DNA from: Fibrobacter sp.
GTDB taxonomy: Bacteria; Fibrobacterota; Fibrobacteria; Fibrobacterales; Fibrobacteraceae
Length of the DNA: 49,811 nucleotides
Assembly (NCBI RefSeq): GCF_017551775.1
Contig: NZ_JAFZKX010000035.1
Span: 1 to 49,811 of the forward strand
Reading direction: 5' to 3'
A model generated the notes under the pieces. The model saw nothing but the letters and a program-made list of their open reading frames with translations, was not told the origin of the DNA and searched no databases. Of the stretch, positions 1-49,811 are shown piece by piece (position 1 is the stretch's first letter; every line of letters starts with the position of its first letter). A program made the position numbers and the translations under genes.

Positions 1-88
1 GCCAAGTAAGGACTTTTGCAGGTGGCAGATTGACGTGCGTGCCCTTGCACGCCGCTAGTATTGTAGGGCTACGCCCGTATATGAAGAA

Positions 89-117
89 CCGCCGGCTTCG
101 CCGGCGGGTCCCTTTTT
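89..117 (+). terminator. Rho-independent terminator of a gene left of the window
   Basis: An 8-bp G+C stem (CCGCCGGC / GCCGGCGG, loop TTC) is followed by a run of six T on the plus strand. It would end a plus-strand gene lying left of the window. Bases 1-9 (GCC AAG TAA) could be that gene's last codons, but this cannot be shown. Two smaller hairpins precede it, at 37-52 (GCGTGC/GCACGC) and 66-76 (GGGC/GCCC). I see no gene in bases 1-137. Confidence 0.7.
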
Positions 118-137
118 TGCTCGTTATTTTTGTTAGT

Positions 138-1043
138 TTATGCGGAAATGAGCAGCGCGATGAGGCCGAGGAACATTCCGACCTTTACGGCGGTTTGTGC
201 CTTTCTGTATTTCTGACGGTGCGCCTGTACGAGCACGTAGGCAAAGCAGGGCGTGAGCGTTATTCCCGTGAGAATCAGGAAGAGCGGTGGGTAGTTGTTC
301 CCGAACACCTTGTCCATGTAGAACACTGGAAGCGGCAGCGAGATCCAGGTAAAGACGATTATGGCGCCGGCAAGCCTGTGGGCTGTCGCCGAGCCTGCGA
401 TAAGCGGGAACGTCATGATGCCTGCCTTCAGGTCTCCGGTTTCGTCTTCCAGGTCCTTGTAGATTTCGCGTGCGGTCGTGAGCAAGAATGCGAAGGGGAT
501 TGCAGGGATAATCGCCCAGATATAATTTTCCGGGTTCGGATTCCTTGTATTAAAAAGGAAGTGCATCATGGCCAGAAGCAGGGGAGTCGTGCAGAGGAAG
601 GCGACCGTCATGTTCTTCAGGAGCGGGATATGCTTGAGCCACTTGTTGTAGGCCATCAGGAGCAGGCCCAGCACCGGGAAGAACAGCACGAGCGGAAATG
701 ATTCAAGTCCGAAGAGGAGCATCAGGACGAACAGGGTAATCCAGGTGATGCGAGCGGCCTTTACCGAAACTTTCCCGGTCACAAGCGGACGTTCCGGGCG
801 GTTCATCTTGTCGCTTTCCAGGTCCAGGATGTCGTTCTGGATGTTCGCGAACCCGATGGCGAATGCAAATGCGAGCGCCTGAATGAAGACAAGCCGCCAG
901 TTGATCCAATCCAAATCAGAATTGCAGTCGTCCGGTATGAAATAGGAACTTGGGAAATTGAGCAGCACATACCCGACCACAAGCGTGATTATCGCAATCA
1001 CGATATTGACGGGGCGGGTCATCTTGAAGAGCGCTTCAAACAT
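138..1043 (-). CDS. UbiA-family prenyltransferase
   Basis: An integral-membrane prenyltransferase of 301 aa that would move a polyprenyl group from its diphosphate to an acceptor. Both Asp-rich Mg/diphosphate motifs are visible: NDxxDxxxD at residues 70-78, and a second one (D197, D200, D204) in REIYKDLEDETGD. About eight or nine hydrophobic segments surround them, and the length is normal for the family. The acceptor is not certain: a menaquinone precursor (MenA-like), a heme or geranylgeranylglycerol phosphate are all possible. The compact form resembles proteins often annotated as geranylgeranylglycerol-phosphate geranylgeranyltransferase in FCB bacteria. The gene stands alone. A TATATTTG box lies 6 nt before ATG and no Shine-Dalgarno is visible, so the mRNA may be leaderless. 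The family is certain; the substrate is unknown. Confidence 0.85.
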   Translation of the reverse strand: MFEALFKMTRPVNIVIAIITLVVGYVLLNFPSSYFIPDDCNSDLDWINWRLVFIQALAFAFAIGFANIQNDILDLESDKMNRPERPLVTGKVSVKAARITWITLFVLMLLFGLESFPLVLFFPVLGLLLMAYNKWLKHIPLLKNMTVAFLCTTPLLLAMMHFLFNTRNPNPENYIWAIIPAIPFAFLLTTAREIYKDLEDETGDLKAGIMTFPLIAGSATAHRLAGAIIVFTWISLPLPVFYMDKVFGNNYPPLFLILTGITLTPCFAYVLVQAHRQKYRKAQTAVKVGMFLGLIALLISA

Positions 1044-1049
1044 CGGCTA

Positions 1050-1057
1050 CAAATATA
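1050..1057 (-). promoter_or_regulatory. -10 box, near-leaderless promoter of the UbiA-family gene
   Basis: The minus strand reads TATATTTG here, with 6 nt between it and the ATG at 1043. The expected transcription start is at or within a few bases of the start codon. The -35 region would lie inside the terminator hairpin of the upstream tRNA gene. Confidence 0.55.
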
Positions 1058-1062
1058 AAAAG

Positions 1063-1091
1063 AAAAATCCGGTTTTTGAACCGGATTTTTT
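1063..1091 (-). terminator. Terminator of the initiator tRNA gene
   Basis: A 12-bp perfect stem (1063-1074 with 1079-1090, loop TTTG) has A/T outer pairs, so its minus-strand 3' arm forms the T-tract. It sits directly 3' of the tRNA and directly 5' of the -10 box of the UbiA gene. Confidence 0.8.
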
Positions 1092-1093
1092 AG

Positions 1094-1167
<74 letters not shown>

Positions 1168-1181
1168 TCGAGGTAAGCCCA

Positions 1182-1210
1182 TATATAGAAATATGAGCCC
1201 GATTTGTCAA
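1182..1210 (-). promoter_or_regulatory. Sigma-70-type promoter of tRNA-fMet
   Basis: The minus strand has a perfect TTGACA (1210-1205), a 17-bp spacer and TATATA (1187-1182). The expected start point is near 1175, about 8 nt before the mature tRNA end. This is the clearest consensus promoter in the window. Confidence 0.85.
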
Positions 1211-1299
1211 GGGCAAAACAGCAAATTATGCGAAATTACGCTGAAAACCGCAATTCGGTGAAAAGCGCGCGCTTTCGCGAATATGGCCTGTGTGCGTGG

Positions 1300-2454
1300 T
1301 TACACGAATTTTTTCAGGATGTGCTTGCTGGCGACGAAGTAGTCGATACCGCTGATGATGGTAATCGCGGTGATGACTCCCATGACGGTCATCGGGAACA
1401 CGTCCCAGATGCTGTCGAATCCCGGAATGAGGACTCGCACCGGGTCGATGGCGCCGAGGAGGATGGCGACGATGCCGATTCCCTGAAGGGCTGTTTTCCA
1501 CTTGCCGCTACGGCGTGCGGGCATGATAAGGCCTTCGCTTGCGGCGAGCGTGCGGAGCGTTTCCACGCTGGATTCGCGGAAGTAGATGAGGGCTACCATC
1601 CACACGGGGGCATATCCCGTCGCGATGAAGCACATGAAAATCGTCATGTTCGAAATCTTGTCGCTGAATGGGTCGAGGTACTTGCCGAGCGTGCTCACTT
1701 CGCCCATCTTGCGGGCGAGTTTTCCGTCGAGGAAGTCGGTAAGCATGAACCCGAGCACCATGATAAGCGCGAGGCTCTTGAACACGATGCTGTTGTTGCT
1801 GTAGTCCAGGTCGTTGTCGTAGAAGAACACCCAGAGGAAGAACGGGGTCAGCACGATGCGGCTCATGGTGAGCTGCGATGCGAGGGAAAGCGGCTTGCGG
1901 TGAGCGGGGTCGCGGTAGTACCAGTAGGCATACGCAGCGGTGGAGGCGAGGATAAGCAGGATGGAGGTGACCATCGCAATCTGCTGGTAGTCCTCGAGGT
2001 TCAGCAGGTACACGCCCATCGTGATGGTAATCGAGATGTTCGCGAGTTTGCTCCAGCGCCTCTTGCGCGGCAGGGATTTACCTTCGCGCAGCACCCCGAG
2101 CGAGAACAGCGAATGCGCAATCAGTCGGGCGAGCAAGAAAACGCAGCCCACGGCGAGCAACTTCTCGGCCTGTTCGTTCTGCAGGAGGTTGCGCACAAAA
2201 ATGCTCGTCATGACTACGAAGGAAAGCGCGCCGTCGATGATGTTCAGCCAAAGCCTGTAATAGGGCTTCTCGATTTCTTGAGCGCGGAGCTGGTACAGGT
2301 TGACCCAGCCCATTATGAGGGCGATACCTACGAATGCGCATGCGGTTTTGTCCATGCCATTCCATATGAAGATTATAACGCATACGAAAACGAGTGCCCT
2401 GAGGACGCTCCAAACGCGCGACCTGAATCGAACATCGGATGTGTTTTCGGTCAT
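1300..2454 (-). CDS. CDP-alcohol phosphatidyltransferase family protein (PgsA-like)
   Basis: A membrane enzyme of 384 aa that would transfer a phosphatidyl group from CDP-diacylglycerol to an alcohol, most likely glycerol 3-phosphate in phosphatidylglycerol synthesis. The family signature D-G-x2-A-R-x8-G-x3-D-x3-D is complete (D243, G244, A247, R248, G257, D261, D265). The PgsA-like domain starts near residue 195 with the typical LTMSRIVLTP segment. About 190 extra N-terminal residues with several membrane segments are unusual, since plain PgsA has about 180-200 aa. Its ATG overlaps the recN stop by 4 nt (ATGA), which implies translational coupling. The alcohol acceptor is inferred from overall resemblance only. 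Confidence 0.85.
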   Translation of the reverse strand: MTENTSDVRFRSRVWSVLRALVFVCVIIFIWNGMDKTACAFVGIALIMGWVNLYQLRAQEIEKPYYRLWLNIIDGALSFVVMTSIFVRNLLQNEQAEKLLAVGCVFLLARLIAHSLFSLGVLREGKSLPRKRRWSKLANISITITMGVYLLNLEDYQQIAMVTSILLILASTAAYAYWYYRDPAHRKPLSLASQLTMSRIVLTPFFLWVFFYDNDLDYSNNSIVFKSLALIMVLGFMLTDFLDGKLARKMGEVSTLGKYLDPFSDKISNMTIFMCFIATGYAPVWMVALIYFRESSVETLRTLAASEGLIMPARRSGKWKTALQGIGIVAILLGAIDPVRVLIPGFDSIWDVFPMTVMGVITAITIISGIDYFVASKHILKKFV

Positions 2455-4100
2455 TGGTTCTTCTCCAAAAGTTGCTTGGCGTGCTCACGCACGGTTTCAG
2501 AATTGTCTCCCAGCATACGGACCAGTTCTTCGATACGTCCGCTGTTGTCGAGGTCGGTGACAGACGTGTAGGTACGTCCTTCCACAACCTGCTTGCTTAC
2601 CGACAGCTGGTTCTTTGCGCGGCTTGCGACCTGGTGCAGGTGGGTAATCGTGAGCACCTGGTGGTGCTTGCCCAGATTCTTGAGCGCTTCGCCGATGCTG
2701 TTGCCGATTTCGCCGCTGATGCCGGAATCGACTTCATCGAAAATGAGGAGCGGTACCTTGTCGAGTTCCGCCATGACGCTCTTGATGGCAAGGAGCACGC
2801 GGGAAAGTTCACCGCCGGATACCGCCTTCTGCAGGCTCTTCGCGCCTTCACCGGGGTTCGGCGCGAGCGTGAATTCAATCTTGTCGACACCGTTCGGCGT
2901 GAAATCCTGCGGCGCGATGCTCGTCTTGAAAACGGCCTTCGGCATCCCGAGGGTACGGAGTATCCCCTGTACGGCGCCGTCGAATCGGAGGGCGGCTTCG
3001 GTGCGCTTTTCGGTAAGGCGCTTTGCGGCCTGGTCCATCGCGGCCTTGTGCTTTTCCATCTGGCGGGAAAGTTCCTCGATGTCGGCGTCGAGATTCTCGA
3101 GGCTCTCGAGTTCCTGCCTGCGCTGCTCCGTAAGCGCGATAAGGCCCGCGACATCGGTGCGGTACTTGCGCTTGAGTTTCTGGATGGCAGCGATGCGCGC
3201 GTTGGCGCGGTCGATCTCGGCGGGCGAGAGCGACTTCGCGGGCGAAAGCCGCAGCAAATCCTTGCAGATGCTTTCGAACGGGTCGGCGACTTCGGTAAGC
3301 GTGTTCAGCGTGTCTTCGTAGTGCGGGATGCGCGAGGCGAGCGTGCGCATCTTCGCCTGCAGAATCTGTACCTGATCCAGGAGCCCGTTGTCGCCACCGA
3401 GCAGTCCTTGAATATCGTTGATGCAGTGGCGTTCCGTTTCACCCTTGCTCGCTATGTTGACCTTCTCTTCGAGTTCTTCTTCTTCGCCTTCGCGGAGGGC
3501 GGCTTTCGAAAGTTCGTCGTACTGGAACTTGAGAAAGTCCTTCTGGGCGGCAAGTTCGGTGGCCTTGTTCTTGGTTCCCTCGATCTTGTCGAGAATGCTG
3601 TTCCAGGCGTTCCAGGATGCGGTATATTCCGCAAGGAGGCTGCCGTTGCCCGCATAGTCGTCGAGCATCTGGGCGTGCGTGCGCGTGTCGCGGAGCAGGA
3701 TCTGTTCGCTCTGGCCGTGCATCTGTATCAGGTGCTCGCCCAGGTTTTGCAAGTCGGCGAGGTTCACGACGCTTCCGCCCACGCGGGTGCGTCCCTTGCC
3801 GTTTTCGAGGATTTCGCGGCGAATCACGAGCTCGTCATCGCTGTCGATGCCCATTTCATCGAGAATCTGCTTGACCTTCGGCTCGTTGCTTATGTCGAAT
3901 ATGCCCTCGATGACCGCCTTTTCTTCGCCGGTACGGACCATCGAAGCCTGCGCCTTGTCACCGCATACCATGCGGAGCGCCTTCAAGAGAACGGACTTGC
4001 CGGCACCGGTTTCGCCGGTAATGGCGGTAAAACCCTCGTGGAAGGGGACTTCTGCGTGCGAGATTAGCGCAAACGAATCTATGGAAAGCTGCTTTAACAT
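2451..4100 (-). CDS. recN: DNA repair protein RecN
   Basis: An SMC-like ATPase that acts at DNA double-strand breaks. The 549-aa protein has a Walker A motif, GETGAGKS, at residues 29-36, a long central coiled-coil region rich in Glu, Lys and Leu (about 150-370), and a Walker B motif, LLIFDEVDSGISGEIG, from residue 451, followed by ITHLHQVA. The length matches the family. I chose the ATG at 4100 because RecN proteins begin MLxxLxIxxFALI. An in-frame TTG at 4130 would lie upstream of the -10 box TAATTTTC (5 nt before this ATG). It is followed by the overlapping pgsA-like gene. Confidence 0.95.
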   Translation of the reverse strand: MLKQLSIDSFALISHAEVPFHEGFTAITGETGAGKSVLLKALRMVCGDKAQASMVRTGEEKAVIEGIFDISNEPKVKQILDEMGIDSDDELVIRREILENGKGRTRVGGSVVNLADLQNLGEHLIQMHGQSEQILLRDTRTHAQMLDDYAGNGSLLAEYTASWNAWNSILDKIEGTKNKATELAAQKDFLKFQYDELSKAALREGEEEELEEKVNIASKGETERHCINDIQGLLGGDNGLLDQVQILQAKMRTLASRIPHYEDTLNTLTEVADPFESICKDLLRLSPAKSLSPAEIDRANARIAAIQKLKRKYRTDVAGLIALTEQRRQELESLENLDADIEELSRQMEKHKAAMDQAAKRLTEKRTEAALRFDGAVQGILRTLGMPKAVFKTSIAPQDFTPNGVDKIEFTLAPNPGEGAKSLQKAVSGGELSRVLLAIKSVMAELDKVPLLIFDEVDSGISGEIGNSIGEALKNLGKHHQVLTITHLHQVASRAKNQLSVSKQVVEGRTYTSVTDLDNSGRIEELVRMLGDNSETVREHAKQLLEKNQ

Positions 4101-4105
4101 GGTAA

Positions 4106-4113
4106 GAAAATTA
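4106..4113 (-). promoter_or_regulatory. -10 box, leaderless-type promoter of recN
   Basis: TAATTTTC on the minus strand ends 5 nt before the recN ATG, and no Shine-Dalgarno is present. The spacing matches several other genes in this window. Confidence 0.5.
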
Positions 4114-4141
4114 GCAAATCCAAGTGTCAAAAATAGACACT

Positions 4142-4897
4142 TTACTTTTCGAATTCAATCACGCTCCTGTAAATCGGGCGGCCTTCCTTCCGGTACTTGC
4201 GTTCGAAACCGGTGGTGATGCCCTCGGTGGGCTCAGCCGTATTGCGGACAAGAACCTTGCAGGTGGGGAATGCGTCGAAGGTCTCGAGCGCAATCTCGTT
4301 GTATTCCTTGTGGTCGGTTCCCCAGTAGAATATGCGCTTGCCGGGCTTGAGGCAGCGGGCCACTTCGGTCAAAAAGTCGGGGCGCAGCAGGCGGTTCTTG
4401 TGGTGGCGTTCCTTGGGCCACGGGTCGGGGAAGTACATGTGGAAAGCGTCGACGGTGTTGCTCTTGACGCAGTCGCGCAAGAAGTAGAAAACGTCACCGC
4501 GGAGCATGGCGGCGTTGCCCTGGTCGATTACGCCGCGCTTGGTCATGCGCTCGACCGCAAATGCGGCCCAGGTGTAATCCCATTCGCTACCCATGATGAA
4601 GTAGTCGGGGTGCTTCTCGGCGTAGTCCGTCATGAAGTTGCCCTTGCCGCTGCCGATTTCCACTTCGATGTGCCCGTTCTCGTTAGGGAACATGTCTTTC
4701 CAGTTGAAGTCGAGCGTGTGCGGCTTGCCGTCTTCAGTCTTGATGGGCTTGCGGTCGCCGTTCGTGCGGAACACGTAGTGCCAGAGGCCCTTCTGTTCGG
4801 GGTCGGCCTTCAGGTCGCGGTAGAATTCCGGAATGACGACCTCTTTCGGGTCCTTCTCTTCGTTATCGTTCAAAATTTCGCTTTTTTCTTCTGTCAT
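4142..4897 (-). CDS. trmB: tRNA (guanine-N7-)-methyltransferase TrmB
   Basis: An S-adenosylmethionine-dependent methylase that would make m7G46 in tRNA. The 251-aa protein shows the SAM-binding loop VEIGSGKGNF, the family signature HMYFPDPWPKERHHKNRL and the later GTDHKEY. I chose the ATG at 4897 because a GGAAGA Shine-Dalgarno sits 6 nt upstream and because the next in-frame ATG (4945) would overlap the upstream gene. An acidic 40-residue N-terminal extension precedes the catalytic core. It follows the RNase Z-like gene with a 40-nt gap, so the two tRNA-processing genes are probably cotranscribed. Confidence 0.93.
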   Translation of the reverse strand: MTEEKSEILNDNEEKDPKEVVIPEFYRDLKADPEQKGLWHYVFRTNGDRKPIKTEDGKPHTLDFNWKDMFPNENGHIEVEIGSGKGNFMTDYAEKHPDYFIMGSEWDYTWAAFAVERMTKRGVIDQGNAAMLRGDVFYFLRDCVKSNTVDAFHMYFPDPWPKERHHKNRLLRPDFLTEVARCLKPGKRIFYWGTDHKEYNEIALETFDAFPTCKVLVRNTAEPTEGITTGFERKYRKEGRPIYRSVIEFEK

Positions 4898-4937
4898 AAA
4901 TTCTTCCAAATCGCGGCGTGTGATGTGGCACTCCACA

Positions 4938-5828
4938 TTACACAAACGCCACTACCTTCTCTTTGAATTTTTCGGGGATGGCCTTCTTGAGGGATTCCTG
5001 GATGTACTTCTCGGAATACTTCATCGAGAAATGGCTCAGGATAATCTGTTCGCACTTGACTTCGTCCCCAAGTTCGTTCAGGGCGCGCACAATGTGGTCG
5101 AGGTGCGTGTGGCCCTTCTTGCGGCTCATGGCCTCGTCTTCGGGGGCGATGAACGTGCATTCGGTGACGAGCACCTTCGACTGGAAAATGCTCTTGTTCT
5201 CGAGCAGGCTTTCGCCGAGGCAGTCTCCCGTAAAACTCAGCAGCGGTTCGTAAACTTCACGCGTGATTTCCACGCCGGCCTGCCGGAGCTTTATGATTTC
5301 GTCGGCGCTCTTGCCGAGGAATTCGTCTTTCAGTTTCTTCTTGTGCAGAAGGACGGTGGCGCCCAGCGCGGGAACCGAATGCTTCACGCTGAACGGTTCG
5401 AGAACGAGATCCTTGCGGTACTGGAGCGCAATCCGTTCACCCGCCCTTACGGGTACGATTTCGGGGTACTGGAACTTGGCTTCGCTCACGCCCTCGAAAA
5501 GCGCTTCGGCTTTTATCCAGTGCCTTGCACCGTCGCAGATGGCTTCGGGTATGTAGTAGATGCTGTCGCGTTCCACTCCCATCATCTTGCGCAGGCTGTG
5601 GTGACGCATGAGGCAGCGGGCGTGGTCGCCGTGCGCATGCGTGAGGAACACGTGGTCGAGGGGTGTTGCCGAGAGCGGACATTCGCCCATATCGACGCAG
5701 AAGTTCAACTCGGGGAACTGCATGTAGGTCGCAAGCCCCGAAATAGAAAATCCTTGCACGCCGGAACAGGCCGCCTTGAGGTGAACCTGCTTGAGCGCAT
5801 TGTGTATGTACTTGCTTTCTGTCGTCAC
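4938..5828 (-). CDS. Metallo-beta-lactamase-fold hydrolase, RNase Z-like
   Basis: A 296-aa metallohydrolase with the zinc motif H64-A-H66-G-D68-H69 in FLTHAHGDHA. Further candidate ligands are FTGD near residue 200, TEC and the late HTHLDH. The C-terminal LSHFSMKY resembles the HxSxRY segment of tRNase Z. The likely role is 3' trimming of tRNA precursors, consistent with trmB next door. It lacks an obvious exosite arm, so a related MBL hydrolase cannot be excluded. The start codon is GTG at 5828 and no strong Shine-Dalgarno is visible. Confidence 0.75.
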   Translation of the reverse strand: MTTESKYIHNALKQVHLKAACSGVQGFSISGLATYMQFPELNFCVDMGECPLSATPLDHVFLTHAHGDHARCLMRHHSLRKMMGVERDSIYYIPEAICDGARHWIKAEALFEGVSEAKFQYPEIVPVRAGERIALQYRKDLVLEPFSVKHSVPALGATVLLHKKKLKDEFLGKSADEIIKLRQAGVEITREVYEPLLSFTGDCLGESLLENKSIFQSKVLVTECTFIAPEDEAMSRKKGHTHLDHIVRALNELGDEVKCEQIILSHFSMKYSEKYIQESLKKAIPEKFKEKVVAFV

Positions 5829-5851
5829 GTTATTTACCGCGACAGAATCTA

Positions 5852-5877
5852 GAAAAAAAGCCGCCTGTTAGGCGGCT
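5852..5877 (-). terminator. Terminator after the lipoprotein gene
   Basis: A stem AGCCGCC/GGCGGCT (5859-5865 with 5871-5877, loop TGTTA) is followed on the minus strand by seven T. It separates the lipoprotein gene at 5900-6505 from the RNase Z-like gene. Confidence 0.85.
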
Positions 5878-5899
5878 GCATTTTCGTTCGGCGCTAGCG

Positions 5900-6505
5900 T
5901 TAGCGGTTGTTTTCGTCCTTTGCCGATTGTATAATCGATTCGAAATCGGAACATTCCATGAGCTCGATGTTGGTACCCATGGCCTTGTTTCTCGTTCTGG
6001 CGTTGCCCTTCTTTTCGGGGACGCGGAAGCAGAAGTAGTACGTACCGCCGAGGTCGGTCGGGATACCCATCTTGAATACGCGGATTCTTTCCTTGGAACC
6101 CTTGTTGTAGTAGATCTCGTGGTAGTCGTAAGTGTTCTTGATTTTTTCAAGACGCTTTTCGTTGCTGAAAAGGAGCTCGTTCACGATGGGCCCTTCCAGG
6201 TCGATGGGGAGGGAATTCTGGAAGCGGAGTTCCAGTTTGCCGTTCGTCTTGACAATCGTCGTCTCGCTGGGCTTGATGAGGTAGCGCTGCTGCGGAATGT
6301 TCTTGTACGCCTTGTTGTGAGCCTTGCGGACACCGCACATTTCACGCATATCCGGGTTTTCGGCGAAGTCGATATCGCGGCAGATGGGGGGCAGGTTCGC
6401 GGGGACCTCGAAGTCGTCTCCATTGGAAGATCCGGCGCAGGCGGCGAACAAGGGCAAGGAGGCGAGAATGGTAGTCAGCTTGAGGGCGAATTGTATTGAT
6501 TTCAT
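5900..6505 (-). CDS. Putative lipoprotein, function unknown
   Basis: A 201-aa protein with a type II signal peptide: a Lys start, a hydrophobic stretch and C23 in LFAAC. The mature part begins with a short Gly/Ser/Asp stretch and shows alternating beta-like segments and four further Cys (for example in PPICRDIDF and MREMCGVRK). I recognise no domain. It forms a single-gene unit with its own terminator. TATATTTA lies 4 nt before ATG, suggesting a leaderless mRNA. The GGGGGAG farther upstream lies before this box and so would not be in the transcript. Confidence 0.75.
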   Translation of the reverse strand: MKSIQFALKLTTILASLPLFAACAGSSNGDDFEVPANLPPICRDIDFAENPDMREMCGVRKAHNKAYKNIPQQRYLIKPSETTIVKTNGKLELRFQNSLPIDLEGPIVNELLFSNEKRLEKIKNTYDYHEIYYNKGSKERIRVFKMGIPTDLGGTYYFCFRVPEKKGNARTRNKAMGTNIELMECSDFESIIQSAKDENNR

Positions 6506-6509
6506 GTTA

Positions 6510-6517
6510 TAAATATA
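6510..6517 (-). promoter_or_regulatory. -10 box of the lipoprotein gene at 5900-6505
   Basis: TATATTTA on the minus strand is separated from ATG by only TAAC. This predicts a leaderless transcript. Confidence 0.5.
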
Positions 6518-6733
6518 AATTATCTCCCCCTAAAAACATTTTTTTTCTGATTTTTATAAAAAAAAATTCGTTGAGGGGTGTTCAAGGATGTTCGTCCTCG
6601 ACGGTTGTGATAACAAAAAATTACAAAACGGCTGGTTTTGGGAGGGGTCTTCCAATTTTTTTGGCGATAATGTCTTTACCTGACAAAATAAAATCCTATT
6701 TTTACTCCGTAAGGATTGGGTAAACGGTATAAG

Positions 6734-7540
6734 ATGAATATTTACAGTTGGAACGTGAACGGAATCCGTTCTGCATTAAAGAAAGGATTTGGGGACTGGT
6801 TCAAGTCGACCGCTCCCGATATCCTTTGCTTGCAGGAAGTACGCGCCGAAGAAGAACAGGCCGATGACCTGCAGGTGCCGGACGGTTATTACACGTTCTG
6901 GAATTCGTGCAAGCGCAAGAAGGGCTACAGCGGTGTGGCCGTGTTTTCGCAGATAGAACCGGATGCCGTCAACTATGGTTTTGACATCGAGGAATTCGAC
7001 GAGGAGGGCCGCGTGCTCCAGCTCGTGTTCCCCGACTGGGTCCTGAATTCAATCTATTTCCCGAACGGCGGCTCCGGCGACGACCGCCTGGACTACAAGC
7101 TGCGCTTCTACGATGCGTTCCTTGAGAATTCGATGCGCTGGGTCAAAGACGGCAAGCACGTGCTGACCGTGGGCGACTACAATACCTGCCACAAGGCGAT
7201 TGACATCGCCCGTCCCGAAGAAAACGAGAACGTGAGCGGTTTCTTGCCGATTGAACGCGCCTGGATGGACAAGTACGTGGACAGCGGGTTCGTGGATACG
7301 TTCCGCACGCTGCATCCCGATACGCGTGAAGCCTATTCCTGGTGGAGCAACCGCGGCGGTGCCCGTGCCCGCAACGTGGGGTGGCGCCTGGACTACGCCT
7401 TCGTTGACCAGACCCTCATGCAGAACGTCGTGAGTTCCGAAATCCATCCGAACGTGATGGGATCGGACCATTGCCCGATCAGTATCGAGCTGGAACCTCC
7501 GTTTGCGCCACTGCCGATTAAACCCGCGGATGCGGATTAG
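6734..7540 (+). CDS. xthA: Exodeoxyribonuclease III family protein
   Basis: An AP endonuclease/3' exonuclease of the exonuclease-phosphatase fold for base-excision repair. The 268-aa protein has NVNGIRS at the N terminus, the metal ligand E35 in LQEVRA, VGDYNTCH with the catalytic Asp/Asn, and the final SDHCPISIEL with the Asp-His pair. The length matches E. coli Xth (268 aa). I chose the ATG at 6734, giving MNIYSWNVNG, over a TTG at 6716. A TATTTTTA box at 6698-6705 implies a leader of about 25 nt. It is monocistronic and ends in a bidirectional terminator. Confidence 0.93.
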   Translation: MNIYSWNVNGIRSALKKGFGDWFKSTAPDILCLQEVRAEEEQADDLQVPDGYYTFWNSCKRKKGYSGVAVFSQIEPDAVNYGFDIEEFDEEGRVLQLVFPDWVLNSIYFPNGGSGDDRLDYKLRFYDAFLENSMRWVKDGKHVLTVGDYNTCHKAIDIARPEENENVSGFLPIERAWMDKYVDSGFVDTFRTLHPDTREAYSWWSNRGGARARNVGWRLDYAFVDQTLMQNVVSSEIHPNVMGSDHCPISIELEPPFAPLPIKPADAD

Positions 7541-7566
7541 GCGATAGCTCCAATATTTTGATAAAA

Positions 7567-7596
7567 AGCATGCGGTGCCCTTCCGGCACCGCTTTT
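7567..7596. terminator. Bidirectional terminator between xthA and the MBOAT gene
   Basis: An 8-bp stem GCGGTGCC/GGCACCGC (7572-7579 with 7585-7592) has TTTT on the plus side and a T-rich tract on the minus side. It serves two convergent genes. Confidence 0.8.
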
Positions 7597-7604
7597 GCGT
7601 TCCG

Positions 7605-9455
7605 TTAGAACTGGAAGTAGATGAACGGGCAGGAGTCCGCGCTCATGAACTGGTATATCACGAAGATGATGAATGCCGTGGAAAGCACCATCAGCGGGAT
7701 GGGCTGCGATGCGAACATGATGCGGTAGCGGCTCTTCCATTTCTTGGGAATCCAGTGGATGAGCATGCCCGCGATGAACACGAGGATGATGTTGATGTGT
7801 TCCCAGGCGATGGTGCCGAGCGTATCCCATTTCCAGGCGGTACCCATCTGGTTCACCATGTTCTTGGCCGTATTCCAGGCGACTTCGTTCGCTTCGGCGG
7901 GGTCGAGGTTCGAACCTGCGCGGAAGAACAGGCGCGTAAACGTGATGAACACGAAGGTGAGCGTCACGTTCCAGGCCACATAGAGCCAGTGGTAGGTCTT
8001 GTCGCTGAACAGGCGGAAAATCATGACGGAGTATATGCCGATGAACAGCACTCCGAACCATACTGCGGTAATCGCGCAGATGGGCAGGTGGAACTTCTTG
8101 TAGATGACGGCGCTTGCGGCAAAGAGCAGGAACGCTGCCGTGGCGCGGAACGTGCGGCTGCGCTTGACCCAGATTTTGTTGAACACCTGGCCGAACCCGT
8201 TGAGGCCGCCCCAGATGATGAAGTTCCAGCTGGCACCGTGCCACCAACCGCCCACGATCTGGGTGGCCATGGCGTTCATGTTCGTGGTGATGAACTTGCG
8301 GGAATCCGGCTTGAAGTAGGCGTAGATGGAAATGTAGAGGAAGAGCGCACCGAGCGCGATGGCGACCCACACGCTGCCCGAAAGCATGATGGCCACGAGA
8401 CTCAGGAATCCCATCCAGAAGAACGTTCCGATGGAGGCTCCGCGGTTACCGCCCAGCGGAATGTACAGGTAGTCGCGCCACCAGCTCGAAAGACTGATGT
8501 GCCAACGGCGCCAGAATTCGGTGGGGGAGAGCGCTTTGTAGGGGCTGTTGAAGTTCTGCGGCAGGCGGAAACCCATCAGGAGGGCGACGCCGATGGCGAT
8601 GTCGGTATAACCCGAGAAGTCGGCGTACACCTGCAGGGAGTAGGCGAAGAGCGCGATGAGGTTCTCGAGACCGGTGTAGAGCAGGGGCTGGTCGAACACG
8701 CGGTCCACGAAGTTCGTCGCGAGGTAGTCGCTCAAAATGATTTTCTTGCCGAGCCCGTTCAGAATCCAGAATACGGCCATCCCGAAGGCGCGGCGGGGCA
8801 AAAAGTAGGGCTTGTAGAGCTGCGGGACGAACTTGTCGGCGCGAACGATGGGGCCTGCCACGAGCTGCGGGAAGAACGAGAGGTAGAAACCGAAATCGAG
8901 GATGTTCTTGACGGCCTTGATTTTCCCACGGTAAATGTCGATGCAGTAGCTTATCGCCTGGAACGTGAAGAACGAGATGCCCACCGGCAGGATGATGGTA
9001 TCGACCAGCGAGTGCGTGCCGAACATCTTGTTGCTTGCGGCGGCGAAGAAGTTGTAAACATGCAGTTCGATGCCGGTAAAGTCGTAGAGGGCGTCGAGGA
9101 AGAAGTAGGAATACTTGTAGTAGCAGAGAACGAGAAGGTCGATGATGACGATGATGATCATCAGGAACTTCTTTTTCCACTGCACCTGCGCTTTTTCAAT
9201 CCACTTGCCTATGAAGAAGTTCGCGAGAACGCAGAAGATGAGGATGCAGACGTAGCTGCCGCTCGTCTTGTAGTAGAAGAACAGGCTGGTCGCGAAGAGG
9301 AATGTGTTGCGGAGCAGGAGCTTCCGGTGCACAAGCGAGAAGATGGCGAAAACGACCGCGAAGAATCCCCAGAAATAGAACTGCGTGAAGAGAAGCGGAC
9401 TATTCGGATCGAAAGCAAACGTGCGGGTGAGATAGGGAATTAAATAGTCTAACAT
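7605..9455 (-). CDS. MBOAT-family O-acyltransferase (AlgI/DltB-like)
   Basis: A polytopic membrane acyltransferase of 616 aa that would carry acyl (often acetyl) groups across the membrane to an extracellular glycan. The family hallmarks are clear: NFNSPYKALSPTEFWRRWHI from residue 301, then WWRDYLYIPLGGNRG, and the presumed catalytic H406 in GGWWHGASW. About 12 or more hydrophobic segments are visible. The protein is longer than AlgI, with an insertion of about 45 aa between LGGNRG and GGWWHGAS (roughly residues 340-400) and extra C-terminal membrane segments. It is the last gene of the hisS-SGNH-SGNH-MBOAT run, and SGNH proteins are the usual periplasmic partners of such enzymes. The acceptor polymer is unknown. 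Confidence 0.92.
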   Translation of the reverse strand: MLDYLIPYLTRTFAFDPNSPLLFTQFYFWGFFAVVFAIFSLVHRKLLLRNTFLFATSLFFYYKTSGSYVCILIFCVLANFFIGKWIEKAQVQWKKKFLMIIIVIIDLLVLCYYKYSYFFLDALYDFTGIELHVYNFFAAASNKMFGTHSLVDTIILPVGISFFTFQAISYCIDIYRGKIKAVKNILDFGFYLSFFPQLVAGPIVRADKFVPQLYKPYFLPRRAFGMAVFWILNGLGKKIILSDYLATNFVDRVFDQPLLYTGLENLIALFAYSLQVYADFSGYTDIAIGVALLMGFRLPQNFNSPYKALSPTEFWRRWHISLSSWWRDYLYIPLGGNRGASIGTFFWMGFLSLVAIMLSGSVWVAIALGALFLYISIYAYFKPDSRKFITTNMNAMATQIVGGWWHGASWNFIIWGGLNGFGQVFNKIWVKRSRTFRATAAFLLFAASAVIYKKFHLPICAITAVWFGVLFIGIYSVMIFRLFSDKTYHWLYVAWNVTLTFVFITFTRLFFRAGSNLDPAEANEVAWNTAKNMVNQMGTAWKWDTLGTIAWEHINIILVFIAGMLIHWIPKKWKSRYRIMFASQPIPLMVLSTAFIIFVIYQFMSADSCPFIYFQF

Positions 9456-9469
9456 ATCGGTGTCGTGGC

Positions 9470-11107
9470 TTATTTCTCGCTCTTTTCCAGTGCAGGCAGG
9501 TTTGCGATGTGTTCCTGGTACGAATCAATCAGGGCTTTGTAGAACATGTCGCCTAGAAGGTGATAGCCCGCCTGGTTGAAGTGAACTTTGTCTTTTTTCG
9601 CGAGGCTCGCTTTTTCCCATTTGGCCATGGAACCGAGGCCGCCCATCAGGGAGAACTTGTCCCAGATGCCCGCCTTGTACTTTTCAGCGAGCTTGAAGAA
9701 AGCCTTGCGTGCCTGTTCGCCTACGGGGTGCTGCACATAGCGGCGCTTGCGCACCTTGCGGAACATGTCGTTATTGGTCTCGAAAACGAAGGCCGCATTC
9801 GGGTTTACGCGCTTGATGCGCTGGATGAGCGTGTCGTAGTTGCCGCGGAACGCCTTCTCGTCGAATTTTTCCACGTTGGCATCGTTTACGCCGATTGCGA
9901 ATATCACGAGGTCGGGCTTGACGAAGGCGAGTTCCTTCTCGAAAAGCGGGCATATTTCTTCAAAGTAGTGTGCGACGCGCGCCCCGTTGATGCCCACGTT
10001 CGTGTAGATGATTCCCGGGTAGTTGGATTCGGAGAGGACGCCGGTGAGCGTGAATCTCGGGCGTACCGCCGACATTGTTTTCGAAAGTTCGATAAGCGAA
10101 TCGCATACCGCCTTCTGAGCGGAATCCGCGGGTGCCTTCGTCGAATCGAGCAGGGCGCATGCCGCCATCAGGCCGTTCTGCGCCTCATTGCGTTCGAGGC
10201 ATGTGGTATCCATGATGTCGCAGTCTCCCTGGAACATGGAGTCCGCGGAGGCTTCCGCGTTTTCTTTTAAGGCGGCGTTCTTGCCCGAGGCGGAATCCTT
10301 GCCTGCCGTGGCGGAATCAATCTCGGTCGTGTCGAGGTTCGCACGGTAGATGGAATCTTGAACAAGCGAATCGATTACGTACTTAGCCACCTTCGCCTGG
10401 AGGGTAGTGTCTGCCCAGCGGAAGGCGAATGTCAGCGTGTCTATCGGGCGGGGGCTTTTGAATACGTAGCTCTGCGTCGCGGTGTCACGCACGCCGTAGA
10501 TGTCGGTCGAATCGACTACGAGTACGGGGACGACGTTGTTGCTGTCGCTGTACCCGAACAGGCGGAATTTAGTTTCTTCGTAAATCGGGGAAGAGTTGTA
10601 TTTGTCGAGCAGGAGCGTGAATTCGGCTCTCGGGTCGCTCGTGCTGACTGCGATGCCGAGGAGCCCGAGCGGCTTCTTCACTTCGCGGAGCACGTTCTTG
10701 CTCATGTCCCAGATGCCCTTGTACTGCGAGCCGTAGCTGGAGGGCGTATTCGTGCGGGCTGCGGAATACGGGAATACGAAACCGCGGCCGGCGGATGAAC
10801 CCGGATATTCTTTGACGAGGTGCTCGCGGATGCGGCCCGAAATAACGTCGGCCTGGATGTGCGAGCCGCCGATGTGCATAATCCGTACCTGTCCCTTGTT
10901 CTCGAAGATGAGGGAATCCATCTTCTGGAAGAACGGCTCAAAGGAATCCTTGCCGCTCGGGAACTGGATGTAGTTGAGCGTGGAATCTATGAAATCGTAC
11001 TTCGAAAAATCGATGACATAACCAGTCGGGTTCGAAACCGGCGGCGCTGCGAACAGCGCGGTGGCGATACATGCTATGGAACAGAGAATGCGCGGAAGCC
11101 TTGTCAT
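9470..11107 (-). CDS. SGNH/GDSL-hydrolase-family protein, secreted
   Basis: A 545-aa exported protein, probably an acetyl transferase or esterase partner of the MBOAT enzyme. After a signal peptide (cleavage near AAPPVS) the SGNH blocks can be read: block I HIGGSHIQAD (S82), block II VGINGARVA, block III AIGVNDAN (N408), block V DKVHFNQAGY (D506, H509). The usual GDS of block I is GGS, but the nucleophilic Ser remains. Residues about 265-330 form a Ser/Asp/Ala-rich, probably disordered insert. Its ATG overlaps the stop of the upstream SGNH gene by 4 nt (ATGA), and 14 nt separate it from the MBOAT gene, so the three are cotranscribed. The polymer substrate is unknown. Confidence 0.87.
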   Translation of the reverse strand: MTRLPRILCSIACIATALFAAPPVSNPTGYVIDFSKYDFIDSTLNYIQFPSGKDSFEPFFQKMDSLIFENKGQVRIMHIGGSHIQADVISGRIREHLVKEYPGSSAGRGFVFPYSAARTNTPSSYGSQYKGIWDMSKNVLREVKKPLGLLGIAVSTSDPRAEFTLLLDKYNSSPIYEETKFRLFGYSDSNNVVPVLVVDSTDIYGVRDTATQSYVFKSPRPIDTLTFAFRWADTTLQAKVAKYVIDSLVQDSIYRANLDTTEIDSATAGKDSASGKNAALKENAEASADSMFQGDCDIMDTTCLERNEAQNGLMAACALLDSTKAPADSAQKAVCDSLIELSKTMSAVRPRFTLTGVLSESNYPGIIYTNVGINGARVAHYFEEICPLFEKELAFVKPDLVIFAIGVNDANVEKFDEKAFRGNYDTLIQRIKRVNPNAAFVFETNNDMFRKVRKRRYVQHPVGEQARKAFFKLAEKYKAGIWDKFSLMGGLGSMAKWEKASLAKKDKVHFNQAGYHLLGDMFYKALIDSYQEHIANLPALEKSEK

Positions 11108-12687
11108 TGAGCGTCCTCCGCCTGTGGAGCCGCTTCAGCGGGCTTTTCTGTTTTGTTTTCCTTGTACCACTTGCTCAGTTCCTTCAACTTCGCGTCGTCA
11201 ATCTTGTGCCTGTCGCGGAACTTGAAGAAGTCGTAGTGCATGCGGAGCGCGTTGCAGAAGAGTTCACCCATGTAGGCTGCACCCCTGCGGCTGAAATGGA
11301 TGTAGTCGGCTCCGGCGAGCGGCGGGGACTGCTTGACCCACTTGCGCATGGAACCTTCGCCGCCCATCACGCGGAACATATCCCAGTAGGCAAGGCCGTT
11401 TTCGAGTGCGATTTCGCGGAGCATCTGGATGGTGAGTTCCAGTCCGGGATAGCTCTTGATTTTGCCGTCCATCTGCTTGGCCATGTCGGCGGGTCCGATG
11501 AACAGAATGTCTGCATCGGGGTTGGCGTTCTGGACCGTCTGGATTTGCTTCGTGATGAGCTTGCGCGTGTATTCGAGGTTGCTCTTGTTGAGGCTCGGGA
11601 CGAGGTTTCCGCCGTATTCCATGATGATGAGGCGTGCATTGATCGCCTTGAAGGATTCGGCCAGGAGTTCCTTGTCCATGCGGGTGAACACCGTGCCCGA
11701 ACTGCCGCGCATGGCGACGTTGTCTACCGCGACGCCGTACGGGCCGTCCACGGAGATGGAATAGATTTCAGCATTGCCCGAGAGGTAGACCTTCGCGTTC
11801 GACGTGGTGTCGGGGAGCTTCCACGTGAACACGCGGAGTTTGTTGAACTTCTCGTCGGTGGGCGCGGGCGCGTCTACGAATTTCTTCTTGCGCTTTTCTT
11901 TTTCGGTGCCTTCGTTCTCGATAACGGTCGATTCGTATGCGAGCCGAGCCCTGAGGTTGCCGCGCTTGCTGGCGAGCACCTTGATGATTCCATAGCCGCC
12001 CACATGCGTGAACTTGCCGTCCTTGTCTTCGCGCTTCTTGATTCCGATGACTGCGCTGCCTTCGAGCTTGCTCACCTGCGCGAGCGGGCCGTAGCGGTTG
12101 TGGTCGGCGCGGTCTTCTTCGGTGCCGAACATGATGAAGCGGGTGAGGTCACCGTTGTTCCACACGCTGGTCGTCTGCGACGGGATGTTCAGCACCGCCG
12201 GGAGCATGCCCGGTCCGCCGCCGCCGAATTCCTTCTGCAGGTCTTCGCGGATGGTCGCCGATATGCGGTCTTCTTCGAGCTGGGAGTCGCCGTAGTGCAC
12301 GATGTGCACGGTGTTCGAATCGATCTTCGCGAGTTCCAGGTGCAGGAACAGGCGGTCAAACCATGTGGGGTCGTTGTTCGGCAGGTCGAACCTGTTGCGT
12401 CCGTTCTGGAAGAAGTCTTCGTAGAACTTCAGCGAGTCGGAGAATTTCGCGAATTCCTTCGCTTGCGTGGCCGCCATCATTTCTTCGATAGCTTTCTGCG
12501 GGTCGGTTTCGGCGTTGTTGTCTTCCGCGATGGCGTTCGGGTCTTCTTTCTCGAAGATATCCGTGAGCGCGGGGAACCGGAAGGTGACGTCGGCGATAGA
12601 AATCCCGCTAGCCGGGTAAATCCACGCCAGAACGCCTAGGACAACGAACAGACTTAAGATACTGAGAAATGATTTGAATGGGGTCAT
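11104..12687 (-). CDS. SGNH-hydrolase-like protein, membrane-anchored
   Basis: A second SGNH-type protein of 527 aa in the same operon. One N-terminal hydrophobic segment (residues about 8-26) acts as an anchor or uncleaved signal, so the rest is periplasmic. Block I is canonical, HYGDSQLEED. A block II-like MRGSSGTVF, block III EYGGN and a final DYIHFSRRGAAYMGE (Asp-x2-His) follow. An acidic low-complexity stretch (DPNAIAEDNNAETDP) sits near residue 50 and an Ala/Glu-rich tail closes the protein. It starts 6 nt after the hisS stop codon with no clear Shine-Dalgarno, so it is probably coupled to hisS translation. With the next two genes it likely forms a glycan O-acetylation module. Confidence 0.83.
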   Translation of the reverse strand: MTPFKSFLSILSLFVVLGVLAWIYPASGISIADVTFRFPALTDIFEKEDPNAIAEDNNAETDPQKAIEEMMAATQAKEFAKFSDSLKFYEDFFQNGRNRFDLPNNDPTWFDRLFLHLELAKIDSNTVHIVHYGDSQLEEDRISATIREDLQKEFGGGGPGMLPAVLNIPSQTTSVWNNGDLTRFIMFGTEEDRADHNRYGPLAQVSKLEGSAVIGIKKREDKDGKFTHVGGYGIIKVLASKRGNLRARLAYESTVIENEGTEKEKRKKKFVDAPAPTDEKFNKLRVFTWKLPDTTSNAKVYLSGNAEIYSISVDGPYGVAVDNVAMRGSSGTVFTRMDKELLAESFKAINARLIIMEYGGNLVPSLNKSNLEYTRKLITKQIQTVQNANPDADILFIGPADMAKQMDGKIKSYPGLELTIQMLREIALENGLAYWDMFRVMGGEGSMRKWVKQSPPLAGADYIHFSRRGAAYMGELFCNALRMHYDFFKFRDRHKIDDAKLKELSKWYKENKTEKPAEAAPQAEDAQ

Positions 12688-12693
12688 GTGCTT

Positions 12694-14004
12694 TTATTCG
12701 GCTTTTTGCGGAGTGGTGCGGAGGCGTTCAACGATGGCTTCGGGGCTGCCCACGAGCATTTCGCCCACGCGCATGTCCTTGTATTCGAATTCGCCTGCGC
12801 CGGCCTTGGAACCGTCCACGTAGACGACAATCTTTGCGCCCTGGTAGTTCGCCTGGTCGAGCTGCTTGCCCATCTTCATCGGGGCGAGCGGGTGCGAGAC
12901 GGAGCAGTTGCCGAACTTCGCGTCGCGGAACATCTGGGCGGTCTCGAAGACCTTCTTCATGTCGTTCGTGAAACTTGCAATGTAGAAGTCCACGCTCTGC
13001 TTGGGGCTCGGGAGCAGGTTGTGTTCTGCGAGCAGGTCGGCGAGAACCACGTCGCCCATGCCGAATCCCACGCCCGGAATGCGTTCGCCGCCGAGCTTTT
13101 CGGTGAGGCTGTCGTAACGTCCGCCGCCGGCGATGGCGCGCATGGACTTGCCCTTGTCAAAGACTTCGAACACGATGCCCGTGTAGTAGGCGAGGCCGCG
13201 CACGATAGAGAGGTCGAGGTTCACGCATTCGCCGTAACCTGCTGCCGTGAGCGTGGCGAACAGGTCTTCGATTTCGGCGAGGGCCGCGGTGGCGTTTTCA
13301 CTGTGCACCTTGGTCTTGACTTCTTCGATGCTCTTGCAGCTCATGAAGTCGTCGAGCTGCTTCACCTGTTCTTCGGTGAGGCCTGCGTCGGCGAGAGCCT
13401 TCGCGAAGGCTTCGGGGCCGATTTTCAGACGGCGGTCGAGTACCGGGTAGACGAGCGCCGGGTTCGGGGCGCCAATCTCTTCGAGGTAGGTGGCCAAGAG
13501 CTTGCGGCTAGAGACGCCAATCGCAAATTCGCCGTCCTTGAGACCGAACTTGCGCAGCATCGTCGCGATGGAGGCGAGCAGGTCGGCTTCGGCGTAGATG
13601 CTCTCGGTGCCGATAATGTCCATGTTCAGCTGGAAGAACTCGCGCAGGCGGCCTTTCTGTGCCTTTTCGTAACGGAAAAGGCGCGGCATGCTGAACCACT
13701 TGAAGGGCTTCTTGAGTTCGCGGGCCTTCTGGATCACGAGGCGGGCGAGCGTCGGGGTCATTTCGGGGCGGAGCGCGATTTCACGGTCGCCCTTGTCCTT
13801 GAAGTTGTAAAGCTGGCTTACGATCTCTTCGCCGGACTTGCCGGTATAAAGCTCCAGATGCTCGAACATCGGGCCTTCATATTCTTCGTAGGCGAAAGAT
13901 TCGGCGACACTGCGCCAGGTATCGAAAATGTAGTTCTGGATGCGCTCGGCTTCCGGGTAAAAATCACGCGTGCCCTTGGGCAACTGAGGGATAGAAATGC
14001 TCAT
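12694..14004 (-). CDS. hisS: Histidyl-tRNA synthetase
   Basis: A class II aminoacyl-tRNA synthetase of 436 aa that charges tRNA-His. It starts with the family-typical LPKGTRDFYPEAERIQNYI. Motif 2 is seen around REFFQLNMDIIG, the histidine-specific strands in RGLAYYTGIVFEVF and AGGGRYDSL, and the anticodon-binding domain in the last 90 residues. Length and order are normal. It is the first gene of the operon with the two SGNH genes and the MBOAT gene, an unusual partnership. The promoter is ATGACA-17 bp-TATATT, with the ATG 8 nt after the box and no Shine-Dalgarno. Confidence 0.95.
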   Translation of the reverse strand: MSISIPQLPKGTRDFYPEAERIQNYIFDTWRSVAESFAYEEYEGPMFEHLELYTGKSGEEIVSQLYNFKDKGDREIALRPEMTPTLARLVIQKARELKKPFKWFSMPRLFRYEKAQKGRLREFFQLNMDIIGTESIYAEADLLASIATMLRKFGLKDGEFAIGVSSRKLLATYLEEIGAPNPALVYPVLDRRLKIGPEAFAKALADAGLTEEQVKQLDDFMSCKSIEEVKTKVHSENATAALAEIEDLFATLTAAGYGECVNLDLSIVRGLAYYTGIVFEVFDKGKSMRAIAGGGRYDSLTEKLGGERIPGVGFGMGDVVLADLLAEHNLLPSPKQSVDFYIASFTNDMKKVFETAQMFRDAKFGNCSVSHPLAPMKMGKQLDQANYQGAKIVVYVDGSKAGAGEFEYKDMRVGEMLVGSPEAIVERLRTTPQKAE

Positions 14005-14012
14005 AGTGAGCG

Positions 14013-14043
14013 GAAATATAGCTTTTGGCTACTGGAGTGTCAT
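14013..14043 (-). promoter_or_regulatory. Promoter of the hisS operon
   Basis: The minus strand shows ATGACA (14043-14038), 17 bp, then TATATTTC (14020-14013), with 8 nt to the hisS ATG. The -35 box overlaps the last codons of the upstream lipoprotein gene. The leader would be very short and lacks a Shine-Dalgarno. Confidence 0.65.
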
Positions 14044-15017
14044 TCGTCTTTCTCGGTTGCGGCGAGTTCCGTGATGCATTTGCGGAATTCGCTGGTGCCT
14101 ATCGTCATCGTTGTCAGGCCGTTGAAGTAGAGCGAGTCGTTGAAGTCGCGATCCTTGTCGTAGCCGAGCAGACCTTCCGAAGATAAGTCGCTACAGTTTT
14201 CCTTTGTGATATTGACTTGCTTTTCTTCGAGGGTGCAAACTTTGTCGCCGGAGCTCACTTGGACAGCGGCTGTGTACTCCAGGGAGTCCCTTTCGACTTT
14301 TGTAACCTCGAACTTGATTGTCTTGCCGTTCAGTTTGAATGTCTTTGCGAGTTTGGATGATTCTAGAACTTCGATTCCGTGGTTCTTTTCGTAATCCTTT
14401 ATGTCGGATTCCTGCTCTGGTGTGAACAAAGTATACAACGTTGTAAATCCGATGAAGTTGACATTCCCATTAAGATGAATGTAAAGATCCGACATAAATT
14501 GGGTATTCATGTAGTCGTCGTACTTGAAATAGGCGGGCGTATAAACCCTTTCTTCCTTAAACTTGCTGTCGGAAATTGTCAGGACCGATTTATAATACTG
14601 TTCCTTGAATTTGCGGTCTTCGTCGGATATACAAGTCCACTCTTTGAGGTGGGTGCATTCAATGTTATTCCACTCGCCATAAATGTTGTCTGTGGAACCT
14701 CCGATGTAATAGAGCGGGTTGGTAAAACCGGCGTAATCGACGGCAAGCGTGTCGCCGCGGATTTCGTAGCGGATGGTGTCTTCTTCTGGATTGGTGTCAT
14801 AAAAGAACTCGTCCCAGTTGAAAGAACCCTTGTGTAGAACGCAGTATCCCGTTGTATGGGCCTTAATGCTTTTAGTTATGATGTGATTTTCTTTGTCGAC
14901 CTTCACCTGGTGGTAATTTTGGCTTTCGGATGTATCGGGTGAAATGAAATTGCTCTCGTCGGAACAGCCAAAGAACGTGAATGTGAATACTGCACTGCAA
15001 ATCAGAAATTTTTTCAT
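14040..15017 (-). CDS. Putative lipoprotein, function unknown
   Basis: A 325-aa protein with a lipoprotein signal (C18 in FFGC) followed by a Ser/Asn/Asp-rich spacer. The mature part is rich in aromatic and charged residues in short beta-like segments, with Cys pairs that could form disulfides. I recognise no domain. The A+T-rich upstream region (15018-15132) has no clear Shine-Dalgarno; the leader is A-rich. It lies just upstream of hisS on the same strand, but hisS has its own promoter overlapping the 3' end of this gene. Confidence 0.75.
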   Translation of the reverse strand: MKKFLICSAVFTFTFFGCSDESNFISPDTSESQNYHQVKVDKENHIITKSIKAHTTGYCVLHKGSFNWDEFFYDTNPEEDTIRYEIRGDTLAVDYAGFTNPLYYIGGSTDNIYGEWNNIECTHLKEWTCISDEDRKFKEQYYKSVLTISDSKFKEERVYTPAYFKYDDYMNTQFMSDLYIHLNGNVNFIGFTTLYTLFTPEQESDIKDYEKNHGIEVLESSKLAKTFKLNGKTIKFEVTKVERDSLEYTAAVQVSSGDKVCTLEEKQVNITKENCSDLSSEGLLGYDKDRDFNDSLYFNGLTTMTIGTSEFRKCITELAATEKDE

Positions 15018-15132
15018 TTGTTTAATCTTTTTCTTTTTTTAATACACACAAAATATATATAATTTTGAGATTATGCAAATAATTGCTTTGTTGATACGAC
15101 CCAATATCAATTGATGGAAAATACAAATAGGC

Positions 15133-15648
15133 CTAGATAAATATAAATGCAAGTGCTGAAATGAATGTCGCAAAAAGAACCAAGCCTTTGTAGTTGCGCT
15201 CTTTTATACAACGGTGGCCGTACTTAAATGGAGCCAGATAATAGAAATTCCACATTGTTTTGTACATAGAAACTAGATCGTTTTTAGAATCATCCCGGGG
15301 ATTCTTTTTCTGCTCGCTGTCGTACATATAACCCAAGACCCCTAAAAAGGGAAGGCTTAATAAGAAAACGAATGCAATGAAGTAATTGGAATTAAATTCA
15401 AACTTGTCCTGTATTTCAGCAATAAATGCATCTCTCGCAATTACGGTAACGCATATTATTCCGATGATGAACAAAATAAGCACGGCGACATAACGCTTGG
15501 AATACAGTCGGGCCTTGAGCGGGATTTTTTCTTCCTCGACAATATCTTCTTTTTCGTTTGAAGATTCTTTATGCGGCTTTAGCGCCCCGCACCAAGGGCA
15601 ACGGGGCTCAGTGAAATTGTAATTTTCGCCGCATTCCGGACAGAACAT
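15133..15648 (-). CDS. Zinc-ribbon membrane protein, function unknown
   Basis: A 171-aa protein. It starts with a compact zinc ribbon (C3, C6, C17, C20: CPEC...CPWC), followed by a charged linker and three hydrophobic segments, the last ending at the C terminus. I chose the ATG at 15648 because it places the first CxxC right at the N terminus and because this ATG overlaps the stop of the upstream gene in TAATG, a coupling arrangement. Such zinc-ribbon-plus-helices proteins are common and mostly uncharacterised. Codon use is more A+T-rich than in the neighbours. Confidence 0.7.
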   Translation of the reverse strand: MFCPECGENYNFTEPRCPWCGALKPHKESSNEKEDIVEEEKIPLKARLYSKRYVAVLILFIIGIICVTVIARDAFIAEIQDKFEFNSNYFIAFVFLLSLPFLGVLGYMYDSEQKKNPRDDSKNDLVSMYKTMWNFYYLAPFKYGHRCIKERNYKGLVLFATFISALAFIFI

Positions 15649-15995
15649 TACAGGAAAACTCCCAAAAGAAGTATTACAAGGAATAAAGAAAAGATGAGTA
15701 CAATCCCCTCGAGTGAACCAACTGCTCGCCAATGGAACCGTCTTTGATATAAAAGCAATGAATTTTTTAATGGGTTTCGTCTTCTAAGTCGCCTAATTAC
15801 AAGAGCCCAAAGATAAAGAAGAATTGTCACGCCAGCAGGTAATAAGTAGGCAAAAGGAATGACTCGTTCAATGTCATTCAATCCGGAATATCTGCAGACT
15901 AAAGCCGCAATAAGGAATAGCAGGTGATAAGCAACCACCAGGAAAAAGGAATACCAAGAAAAAAGAGAATCTTTATTTATGCGTTTTCTTTTCAC
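15648..15995 (-). CDS. Small membrane protein, function unknown
   Basis: A 115-aa protein with a basic N terminus (KRKRINK) and three hydrophobic segments. One Arg-rich cytoplasmic loop (RRLRRRN) lies between the second and third segments. The start is GTG at 15995. A TATATTCA box lies about 10 nt upstream and no Shine-Dalgarno is visible. Its stop overlaps the start of the zinc-ribbon protein gene by one base (TAATG), so the two form a coupled pair and may work as one complex. No family was recognised. Confidence 0.6.
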   Translation of the reverse strand: MKRKRINKDSLFSWYSFFLVVAYHLLFLIAALVCRYSGLNDIERVIPFAYLLPAGVTILLYLWALVIRRLRRRNPLKNSLLLYQRRFHWRAVGSLEGIVLIFSLFLVILLLGVFL

Positions 15996-16057
15996 AGTTT
16001 CGTTTTGAATATACCATATTTCGTGAGCTTTTGCTAATGCTTTCTGCCGTTATTTTC

Positions 16058-16065
16058 TACATTTG
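16058..16065 (+). promoter_or_regulatory. -10 box of the nucleotidyltransferase gene
   Basis: TACATTTG lies 5 nt before the ATG at 16071. No Shine-Dalgarno is present, so a leaderless mRNA is expected. Confidence 0.5.
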
Positions 16066-16070
16066 CGGCA

Positions 16071-16976
16071 ATGGATAACTCTTCCCTGAACGTTTTGATT
16101 TTGGCGGCTGGGCTCGGGACACGGCTCCGCCCGCTCACGAACGACGTGCCTAAGCCGCTCGTGCCCGTGGTGGACGCTTCGATTCTCGATTTGCAGGCCC
16201 GAAAGGCCCGTGCCATCGGGAATGTGCGCCTGCATGCGAACGCCCATTACCTGGCGGAACAGGTGGTGGAGGCGGGCAAGGCGCTCGGTTTCGAGAAGGT
16301 TTGGGTGGAACAGCCGGAAATCTTGGGAACGGCGGGGCCGCTGCGCCGCATTTATGCAGAGGGTTACCGCGGTGGCTTGCTCGTGATGAACGGCGACGCC
16401 TATTGCAATTTTGATCTGCGTGCGTTCGTGAACAACGCGCAAGCGCAGGCGGCTCGGCCGGATGGCCCGCAGGTGGCGCTCTTGGCGGTGGACTTCCCGA
16501 AGGTCAACACCTTCCGTGTGGGCGCTGATGGTCGCTTGGCGGGAATTGCCGGGCGCTTCGGCGAAACTTCCGGAACTCCCGCGACGTTTTCGGGCGTTTC
16601 GTGGTACAGCGATGCTGCCCTCTCGCGAATTCGTGAGGGCGAATCAGATATCCGTGAATTCTGGAAGCAGGAAATCGCTGCGGGCCGCGCACCGTTTGTT
16701 GACATGACGCAGCAGCGCGCGACCTGGATTGACATGGGGTCGCCCGAGGGCTTGATGGCCGCGGTGGAGGCCCGCCTGAAGGAACTGGGTCGTGACGTGA
16801 ACGAGGCCGTAATTGAGCCCGGTGTAAAAATTCCCGCAGGCGTTACAATCAGGCATTCCGTGATTTATGCCGGAGCGGAAATCGCAGAAGGTGAAACCGT
16901 CGAGAACGAAATCCGCGGAAAAGGATTTAAATGGACTGTTCTGTGTCATCCTGAGCGGAGAACCGAAGGTTCGTAG
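16071..16976 (+). CDS. Sugar-phosphate nucleotidyltransferase (MurU/ManC-like)
   Basis: A 301-aa enzyme that would join an NTP and a sugar 1-phosphate. The N terminus has the signature LAAGLGTRLRPLT followed by PKPLVPV. The metal Asp is seen in MNGDAYCNFD and the LGTAGPLR loop is present. Residues about 245-285 resemble the start of a left-handed beta-helix (PGVKIPAGVT). It is closest in style to MurU (N-acetylmuramate 1-phosphate uridylyltransferase) or GDP-mannose pyrophosphorylases; the sugar is not certain. The last about 10 residues (CHPERRTEGS) and the stop codon are encoded by the left inverted repeat of the adjacent GIY-YIG element, so the native C terminus has probably been replaced. 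Confidence 0.85.
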   Translation: MDNSSLNVLILAAGLGTRLRPLTNDVPKPLVPVVDASILDLQARKARAIGNVRLHANAHYLAEQVVEAGKALGFEKVWVEQPEILGTAGPLRRIYAEGYRGGLLVMNGDAYCNFDLRAFVNNAQAQAARPDGPQVALLAVDFPKVNTFRVGADGRLAGIAGRFGETSGTPATFSGVSWYSDAALSRIREGESDIREFWKQEIAAGRAPFVDMTQQRATWIDMGSPEGLMAAVEARLKELGRDVNEAVIEPGVKIPAGVTIRHSVIYAGAEIAEGETVENEIRGKGFKWTVLCHPERRTEGS

Positions 16977-16987
16977 TCGAAGGATCT
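16943..16987 (+). repeat. Left inverted repeat of the GIY-YIG element
   Basis: A 45-nt palindromic unit starting GTGTCATCCTGAGC and ending GTCGAAGGATCT, with an internal hairpin GAACC-GAA-GGTTC. It codes for the tail of the upstream protein in frame. Confidence 0.75.
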
Positions 16988-16990
16988 AAA

Positions 16991-17275
16991 ATGCCGAAAG
17001 ACTATTACACATATATGATGACGAATCAAAGTAACTCCACTCTATATATTGGAGTTTCGAATAATATTGTGCGGCGCTCTTTAGAACATATTTCAGGGAC
17101 TGGAGCTACTTTTACATCAAAATACAAGATTAATAAACTTGTCTATTTTGAACGATATACGGAAATAACAGATGCTATTCGTCGGGAAAAACAATTAAAG
17201 GGATGGATAAGAGCAAAAAAGGAAATGCTCATAAATCAAATGAATCCTGAATGGAAAAATCTTATGTCTGATTGA
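16991..17275 (+). CDS. GIY-YIG domain endonuclease
   Basis: A 94-aa single-domain nuclease of the UvrC/YhbQ type. Y6/Y8 and Y19-I20-G21 form the name motif. NNIVRRSLEH supplies the conserved Arg and His (R29, H33). E54 and the AIRREKQLKGW helix hold the expected catalytic Glu region. Such nucleases cut DNA, including branched structures. The start ATG is at 16991, 3 nt after the left repeat; AGGATCT of the repeat may serve as Shine-Dalgarno. Codon use is A+T-rich against a G+C-rich background, which suggests horizontal arrival. Its exact fit between the repeats suggests it acts on them. Confidence 0.88.
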   Translation: MPKDYYTYMMTNQSNSTLYIGVSNNIVRRSLEHISGTGATFTSKYKINKLVYFERYTEITDAIRREKQLKGWIRAKKEMLINQMNPEWKNLMSD

Positions 17276-17325
17276 GATCCTTCGACGGAGTTTACCCTGA
17301 GCTTGCCGAAGGGCCTGGATGACAC
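17275..17325 (-). repeat. Right inverted repeat of the GIY-YIG element
   Basis: A 51-nt unit. On the minus strand it starts GTGTCATCC and ends GTCGAAGGATCT, matching both ends of the left repeat. The middle differs but again contains self-complementary blocks (CCTTCG/CGAAGG). Confidence 0.75.
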
Positions 17326-17351
17326 AGCCATTAACAAAAAAGTGACCTTAT

Positions 17352-18128
17352 ATGAGAAAATTCAGAGTCGTTTTAGTTGAACCGGAACATCCCCACAACG
17401 TGGGCTTCGTGGCCCGCGCCATGCATTGCTACGCCCTCGACGAACTGTATATCGTCTACCCGAGGCGTGACAAGGTCATCGAGAATTCTTACCACACGGC
17501 GCCGAACAGCCACGAAGTTTTGGACAAGGCGACTATCGTGCACAAGTTCGAGGATGCCATCGGCGATTGCGCCTGTGCGGTCGCATTCAGCCGTCGCATT
17601 TACGGTTCCGCCATCAAGCACACGATGATGCCGGGACTTGCGGAACTGTTGCCCGAGAACGGGACGATTGCGCTTGTGTTCGGGCGCGAATCCTGCGGGC
17701 TCGAGACCGAAGAGGTGAATGCCTGCACGTACCAGTGCGAAATCCCGGTGCCTGGGCTCATGAGCCTTAACTTGGCGCAGGCGGTGACGGTGGGGCTGTA
17801 CGAACTCTGCCGCAGCGGCGCTCTTGCAAATGGTGAAGGCCGTGCGAAACGCGGGACGAAGGGCGCCTGCGAAACGGCTCCGGCGACCATCGACCAGATC
17901 GACAGCTTCAAGAAGTTCCTCGACCGCTACTTGACGGGCCAGTATCATGACCAGGCTTGGCGCGACAACTTCCTCAATACGCTTTTGCAGCGTCTGCACC
18001 CCACGCGTAACGAACTTTCCGCATTGTTTGGCTTGATTCGTAACCTTGCAAAAAAGCCCGCTCGCCTAGAACAGGCCGCCGACAAGGCAGCAAAGGCTGC
18101 CGAGGCCGCTAAAGACGCAGAATCCTAA
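17352..18128 (+). CDS. trmJ: SPOUT RNA methyltransferase, TrmJ-like
   Basis: A SpoU/TrmH-family 2'-O-methyltransferase of 258 aa. The N terminus VVLVEPEHPHNVGFVARAM is typical of TrmJ, which methylates tRNA position 32. The SPOUT knot motifs follow: LVFGRESCGLETEEV (motif 2) and MSLNLAQAVTVGLYE (motif 3). A C-terminal helical extension after residue 180 ends in an Ala/Lys/Glu-rich tail. The start lies 27 nt after the right repeat of the GIY-YIG element, with neither a clear -10 box nor a Shine-Dalgarno. The element may therefore have separated it from its original promoter. Confidence 0.85.
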   Translation: MRKFRVVLVEPEHPHNVGFVARAMHCYALDELYIVYPRRDKVIENSYHTAPNSHEVLDKATIVHKFEDAIGDCACAVAFSRRIYGSAIKHTMMPGLAELLPENGTIALVFGRESCGLETEEVNACTYQCEIPVPGLMSLNLAQAVTVGLYELCRSGALANGEGRAKRGTKGACETAPATIDQIDSFKKFLDRYLTGQYHDQAWRDNFLNTLLQRLHPTRNELSALFGLIRNLAKKPARLEQAADKAAKAAEAAKDAES

Positions 18129-18131
18129 TTT

Positions 18132-18470
18132 ATGGAAATCGAGTTCAACATCGCCGGCCGAATTCTAGCCAAGGACGGCACGCGCGCCATTTCGCTGGCC
18201 GAAATTCTCGCGTCGTCGGTTGTTTCGACTGCGGCCGACCTCACCGAAGACATGCTTGTCGCTTATTGCAAGTCGCTTTCTGCGCAGAACGCCTGCAAAG
18301 TTTACGTGTGGAAAGATCGCGAAGAATATGGTAACGCCAACGTGTTTAACGGCGGCTCCGATTACGAGGTCGTGAACGAAATTTGCTTCTTGAGTATTTG
18401 CGACTGTGGAAAAGAAATGGTTCGTGAAACCACGAACCATTGGAACGAAAAGATTGATGCCGTAATTTAA
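18132..18470 (+). CDS. Conserved-looking small protein, function unknown
   Basis: A 112-aa soluble protein starting 3 nt after the trmJ stop codon, so almost surely cotranscribed and coupled. It begins with a beta-like EIEFNIAGRIL and has a middle helix (TEDMLVAYCKSL) and a C-terminal FLSICDCGKEM with two close Cys. I see no signal peptide, membrane segment or known motif. The G+C-rich third positions agree with a real gene. Confidence 0.7.
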   Translation: MEIEFNIAGRILAKDGTRAISLAEILASSVVSTAADLTEDMLVAYCKSLSAQNACKVYVWKDREEYGNANVFNGGSDYEVVNEICFLSICDCGKEMVRETTNHWNEKIDAVI

Positions 18471-18476
18471 TGGCGG

Positions 18477-18998
18477 CTATTCCAGGATATACGCCTTGGT
18501 AATCTCGCCGGTAATTGCCCAGTGAATGTCGCGCTTGCCACTGGCGTCCTTCGGGTAGTTCTTTTCGAGGTCGTCGAGGGAGATGGCCTTTTCGTCTTGC
18601 AACTGCTTGTAGATGACCTTGCATTCCAGCACCATCGGGAATTCCTTGACTGCCGGGACTTTCACAGTTTCGCCGTCCACGTAGGTAAAACCGAAGGTCT
18701 TTGCTTTGTCCATGTCGCGGCCGCTGTTGGTGCCGCATTCCGCGATAAGCTTGCGCGGGGAACCTTCCACGGGAATGCTCACGGTGAATTCGCCGTTCTT
18801 TTCCAAGAATTCAAGGGTGTAGCGGCTCAGGCGCACGAAGGTGGTGAACAGGACCTTGTTCCATTCGATGCCCATCATGCCCCACGAAATGCTCATGGTG
18901 TTTGCCTTGCCGTCTGCAGCGGCGGTCAGCAGAGCCCCACCCTTGAGCCCGTTCATAATCTTGTCGGCGTAATCCAGTACGTTGATTTCTTTTTTCAT
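18477..18998 (-). CDS. Flavin reductase family protein
   Basis: A 173-aa FMN-binding split-barrel protein of the flavin reductase-like (FlaRed) family. Typical features are the early GLKGGALLTAAADGKANTMS, which would bind FMN, the strand SISWGMMGIEWNKVLF, and FTVSIPVEGS. Members reduce flavin with NAD(P)H or act as simple flavoproteins; the substrate is unknown. I chose the ATG at 18998 because GGGAAC lies upstream at good distance and because the family starts close to this point. It is divergent from the FISUMP lipoprotein gene, with overlapping promoters. It converges tail to tail with the small gene ending at 18470. Confidence 0.85.
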   Translation of the reverse strand: MKKEINVLDYADKIMNGLKGGALLTAAADGKANTMSISWGMMGIEWNKVLFTTFVRLSRYTLEFLEKNGEFTVSIPVEGSPRKLIAECGTNSGRDMDKAKTFGFTYVDGETVKVPAVKEFPMVLECKVIYKQLQDEKAISLDDLEKNYPKDASGKRDIHWAITGEITKAYILE

Positions 18999-19024
18999 AA
19001 TAGCGGTTCCCTTTTTTTGTTTGT

Positions 19025-19056
19025 AAATATAGACTTTCTCATGTTTTGTATATTTG
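19025..19056. promoter_or_regulatory. Overlapping divergent promoters
   Basis: The minus-strand box TATATTTA (core 19025-19031) and the plus-strand box TATATTTG (19049-19056) face away from each other with 17 bp between their cores (AAATATA-17-TATATTT). Each box lies where the -35 of the other should be, so the two promoters cannot be occupied at once. They serve the flavin reductase gene (minus) and the FISUMP lipoprotein gene (plus). Confidence 0.55.
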
Positions 19057-19079
19057 CTTTTGTACAAAAGGAGGAACAT

Positions 19080-20231
19080 ATGAATAAAAAAGTGAATTCT
19101 TGTGGCGTTTTTGTTGCGATGGCCGCTTTGTGTGGTGCAGCGATGTTTGCTGGCTGCGGTGACGACAATAGCGTTTCTGTAGATGACGAACAATTGTCTT
19201 CGTCAGTTGAATCTCCGGCTAGTTCTGCCGATGCGAAATCCAGTAGCTCCAACAAAGAAGATAAAACCGCTGAATCCTCTAGCTCTGTCAATGGTGGCGA
19301 GCCTGCAGAACAGTCAAGCTCTTCTGCGGCGAAATCGCTTGAAGAAAAACTGGGAAAGTGTGAAGACAAAGGCAAGTTTGAAGTCAGCCTTGTTCAAGAT
19401 GATGCGGGTAACTGGTATTCCTGCTATCGCGGCGAATGGTCCGGAGGAATACTCGAAGTCGAAGGCCCCGAATGGGGAAAAAATCCTGGCGAACAATCTA
19501 GTAGTTCTGAGTCGAAGATGGATTCCGCTGTTAGTTCTTCGAGTGAAATGAAGTTGCTTAGTAGTAGCTCGGACGCCTTGGATTGGAGTATTCCTAAAGA
19601 AGCATATTTGAATCCAGATATCCGGTATGATTCGATTGTTGATGAACGTGACGGACAGGTCTATAAGACTGTAAAAATTGGCGAACAAGTCTGGATGGCG
19701 CAGAACCTCAACTATGTGGATAGCGTAAAGACTCCGAGCCTTTTGGGACGCAATAAATGTGAAAATGATGACCCAAATGCATGCAACGTTGTCGGGCATT
19801 CCTATACATGGGCTGCGGCCGTTGATTCTGTGAAGTTAGCGACTGATCCAGACAATCCACGAATTTGTGGAATGAAGCGAATATGCGACTTGCCTGATAC
19901 GGTGCACGGAATTTGCCCCAATGGTTGGCATTTGCCTTCGTATAAAGAATGGGACACTTTGTTTGAAACTGTTGGGCGTGATACCTCTGCGAAGGCTTTA
20001 AAATCGAAAGTCGGTTGGAACTACGGAGAACCGGGGATTGATGCTGTGGGGTTCTCTGCGATTCCAACATGGTGTGGAAAGGAAAGCTGTTCCATTTATT
20101 TTTGGACAACCTCCCAGGATGTATTTAGTGACGAGGCTCGTAGTGCGTACGTTTCTACAGTTTATGAATCGTCGTCGTTTGTTTTTGACTTTAAGAAAAC
20201 TTTCCTGTCTGTCCGTTGCATCAAAGATTAA
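19080..20231 (+). CDS. FISUMP-domain lipoprotein
   Basis: A 383-aa surface lipoprotein of the Fibrobacter major paralogous family (TIGR02145). The signal peptide ends in MFAGC (C26). Residues about 35-170 are a Ser-rich linker with repeated SSSS blocks, interrupted by a small Cys-containing segment (KCEDKGKFEVS). The FISUMP domain fills the rest: DERDGQVYKTVKIGEQVWMA, then ICPNGWHLPSYKEWDTLF, and the closing SVRCIKD. The molecular function of the domain is not known. I chose the ATG at 19080 because AGGAGG lies 5 nt upstream, one of the best Shine-Dalgarno sites here. The long open frame running upstream of it is not used. Confidence 0.92.
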   Translation: MNKKVNSCGVFVAMAALCGAAMFAGCGDDNSVSVDDEQLSSSVESPASSADAKSSSSNKEDKTAESSSSVNGGEPAEQSSSSAAKSLEEKLGKCEDKGKFEVSLVQDDAGNWYSCYRGEWSGGILEVEGPEWGKNPGEQSSSSESKMDSAVSSSSEMKLLSSSSDALDWSIPKEAYLNPDIRYDSIVDERDGQVYKTVKIGEQVWMAQNLNYVDSVKTPSLLGRNKCENDDPNACNVVGHSYTWAAAVDSVKLATDPDNPRICGMKRICDLPDTVHGICPNGWHLPSYKEWDTLFETVGRDTSAKALKSKVGWNYGEPGIDAVGFSAIPTWCGKESCSIYFWTTSQDVFSDEARSAYVSTVYESSSFVFDFKKTFLSVRCIKD

Positions 20232-20249
20232 TTTTCTGTGAATTGAAAT

Positions 20250-20684
20250 ATGACCACGAAGACGATTAAAATCCAATACCTCGACGATACCATTCCTCGC
20301 CTTACGTATGTGGGTGGCAAGTCGGACTGGATTGACTTGGCTGCTGCGGAGACCGTGACGCTCAAGGCGGGCGAGTTTCGCTTGATTCACTTGGGTGTTG
20401 CGATGAAGCTCCCCGAAGGCTACGAGGCGCATATTGCTCCGCGCAGTTCCACGTTCAAGAACTTCGGCATTTTGCAGGCGAATTCCGTGGGCGTGGTCGA
20501 TTCCAGCTACTGCGGCGCAAATGACTGGTGGAAAATGCCCGTCTATGCCACCCGCGACGTGACCATCGAAAAGGGAAGCCGCATCGCGCAGTTCCGCATC
20601 ATGGAAATCCAGCCGACCCTCACCTTCGAAGAAGGCTCTCTCGACGGTGTCGACCGCGGCGGTTTTGGTTCTACCGGAGTGTAG
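20250..20684 (+). CDS. dut: dUTP diphosphatase (dUTPase)
   Basis: A trimeric-type dUTPase of 144 aa that hydrolyses dUTP to dUMP, keeping uracil out of DNA and feeding dTMP synthesis. All five motifs are readable: 1 DWIDLAA, 2 PRSSTFKNFGI, 3 NSVGVVDSSYCG, 4 GSRIAQFRI and 5 RGGFGSTG. Motif 2 has PRSS where PRSG is usual. The length is normal. It begins 18 nt after the FISUMP gene with no clear Shine-Dalgarno. A dCMP deaminase, which supplies dUMP by another route, lies 3 kb downstream. Confidence 0.93.
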   Translation: MTTKTIKIQYLDDTIPRLTYVGGKSDWIDLAAAETVTLKAGEFRLIHLGVAMKLPEGYEAHIAPRSSTFKNFGILQANSVGVVDSSYCGANDWWKMPVYATRDVTIEKGSRIAQFRIMEIQPTLTFEEGSLDGVDRGGFGSTGV

Positions 20685-20803
20685 ACAAACTCAGGCCGGA
20701 GCGAACAAAGGAATGCCGGCGGGGGAACGCCGCGGGAACATATTCTTTTGTAAAATTTGTTTTTACGCGCTCTTTTCGTGAAAAATCTTCTATATTTATT
20801 TTT

Positions 20804-20872
20804 GTAGCCGTGAGGACCTTGGGTCAAGCGACTACAAATTAGCCCCTGTCACCCCGGCAGGGGCTTTTTGTT
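20804..20872 (+). ncRNA. Candidate small RNA or leader with its own terminator
   Basis: This lies in the 357-bp gap between dut and the SDR gene. TATATTTA at 20791-20798 would start transcription near 20804. The first 31 nt can fold: GTAGCCG pairs with CGACTAC (one mismatch), enclosing GACC-TTG-GGTC. An 8-bp terminator stem follows (AGCCCCTG 20841-20848 with CAGGGGCT 20858-20865) and then TTTTTGTTTTT. I match it to no known RNA family. The rest of the gap (20873-21041) shows no gene; a -10-like TCTATTTTTA lies near 20958. Confidence 0.45.
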
Positions 20873-21041
20873 TTTACTGTTCGGCTCATATTGCGGTCGC
20901 TTTTACCCCTGTATACACTAAATCATGTTTTTCCTGTTCCTTTTTGGGCGCGGGGAGTCTATTTTTATTCCTGAATGTGAGGCGTGTTGCCTTACTGGAA
21001 TGTGGCGGGCTGAACCGCTGTCAAAAAGCAAGGAAGCGAAT

Positions 21042-21779
21042 ATGATTGACGTTAAGGGCAAATGGACCTTGATTACCGGCGGCTGCCGTGGTGTTGGCCG
21101 TCTCACCGCTATCGAAATGGCCAAGCTGGGTGCGAATATCATCTTGCAGGGCCGCGACAAGGCCCATGCCGAACCGGTGATGGAAGAAATCAAGAAATTC
21201 GGCGTTGAGGTGCGTGCCGTGGGCTGCAACCTCGAGAGCGAAGCCGAAATCGATGCCGCCCTTGCTGAAATCGACAGTTGGGGCGTGCAGGTGGACCTCG
21301 TGTTCAACAACGCGGGCCTCATGAGCCACTACTTCACCGACTACCTCACCAACACGATGGAAGATTTCCACCACGCGATGGCCGTGAACTTCTACGCCCC
21401 GGTGAAAATCGCCTACCACTTTTTGCCAGGCATGATCAAGCGCGGTTTTGGCCGCATGCAGCTCACCACGAGCGGTATCGCGAACGAGCCCGAACTGATG
21501 GGCTACGCCTGCGCGAAGGCCGCCCTCACCAAGTTCGTGAAGGATTTCGCCTGCAAGCTCAATGGCACCGACGTGATGATGAACGTTATGGACCCGGGTT
21601 GGCTCCGCACCGATCTCGGTGGCCCCAACGCCCCCAACGCTCCCGAAACGGTGATTCCGGGCTCCATGGTGTCCGTGATGCTCGACGACAAGAAGAGCGG
21701 CCGCTGGTTCAGCGCCCAGGAATTTACGGGCATGACCCTCGCCGACGCCGTAGAAAAAGGCAGGAAAGTAGAATCGTAA
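21042..21779 (+). CDS. Short-chain dehydrogenase/reductase
   Basis: A 245-aa NAD(P)-dependent SDR oxidoreductase. The nucleotide-binding TGGCRGVG lies at residues about 11-18, NNAGL follows in the middle, and the catalytic Tyr and Lys are in YACAKAAL, with a Ser in LTTSGIA. The length and order fit classical SDRs. The substrate cannot be told. I chose the ATG at 21042 because AAGGAAG precedes it and because the SDR fold begins there; the open frame extends upstream without homology. A strong terminator follows, so it is probably monocistronic. Confidence 0.9.
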   Translation: MIDVKGKWTLITGGCRGVGRLTAIEMAKLGANIILQGRDKAHAEPVMEEIKKFGVEVRAVGCNLESEAEIDAALAEIDSWGVQVDLVFNNAGLMSHYFTDYLTNTMEDFHHAMAVNFYAPVKIAYHFLPGMIKRGFGRMQLTTSGIANEPELMGYACAKAALTKFVKDFACKLNGTDVMMNVMDPGWLRTDLGGPNAPNAPETVIPGSMVSVMLDDKKSGRWFSAQEFTGMTLADAVEKGRKVES

Positions 21780-21829
21780 TGCAAATTGGATAGTTTGTAA
21801 TACAAAAATTTGGTTATTTGCATTGGTAG

Positions 21830-21862
21830 AGCCCGTCGTTTAGTACGATGGGTTTCTTTTTT
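21830..21862 (+). terminator. Terminator of the SDR gene
   Basis: A 10-bp stem AGCCCGTCGT/ACGATGGGTT (21830-21839 with 21845-21854) is followed by TCTTTTTTT. Confidence 0.85.
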
Positions 21863-21922
21863 TGGCAAAATAAGTTAATTTGTAGAAAGAACATTTATAC
21901 CGAAAGGAAAGGAGATTTTAAT

Positions 21923-23662
21923 ATGCGCTCTATTGCCATCGCTGTCATGTTGCTTGTGGCGGGAGTCTGGGCCGCCGAGGATGGTTCCAAGGCAAACCCT
22001 TTAACAGTTTCTTCCGCACAGGATCTTGTGGATCTTGGTGAGGCCGTGAAGATGGGAACGGACTACAAGGGCGTGAGAATTGCGAATATGGGTGCGGGCC
22101 TGCATTTCAAGCAGACTGCGGATATCGACCTTTCGACCGTGTGCGGTCGCGAAATCGGCAACTGGCACTCGATCGGCCCGTTCGCTGGAAGCTACGATGG
22201 CGCGAACCACAAAATTTCGAATCTGTTTATCGACGAAGATGTTGATACGGAGGCGAGCCCGGGACTTTTCGGCATAATCCTCAGCAATACCACGGATACC
22301 GTCTATTACGAAAATATCGTACTCGAGAAAGCTTATATTCATGCCTCGGGAATTGTTGGTGGAATTCTTTCTCAGGCCGTATCGGGCGTTGTTGCCGTGC
22401 GGAACAATAAAGTCGACCTTGAATTTAAGTCTGGTGCGTCGAGTACCTTGCAGTTCGGTGGCGTCGTGGGCAATACGCTTTCTGAATCGATGAGCGTCCG
22501 TGGCAACTCGGTAAAGGGATCTATCCTGGTGACCTCGGGGGACATGTCTTACGTGGCCGGCATTTTGGGACTTATCGTTGGGGGTACGGTTGAAATGCTC
22601 GACAATGTGAACGAAGCCAACTTCGTCGTTAAGGGAGATGTCTTGCCGACCATTGGAGGAAACGTCGGGCTGATTGCTGCCTTGTGTACGATGAAGAACA
22701 ACACGAATAAGGGTGATATTCTTGTAGAATCGACCAAGAAAACGCAAACGAAGAGCGAACTCATGTTTATTGGCGGCCTCGTTGCTGTTGGCAGCATGAA
22801 GGGTTATGCTGTTTCTATTGTTGGCAATGTCAATTACGGAAAGGTTGAAGTTTCGGGCGGGAACGCCAGCGTTGGTGGTATCTTTGGCTTGGTGCAGGCT
22901 GATTCGACGGCGTTGCTGGATAGTTGCTTTAATATGGGTGAAGTCATCTATCATGGTGCTGAAAACCCGGAAGCCGTGTATGTCGGAGGCGCTGTTGGTA
23001 TGTGGGAAGGTGTGGAGGCTACCCGCCTGGAAAACTCTGGCAACATCCTTGTCGAGAATGCTGCTAAGCCTTCCGTCGGTGGTCTTGTCGGTTTTGTTCG
23101 CAACGGGACGAAATCCATCAAGCTCACGAAATCGATTAACAAGGGCAAAATTACGGTGAAGAACGAGCAGCCCATAGCTGGATGGGTTGCTGGCCTGGTT
23201 GGCAGCACTGATTCCCTGGAATATGCCGAGTTGAACAACTGCACCAACAAGGGCAATATCGAGATTATTGGAAAGGCGGATGCGTCTCTTGTCACGAGCG
23301 AACTGGCTGTGGTGCACATGGGAGCCCGCTTCCTTGACAATGCGTGCGTGAACGAGGGTGAAATCTTGTTCCTGGCTGAAGGGCCAATCGAGCTTCCGAC
23401 GCCTGTGGTCAAGAAGTCTTTGAATGTCCGTGTTGTTGATATGGGCGAGGGCCGCATTACGCTCGAAATTCCGGGGATGGACTCCTTCGCTTCGGGACGC
23501 GTCCGTGTGGGCGTGTATTCTTACGACGGAAAACGCCAGCCGGTGAGCCTGAACGCATCGGGCAATCTGCTGCACCTGGAAGGCCTGCCGTCGGCTGGAC
23601 GCTTCCTGGTTCGTGTCTCGACACCCAGCGGAAACAGCTCGGTTCCTGTCACGTTGCGCTAA
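21923..23662 (+). CDS. Secreted repeat protein, GLUG-like beta-helix
   Basis: A 579-aa exported protein with a signal peptide (cleavage after VWAA). After an N-terminal segment with LHFKQTADIDLS and FAGSYDGANHKISNLF, which is typical just before GLUG-type repeats, it runs through about eight irregular repeats of the form VGGLVG...N..NKG.I.V. The pattern predicts a right-handed beta-helix. The last 80 residues form a separate beta domain (GRFLVRVSTPSGNSSVPVTLR) that resembles a C-terminal sorting domain. The likely place is the cell surface; the ligand is unknown. The Shine-Dalgarno AAGGAGA sits 7 nt before the ATG at 21923. It has its own promoter region after the SDR terminator. Confidence 0.8.
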   Translation: MRSIAIAVMLLVAGVWAAEDGSKANPLTVSSAQDLVDLGEAVKMGTDYKGVRIANMGAGLHFKQTADIDLSTVCGREIGNWHSIGPFAGSYDGANHKISNLFIDEDVDTEASPGLFGIILSNTTDTVYYENIVLEKAYIHASGIVGGILSQAVSGVVAVRNNKVDLEFKSGASSTLQFGGVVGNTLSESMSVRGNSVKGSILVTSGDMSYVAGILGLIVGGTVEMLDNVNEANFVVKGDVLPTIGGNVGLIAALCTMKNNTNKGDILVESTKKTQTKSELMFIGGLVAVGSMKGYAVSIVGNVNYGKVEVSGGNASVGGIFGLVQADSTALLDSCFNMGEVIYHGAENPEAVYVGGAVGMWEGVEATRLENSGNILVENAAKPSVGGLVGFVRNGTKSIKLTKSINKGKITVKNEQPIAGWVAGLVGSTDSLEYAELNNCTNKGNIEIIGKADASLVTSELAVVHMGARFLDNACVNEGEILFLAEGPIELPTPVVKKSLNVRVVDMGEGRITLEIPGMDSFASGRVRVGVYSYDGKRQPVSLNASGNLLHLEGLPSAGRFLVRVSTPSGNSSVPVTLR

Positions 23663-23670
23663 CTCCTTGC

Positions 23671-23678
23671 TATATTTC
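23671..23678 (+). promoter_or_regulatory. -10 box of the dCMP deaminase gene
   Basis: TATATTTC ends 5 nt before the ATG at 23684, only 9 nt after the upstream stop codon. This implies an independent, leaderless transcript. Confidence 0.5.
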
Positions 23679-23683
23679 TAGGC

Positions 23684-24247
23684 ATGAACAATTCACAATC
23701 TCGCAGCAAGCTTCGTGACGAAGTCTATACCCAGATGATGTGCGCCCAGGCGCGCCTCAGCAAAGACCAGAATACCCAGATGGGTGCGGTGCTCGTGAGT
23801 GCCGAAGGCCGCGTGATAAGCACCGGCTATAACGGTGCCCCGGCGGGCTTCGACGACGAAACCGTCCCGTACACCCGCGAAAAGCAGCTGCTCGCTTACG
23901 ACCTGCTCGATGCGGACTCGGGTGAACTCCTGAGCCATCACGAGTTCGAGGCGAACAAGTACCCCTTCATGGTGCATGCCGAAATCAACGCGCTGCACTA
24001 TGCCCGCGGAAAGGTTCCTCCCGGCTCCAAGCTGTACGTGATCGGCTTCCCGTGTGAGCGTTGCGCTTTGGACGTGAGCCTTTCGGGCGTTGCCGAAGTG
24101 TTCGTGACCAAGGACGATTACGACCCGAAGTCTACGCTGAACAACAGCCGCGATACGGCCTACTACATGTTCGCTCAGGCGGGGATTATCGTGACCCTCT
24201 GCGGCAAGCGAATCCGTCCGGTGGTCTCGAAACCGGCTGCCAAGTAA
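23684..24247 (+). CDS. dCMP deaminase family protein
   Basis: A zinc-dependent cytidine/deoxycytidylate deaminase-fold enzyme of 187 aa that would turn dCMP into dUMP for dTMP synthesis. The zinc and proton-shuttle motif is H-A-E in MVHAEINALHY and the Cys ligands are in GFPCERCALDV. The N-terminal QMGAVLVSAEGRVISTGYNG is typical of the dCMP deaminase/ComEB group. A 20-residue insert sits between the tyrosine-rich segment and HAE, as in other dCMP deaminases. Dut lies 3 kb upstream on the same strand. The promoter box touches the start codon region. Confidence 0.9.
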   Translation: MNNSQSRSKLRDEVYTQMMCAQARLSKDQNTQMGAVLVSAEGRVISTGYNGAPAGFDDETVPYTREKQLLAYDLLDADSGELLSHHEFEANKYPFMVHAEINALHYARGKVPPGSKLYVIGFPCERCALDVSLSGVAEVFVTKDDYDPKSTLNNSRDTAYYMFAQAGIIVTLCGKRIRPVVSKPAAK

Positions 24248-24252
24248 TGCCT

Positions 24253-24273
24253 GAACCCGCCTCGAGCGGGTTC
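24253..24273 (+). terminator. Terminator of the dCMP deaminase gene
   Basis: An 8-bp perfect stem GAACCCGC/GCGGGTTC with loop CTCGA is followed by TTGTGT. The T-tract is weak. Confidence 0.55.
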
Positions 24274-24352
24274 TTGTGTAATTGGCTCGGTCGAGTTTTC
24301 CTGTTACAAAAAAAGTCAATGCACCGCTAGGGTGGCGGATGCAAAAAAGGAT

Positions 24353-24385
24353 GCAAAAAAAGAAGGCGGGGCGAACCCCGTCTTC
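24353..24385 (-). terminator. Terminator of the FISUMP lipoprotein operon
   Basis: A 10-bp stem (24362-24371 with 24376-24385, loop CGAA on the plus strand, one wobble) is followed on the minus strand by seven T. It closes the regulator-lipoprotein operon. Confidence 0.85.
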
Positions 24386-24426
24386 CTGTTCCTCCTAACA
24401 AGAAATTGTATTAGAATTTGATTGGC

Positions 24427-26097
24427 TTAATTCTTGACGCAGCGGACATATTGGGTGTCTATAAATGGATATTCGATATTGCAATAATCCGGATGCCAAG
24501 CGTGGCACGCTCTGTTATCATTGTTAATCGCAAAGAAACTGTTATCTTCGCTTGTCAAGCCAAAGCCTGACGGATTACCCAAAGAAGAAATGTGCAGGAA
24601 GTTCCAAACCAAACTCCGTCTTTCATGGTCTTCAATCGTCTTCGAGGGTGCCGGATAATACCATTCCACCATGTAATTCAGCAAGGCATCCACTTCGCTT
24701 TGCGTAGGTATGTGCCAACCGTCTGGGCAAATGCCTTGGTACACCCCATTTTCAGTCATGACGGAATCGAGATGTTGATGGTATTTTAAAGTATCAAGAG
24801 TTTCATAAAGATATTCACAATCAGATTCGAAAAGTGATGAATCGCATTCTGGACATTCTTCCATAAAACGTTGTATACAGGAACTCTTCGATTCTAGCAT
24901 TGAAGAATCCAAGCTGAGTGCTTCATTTACATAGTACATATTACAATGTGAAGGCCATTCTTCTTCGCAATAGTCTTGTTGTTCAGAATCGCTGTAAGTC
25001 AAACGCTCTGCCATCCAAGTCTGCGATTTTCCTTCAATATCGTAGGTCACGGTCTTGTATGTTTTTCCGTCTCGTTCATCGGTCATTGTGCCCATGGAAT
25101 GCTTGATTTCTTTGTATGAAAACTCCCATTCTCCCGAACGGCATGTCAATATGATATTTTTGTCTAAAATTTCAAAAGCCGTCCCCTCTTTCTCGGCGGA
25201 GCACGAGTCGGCATCAAGCAAATTGGCGACAAAAGGTTTCAAGAAGGAAATGTCTCTAAGAGCCTTTGTTCGATTGTTCAGAGCTTCCAAAGAAACATCT
25301 AGTTTACTAGCTTCCATATCACGAGTCATGATATCGTTAATATCATTCAGCATATCCAACGATTCCGTCAAGAAACGTTTCTTCAAGAATTCCGTGCCAC
25401 AAGTAATATTGCCGCACTTTTCAAGTTTTGCAACAACAGTATCTTCGGTCGTATATTTCATAAAATCTTCGATAAACACCATGTAGTTCCTATAATCGAT
25501 ATTTTGGACATTTTCTGCTTCAGGTTTATCGAACGCATCCGCATAAGAGCCAAACGATTCAAGAACTTCTTTGCTTGCTTGTTTTTTGGCTTCGGCGAAA
25601 GGCTTTCCAGATTTCATCAAATAAAGCGCTCGAATACTTTCAAAGTATGTTTTCTTGTCAACGGCAAAAGTATTCGACTCTCGGATATCAACAATATTAA
25701 AACGTCGAATAGAATTACCCCCCCAAAAAGCTGTCGAAAGCATAACATAGGGATTTTTCAAAGGCAAACTATCGATAACAGCACTGTCTAAATAAGAAGA
25801 TACGCCGCGAAGAGTCCACCCATGAGGGTTTGCTTTTAGAGTATCAAAAGTTACAGGATCTAGTTCACGTATCCAAATCCCCTCCTCATGTGGCGCAGCA
25901 TAAATCGTTACTCCTCGATATATCATTTCCGTGCCGTCGATCTGTTCGCTCGAACTTGAAATTGTTGTGTCTTCGCTGCTTGAAGACAAATCATTCGTTT
26001 CGCCCGAAGGTGCGTGCGGCGTCACGTCATTGATGTCGGTGCAGGCGAAAAACGTAAGCGGTGCAAGAAATGCCATGAGTGCTTTTTTGACTATCAT
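24427..26097 (-). CDS. FISUMP-domain lipoprotein with helical N-terminal domain
   Basis: A 556-aa lipoprotein (C19 in LTFFAC) with a short Ser-rich linker (SSSSE repeats). Residues about 55-330 form a domain shared with the next gene: ELDPVTFDT, then LKNPYVMLS, then a helical part with the pattern VDIRESN...KPFAEAKKQASKEVLESFG. The C-terminal half is a FISUMP domain (DERDGKTYKTVTYDIEGKSQ, ICPDGWHIPTQSEVDALL, closing YVRCVKN) with several extra Cys. It is probably surface-bound; the function is unknown. It is the third and last gene of the operon. AAGGAGGA precedes the ATG, 18 nt after the stop of its paralogue. Confidence 0.9.
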   Translation of the reverse strand: MIVKKALMAFLAPLTFFACTDINDVTPHAPSGETNDLSSSSEDTTISSSSEQIDGTEMIYRGVTIYAAPHEEGIWIRELDPVTFDTLKANPHGWTLRGVSSYLDSAVIDSLPLKNPYVMLSTAFWGGNSIRRFNIVDIRESNTFAVDKKTYFESIRALYLMKSGKPFAEAKKQASKEVLESFGSYADAFDKPEAENVQNIDYRNYMVFIEDFMKYTTEDTVVAKLEKCGNITCGTEFLKKRFLTESLDMLNDINDIMTRDMEASKLDVSLEALNNRTKALRDISFLKPFVANLLDADSCSAEKEGTAFEILDKNIILTCRSGEWEFSYKEIKHSMGTMTDERDGKTYKTVTYDIEGKSQTWMAERLTYSDSEQQDYCEEEWPSHCNMYYVNEALSLDSSMLESKSSCIQRFMEECPECDSSLFESDCEYLYETLDTLKYHQHLDSVMTENGVYQGICPDGWHIPTQSEVDALLNYMVEWYYPAPSKTIEDHERRSLVWNFLHISSLGNPSGFGLTSEDNSFFAINNDNRACHAWHPDYCNIEYPFIDTQYVRCVKN

Positions 26098-26115
26098 AAA
26101 AATTTCCTCCTTTAT

Positions 26116-27780
26116 TTAATCTTTGATGCAGCGAACGGAAAGGGAATTTTTCTTTGTAGGTGCCGGATAAAAAACCGTGCCCTCCAAACTGACATAACTC
26201 CACTCTATGCCTTCTACAAAAACTGAGAATATCGCAGAATTTGAAGAACCCTGGTGCGTCGACAACTGAATCGTGCTATCGATTTTAACAGCATACGCCG
26301 TCCCGTAATCCTCGTCAGATTCTCCAAATCCGGCGATTGCCATAACATCTTCATTCGTTAGCGATCCGATATCAATTTTTTCGGTCACGTAATCACGCAA
26401 CTTTTTCCACTCATGCAAGTCTGGAAGATGCCATCCATCAGGACATATTCCTTGATACGTTTTTCCAGCTGCCTTGACGGAATCCGTTATGGCCCAGATT
26501 TTTTCGTAGTCAAGATTGCTTTTTTGGGCTTGCAAGCGGTCACAATATGTATATGATTTTTCTTCAATGCAAGATTCATAAGGAATCAGTGCTATGGAAT
26601 CTGGCAAGTTCATGGCTTCATTCCAAAAATAAATGCCGTCTGTGGAATTGTATTTTAGGTTTTCGGCAAGCCAAGTTTGTGATTCTCCGTCAATATTATA
26701 GGTGACGGTATTGTATTTCGTACCATCACGGGAATCAGTCATCTGTCCCAAAACAGCTCCGACACTATCAGGAACGGCATAATGAATTAGGAAAGACCAT
26801 GCTCCTGACAGGCAAGCAAAGTCGATATCTTTATGCGCCTCATAAGGCAATGTGGTGCTGTAGCCCTCATAATCTGCAGTGCACTGGCCGAAGCCGAAAA
26901 GGCTTGCCATGAAGTTATGCATATAGTCGTGCAAATACGTTTTTTCTTCTTCGTCAATTTGCGATGAATGAGACCAGCTTTCTACGAATCCAATAAGAAA
27001 TTGTCTTGTAACTTCAGCCTCGTTGAAAGTGCCTGCTTTGGCGAACTCATCGGCCGCGCCCTGCAAAGACCTGGCATGTATATACGAGAACCAACCGCTC
27101 AAGTTGTCGGTAAGCAGTATTTCAGCGCGGTTTTCGTCAGAAATGGCCTTGTCAAAGCGGTAGGGAACGTTGTAGATACCGAATGCCTTGAGCAAATCGC
27201 TTTCTGCCTGTTGGTTAGCATCCTCAAAACTCATTCCCTCGCTTATCAGTTTTAGCAAACGTTTTGTTTCTATGGTCGTCGCCACATTGATACCGACATT
27301 CTTGGACTTTCGCAAATCAACTATTAAACTATATATCAAGGACTTTTGGTAAGGGGTGTAGCATCGCTCGATCCATTTGTCGGTCTCGCATTCATTAGAG
27401 GGAGAAAGTTCAAGCATGACATAAGGACTCTTCAGCGATATGTTGTTGAATTCGAACTCGCCCGAGGAATTTTTAGTACGGCTGTAGTAAACCAAGCCGG
27501 TTGTATCGAAGGTGACGGAATCTAATTCAGACATTCTTATGATAGAACCGGGAACAATAGAACTGACCAATTTGGTCGTTGTGGAATCTTCGGCAATGGT
27601 CTGGAATTGCCTTGCGTACGCCACCACATTGATGTTTTCAAGTAAAGCCTGTTCTTCCGTGTATCCGCCGTCGTGAGCAAGCGGAGTGTTGCCGGGTTCT
27701 TCAGAACATGCCGTAAATAAAAATGTGGATAGCACGGCTATCTTGCAGGCTGTCAACCTGCTAATTTTTGAGTAAATCAT
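26116..27780 (-). CDS. FISUMP-domain lipoprotein, paralogue of the next gene
   Basis: A 554-aa lipoprotein with C25 in FLFTAC. The N-terminal domain aligns by eye with that of the neighbour: ELDSVTFDTTG, LKSPYVMLEL, then VDLRKSKNVGINV and GMSFEDANQQAESDLLKAFG. The FISUMP domain is at the C terminus (DSRDGTKYNTVTYNIDGESQ, ICPDGWHLPDLHEWKKL, closing SVRCIKD). Unlike the other two FISUMP lipoproteins here it lacks the poly-Ser linker. Its ATG overlaps the stop of the TIGR02147 regulator gene by 4 nt (ATGA), so regulator and lipoprotein are translated together. Confidence 0.9.
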   Translation of the reverse strand: MIYSKISRLTACKIAVLSTFLFTACSEEPGNTPLAHDGGYTEEQALLENINVVAYARQFQTIAEDSTTTKLVSSIVPGSIIRMSELDSVTFDTTGLVYYSRTKNSSGEFEFNNISLKSPYVMLELSPSNECETDKWIERCYTPYQKSLIYSLIVDLRKSKNVGINVATTIETKRLLKLISEGMSFEDANQQAESDLLKAFGIYNVPYRFDKAISDENRAEILLTDNLSGWFSYIHARSLQGAADEFAKAGTFNEAEVTRQFLIGFVESWSHSSQIDEEEKTYLHDYMHNFMASLFGFGQCTADYEGYSTTLPYEAHKDIDFACLSGAWSFLIHYAVPDSVGAVLGQMTDSRDGTKYNTVTYNIDGESQTWLAENLKYNSTDGIYFWNEAMNLPDSIALIPYESCIEEKSYTYCDRLQAQKSNLDYEKIWAITDSVKAAGKTYQGICPDGWHLPDLHEWKKLRDYVTEKIDIGSLTNEDVMAIAGFGESDEDYGTAYAVKIDSTIQLSTHQGSSNSAIFSVFVEGIEWSYVSLEGTVFYPAPTKKNSLSVRCIKD

Positions 27781-28622
27781 GTCTCCTCCAAACTCTTTTT
27801 ATTGTCTTCTTTGCTTGTCATCGGGAAAAATTGCACGTTCAAACGGTAAACTTCGTCCATGCCGTCGTCCTGTGTCGCAATCGTAATAATCCGTTTGCGG
27901 AATTCTGCGATTTCTTGAACAATTTTTTCATAGGCATTGCGCGTGATGCCGAGCGTAAGTCCCGAAAAATGGCGCTTGTCTTGAGCGACGCCCTCTATGG
28001 CTTCCAAAGCAAGTTCGCCCATTTGGCGGTGCATTTCACGGACGGCGATGGGGGTCACTTCCATCGGGCCCGTCGTGACGCCCCTTTCGGTTTGCTTGTA
28101 GTTCCCTTCTTTGTCTTTTTTGAGCAAATCCGCCTTGACGAGAAAATTCAGCGTTTCCGTCACTTCGGCTGCTGTAATTTCTGGACGGCATGCGCGGGCT
28201 AGGGCCAGCGGCTTTGCGCCGGGCATCGCTGGGGCGAGTTCGCGGAGCACCGGGTTTTTCCAGCTCTCGAAATAGCGGAAAGAATCGCCTTCGATGATTT
28301 TCGCCTTGGTGGCATCGGCAATTGCGAGCATTTTGCTAAAAGCGGCTTTTTTTTCGGTATCTGTTTTTGCGTTGTCAAACTTGACCATTTCGCAAAAGTA
28401 ATCCTGCTCGTAGCCTGCAAGGTGCATGGCCTGCGCTACGCGCTGTGCGGCCGCATTGCTCAGGTTGAGGCGGCCTTCACTCGCGTATTTCAAATGAACC
28501 GGTGAAGAAAATCCCGCCGCTCGCGTGAATTCCTGCCACGTGAATGCGGTTTTTGCCTTTTTGTCGGCATAGTAGTCCGCTATATATTGTCGATAACTAG
28601 TGTATTCTAGTATATCCTTCAT
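27777..28622 (-). CDS. TIGR02147 family (DUF4423) probable transcription regulator
   Basis: A 281-aa soluble protein of the second large Fibrobacter paralogous family (TIGR02147). The N terminus begins with the family-typical LEYTSYRQYIADYYADKK. A helix-turn-helix-like stretch (TWQEFTRAAGFSSPVHLKYASEG) follows at residues about 28-52. The rest is the helical DUF4423 region, with a conserved-looking C-terminal segment GLTLGITRNAYEKI. DNA binding is inferred. It is the first gene of an operon with two FISUMP lipoproteins, which it probably controls along with itself. AGGAGGA precedes the ATG. The promoter is TTGACT-17-TATATTTG with a leader of about 50 nt. Confidence 0.88.
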   Translation of the reverse strand: MKDILEYTSYRQYIADYYADKKAKTAFTWQEFTRAAGFSSPVHLKYASEGRLNLSNAAAQRVAQAMHLAGYEQDYFCEMVKFDNAKTDTEKKAAFSKMLAIADATKAKIIEGDSFRYFESWKNPVLRELAPAMPGAKPLALARACRPEITAAEVTETLNFLVKADLLKKDKEGNYKQTERGVTTGPMEVTPIAVREMHRQMGELALEAIEGVAQDKRHFSGLTLGITRNAYEKIVQEIAEFRKRIITIATQDDGMDEVYRLNVQFFPMTSKEDNKKSLEET

Positions 28623-28679
28623 GTATTCCTCCTAACACAAATGGTGCCATGGCGTACGAGCCTGTCCCGTTTGCAAAAT

Positions 28680-28710
28680 CAAATATAAATCATTGTTTTT
28701 TAAAAGTCAA
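28680..28710 (-). promoter_or_regulatory. Promoter of the TIGR02147-FISUMP operon
   Basis: The minus strand shows TTGACT (28710-28705), a 17-bp spacer and TATATTTG (28687-28680). The leader is about 50 nt and carries a strong AGGAGGA Shine-Dalgarno. Confidence 0.7.
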
Positions 28711-28923
28711 TACATTCTATCATAAATTTTTGCTATTTTTGTCAAAATTTTAGCAGTTTTTGATGTTTGTTGAAAAATTCGCTTGTTTTCGTAATACATA
28801 TAAACTAATAATTTTAAAAAAAAACGGTGCAGTTTTTTGCCCATTTAAGGCTGTTTTTTTGTAAAATCACTGCTTTTTTGTGCATTAATCGTGCGGATGA
28901 CATATTTTGTCGTTTGCATTTAT

Positions 28924-28931
28924 TATATTAG
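28924..28931 (+). promoter_or_regulatory. -10 box of radA
   Basis: TATATTAG ends 5 nt before the radA ATG at 28937, and no Shine-Dalgarno is present. The box deviates from TAnnTTTN at one position. Confidence 0.4.
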
Positions 28932-28936
28932 TGCAC

Positions 28937-30328
28937 ATGGTAGCACTAAATAAATCGAAGAAAGAAATTGAATACCTCTGCACGGAATGTGGCAACACGT
29001 CGCCCAAGTGGGTCGGCAAATGCCCGTTCTGCGGGGCGTGGAACACCCTCAAGGAACATGTGGTGGAGCCCGTCAATACGGGTGCTGCGCGCGGCGGGCG
29101 CGGGCTGGGCGGTCCGGTCCATCAGGTGGTGCCTTTGCGCGATGTGGCCACGGAAGACACGCGGCGGCTGAGCACCGCCAATGCGGAATTTGACCGCGTC
29201 CTCGGTGGCGGGCTTGCACCAGGTTCCCTGGTGCTCATCGGTGGCGATCCCGGAATCGGCAAATCGACCCTGGTGCTTACGACGCTCGCCACGATGACAG
29301 CCGCCGGCGTGAAGACGCTGTACGTGAGCGGGGAAGAGAGCGCCTGCCAGGTGAAGCTCCGGAGCGAGCGCCTGAACGTGTCGGGCTCCGACATGCTGCT
29401 CTTGTGCGAGACGAGCCTCGAGAAGATTGTGGAGCATGCGAAAGAAGTCAAGCCGCAGGTCATGGTCATCGACTCCATACAGACGGTCTACAAGAGCGAC
29501 CTCTCGGGAACTCCGGGGTGCGCCACGCAGCTCCGCGAGTGCACGCTAGACCTCATGGTCTTCGCGAAGAACAGCGGCTGCATCACCATCCTCATCGGGC
29601 ACGTTACGAAGGACGGGCAGATCGCAGGCCCGCGAATCCTCGAACACATGGTCGATACTGTCGTCTACTTCGAGGGCGACCGCAACCACCAGTACCGCCT
29701 GTTGCGTACCATCAAGAACCGCTTCGGTGCTACCGACGAGATTGGCGTGTTCGAGATGACGAGCCACGGGCTCGAGTCGGTGGCGAATCCGAGTCGTGTA
29801 TTCTTGCAAGAGAACACGCCGCCTACTCCCGGTAGCGTCGTGTGCTGTACGCTCGAGGGTTCACGTGCTCTCCTTTTCGAAACACAGGCTCTCGTGAACC
29901 AGACGGGTTTTGCCGTTCCCCAGCGGGTGGCCGCGGGTATCGATCCCAAACGTCTCACGATAATCCTCGCGCTCCTCGAAAAGTTCGGGGGAGTTGCGAT
30001 AGGCGCTTCCGATGTGTTTGCGAGCATCGCGGGCGGGATGAAGGTGACGGATGCTTCCTCCGACCTAGCGCTCGCCCTCGCGATTGCTAGCAACCACCTC
30101 GGGATTCCGCTCGGGCGTCAGACCATCGCCGTCGGGGAGCTCGGACTTTCGGGCGAGGTGCGCAGTGTCGCGCTCCTGGACCAGCGGCTCAAGGAGGCGC
30201 GCCGCCTCGGCATGGTGGAGGCCGTGGTACCGGCAAACGGCAAACTGCCCGAATCGCTCGAAGGCATGAAGGTCGTGCGCGTCCATAGCCTGTCCGAGGC
30301 AATCTCCTGGCTCATGGACAAGAAGTAA
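28937..30328 (+). CDS. radA: DNA repair protein RadA
   Basis: A RecA-like ATPase and helicase of 463 aa that promotes branch migration during recombination. The N-terminal zinc finger CTECGN...CPFCGAW is complete. Walker A is GGDPGIGKST, the RadA-specific motif KNRFG lies in IKNRFGATDEIGVFEM, and the C-terminal Lon-like domain includes GGMKVTDASSDLA. Length and order are normal. I chose the ATG at 28937 because the zinc finger follows at the expected distance; an in-frame upstream start at 28907 would lie before the -10 box. No Shine-Dalgarno is visible, so leaderless translation is possible. Confidence 0.95.
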   Translation: MVALNKSKKEIEYLCTECGNTSPKWVGKCPFCGAWNTLKEHVVEPVNTGAARGGRGLGGPVHQVVPLRDVATEDTRRLSTANAEFDRVLGGGLAPGSLVLIGGDPGIGKSTLVLTTLATMTAAGVKTLYVSGEESACQVKLRSERLNVSGSDMLLLCETSLEKIVEHAKEVKPQVMVIDSIQTVYKSDLSGTPGCATQLRECTLDLMVFAKNSGCITILIGHVTKDGQIAGPRILEHMVDTVVYFEGDRNHQYRLLRTIKNRFGATDEIGVFEMTSHGLESVANPSRVFLQENTPPTPGSVVCCTLEGSRALLFETQALVNQTGFAVPQRVAAGIDPKRLTIILALLEKFGGVAIGASDVFASIAGGMKVTDASSDLALALAIASNHLGIPLGRQTIAVGELGLSGEVRSVALLDQRLKEARRLGMVEAVVPANGKLPESLEGMKVVRVHSLSEAISWLMDKK

Positions 30329-30342
30329 GGCGAAACCGCATG

Positions 30343-30375
30343 CGAAAAAAACGCCCCGCTTTACTGCGGGGCGTT
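30343..30375 (-). terminator. Terminator of the pentapeptide-repeat gene
   Basis: A 10-bp perfect stem AACGCCCCGC/GCGGGGCGTT (30350-30359 with 30366-30375) is followed on the minus strand by seven T. It lies between the convergent radA and pentapeptide-repeat genes; the plus side lacks a T-tract. Confidence 0.85.
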
Positions 30376-30401
30376 CGAAAAAAATCCGTTAGAGGTTCCG
30401 A

Positions 30402-31832
30402 TTACTCGTCGTCTTCGTCGACGTGTTTTTTCTTCTTTTTCTTCTTCTTCTTCGGCATGGCGTCGTCAGCAACAGAGGAGTCGCTCCTCTTGTGGTTGCT
30501 CTGGACAACGATGTCGGCGGCCTTTTCGCCCGGCTTGGTGAAGCCGTACTGGCGCGGGTCGAAGCCTGCGGGGAACTTGGTGCGGCTGTCATAGACGACC
30601 TTCTTCACCGTGCACTTTTCGATCTTCGCGTCGCTCAGGTCGGCACCGGAGAAGTCAACGTTTTCCATCTTGGTGTCGGCGTCGATCTTGACGTTCTTCA
30701 TCTTGGCGTTGGTGAAGCGGACCTTGACGAGCTTGGCACCGGCGAAGCTTGCGCCGTTCAGCTGCGTGCCGATAAAGTCGGTCTGCTCGATGGTGGAGTT
30801 GGCGAGGTTGGCCTTGTCCATGTCAGCACCGTCGAAGATGTTCTTCTTGATGTAGGCGCCATCGAACACTGCCTTGGTGAGGTCGGTGCCGCGGAATTCA
30901 CACTTGCTCACTTCGGTGTCGAAGAAAGAGGTCTTGGTGAGTTTTGCCTTGTCGAAGTTGCTCTTGGAGACGGAGCCCTTGTCGAATACCACGCCGGTCA
31001 GGTCCTGTCCCTGGAACTTCATGTTCTTCACGATGGACTGGGCGAACTTGGCCTTCTGGAGCTGGGTCTTGGAGAGGTCGACGTCGTTGAACTCGGTCAG
31101 GGAGAGGTCGGCTTCCTGCAGGTTCACGTTCTGGAATTCAGCGCCGCTGAAGTTGGCCTGGGAAAGACCAGCCTTGGAGAAGTTCACGTTGATGAGGTCG
31201 ACGCCCTTGAAGTTTGCCGCGATGAGGTTACATGCGGTAAAGTCGGTCTTCACGATGGTGGCCTTCTTGAGGCTTGCGTCAGCCATCAGGGAACGGGAGA
31301 GGTTCGCGTTCGTGAGGTTCGTCTTGGAGAGGTCGGCACCGGTAAGGTCGACTTCCATCATGGATGCCTGCGTGAAATCGCTCTTGCTGAAGTCGGTCTG
31401 GTCGGAGACCTTCATGGCGTCGAGGCGGGCATTCTTGAAGTTCACGTTCGGGAAGTTGCTGCCGAGGAGCGTTGCACGGTAGAGGTTGGCCTCTTCCATG
31501 TTGGCGCCCTTGAAGTTCGAGTTACGGATGTCTGCACCGCTGATGATGACCTTCCTGAGGTCGGCATCCTTGAAGTTTGCTTCGCTAATAACTGCGTTCT
31601 GGAAGGAAACGCCTTCGAGCTTTGCACCCCGGAAGTCAGGCTTTTCGCCAGCACTACGCTGGAAGTCGGTAACGCCCTTCTTGGCCCTGGCGTTCGAGAA
31701 ATCGTATCCGTCGATACGCTTGTCGCGGAAGGACGTGTTGAGGTCCTGGCCTGAATAGTCTTGGGCAAAAACGCCAATTGTCAGCGCACCGATTAGGCAA
31801 ACACCGAACTTCGAAATCTTCTTCATATTCAT
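30402..31832 (-). CDS. Secreted pentapeptide-repeat protein
   Basis: A 476-aa protein with an N-terminal signal peptide (cleavage near VFAQ). From residue about 28 to 420 almost the whole chain is pentapeptide repeats of the A(D/N)LXX type, for example ANFKDADLRK and SGADIRNSNFKGANMEEANL. This predicts a long right-handed quadrilateral beta-helix of roughly 75 to 80 repeats. The C terminus has nine Lys in a row followed by HVDEDDE. Most pentapeptide proteins are cytoplasmic, so the export signal is notable. AAGGAAC precedes the ATG at 31832; a second ATG two codons later is an alternative. The function is unknown. It is a single-gene unit. Confidence 0.9.
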   Translation of the reverse strand: MNMKKISKFGVCLIGALTIGVFAQDYSGQDLNTSFRDKRIDGYDFSNARAKKGVTDFQRSAGEKPDFRGAKLEGVSFQNAVISEANFKDADLRKVIISGADIRNSNFKGANMEEANLYRATLLGSNFPNVNFKNARLDAMKVSDQTDFSKSDFTQASMMEVDLTGADLSKTNLTNANLSRSLMADASLKKATIVKTDFTACNLIAANFKGVDLINVNFSKAGLSQANFSGAEFQNVNLQEADLSLTEFNDVDLSKTQLQKAKFAQSIVKNMKFQGQDLTGVVFDKGSVSKSNFDKAKLTKTSFFDTEVSKCEFRGTDLTKAVFDGAYIKKNIFDGADMDKANLANSTIEQTDFIGTQLNGASFAGAKLVKVRFTNAKMKNVKIDADTKMENVDFSGADLSDAKIEKCTVKKVVYDSRTKFPAGFDPRQYGFTKPGEKAADIVVQSNHKRSDSSVADDAMPKKKKKKKKKHVDEDDE

Positions 31833-31945
31833 AGTAAACTGTTCCTTTTATGGAAAACCAAATAACGGATAGCCTTAAAATAACTAAAAAAATGGAAAAA
31901 CAATCACTTATTTAAAAAAACTCCATTATTTTTTGCGTAAAAAAC

Positions 31946-31953
31946 TAATTTTG
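31946..31953 (+). promoter_or_regulatory. -10 box of the GGR-like gene
   Basis: TAATTTTG ends 8 nt before the ATG at 31962, and no Shine-Dalgarno is present. It would drive the plus-strand series down to fabZ. Confidence 0.45.
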
Positions 31954-31961
31954 CGCTTACA

Positions 31962-33164
31962 ATGTCCCTTTTTAAGTTTCAATCGTACGATTTGGTCGTC
32001 TGCGGGGCCGGTCCTGCTGGCCTTATGGCCGCCTGTACGTTTGCCAGACAGACGGGCGGTGCCAGACGGGTTCTGCTGCTCGACAAGAAGGCTCCCTGGA
32101 AAGAACCCATCTTTTGCGCCGAGGCCGTGTCCGAGAACCGGCTGGGCAAACTGTGGCCTATCGACCGGTCCTGGGTGCGTGGTCGAATTTCTGGAATTTA
32201 CTTTACTTCGCCGAGCCACTACAGGGCCGAGTTCTACAGCAAGAACTGCGGGCTTATCCTGGACCGCTCCGGCTTCCACCATGCGCTTGCCGACGGCTGT
32301 GCCGAGGCGGGCGTGGAATGCTGTTTCGATGCTCTGGTGAAGTCGCTTTCCCGCAACGGGGACGGCTCCTGGGATATCTGCGTGAAGGGGCCCGACGGCG
32401 CTCCTGTTTCCGTTACTGCGAAGACGGTCATTGATGCGACCGGCCCGGGTGCGCGCATAACCCGCGGTATTGAATGCCTCGAAGGGATTGAATCGGGCGA
32501 TACTGATCTGGAACCGGCGGTGTTCGCCGTCGCCGAAGGTATCGAGCACAGCGCGGAACATATAGAGCTCTTTTTCGGTAGCGAATTCCAGGACGGCTAC
32601 GGCTGGATTTTCCCGCGCGACGGCGTGGAAGTGAATATCGGTTTCGTGCTCGGGAAGAGCGCTCTGCCCGGTACGTCGCTGCGTGAAAAATTGAAGTCGT
32701 TTATCGCGGAACGTTATCCGCAGGCGAAAATCAAGGCCATCTACGGCGGCATGATTGCCTGTGGGCAATCGCAGCGCCCCATGGCGCTCTGCGGCCTTTT
32801 CAAGGCCGGCGATGCCGCCAGTTGCGTGAATCCCATCAGCCGTTCAGGTATTGTAGAATCGATGCTCTGCGGAAAGATAGTTGCGCAGTCCGTCGCGGAG
32901 TGGCTTGATGCCGGCACGCCCGATGCGCGCCAGAAGGTCGAACGTGAAGTTCTCGACCACTGGATGAAGGAACTCGGCAATGCTCACCTGCAAATCGCCC
33001 GCGCGAAGCCCGGGTTCAACGCCATCAAGGATTCGCAGTTCGACCGCGCCGCGAAGAGCCTCTCGAAGTTGCCGCGCGAAAAGCAGACCCTGTTCCGCAT
33101 ATTCTTCGCGGTACTCTGGGCATGCCCGTCGCTCATTTGGAAAATGCGTTCTTTTTTAAAGTAG
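31962..33164 (+). CDS. Geranylgeranyl reductase family flavoprotein
   Basis: A 400-aa FAD-dependent oxidoreductase. The dinucleotide-binding motif is VVCGAGPAGLMAA near the N terminus. A Cys follows in PIFCAEAV, as in geranylgeranyl reductases. Further family motifs are IDATGPG, YGWIFPRDGVEVNIGF and LFKAGDAASCVNPISRSGI. Members saturate isoprenoid chains (lipids, quinones, chlorophyll tails); others are halogenase-like. The substrate is not known. A UbiA-family gene lies at the left edge of the window. It is the first gene of a plus-strand series with sufE. Confidence 0.85.
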   Translation: MSLFKFQSYDLVVCGAGPAGLMAACTFARQTGGARRVLLLDKKAPWKEPIFCAEAVSENRLGKLWPIDRSWVRGRISGIYFTSPSHYRAEFYSKNCGLILDRSGFHHALADGCAEAGVECCFDALVKSLSRNGDGSWDICVKGPDGAPVSVTAKTVIDATGPGARITRGIECLEGIESGDTDLEPAVFAVAEGIEHSAEHIELFFGSEFQDGYGWIFPRDGVEVNIGFVLGKSALPGTSLREKLKSFIAERYPQAKIKAIYGGMIACGQSQRPMALCGLFKAGDAASCVNPISRSGIVESMLCGKIVAQSVAEWLDAGTPDARQKVEREVLDHWMKELGNAHLQIARAKPGFNAIKDSQFDRAAKSLSKLPREKQTLFRIFFAVLWACPSLIWKMRSFLK

Positions 33165-33170
33165 GGAATC

Positions 33171-33617
33171 ATGGCTGACTCGATAAAAGAAAGGACAGAA
33201 GAAGTTCGTGCGAAGTTCGCGTCGTTTGCCGACCCCGACGACAAGTGGAAGTTCTTGCTCGATCTCGCCCGTGCGCACAAGGGAATGGATGCCTCGCTCA
33301 AGGATGCGAAGTTCATCATCCAGGGGTGCGCTTCGACCATGTATTTGGTGCCAAAATTTGACAACGGCGTTCTCCATTTCGAGATGGACGTGGAAGGTGG
33401 AACGACGAATCCGCTTATAAGCCGTGGTCTCGGCGCGCTCGCCCTGAAGGTCTACAACGACTTGCCGCCCAGCGAAATCCTTACGCTCGATCCGGTGTTC
33501 TTCCAGGATATCGGCCTGAACGTCGGGCTTTCTCCGACGCGCTCGAACGGGTTCGCGAGCCTCGTGAAACAGATTTATTTGTACGCCCGCGTCTATGACG
33601 CGATTTCAAAAAAGTAG
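33171..33617 (+). CDS. sufE: SufE-family sulfur acceptor protein
   Basis: A 148-aa protein of the SufE fold, which takes persulfide sulfur from a cysteine desulfurase for Fe-S cluster assembly. The acceptor Cys is in FIIQGCASTMYL, followed by the family strand FEMDVEGGT. LSPTRSNGFASLVKQI near the C terminus is highly typical. The length is normal. It begins 7 nt after the GGR-like gene with GTAGGGAATC upstream, so it is in the same operon. No sufS or sufB is nearby. Confidence 0.93.
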   Translation: MADSIKERTEEVRAKFASFADPDDKWKFLLDLARAHKGMDASLKDAKFIIQGCASTMYLVPKFDNGVLHFEMDVEGGTTNPLISRGLGALALKVYNDLPPSEILTLDPVFFQDIGLNVGLSPTRSNGFASLVKQIYLYARVYDAISKK

Positions 33618-33624
33618 GGAAGAT

Positions 33625-34197
33625 ATGGTTAGTTTCTTGAACGGAAAGAGCCCCTTTGACGAGGCTGAAGAAAAACTCGAAGCGGGAGAGACCATTAACG
33701 GTCGCCCGAAAATGTCCACGGGCCCTGTCATGGGTTGGCAGGACGGCGTGTTCCTCCTGGTCATCATCGGCCTCATTGTCGGTGGATACCAGTATTACCA
33801 GTACGCGAAGAACAGCAGTGCCGAAACGTTCGCAAGGTGCGACGCCCTCTACGTGGCCGCCGCCAGCGACCCCGCCAAGTTTGTCGAGGTCGAGGCCTGC
33901 TACGACAGCACCTGGGATCTCGGTTTCGTAAGCGATTCCATGGAAGTGCTCCGCCAGAACCGCCAGGGCCAAATTGCCGACATGCGCAACGCCCAGAAGG
34001 ATATCCTCGAAGATGCGAAGATCCTGCTCGAGGATGGCGATACCGCGAAGGCCGCTTCCACGCTGAAGAATTATTCCGGTGCATTCCTGCTTCGTCCTTC
34101 CGATGCTGCGGAATGGAAGAAGATTGCTGCGTTCGAAGTGCCCGAAAGCAAGCCGGAAGCCCAGCCTGAAGCTCAGAACGAAGCGCCGGCCAAGTAA
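33625..34197 (+). CDS. Single-pass membrane protein, function unknown
   Basis: A 190-aa protein with an acidic cytoplasmic N terminus, one membrane helix at about residues 38-57 (GVFLLVIIGLIVGGYQYYQY) and an external helical domain of about 110 residues with two Cys (RCDALYV and EACYDS). It ends in a Pro/Glu/Ala tail. The helical part resembles TPR-like or tetratricopeptide proteins in spacing, but no motif is clear. I chose the ATG at 33625 because AGGGAAG lies 5 nt upstream and it starts just after sufE. No family was recognised. Confidence 0.7.
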   Translation: MVSFLNGKSPFDEAEEKLEAGETINGRPKMSTGPVMGWQDGVFLLVIIGLIVGGYQYYQYAKNSSAETFARCDALYVAAASDPAKFVEVEACYDSTWDLGFVSDSMEVLRQNRQGQIADMRNAQKDILEDAKILLEDGDTAKAASTLKNYSGAFLLRPSDAAEWKKIAAFEVPESKPEAQPEAQNEAPAK

Positions 34198-34222
34198 GAA
34201 TCCCCCGACGGCTAAAAAAATA

Positions 34223-34230
34223 TATATTAG
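34223..34230 (+). promoter_or_regulatory. Possible -10 box of the gamma carbonic anhydrase gene
   Basis: TATATTAG lies 4 nt before the ATG at 34235. It overlaps an AGGAG that could instead serve as a close Shine-Dalgarno, so its use is uncertain. Confidence 0.3.
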
Positions 34231-34234
34231 GAGC

Positions 34235-34747
34235 ATGTCGAAACTTATTGCTCTCGATGGGAAGACTCCCCGCCTGGGAAGCCGCGTTCTCGTGGCCGAA
34301 GGCGCGATCCTTGTTGGTGACGTGGAAGTGGGGGACGATTCCTCCGTGTTCTATAATGCCGTCCTGCGTGGCGACTTGGCCCCGATCCGTATCGGGAGCC
34401 GGACCAACATACAGGATAACGTGACCGTCCATGTCTCGACGGATGTCCCGGCGGTTATCGGGAACGAGGTGACTGTCGGGCATAACGCTGTGCTTCACGC
34501 CTGTACCATTGACGATAACGTGATGGTGGGAATGGGCGCAATTGTCATGGACGGCGCGCATATCAAGAAAAATTGTATCGTGGGTGCGGGCGCTGTTGTG
34601 ACTCAGGGAAAGGAATTCCCGGAGAATTCGCTCGTGCTGGGCGCCCCTGCGCATGTGGTACGCGAACTGACGACTGAAGAGATTGAAGGTGTCCGCGGTG
34701 GTGTTGAACGCTATGTCGAAATAAAGGACAAGCTCCTGGGGGCATAG
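34235..34747 (+). CDS. Gamma-class carbonic anhydrase family protein
   Basis: A 170-aa left-handed beta-helix protein of the YrdA/CaiE group. Hexapeptide repeats run through the chain. The zinc His residues of the family are seen in TVHVST, TVGHNAVLHAC and the nearby loop. RGDLAPIRIGSRTNIQDN is the standard family segment. Some members are real carbonic anhydrases, others have unknown activity. AGGAGC precedes the ATG at 34235. The next gene starts one base after its stop codon. Confidence 0.9.
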   Translation: MSKLIALDGKTPRLGSRVLVAEGAILVGDVEVGDDSSVFYNAVLRGDLAPIRIGSRTNIQDNVTVHVSTDVPAVIGNEVTVGHNAVLHACTIDDNVMVGMGAIVMDGAHIKKNCIVGAGAVVTQGKEFPENSLVLGAPAHVVRELTTEEIEGVRGGVERYVEIKDKLLGA

Positions 34748-34748
34748 C

Positions 34749-35714
34749 GTGGCGTTCAAGTTCTACTTCTTGATAAATCCGGTCAGCGGTGGCGGAAAGG
34801 GAAAGCTCATCAGAGAGTTCCTGCCCGAAATCATGGAATCCATGGATTTTGCTGCCGATGAATGGAAGGTGGAATTTACCCGCTACGAAGACATGAAGGG
34901 GCAAATTCTCGAGGCGCTTTCGTGCACGGAAACGCTCATTGCGGTTGGCGGTGACGGGACCGTGTCTTCTGTGCTTTCGACGATGCTTTCCTCCGACTTC
35001 TCGAACAAGGTGAAAATAGGACTTATCCCGCTCGGTACGGGTAACGACCTGGCGCGCGTCCTGAACCTTTACAAGGCTTTTGCTGACCAGGGGCTGCTTT
35101 TCCTGGTTCGCCGTCTCTTGCGTGCGGATGCGGTTCCCTTCGACATTTGGAAGGTGAACGGCAAGTATGCGCTCGCGAACTATTTCTCGGGCGGTATCGA
35201 CGCGCGTATCGCGCATGATTTTAACCACGACCGCGCTACCGGCATGATTTCCTCGAATTCGGTCATCATGAACAAGTTGCATTACGTGCGCCGTTTCTTT
35301 GCCGACAGGAACTATTGCCTGAAGGGCGGGACGCTGCGTTACGTGGACAAGGATGGCGAGAAAAAGACGGTCGATCTCAAGGGGCACCGGACCGTGATTG
35401 TCGGGAATATCCCGAGTTTCGCAAGTGGGGCGAATCCGTTCTTCAAATCCGATATGGCGGACGGGCTTCTGGAAGTGGTCGATGTCCCGAACATGCTCGC
35501 ATTCCTGCTTGCCATTGCGATCGGGAACATTCCTGTCGTTGGGCACCTGTACAAGAAGTATTTGCGCAAGTCCACGAAGGTCCGTTCGCTCGAGTTCAAG
35601 TTTGTACCTGAAGAATTCCTGCAGCTTGATGGCGAGGACGTGAGCGGCAAACTCGGCGATACCGTGTCGATAGAGTTTGCAAGTCAGGTCCAGATGCTAC
35701 GGTTGGGGGACTAG
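34749..35714 (+). CDS. Diacylglycerol/lipid kinase family protein
   Basis: A 321-aa soluble lipid kinase of the DagK/YegS fold. It has the N-terminal FLINPVSGGGKG, the nucleotide motif AVGGDGTVSSV and GLIPLGTGNDLAR, all typical. It would phosphorylate diacylglycerol or a related lipid with ATP. The start is GTG at 34749, one base after the gamma carbonic anhydrase stop codon. Its own stop is directly followed by the GTG of lpxD. This tight packing points to cotranscription with the lipid A genes. Confidence 0.9.
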   Translation: MAFKFYFLINPVSGGGKGKLIREFLPEIMESMDFAADEWKVEFTRYEDMKGQILEALSCTETLIAVGGDGTVSSVLSTMLSSDFSNKVKIGLIPLGTGNDLARVLNLYKAFADQGLLFLVRRLLRADAVPFDIWKVNGKYALANYFSGGIDARIAHDFNHDRATGMISSNSVIMNKLHYVRRFFADRNYCLKGGTLRYVDKDGEKKTVDLKGHRTVIVGNIPSFASGANPFFKSDMADGLLEVVDVPNMLAFLLAIAIGNIPVVGHLYKKYLRKSTKVRSLEFKFVPEEFLQLDGEDVSGKLGDTVSIEFASQVQMLRLGD

Positions 35715-36731
35715 GTGCGTCCTGTCAAGCTTTCTATTGTGCTGGAATGGATGGAGTCCGAAGGGCTCCTGGATACGTCCGATATTACGCAAATTGTAAA
35801 AAACGTTCCCGATGCGTTTGAAATTGCGGGTTTTGCCTCCGTCGACCTGGCGGGCGATGCCGATGCGAGTTTCTGGGTCGGCGATACCGTGAAGAGCGAG
35901 ACGAATGCGAACGGTTTTGCGAGTTCGCTTTTGGGGAAGGTGCATGCCGGGTTGCTGTTTGTCCCGCGCGGTCTTGCGGTGGATTTAAGTGTAGCGCCTT
36001 CTGTCGGATGTATAGTTCCTGTCGAGAATCCCTACCATGCGATGGTCCGCTTCCTCGAAAAGTTTGCGGGTGAACCAGCGGGTGCGCCGTTTATCGCGGA
36101 ATCAGCCCGCGTGCATGCGAGCGCGGTAGTCGAAGGATCCGTGGGCGAGAACGCTGTCGTGGGCCCGGGATGCGTGATTATGCGCGGGGCTACGCTCGGC
36201 GCGGGCTGCGTGCTCGAGGCCAACGTGACCGTCTACCCGAATGTGGTCGTGGGCGAGAACTGCGTGTTCCAGGCGGGCGCCGTTGTCGGATCGCGCGGAT
36301 TCGGTTTTTATGAATATGGCGGCGTGCGTCGGCCTGTCCCGCACCCTGCTGGGGTACGCATCGGGCATGATTGCAGCTTCGGTGCGAATTCCGTGGTGGC
36401 CGCCGGCTTCCTTACCCCCACCACGATTGGCGACCATTGCCATTTCGATTCGTTTGTACAGATTGCCCATAACTGCCGCCTCGGGAACAACATCTACATG
36501 GCGTCGCAATCCGCCGTCGCGGGTTCCGTGATTGTGGAAGACGATGTGGAATTCGCCGGCGGCGCGAAGGCGGCCGGGCACCTCACCATCGGGAAGGGCG
36601 CCCGCATTGCAGCGAAGGCGGGTGTCACCAAGAGTGTCCCTGCGGGCCGCACCGTCTCCGGGTTCCCTGCCGATGAAATTTCCCGCTGGCGCCGTTCCAT
36701 GGTAAGGCTCCGCCAGATGGGGGAGAAGTAG
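35715..36731 (+). CDS. lpxD: UDP-3-O-acylglucosamine N-acyltransferase LpxD
   Basis: The third step of lipid A synthesis: transfer of a hydroxyacyl chain from ACP to the amino group of UDP-3-O-acyl-GlcN. The 338-aa protein has an N-terminal uridine-binding domain and then hexapeptide repeats of a left-handed beta-helix (from about residue 125). The catalytic His lies in FDSFVQIAHNCRLGNN, and RGFGFYEYGGVRRPVPH is family-typical. The start is GTG immediately after the preceding stop. lpxC follows 1 nt after its stop. Confidence 0.93.
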   Translation: MRPVKLSIVLEWMESEGLLDTSDITQIVKNVPDAFEIAGFASVDLAGDADASFWVGDTVKSETNANGFASSLLGKVHAGLLFVPRGLAVDLSVAPSVGCIVPVENPYHAMVRFLEKFAGEPAGAPFIAESARVHASAVVEGSVGENAVVGPGCVIMRGATLGAGCVLEANVTVYPNVVVGENCVFQAGAVVGSRGFGFYEYGGVRRPVPHPAGVRIGHDCSFGANSVVAAGFLTPTTIGDHCHFDSFVQIAHNCRLGNNIYMASQSAVAGSVIVEDDVEFAGGAKAAGHLTIGKGARIAAKAGVTKSVPAGRTVSGFPADEISRWRRSMVRLRQMGEK

Positions 36732-36732
36732 C

Positions 36733-37575
36733 ATGCCTGTAAAGTCTATCGAGTTTTCTTCGCCATCGCTCTCGTCCAGAAACGCCACTGTGCGTGTCGA
36801 CCTGCTGGAACGCGACCCGAATAGGGAAGCGCGTGTCTGCTGGAATGTCGCGGGAGAGCGGTTCTATTCCACCGACGCCCTGCATTGTTACGGCGAGCTG
36901 GAATACAGCGTGGCGCGTACTTCAATTTATACAAAACCGGGCCTGAACAGCAGGCTTTCCCTGAGTTCTCCGGAGCATCTCGCTCCCGTGTTCCTCGCAT
37001 GGCCCGAACTGCGGTTCGACGTCCATGCCGAAGAAATTCCCATGATGGATGGGAGCGCTTTGCCGTTCTTCCATGCGTTACGCCGCATTGCCGGTGTCCC
37101 GCAGGCGCTTCGCTTTTACGACGCTCCCGTGGAACATTCCTGGGAACTCCCGCGCGGGTATGTGAAGGTTTCCCCTTCGGATACTTTCGAGGTGGAGTAC
37201 GAAATCACTCGGCCCGACGGCTTCTGTTCGGCGGCCAGCCTTTCGGTGTATTCCGCCGAGGACCTCTACAGCGTATTTTCGGCGCGCACGTTCATTTTCA
37301 AGGACGATTACGAGGCTGCGCGCGCTGCTGGACTGCTGGGCGGGGTTGACGAGAGCTGCGGAATGCTTCTCGGGGCCGAATCGCGGGTGTATTACCGCAT
37401 GGACGAGGAACCTGCGCGCCATAAAATTCTAGACTTGTTGGGCGATATCGCCTTCGCATGTCCTGCTTTGCCAAAAGTCCGCATTCAGGTACTGAACGGC
37501 GGCCATACCATTCACCATAAAATCATGGAGAAACTCCTGCCTTATGTCTTTACTGGAAACTCTCAAGAAATCTGA
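36733..37575 (+). CDS. lpxC: UDP-3-O-acyl-N-acetylglucosamine deacetylase LpxC
   Basis: The zinc enzyme that commits UDP-acyl-GlcNAc to lipid A. The 280-aa protein is a divergent but complete LpxC. The catalytic Glu and first zinc His are in SSPEHLAPVF (usual form TVEHL). EIPMMDGSALPFF is the substrate loop, SARTFIFKDDYE is typical, the second His and the Asp are in RHKILDLLGD, and NGGHTIHHKIM holds the last His. It lies between lpxD and fabZ and overlaps fabZ by 32 nt in another frame. It is shorter than E. coli LpxC (305 aa). Confidence 0.9.
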   Translation: MPVKSIEFSSPSLSSRNATVRVDLLERDPNREARVCWNVAGERFYSTDALHCYGELEYSVARTSIYTKPGLNSRLSLSSPEHLAPVFLAWPELRFDVHAEEIPMMDGSALPFFHALRRIAGVPQALRFYDAPVEHSWELPRGYVKVSPSDTFEVEYEITRPDGFCSAASLSVYSAEDLYSVFSARTFIFKDDYEAARAAGLLGGVDESCGMLLGAESRVYYRMDEEPARHKILDLLGDIAFACPALPKVRIQVLNGGHTIHHKIMEKLLPYVFTGNSQEI

Positions 37576-38035
37576 AAAAGCTGGTGTCGTTTATGAAGCC
37601 GACGTGGTTCATGCCCTGCTTCCGCAGAAGGCCCCGTTTGCCTTTGTGGACGAGGTCCTGAGCCTCGAACTGGGTGACGGCAAGGAAGTTCTCCCGTCCC
37701 TGGTGGGCCTTTACCACGTGACCGGCGAGGAGAAGTTCTTCCAGGGTCATTTCCCCGGCAATCCGGTGATGCCGGGCGTGCTCCAGGTGGAATCCATGGC
37801 CCAGGCCGCGACGCTCCTCACGATGATTGCCCGCGAGGCCGAAGTGGTGGGCAAGCGCCCGGCGTTCATGGGCATCGAGAACTGCCGCTTCAGGAATCCC
37901 GTGCTCCCCGGCATGGACCTGCGCCTCGAAGTGAAGCTCATCTCCGTGCGTCACGGAATCTTCAAGTATGCCGGCAAGGCGTTTTCCGGCGATAAGCTCA
38001 TGTGCGAAGCCGACTTCGTCGCCGCCATGGTGTAA
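37544..38035 (+). CDS. fabZ: 3-hydroxyacyl-ACP dehydratase FabZ-like
   Basis: A hot-dog-fold dehydratase of 163 aa in fatty acid elongation. The family segment is LLPQKAPFAFVDEV (usual LPHRYPFLLVD), and the active-site His and Glu are in GHFPGNPVMPGVLQVESMAQ. The first 32 nt overlap the end of lpxC in a different frame, and ATGGAGAAA upstream may act as Shine-Dalgarno. In Bacteroidota lpxC and fabZ are often fused; here they are overlapping separate genes. It ends the operon with a terminator. Confidence 0.92.
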   Translation: MSLLETLKKSEKAGVVYEADVVHALLPQKAPFAFVDEVLSLELGDGKEVLPSLVGLYHVTGEEKFFQGHFPGNPVMPGVLQVESMAQAATLLTMIAREAEVVGKRPAFMGIENCRFRNPVLPGMDLRLEVKLISVRHGIFKYAGKAFSGDKLMCEADFVAAMV

Positions 38036-38037
38036 AA

Positions 38038-38063
38038 ATAGGGGCTCCGGCCCCTATGTATTT
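38038..38063 (+). terminator. Terminator of the lipid A operon
   Basis: An 8-bp perfect stem ATAGGGGC/GCCCCTAT (38038-38045 with 38050-38057) is followed by GTATTTTAT. It begins 3 nt after the fabZ stop codon. Confidence 0.75.
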
Positions 38064-38091
38064 TATGCCTGTATGTAAAAAATGAATTTAA

Positions 38092-39099
<1,008 letters not shown>

Positions 39100-39101
39100 G
39101 C

Positions 39102-39153
39102 GACCGTTCGTTCGACATATAGGGTGAGGAACCTCCGGTTTCTCACTCACTCT
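39102..39153 (+). repeat. Conserved 3'-UTR element, copy behind mdh
   Basis: This begins 2 nt after the mdh stop codon. It shares GACCG-T-TCGTTCG, the exact 19-mer AACCTCCGGTTTCTCACTC and the following CTCT with a copy placed identically behind fusA (49616-49668). A hairpin GTGAGGAACC-TCC-GGTTTCTCAC (one wobble) is predicted. Confidence 0.7.
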
Positions 39154-39170
39154 TGCAAAATTTATGCAAA

Positions 39171-39202
39171 AAGAATGCCTCCGATTCACTCGGAGGCGTT
39201 TC
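39171..39202. terminator. Bidirectional terminator between mdh and the barrel gene
   Basis: A stem GCCTCCG/CGGAGGC (39178-39198 region) has TTTCTTGTTT on the plus side and TTCTTTTT on the minus side. It serves the convergent mdh and outer-membrane protein genes. Confidence 0.75.
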
Positions 39203-39225
39203 TTGTTTAATGTGGTTAAGCTTGA

Positions 39226-39867
39226 TTATTTGTAATTGAACCAGTAAGCGATGCCGAAGATTAGGCGAAAGTCGGAACGGTCATCGTATTCGTACATTTT
39301 GGTCAGGCTGTGGGTGTACTTGACGAAGAATTCGAGGCCGAAGGCCAAGGTGAAACCGAAACCACCGCCGACTCCGATGTTTAAATCTTTCAGGTCGTCT
39401 CTATTGTTCCATTCCTCGTCTTTGCCTGAATAGTAGAATTCGAAAAGATTGATGTCGAATGTGGCGCCGGCTTCGAGGAAGAAGATGTTGGTGGCATAGA
39501 AACGAACCATTGCGGGGATTTGGATTGCCAAGCGGAATGCTTCGTCATCGTTGGGATCGAGAGAAGAAGTATGGATTCCGGTGAGGTCCATCCGGACGTC
39601 GGCGTTGCCTCTGACATACGAGCCATAACCAACCGACAGGCCGGCTCCCGTATGGAGGCCAATGTGGTTGCCGAAACCGATAATGATGTCAAAGGAACCC
39701 TGCGTGTAGTAGAGGCTATAGTCTGAAAAATCCGGTGCATCGTCACCCATGAGGAATACTAAGCTATAGTTAAAATTGGAGCCCCAAAGACCCAGGTGGT
39801 TGATGTTGGCGAATGCGCTTGAGGCGCAAGCGGCGATGGTAATCAGGGCGAAAAGGACTTTTTTCAC
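39226..39867 (-). CDS. Outer-membrane beta-barrel protein
   Basis: A 213-aa exported protein with a signal peptide ending in SAFA. The mature part is a series of alternating amphipathic strands (for example FDIIIGFGNHIGLHTGAGLSVGYG and LNIGVGGGFGFTLAFGLEFFVKY) and ends in an aromatic strand, GIAYWFNYK, as in small porin-like barrels. A role as a structural or transport barrel is likely but unproven. The start is GTG at 39867 with AGAAGG upstream. A TATTTTTG box at 39899-39906 gives a leader of about 27 nt. Confidence 0.8.
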   Translation of the reverse strand: MKKVLFALITIAACASSAFANINHLGLWGSNFNYSLVFLMGDDAPDFSDYSLYYTQGSFDIIIGFGNHIGLHTGAGLSVGYGSYVRGNADVRMDLTGIHTSSLDPNDDEAFRLAIQIPAMVRFYATNIFFLEAGATFDINLFEFYYSGKDEEWNNRDDLKDLNIGVGGGFGFTLAFGLEFFVKYTHSLTKMYEYDDRSDFRLIFGIAYWFNYK

Positions 39868-40050
39868 GTGGCCTTCTTTTTTGGTGAAATATGTCGGGCA
39901 AAAATAGAAAAAAAAGGTGAAATCTGTTGTTCGACGGTAAAAAAGGCTTTTTTTTGTTAAATGTTGACTTTTTATTGCAGATAAATCTATTCAATTTTAC
40001 GCAAATTTTATAAAAAAGGTGAAAATGTGGACTTTTAATTTGAAAATTTG

Positions 40051-40079
40051 TTGACTTTAGATGCGTAAAAAGTTATATT
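40051..40079 (+). promoter_or_regulatory. Promoter of the first GH43 gene
   Basis: TTGACT (40051-40056), 17 bp, TATATT (40074-40079), then CAGG. The leader is about 25 nt with a GGAG Shine-Dalgarno. The region upstream back to 39907 is A+T-rich with no gene visible. Confidence 0.7.
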
Positions 40080-40110
40080 CAGGATATAGACCTCTAAAAC
40101 GGAGCCGTAT

Positions 40111-42126
40111 ATGTTTTTTGGTATGGGATCACGTTACGGCGTGGGCACTATGTTCGGGTACGTAGGCTTGGGGGTCGTGTTTGGAGTTTCGGTTGCCTTC
40201 TCCGCGGATTGGTACGCGAAGGACAACCTGCAACCAGGTCACGACCCGAGCATGGTGCGGTTTGAGGACGGCTACGCCCTCATGAGTACGAACAACAATT
40301 TGCAGTTGTGGACATCTGAAGATGCCTACACTTGGCGCGACCATAAGTCGACCGTGAGCGCGATTCCGCAGTGGGCTTACCAGTATGCGCCGGGCACCGA
40401 GGGCATCTGGGCGCCGGATATATTCTACATGAATGGCGAGTTCCGCGTGTACTACTGCGTGTCGGTTTTCGGCAAGCGTTCTTCCGCAATCGGTTACCAG
40501 GCGACGACCTCGATTGTGCCGGGAACGGATGGCTATGGCTGGAAGGACCATGGCCATGTATTCCACACGACGACCAGCGACAAGTACAACGCGATTGATG
40601 CGGACGTGGTGCGCGATACCGAGGGCAATTACTGGATGGCGTTCGGTTCGTTCGGACTCGGCATTCAGCTGATCAAACTGGACGCGCAGACGGGCTACCA
40701 GGCGAATGACGACAAGACTGTCTACAACATCGCAAGGCGTACGAGCAAGGCGAGCGAGGGCGCGGAAGAAGGCCCGAGCCTCATCGAACATGGCGGAAAG
40801 TATTTCCTGTTCACTGCGTGGGACAAGTGCTGCCAGCAGGGAGCGAACATCGAGCAGACCACGTACAAGACCGCTTATGGCCGCGCCGACAAGGTGACTG
40901 GCCCGTACAAGGACCGCGCCGGCTATGACATGGCGACTGGTGGCGGCACGATTTTGCTGGAACGTTATGGGCGCTACGTGGGCCCGGGCGGCGGAGAAGC
41001 CTTTCAAGACCTGAACCGTGTGCGTTTTGTGCACCATTATTACGATCTCAACGGCGACAAGTACAACCACATCCATATTCGTGACGTGGTGTTTACCGAC
41101 GATAACTGGGCTGAGATGGGACAGCCCTTCCTCGGACGCTACTTGAGCGCGGAGGTCGAACACGGTGTGCTGACGCGCGCGGTTTCAGGCGACCTTGCGA
41201 TTACGCGGAGCAACACGGCATCGAACGGCGAATACCTCGCGTATGTGAATACCGCGGGTTCCAAGATCCACTTGCCGATGAACATCATGCAGGCGGGCGA
41301 TTACTTGCTGCGCTATCGCTATGCGAACGGCGGCGATGCTGCCGCGACACACAAGGTGACCGTCAATGGCAAGTCGCGGACGGTGACGCTCCCGCCCACG
41401 GGTTCCTGGGGCACGTTCCCCGAGAAGTCCGTGGTGATGGTGCCCGCGACGCTCAAGCGTGGCGGTAACTTTATAGATATCGAACCGTCACCCAACGGCA
41501 ACTTCGCTGAACTTGACCGCGTCGATTTTTTGCGCGTGGTCCGCGATACGATTCCGGCGAACGGGTTTGACAACGGCATCCGCGTGCGCCTCACGAAGGA
41601 TGACGAGCTCGCCATCAAGGACGGCGGCTATGCGATTTTCGAGAACGTGGTGACCGATTCCATCAGGTCTCTGGACGTGTCTGTCAAGGTAAAGAGTTTG
41701 ACGGGTGGCAGGCTCAGCATTCGCGATGGCAAGAAGGACGGGACCGTCCTTTCGGAATGCGAACTGGTGGCGGCCAACGCGAAGTCGGCGGCTAACGGCT
41801 GGACGGAAGTATCCTGCTCGAGCCTCAAGAGCATCGGCGGCGTGAAGGACTTTTATTTGACGGCATCGGGCGTTTCGGGCGAGGTGCTTGTCGGGAACAT
41901 CGTGTTCGCGGGGGCGCCCGGGGACATTGAGTGCACCGAGGAACCGTGCGGAGAGCCTGGATCCAGTTCCAGTGGTGTTGTAATCGGGTCGAGCAGTTCC
42001 AGCGGAACGGAAGCGATTGTTCCACGCGAGATTCGCCGCGATTTGCAGCAGCCCGCACGCAAGGGTTACCGCGACCTGAAGGGCCGCAGCTTCGACAAGC
42101 AAATCCGTTACAGGGTGATGTTCTAG
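40111..42126 (+). CDS. Secreted GH43 family glycosidase with CBM6-like domain
   Basis: A 671-aa exported plant cell wall enzyme, probably an arabinanase or arabinofuranosidase. The signal peptide ends in VAFSADW. The GH43 five-blade propeller shows the base D45 (GHDPSMV), IWAPD at about 99-103, the pKa-tuning Asp in NAIDADV (163-165) and the acid E220 in EEGPSLIE. Residues about 350-480 look like a CBM6/35 domain (SNGEYLAYVNTAGSKIHLP, NFAELDRVDFLRV). A further beta domain follows at about 490-615. Then come a poly-Ser linker and the basic Fibrobacter tail DLQQPARKGYRDLKG...RYRVMF. It has its own promoter and a paralogue downstream. Confidence 0.9.
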   Translation: MFFGMGSRYGVGTMFGYVGLGVVFGVSVAFSADWYAKDNLQPGHDPSMVRFEDGYALMSTNNNLQLWTSEDAYTWRDHKSTVSAIPQWAYQYAPGTEGIWAPDIFYMNGEFRVYYCVSVFGKRSSAIGYQATTSIVPGTDGYGWKDHGHVFHTTTSDKYNAIDADVVRDTEGNYWMAFGSFGLGIQLIKLDAQTGYQANDDKTVYNIARRTSKASEGAEEGPSLIEHGGKYFLFTAWDKCCQQGANIEQTTYKTAYGRADKVTGPYKDRAGYDMATGGGTILLERYGRYVGPGGGEAFQDLNRVRFVHHYYDLNGDKYNHIHIRDVVFTDDNWAEMGQPFLGRYLSAEVEHGVLTRAVSGDLAITRSNTASNGEYLAYVNTAGSKIHLPMNIMQAGDYLLRYRYANGGDAAATHKVTVNGKSRTVTLPPTGSWGTFPEKSVVMVPATLKRGGNFIDIEPSPNGNFAELDRVDFLRVVRDTIPANGFDNGIRVRLTKDDELAIKDGGYAIFENVVTDSIRSLDVSVKVKSLTGGRLSIRDGKKDGTVLSECELVAANAKSAANGWTEVSCSSLKSIGGVKDFYLTASGVSGEVLVGNIVFAGAPGDIECTEEPCGEPGSSSSGVVIGSSSSSGTEAIVPREIRRDLQQPARKGYRDLKGRSFDKQIRYRVMF

Positions 42127-42134
42127 ACTTGACA

Positions 42135-42167
42135 GTCATCCTGGAGCGCAACGCGCGATAGGATCCA
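42135..42167 (+). repeat. Palindromic repeat, left unit of an inverted pair
   Basis: A 33-nt unit starting GTCATCCTGGAG and ending CGATAGGATCCA with an internal hairpin GCGC-AAC-GCGC. It begins 8 nt after the stop codon of the first GH43 gene and resembles the repeats of the GIY-YIG element. Confidence 0.65.
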
Positions 42168-42182
42168 TTTAGGAAATAAACA

Positions 42183-43787
42183 ATGAAAAATGCATGTAAT
42201 AAAACGCGTGGATTCTATCGTGTCCTTCGGACACTCCAGAATGACATTGTAGGAATCGTCCTTTGCGCAACCGCAGTCTTCGCGGCCAACCCGCTCACGA
42301 CGGCGTTCTATTCCGCTGATGCGGCCGCTCTCGTGCACAACGACAGCCTGTTCATCTTTGCTGGCCACGACGAACAGGGCCCGCAAAGCGATAACAACAA
42401 GGCGTTCATCATGAACGACTGGCACGTGCTCGTGACCGACGACATGGAGAACTACCACGATTACGGCGCCGTGCTGAGCGTGAAGACGTTTAAGTGGGCG
42501 AACGCAAGCGCCTTTGCTGGCCACTGCGAATACCGTAACGGAAAGTTCTACTGGTACGTGGCGGTACATCACGGCACCATCAAGGAAAACGGGAGCGAAG
42601 GTTTTGCCATCGGCGTCGCCGTTGCCGATCATCCCTCGGGCCCGTGGAAAGATGCCATCGGACAGGCGCTTATTACCGATAACACCCCGAACGATGTGAA
42701 GCTCAATATCGACCCTGCGATTTTCTATGACGGCGATGACATCTGGATGTATTGGGGCTCGTGGAATGCGGGGCGCCGCGTCAAGCTCAAGGAGAACATG
42801 ATTGAGCTCGCGAGCACTCCCGAAGACATCAAGATTAAGGATTTCTTTGAGGCGCCTTGGATGCACAAGTACCGCGGGAACTACTACTTCAGTTATGCTT
42901 CGGGTTACCCTTCCACCACGAACTACTCGATGGCGCCGAGCCTGAACGGGCCATGGACGCAGAAGGGCGTACTGAACGACAAGCTTGACAATTCCGAGAC
43001 GAATCACCAGGCCATTTTCAAGTATCTCGGACACTGGTATTTTATGTACCACGGCGCGAATTCTCCAGGCGGCTGGACTTACCGCCGTTCCGTGAATATC
43101 GATTACCTGTATTACAACGAAGACGCAATTATCCAGAAAATCAAGCGCACCTCGACGGGTGTAGACAAAGTAAATAACGCGCTCGTGGAAAACGGCGGCT
43201 ACCGCATGACTGTTTCTCACAGCAACTTGACGCTCGAAGACGAAAACGGAATTGTGGTGCAGCGCCCGCTGGTAGAAGATTCCGCAGATGCACGCGCCAA
43301 GTCGCAGTTGTGGGTGCTCAAGCAGGCTGAAAAGCGTCGCCATTATACGTTGCGGAACTTCGGTACGGGCCGCTATTACTGCCCGCCGACAAAGCTTCTT
43401 GACACCGTGAAGACATCGGCGACGCCATGCGAAATCCGCATCGAGAATGCGTCCGTCAACAAGGGCTACTACCTTTACGGCGATTACGACAGCGATTTTG
43501 TGGGTGACGTGCTGAACATCTCGAAGGATTCCGGCATGCCCGTGATTACATGGGTGCGCACCGGTACGGACAACCAGAAATTTAAACTGGAAAAAGCCGT
43601 GTTGCCGGATACCGCGACAGTGGAGTCCAGCTCTAGCGAAATTGCGCCGGAAAGTTCCAGCAGCGAAACGGATGCTATTTTGCAGCGCGCCCATCGCCAC
43701 GACTTGCAGCAACTCGACCGCAAGGGCTATCGCGACCTGAAGGGCCGCCGGTATGACAAGCAGATTCGTTACAGGGTGCTGTTCTAG
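42183..43787 (+). CDS. Secreted GH43 family glycosidase with C-terminal trefoil-like domain
   Basis: A 534-aa exported hemicellulose-degrading enzyme (xylosidase or arabinofuranosidase type). The signal peptide has hydrophobic core IVGIVLCATAVFA with cleavage before AN. GH43 residues: base D46 in SADAAALV, D177 in NIDPAIFYDG, acid E223 in FFEAPWMHKY; HQAIFKYLGHWYFMYH is typical. Residues about 345-475 resemble a ricin-type trefoil. A poly-Ser linker and the basic tail DLQQLDRKGYRDLKG...RYRVLF close the protein. Residues 9-21 of the signal peptide are encoded by the right unit of an inverted repeat pair, and the start codon lies between the two units. AGGAA precedes the ATG. Confidence 0.88.
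   Translation: MKNACNKTRGFYRVLRTLQNDIVGIVLCATAVFAANPLTTAFYSADAAALVHNDSLFIFAGHDEQGPQSDNNKAFIMNDWHVLVTDDMENYHDYGAVLSVKTFKWANASAFAGHCEYRNGKFYWYVAVHHGTIKENGSEGFAIGVAVADHPSGPWKDAIGQALITDNTPNDVKLNIDPAIFYDGDDIWMYWGSWNAGRRVKLKENMIELASTPEDIKIKDFFEAPWMHKYRGNYYFSYASGYPSTTNYSMAPSLNGPWTQKGVLNDKLDNSETNHQAIFKYLGHWYFMYHGANSPGGWTYRRSVNIDYLYYNEDAIIQKIKRTSTGVDKVNNALVENGGYRMTVSHSNLTLEDENGIVVQRPLVEDSADARAKSQLWVLKQAEKRRHYTLRNFGTGRYYCPPTKLLDTVKTSATPCEIRIENASVNKGYYLYGDYDSDFVGDVLNISKDSGMPVITWVRTGTDNQKFKLEKAVLPDTATVESSSSEIAPESSSSETDAILQRAHRHDLQQLDRKGYRDLKGRRYDKQIRYRVLF
42209..42245 (-). repeat. Palindromic repeat, right unit inside the GH43 signal peptide
   Basis: Read on the minus strand this 37-nt unit starts GTCATTCTGGAG and ends CGATAGAATCCA, with an internal hairpin TGTCC-GAA-GGACA. 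It is the inverted partner of 42135-42167 and encodes residues 9-21 of the second GH43 protein. Confidence 0.65.
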
Positions 43788-43795
43788 GGTCTGGC

Positions 43796-44077
43796 CTATT
43801 TTACCATCTGGAACACTTTTTCGCCCTCGAGGCTCATTCCGTAGCGCGTGCGCAGAATTTCTTCCTTGTACAGGGAATCGTGTTGCAGGCGCTCGATTTC
43901 TTGTGTGCGTTCCTCGATGATTTGTTTGAGCGAATCGATTTTGAATTCGTATTCCGCGATTTGCTGGGCTACGTTGCGCTGTTCGATTAGGTTGCCCTTG
44001 CTGAAAAAGAGCTGCAGTACGAGAATGCCGATAAAGAACATGAAAGCTATCACGGCGATGTAGATTCTCTTGTGCAT
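43796..44077 (-). CDS. FtsB/DivIC-like septum protein
   Basis: A 93-aa bitopic membrane protein. A short basic N terminus (HKR) is followed by one membrane helix (residues about 6-25) and a leucine-zipper-like coiled coil (residues about 30-75, LIEQRNVAQQIAEYEFKIDS...). It ends with RTRYGMSLEGEKVFQMV, matching the conserved end of the septum formation initiator family (ARTKYGMIKPGE-type). Such proteins join the FtsQ-FtsL complex in cell division. Its ATG overlaps the dprA stop by one base (TAATG), so both are translated from one mRNA. Confidence 0.85.
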   Translation of the reverse strand: MHKRIYIAVIAFMFFIGILVLQLFFSKGNLIEQRNVAQQIAEYEFKIDSLKQIIEERTQEIERLQHDSLYKEEILRTRYGMSLEGEKVFQMVK

Positions 44078-45027
44078 TAATTGACTCCGTCGAACTGGAA
44101 AACGAAATTATCGTCGGTGTGGGCGAGCCCGGCCATTTCCAGCTCTGTCAATATAGTTAAAAGTTGGCTTATGTTAAAGTCGAATTCCGACTGGAGTTCG
44201 GTAAAAGTTTTGCGGAAACCGTTTACGCGACGGAAAAAGTCCAGCGTGGCTTTGTCTAGGTGGGTGCCAGCGAGCGAAAGTTCCTTAAGGCTGATGCTTT
44301 CGGATTTCGGGAATCCGAGAACGGAACGCAGGCTTTCGGGCGTGAATACGGGCTTGGCGAGCCCCCGGTCGAGAAGGGCGTTCGGGCCGCTCGCTACTTC
44401 GCTGTCGAAATCGCCCGGGATGGCGTAGAGCGGCTTGCCTTCTTTGCGGGTGAATTCTCCGGTAAGGAGCGCCCCGCCTTTCGCCTTGCTCTGGACGATT
44501 AGGGTTGCCGCGCAGATGCCGGAGATGATTTTGTTCCGTGCGGGGAAGTTCCCCTTGTACGCGGGTTCGTCGGGCTCGAACTCGCTCACGAGCGCGCCGC
44601 CCGCCTCCAGAATCCTTCGGGCGAGTTCCCCGCGGGTCCCTTCGATGCGGGTGCATAGCCCCTGCGCGAGGACTGCCACGGTCGGGATTCCGGCCTCAAG
44701 TGCCGCCTCGTGGCAGTAGCTGTCTATTCCCTGCGCCAGACCGGAGACGACTACGGCGCGTGTTCCGCGGAGCGATTCCACAAGCCTTTTGCAGAGGATT
44801 TTCGCATTGGGCCCGGGCCTGCGGGTGCCGACCATCGCGATGCCTACGGGGACGTTTCCGCGCCTTTCGTCGGCGGTCGTGATGCCTTCTCCGTTGTGGG
44901 TGGCGGAATCCCCGGAGTCGGCCGGTGGCAGCGTTCCCATCGCATAGAGAACTTTTGGTTTGTAGGGGGATTTGCTGAGGGCGAGGGGGTATTGCTCGGG
45001 AGTGACGAGATTGGGTTCGAAGTTCAT
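44077..45027 (-). CDS. dprA: DNA processing protein DprA
   Basis: A RecA-loading protein that binds incoming single-stranded DNA in natural transformation. The 316-aa protein has the Rossmann-like core: VGTRRPGPNAK, VVSGLAQGIDSYCHEAAL, FPARNKIISGICAATLIVQ, and GGALLTGEFTRKEGKPLYAIPG. The C-terminal 60 residues fit the winged-helix domain. The N-terminal SAM domain of classical DprA is absent, which is common. AAAGGAAG precedes the ATG. Three 16-bp tandem repeats lie 28-75 nt upstream of the start. It is coupled to the ftsB-like gene. Confidence 0.94.
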   Translation of the reverse strand: MNFEPNLVTPEQYPLALSKSPYKPKVLYAMGTLPPADSGDSATHNGEGITTADERRGNVPVGIAMVGTRRPGPNAKILCKRLVESLRGTRAVVVSGLAQGIDSYCHEAALEAGIPTVAVLAQGLCTRIEGTRGELARRILEAGGALVSEFEPDEPAYKGNFPARNKIISGICAATLIVQSKAKGGALLTGEFTRKEGKPLYAIPGDFDSEVASGPNALLDRGLAKPVFTPESLRSVLGFPKSESISLKELSLAGTHLDKATLDFFRRVNGFRKTFTELQSEFDFNISQLLTILTELEMAGLAHTDDNFVFQFDGVN

Positions 45028-45054
45028 GGGCTTCCTTTGCGGGCGCAGTTTAAT

Positions 45055-45102
45055 GCGTGTTATAAACGGCGCGTGTTATAAACGGCGCGTGCTATAAACG
45101 GC
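45055..45102. repeat. Three 16-bp tandem repeats upstream of dprA
   Basis: GCGTGTTATAAACGGC at 45055-45070 and 45071-45086 is identical; the third copy (45087-45102) has one change (GCGTGCTATAAACGGC). A partial fourth copy follows (GCATGGGATAA). Each unit contains TATAAA on the plus strand and GTTTATAAC on the minus strand. The rest of the gap to mazG (45103-45303) holds a G+C-rich hairpin region near 45160-45190 and a stretch of ACATTTC repeats near 45240-45265. Confidence 0.85.
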
Positions 45103-45290
45103 GCATGGGATAATTAAAGGAACATGCCGCGCGGTTTTGTATAGGATAATCGCTGGTCGGCAATCGCCCGGGTCCGGCATCGCCGGTACCTGAATTTGGG
45201 GAGGCCCATGGTAAATGTAGTAAATGTGTGGTGTGTAATTTTACATTTCACATTTCACATCGCACACTGCGCCGAAGGCGCGCACATTTC

Positions 45291-45298
45291 TATCTTTA
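45291..45298 (+). promoter_or_regulatory. -10 box of mazG
   Basis: TATCTTTA ends 5 nt before the ATG at 45304, and no Shine-Dalgarno is present. Confidence 0.45.
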
Positions 45299-45303
45299 CC
45301 GCC

Positions 45304-46104
45304 ATGAAATACACGTTCGATGATTTGGTAGATATCTTGAAACGCCTCCGCGCCGAGAACGGCTGCCCCTGGGACCGCGAACAGGATACGCATTCGCTTT
45401 TGCCCTACCTTGTGGAAGAGAGCAGCGAGTTTATCGATGCCGCGATGGATGGAGACAAGGCCCACATGTGCGAAGAACTTGGCGATGTGCTCCTGCAGGT
45501 GGTTTTCCATGCGCAGGTCTGCCGCGAAGAGGGCGCGTTTACTATCGACGACGTGGTGCAGGGAATCTGCGAGAAGATGATCCGCAGGCATCCGCACGTG
45601 TTCAGCGACGCGCAGGTGGACAATTCATCGGAGGTCAGCCGCCGCTGGGAAAAGATCAAGGCCCAGGAGGCGACGCACCTGAAGGATGCCGGAAAATCCG
45701 TCATGGACAAGGTCAGCAGGAGCATGCCGACGCTCGCCCGTACGCAGGATATCATCCGCAGGGTGGCGAAAGTCGGGTTCGACTGGGGCGAACCTGCGCC
45801 CGTATTCGACAAGGCGCAGGAGGAATTCGCGGAATTCCGTGCGGAGCTGGAAAAGGTTTCTCCCGAAAACGCGAACACCGACCGCCTGGAAGACGAGTTC
45901 GGCGATATCATGTTCTGCCTTGTGAACGTGGCGCGTCATAGCGGGTTCAATGCCGATGTCGCATTGCGGCGCGCGAACGCGAAATTCGAAAAGCGCTTCC
46001 GCGAGGTGGAACGCCTGGCCCGCGAGCAGGGGAAGGCCGTCGCGGAAATCGGGCTGGAGGGCCTCCAGCAGCTTTGGAAACAGGCTAAGGCCTCCGCTCG
46101 ATAA
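45304..46104 (+). CDS. mazG: Nucleoside triphosphate pyrophosphohydrolase MazG
   Basis: An all-alpha NTP pyrophosphatase of 266 aa that hydrolyses NTPs to NMPs and pyrophosphate. The first domain has the full signature: LRAENGCPWDREQDTHSLLP and the EE...EExxD metal sites in EESSEFIDAA and EELGDVLLQVVFHA. The second MazG domain follows from about residue 150, with KVGFDWGEPAPV and the second metal site EDEFGDIMFCLVN. The length matches the E. coli protein (263 aa). I chose the ATG at 45304 because the family starts there; the open frame reaches farther upstream into repeated DNA. Its 3' end overlaps the convergent lipoprotein gene by 20 nt. Confidence 0.95.
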   Translation: MKYTFDDLVDILKRLRAENGCPWDREQDTHSLLPYLVEESSEFIDAAMDGDKAHMCEELGDVLLQVVFHAQVCREEGAFTIDDVVQGICEKMIRRHPHVFSDAQVDNSSEVSRRWEKIKAQEATHLKDAGKSVMDKVSRSMPTLARTQDIIRRVAKVGFDWGEPAPVFDKAQEEFAEFRAELEKVSPENANTDRLEDEFGDIMFCLVNVARHSGFNADVALRRANAKFEKRFREVERLAREQGKAVAEIGLEGLQQLWKQAKASAR

Positions 46105-46663
46105 TGATGGTGTCCTGCAGCTCTATGCGCAGGAGGCCGTCCCTTGCGGCGACATAGAACTTGTCGAAGTTGCAGATGTTCTCGTCGGCGCCCGTAGCGT
46201 CGAATTCAAGTACGTCCCAATATGTATTCTTTCCTATCTTCAGGGTATCGAGCATGCGGATGGTGTAGCCGTCCCTGTTCATCATTATATCCCCGCGGAG
46301 ATTCTTGAAGACGATGTCGGGACCATATTGCCAAATCCCGTCACGGAAACCTCTGTAGCAGGTGAGAGTCATCTTGCCACCGTTTTCATCACATTCAATG
46401 CGCAGGTCGATGTTTATTTCGTTGAGGTCGCCCGATGCCTCGAAATAGAAGCTTTCGGGCTTGTGGCTGTAGATGCGCTCGTCGTAGGCATCCTTTAAGC
46501 CCCAGTTGTCGATAACCTTGACCGTATCGTTCCATTCCTGTTCTTTCTTGACCAACCTCTTGAAAGAACCTCCGACGTAGGGGTCGTCGACACCTAGGAG
46601 CCGGCATGCGGAAAGCGCCATGCCGATGGCAAGGAGAATGGCGAACTTTGCGGATTTATTCAT
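46085..46663 (-). CDS. Putative lipoprotein, function unknown
   Basis: A 192-aa lipoprotein with C20 in ALSAC. The mature part is beta-like and includes IRMLDTLKIGKNTYWDVLEF and a closing GLLRIELQDTIIIE. These parts match the neighbouring lipoprotein (IRMLDTITFNGVTYDSVF and GILKLECTDGKSFTIKE), so the two are distant paralogues. It overlaps its neighbour by 8 nt, with AAGGAAGGAGA as a strong Shine-Dalgarno inside the upstream gene, so they share a transcript. The last 20 nt overlap the mazG 3' end. No known domain was recognised. Confidence 0.75.
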   Translation of the reverse strand: MNKSAKFAILLAIGMALSACRLLGVDDPYVGGSFKRLVKKEQEWNDTVKVIDNWGLKDAYDERIYSHKPESFYFEASGDLNEINIDLRIECDENGGKMTLTCYRGFRDGIWQYGPDIVFKNLRGDIMMNRDGYTIRMLDTLKIGKNTYWDVLEFDATGADENICNFDKFYVAARDGLLRIELQDTIIIERRP

Positions 46664-47348
46664 GGTCGTCTCCTTCCTTGATGGTAAAACTCTTGCCGTC
46701 TGTGCATTCCAGTTTCAGGATGCCTTTTGTCCTCGAAAAATAGAGGTGTGCGAGTTCACCGTCTACTTCTTCATTGTAGTTGATGGCGTTGTAATGTGTG
46801 TTGTCCATAATGACGAACACGCTGTCGTAGGTCACGCCATTGAAGGTAATGGTATCGAGCATCCTGATGGCGTTGTCAATCCCCATTTCTTCTGGAAGGC
46901 CTGTGGAGTCGAGTTCGAATGTGAAAGAGGTATTTCTGTAGCTTATGAATACCGGTGCGCTCTGGCCTATGTTGAATTCACGTGTGTTTTCTTCTTTGCT
47001 GACGTTTACGCGGCCATAGAAGTTTATTTCGACATTCATGATGGGGTAGGTGGATGAGAGATAGACGGTCCGGTTCTCTTGCTCGGCAATGACGCAGTAG
47101 TCGCTCCAGTTGGAGGAAAATGTGGAGTCATAGCTCACGCTCAAATCGAATTCGAAACCTTCGGAATGGACGTAGTGCGTTGTGTTCCCTTTCTTGAAGT
47201 TTCCGATAGTCTTCTGGCAGTCGGCTAGCCTGTAGTCAGGGTGATATATGGAATCGCAGGTGTCGGTGGTACAACAGTCCGGGCAGGCTGTCAGGCATAT
47301 TAGGGGGATGGCTAAAAACGCTAGGGAAAGTATGATTCTTGTGGACAC
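46656..47348 (-). CDS. Putative lipoprotein, paralogue of its neighbour
   Basis: A 230-aa lipoprotein with C22 in LTAC, followed by a Cys-rich start (CPDCCTTDTC). The C-terminal 80 residues match the neighbouring lipoprotein gene downstream. The start is GTG at 47348, with AAAGGAG 5 nt upstream; an ATG two bases earlier is out of frame. It is the first gene of a two-gene operon. The function is unknown; the paired arrangement suggests surface partners. Confidence 0.72.
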   Translation of the reverse strand: MSTRIILSLAFLAIPLICLTACPDCCTTDTCDSIYHPDYRLADCQKTIGNFKKGNTTHYVHSEGFEFDLSVSYDSTFSSNWSDYCVIAEQENRTVYLSSTYPIMNVEINFYGRVNVSKEENTREFNIGQSAPVFISYRNTSFTFELDSTGLPEEMGIDNAIRMLDTITFNGVTYDSVFVIMDNTHYNAINYNEEVDGELAHLYFSRTKGILKLECTDGKSFTIKEGDDHE

Positions 47349-47520
47349 ATTTTCTCCTTTGAATACCGATTACAAATAAAATACAAATTTAGGGACTGTT
47401 TTTAGTGAAAAAATTGCGCTTTTTCGCATTATTTCGCCGTTTCCACATTGGAGTGTTCTATATAGGAGTGCTTTTTGTAAATTTTTTTTATTCCGGTGCG
47501 CGTATGCGGGGGTATATTAT

Positions 47521-47648
47521 GGATGTGCTTCCAGTCAGTCCTGGTTCTGGAGAAGGGATGCCGGATCGAACCACGGGGTAGGACTTATTGGGTGTACACT
47601 TTCTATTCCAAAAGTCACTCGGTCTTTATGGCCGGGTGATTTTTGTTT
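47521..47648 (+). ncRNA. Candidate structured small RNA with intrinsic terminator
   Basis: On the plus strand, opposite to all nearby genes. TATATTAT (47513-47520) would place the start near 47525. Bases 47525-47597 fold into one long hairpin: GTGC/GTAC, TCCAGT/ATTGGG, AGTCCT/AGGACT and GGTTC/GAACC in nested order, with a 7-nt bulge (ACGGGGT) on the 3' side and an apical loop holding GGAGAAGGGA. A terminator follows: TCACTCGG (47615-47622) with CCGGGTGA (47632-47639), then TTTTTGTTT. The terminator overlaps the 3' end of the minus-strand gene at 47615. I can match it to no known RNA family. Confidence 0.5.
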
Positions 47649-48517
47649 AGGGACTTCTTGTAATCTTCGCAGCGTTTCTTTTGCCGTTCTCTGATGTCGC
47701 GCAGTGTCTCTTCAGGAGTTTTGTCATGTGGACCAATTCCCGATGAGGGAAATCCATAAGGATCTTTTGCAAATTTTTCATATTCAGGGTCTCCCATTTC
47801 CGGAATTTTCCCGAAGGAGCCGTCGTATCGTCCCTTTAGCATTGCATCCCAGCCCATCTCTCGATCTTCAGGAACGACTTGTACCGGATCGCATGGGCTT
47901 TTGTAGATAAATTCATATGTGCCGTTCAATCCGTACGGATTGCCCAGTTCCCAAAGGATTCTCTGTTTCAAACGTCCTTTTTCATCCCAAACATATCTTA
48001 TTTGCTCCGTCAAAAATAGACCTAGACTGTCCGGTTTTATACTTTTTTTTCGCTCATTGATGTCAAAAAGGCATAATCCTTGACCAGAAACTGTATCGCA
48101 CCAGGTTTCTTCAGATAGCAATCTCCCAGATTCATACCGTTCAATAGAATAACGTCCCCCTTCAACAAATATGATGTAGATAAGATGGCCATCAACGCTG
48201 TATACCTTTTCAGATAAAAGTTTAGGTCCCTTTTTAAACACTTTCATCTCTGCATAGAATCTATTCCCTTTCGAAATACCACTGCATTCTTTTAGAGAAT
48301 CCATTTCATTGCTAAAGTTCGTTGTTTCGTACCAGTTTCCACAATAGATTTCAAAATTTCGCACAACGGTGTCATCATAAACTTTTGTCCGTTTTCCTTC
48401 GAACTTGTAATTTGACCTTAGCAAGATTTCGCGTTCCGAATCATAAGACGGCAGAACATCTCTAGCCATTAAAGAAGACGTAAAAAGGAGCAATATGGAA
48501 AATATCAATCGTCGCAT
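47615..48517 (-). CDS. Secreted protein of a tandem pair, function unknown
   Basis: A 300-aa exported protein. The signal peptide (RRLIFSILLLFTSSLMA) is followed by a beta-rich domain with two or three pairs of Cys (for example EIYCGNWYE, SLKECSG and TWCDTVSGQGLCLF). Residues about 165-205 (YVWDEKGRLKQRILWELGNP) are almost identical to the upstream copy. I recognise no family, though the spaced Gly-Arg-Leu pieces recall MORN-like or YD-like repeats. It begins 9 nt after the stop of its paralogue, so both are in one transcript. Its stop codon lies inside the terminator hairpin of the antisense candidate RNA. Confidence 0.75.
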   Translation of the reverse strand: MRRLIFSILLLFTSSLMARDVLPSYDSEREILLRSNYKFEGKRTKVYDDTVVRNFEIYCGNWYETTNFSNEMDSLKECSGISKGNRFYAEMKVFKKGPKLLSEKVYSVDGHLIYIIFVEGGRYSIERYESGRLLSEETWCDTVSGQGLCLFDINERKKSIKPDSLGLFLTEQIRYVWDEKGRLKQRILWELGNPYGLNGTYEFIYKSPCDPVQVVPEDREMGWDAMLKGRYDGSFGKIPEMGDPEYEKFAKDPYGFPSSGIGPHDKTPEETLRDIRERQKKRCEDYKKSLNKNHPAIKTE

Positions 48518-48526
48518 GACGTCTCG

Positions 48527-49429
48527 CTATTTTCTTTTTGATTTTTTCAGGGATTTCTTGTAATCTTCGCAGCGTTTCTTTTGCCGTTCCAAAATAGTTT
48601 TCTGGGATTCATCAGAATTGAAAGGCGTAAGACCGGGACCGTCTAAGACCATTGAAGGATAAGGATCTTCAGCAAAAGAGTTGTATTCCGGGTCACCCAC
48701 CTCCGGAATTTTCCCGAAAGTGCCGTCGTATCGTCCTTTTTGCATAGCATCCCATCCCCATTCTCGATCTTCGGGAACAACTTTTACCGGATCACAAGGG
48801 CTCTTGTAGATGAACTCATACGTACCGTTCAATCCGTATGGATTGCCCAGTTCCCAAAGGATTCTCTGTTTCAAACGTCCTTTTTCATCCCAGACATACC
48901 TAATTTGGTTTGTCAAAAATAAACCTAGACTATCCGGTTTTATGCTCTCGCCTCGTTCTTCATAAGGCGAACGACAAAGCGAATTTTTCTGCGTACGAAT
49001 CGTATCGCACCAATCTTCGTGAGATACCAATCGCCCAGATTCATACCGATCAATGGTAGTCCAATGACTTTCAACTAAACGATAAAAGGACATGCGCCCT
49101 TCTGCATCGTAGATTCTTTCAAACAATTCATATTCCCCCTGATTGTGTATATTAGAATCAATCGAAGACTTATTTCCTTTAGCAATCAGGCTACATCTTT
49201 TTAGAGAATCGATTTCACCGCCACCAGGGTACTTTGTTTCGAACCACTTGCTACAATAGATTTCAAACTCTAGTGTCTTTGCGTTGTCATAAATCCTTGT
49301 CCGTTTTCCTTCGAACTTGTAATTTGACCTCAGCAACATTTCGCGATTTGATTCATAAGACGGCAGAACATCTCTTGCCATTAAAGATGACACAAAAAGG
49401 AGCAATATGGAAAATATCAATCGTCGCAT
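48527..49429 (-). CDS. Secreted protein of a tandem pair, function unknown
   Basis: A 300-aa paralogue of the next gene, exactly the same length. The signal peptide is nearly identical, and the shared segments are FEGKRT...YD, the YESGRL motif, YVWDEKGRLKQRILWELGNP and CEDYKKSL at the end. The middle (residues about 70-150) has diverged. A TATATTTT box (49504-49511 on the minus strand) gives a leader of about 70 nt; no clear Shine-Dalgarno is visible. It probably starts the two-gene operon. The function is unknown. Confidence 0.75.
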   Translation of the reverse strand: MRRLIFSILLLFVSSLMARDVLPSYESNREMLLRSNYKFEGKRTRIYDNAKTLEFEIYCSKWFETKYPGGGEIDSLKRCSLIAKGNKSSIDSNIHNQGEYELFERIYDAEGRMSFYRLVESHWTTIDRYESGRLVSHEDWCDTIRTQKNSLCRSPYEERGESIKPDSLGLFLTNQIRYVWDEKGRLKQRILWELGNPYGLNGTYEFIYKSPCDPVKVVPEDREWGWDAMQKGRYDGTFGKIPEVGDPEYNSFAEDPYPSMVLDGPGLTPFNSDESQKTILERQKKRCEDYKKSLKKSKRK

Positions 49430-49514
49430 GAAATGGAAGTCTTTGGTTTGGCCGGTTAACTTGGCTTTTGGATAAATTATTTAGTCGAATGCTCCTTACT
49501 TAAAATATAATAGA

Positions 49515-49543
49515 AAAGGCCCCGACTGAGTCGGGGTCTTTTT
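49515..49543. terminator. Bidirectional terminator
   Basis: A 7-bp stem CCCCGAC/GTCGGGG (49520-49526 with 49530-49536, loop TGA) has TCTTTTT on the plus side and CCTTTTC on the minus side. On the minus strand it is a second stop signal behind fusA, and its T-tract adjoins the promoter of the gene at 49429. Confidence 0.8.
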
Positions 49544-49586
49544 AAGGTTTTGGAACTTAACCTGCGGTAACCCGTGAACAACAAAG

Positions 49587-49608
49587 CCCTCGGGTGTTAG
49601 CCGAGGGC
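49587..49608 (-). terminator. First terminator-like hairpin behind fusA
   Basis: A stem GCCCTCGG/CCGAGGGC with a 6-7-nt loop is followed on the minus strand by TTTGTTGTT. It lies directly after the conserved 3' element. Confidence 0.6.
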
Positions 49609-49615
49609 GGTTGTG

Positions 49616-49668
49616 AGAGCGAGTGAGAAACCGGAGGTTTCAACACTAGCTCTGACGAACGAGCGGTC
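49616..49668 (-). repeat. Conserved 3'-UTR element, copy behind fusA
   Basis: On the minus strand it begins 2 nt after the fusA stop codon. The fold is AGAGC/GCTCT, GTG/CAC and GAAACC-TCC-GGTTTC, nested. It matches the copy behind mdh (39102-39153) in sequence, position and hairpin shape. Confidence 0.7.
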
Positions 49669-49670
49669 TG

Positions 49671-49811
49671 TTAACCACGCTGGTTGACCTTGTCGCCGTA
49701 CTTCTTGATGAGTTCTTCCTGGATGTTGCGCGGCACCGGAGAGTACTTGCAGAATTCCATGGTGAACTCGGCCTTGCCCTGAGTCATAGAGCGGAGGTCG
49801 GTAGCGTAACC
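49671..49811 (-). CDS. fusA: Elongation factor G, C-terminal fragment
   Basis: The last 46 codons of a gene that continues beyond the right edge. The reading [20 protein letters not shown] followed by YSPVP matches the closing domain V of EF-G, the translocation GTPase. Strong C-ending codon bias suggests high expression, as expected. The stop is TAA. The 3' element and two terminator-like hairpins follow. Whether it is the main EF-G or a paralogue cannot be judged from this part. Confidence 0.9.

Follow-up and report, generated by a model that had tools for sequence, protein, structure and literature searches.

The malate dehydrogenase gene (mdh) and the elongation factor G gene (fusA) of this Fibrobacter sp. 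contig end in the same stretch of letters. Is this stretch a regulatory RNA element of the two genes, or a sequence of another kind? In the window, i.e., the whole 49,811-nt stretch of DNA analysed, the mdh CDS (Pfam Ldh_1_N/Ldh_1_C, 313 aa) lies at 38158–39099 on the forward strand. The 3′ end of fusA (identified by its reading frame, the name being that of the first-pass annotation) lies at 49671–49811 on the reverse strand, where it is cut by the window edge, its TAA being at 49671–49673. The letters described in the first-pass annotation were recovered: GACCG begins 2 nt after both stop codons (TAA-GC-GACCG for mdh, TAA-CA-GACCG for fusA), both copies then read YTCGTTCG, and a common 19-mer is exact at 39130–39148 (+) and 49621–49639 (−), with no further match within the window at ≤3 mismatches (chance expectation 0.02). 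The hairpins also fold as described, behind mdh as GTGAGGAACC TCC GGTTTCTCAC at 39124–39146 (+), perfect with one G-U, and behind fusA as GAAACC/GGTTTC with outer pairs. Each copy then has its own separate native terminator.

Architecture of the repeat unit

When the flanks of the 19-mer matches were read, the 19-mer proved to be the middle of a unit of about 92 nt, ACC–P1–TCTC–P2–TCAC, with two hairpins. The element proposed at 39102–39153 is thus real, but that range covers no more than the unit's 5′ half. The copy behind fusA (49574–49667, −) is complete and matches the covariance model, which was built from 21 units, scoring 85.2 bits when the genome is searched (E 2.1e-15); its RNA fold z-score is −6.1. 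The copy adjoining the TAA of mdh (39102–39189, +) has an intact 5′ half and the native terminator region in place of the 3′ half, and matches over 39103–39189 with 55.9 bits (E 2.8e-10). The terminator hairpin of mdh (39173–39202, +) is native to the gene and outside the repeat, being found also at the empty mdh site of a relative (G005, L136). The native terminator of fusA, read from its sequence at 49514–49537 (−), lies 3′ of the repeat. Further 3′, several relatives (L218, L221–L226) carry a recurrent stretch, TCCTACCCCGCGGTTCGATCCGGCNTCCCTTCTCNAGAACCAGGACT, in appearance a further conserved or structured element.

P1 was obtained by anchored extraction as the 9 nt after ACC paired with the 9 nt before TCTCGC. 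In mdh, GTTCGTTCG (39106–39114, +) pairs with CTCACTCAC (39142–39150, +) with TC/TC internal loops, and in fusA the arms are GCTCGTTCG (49656–49664, −) and CTCACTCGC (49619–49627, −), these arms being assigned from covariation. In its usual form, GYTCGYTCG/CTCRCTCRC, P1 has TC/TC internal loops and its C-G and T-A pairs swap together, and in rarer copies both arms are wholly rewritten yet complementary (e.g., GCAAAGTCT/AGACTTTGC or GAGCAC/GTGCTC). P2 sits between TCTC and TCAC; in fusA it occupies 49578–49614 (−), with the outer arms ACAAC/GTTGT and the inner arms GCCCTCGG/CCGAGGGC. In the sample, 54 distinct inner arm pairs of P2 were found, mostly closed by a TAAT-like tetraloop. The covariation score of the P1 and P2 arms was 0.41 vs 0.12 after shuffling. 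In the helix counts, 76.6% of the cells were paired (58.1% shuffled) and 240 were double-changed (71 shuffled), the alignment model containing no P1 pairs and the P2 counts leaning towards the model because P2 pairs are partly in it. Controls with slid partners were all far below the true pairing. Counts of G-U (22) vs A-C (15) were obtained for pairing as RNA or as single-stranded DNA, respectively. The conserved letters, ACCGYTCG, CCTCCGG, CTCTCGC and GCTCAC, fall outside P2.

The hairpin with the TCC loop is located in the loop of P1 and competes with P1 for bases; behind mdh it overlaps the 3′ arm. It is less conserved than P1 and P2, the two stronger helices. The first-pass annotation held that its stem is kept although the bases differ. 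Among 65 copies of the canonical subfamily this holds for the inner 6 bp or so but not for the GTG/CAC extension; standard pairing at the three positions past CC/GG is seen in 95, 92 and 82% of these copies, with some covariation. Single-sequence folding favours this hairpin over P1 in the canonical subfamily, so that P1 rests there on covariation and not on energy.

The unit also occurs in variant forms. An optional middle module of about 54 nt, CTACCCCCGCAAGGGGGGCCATGYCCACATAAGCGCTRAAGCGCTAAGTGGYCAAAGGTC, is present in about 11 copies of this genome, nearly always between P1 and P2 (L258, L260–L265 and L267, and also L014, L068 and L149), and its sequence is better conserved than P1 or P2. 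Two loci (L005:1376-1547 and L008:1625-1796) share an insertion of about 80 nt (AATAAACCTAAGCCGAGTACAGCAG...) in the P2 loop, i.e., a repeat nested in the repeat.

Copy number and distribution

In the genome, the 19-mer matched 29 places at ≤3 mismatches vs one for the reversed control, and the covariance model retrieved 59 copies of a structured element with covarying stems. Units also occur in head-to-tail arrays with a period of 95–99 bp. Array neighbours often have identical P2 and differing P1, or follow one another as two alternating unit types (L065, L103, L106, L097, L255), a pattern suggestive of an exchange of modules or a duplication of dimers.

Among Fibrobacter genomes, mostly drafts, the covariance model found copies in 77 of 80. 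In a phylum sample of 161 genomes, matches beyond Fibrobacter were restricted to one sister genus in the same family (five genomes), with none in the other Fibrobacterota sampled. In line with this, when 84,980 species genomes were scanned with an exact pattern, only Fibrobacter-titled records matched. Nothing but a tRNA exceeded the Rfam gathering threshold in the window, and four loci with copies gave nothing above the family cut-off at gathering or relaxed thresholds. A limited literature search returned no papers on such repeats in Fibrobacter.

Placement at gene 3′ ends

Counting only the first copy of each array, 42 of 86 begin ≤6 nt after a stop codon on the same strand (1.6% at random) and a further 18 lie directly behind a T-tract, while an antisense stop within 6 nt was found for a single one. 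Many of the remaining first copies come after TAA or TAG of shorter frames. The copies are thus neither limited to mdh and fusA nor scattered without relation to gene ends, the two outcomes named beforehand as speaking against a 3′ element. The stop codons used were TAA (31), TGA (7) and TAG (6), which means that the target is not just the triplet TAA. In this genome, the distance from the upstream stop was −1 to 4 nt in 20 listed entries, two of which are the same copy seen in overlapping loci, and about 52–74 nt in seven others, where a terminator lies between, as judged by reading. The distances are thus bimodal, with none spread across the remaining 3′-UTR. Copies directly behind stops are expected to be transcribed as 3′-UTR, because the native terminator is downstream of them, and a local effect on the mRNA is possible but secondary.

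Since both classes of site, any stop codon and the T-tract of a terminator, can yield mRNA 3′ ends, integration may follow such ends. It is conceivable, albeit improbable, that the 3′ ends of transcripts are themselves what the element homes to, with mRNA ends or terminating ribosomes or polymerases, and not DNA sequence, guiding its integration.

Occupied and empty sites

At the mdh site, the unit or its 5′ end was present in 14 of 30 genomes, belonging to several subfamilies and always at the stop; the other 16 sites were empty, including those of close relatives. One genome (G083) has a full unit and the partial unit at this site, where the present genome has one unit. On the mdh tree, occupancy required at least 10 changes, five of them forced by well supported branches, and followed the tree no better than shuffled labels. 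The fusA site lacked the unit in 9 of 11 relatives, and the other two carry other subfamilies directly behind the stop (L224, L225). At the efp site, the genome reads TAA(GACCG...CTCACGG)TAATTTTAGC, the unit being in brackets, vs TAATTTTAGC in G095. Deletion between repeats could account for some of these differences between empty and filled sites. Solitary 5′ ends (GACCGCTCG...), which have lost the remainder of the unit, were observed directly behind the stop at L230, L231, L233, L234 (efp), L236 and L237, and also at the L019 site.

A target duplication was clear at two sites only, ACGTAA (mdh) and TAA (efp); for 48 copies flanked by host DNA, the words shared by the two flanks were no more frequent than by chance, i.e., there was no general target duplication. 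Terminal inverted repeats were not evident by eye, the ends being ACCGYTCG... and ...GCTCACGG and the best correspondence being CCGTTCGC vs CCGTGAGC.

Three enzymes were considered as mobilisers, i.e., Y1 transposase, reverse transcriptase and DDE_Tnp_1, and they were absent or without association with the repeat. Domain searches found no DDE_Tnp_1 in this genome, and RVT_1 was absent from it and from 10 of 13 genomes. Y1_Tnp occurred in 5 of 13 genomes, its presence being unrelated to copy number, and one of seven Y1 loci was near a copy. The genome encodes two tyrosine recombinases.

Nature of the repeat

The unit is repeated, restricted to one clade, built with covarying arms, multiplied in tandem, placed in sense orientation and distributed over sites regardless of phylogeny. 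Taken at the level of sequence comparison, these features establish that it has spread, and from them we infer how it may move. The first-pass annotation had proposed a stabilising, processing or regulatory element of two highly expressed genes, an interpretation that is supported in part. Such a cis-acting 3′-UTR RNA element, i.e., an mRNA stabiliser or a processing, sRNA or protein site selected gene by gene and spread by duplication, would explain why units stand in sense only behind stop codons with the native terminator downstream, why their stems covary and why they fold stably (z about −6). It would not explain why many close relatives lack the unit at mdh and fusA and why occupancy there is as patchy as random labels, so that the unit is not kept at the same gene across relatives as conserved cis-regulatory RNAs are, nor why units multiply in tandem. 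Moreover, about a fifth of the first copies come after a terminator and are not part of the upstream gene's transcript. The proposed link to high expression is likewise not supported, since the hosts include EF-P, SHMT, fusA and mdh but also UvrC, a GH43 xylosidase, an ABC ATPase and unknown proteins, with no common function or expression class. We regard this explanation as unlikely. Patchy occupancy of mdh and fusA therefore favours a mobile non-autonomous repeat at gene 3′ ends over a conserved 3′-UTR regulator of these genes.

Ordinary intrinsic terminators that converged on one sequence are far less probable still. In their favour, the P2 hairpin is rich in GC, and T-rich sequence comes after it in some cases. 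Against them, the T-run (TTTGTTGC) is poor, none of the conserved letters belong to P2, the sites examined have a native terminator before or after the unit, and units form tandem arrays. A mobile repeat that inserts at random between genes, its exact position at stop codons being due to selection alone, is doubtful to much the same degree as the 3′-UTR element. Insertions in genes and promoters are certainly counter-selected. However, selection of this kind does not account for distances confined to −1 to 4 nt or about 52–74 nt with none elsewhere in the 3′-UTR, nor for solitary 5′ ends that likewise begin directly at the stop.

Our preferred reading, to which we give a probability of about 0.8, is that the unit, about 92 nt long and carrying two hairpins, is an interspersed repeat that moves non-autonomously and inserts where genes end. 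As Y1 transposases do not track the repeat and target duplication fails as a rule, a hairpin repeat mobilised in trans with gene-end targeting was chosen. A putative enzyme acting in trans would recognise P1 as the left end and P2 as the right end and would insert the unit at gene 3′ ends, and the arrays would then lengthen or shorten by recombination or slippage between units. Hairpins near both ends, the lack of inverted termini and a single orientation resemble elements that transpose as single strands.

Relation to known repeats and significance

The repeat is best placed among the bacterial interspersed hairpin repeats (CIR, YPAL, BOX, REP/BIME), as an unusually site-specific one; it works like these, which does not amount to demonstrated membership in any. 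Caulobacter CIR are small and strictly intergenic, with 5′ and 3′ sections that form independent stem-loops joined by a linker and without clear terminal inverted repeats (PMC2229807). Compared by description, the Fibrobacter repeat likewise has two stem-loops and no clear terminal inverted repeats, but CIR belong to another clade, expose a GANTC motif and are described with neither exact stop-codon placement nor tandem arrays (PMC2229807). YPAL/RU-2 of Yersinia is a mobile 168-bp repeat with internal inverted repeats, known empty/filled sites, variable target duplications (3–26 bp) and targets that span or adjoin dyad symmetry (PMC2229807). Mobility, internal inverted repeats and empty/filled sites are common to both, again by description, whereas that source does not present YPAL as sense-only or as adjacent to stop codons, and the Fibrobacter repeat manages with half the length. 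Streptococcal BOX elements are modular, with optional middle modules, and structured if transcribed (PMC3049150). The optional module of about 54 nt is comparable, but BOX repeats its middle module whereas the Fibrobacter repeat multiplies whole units head to tail, and the IS-like terminal inverted repeats of BOX were not seen.

The definitions of REP and MITE each fail on one tested feature. REP/BIME elements with their RAYT are short, non-autonomous hairpins outside genes that form arrays. The Fibrobacter repeat shares these properties but not the associated Y1 transposase, Y1 being rare and unlinked to copies. Like a MITE it is short (92 nt, under about 200 bp), non-coding and present in many copies (59 in this genome), and it differs in having no evident terminal inverted repeats.

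Insertion at stop codons, in one orientation and across a genus, is an unusual target choice for a mobile repeat, and it becomes directly testable how an element locates the ends of genes. The repeat is also a clear case in which selection seems to act on hairpin shape and not on sequence. Array length is a possible marker for strain typing. In these rumen cellulose degraders, each genome gains dozens of structured 3′ ends from the repeat.
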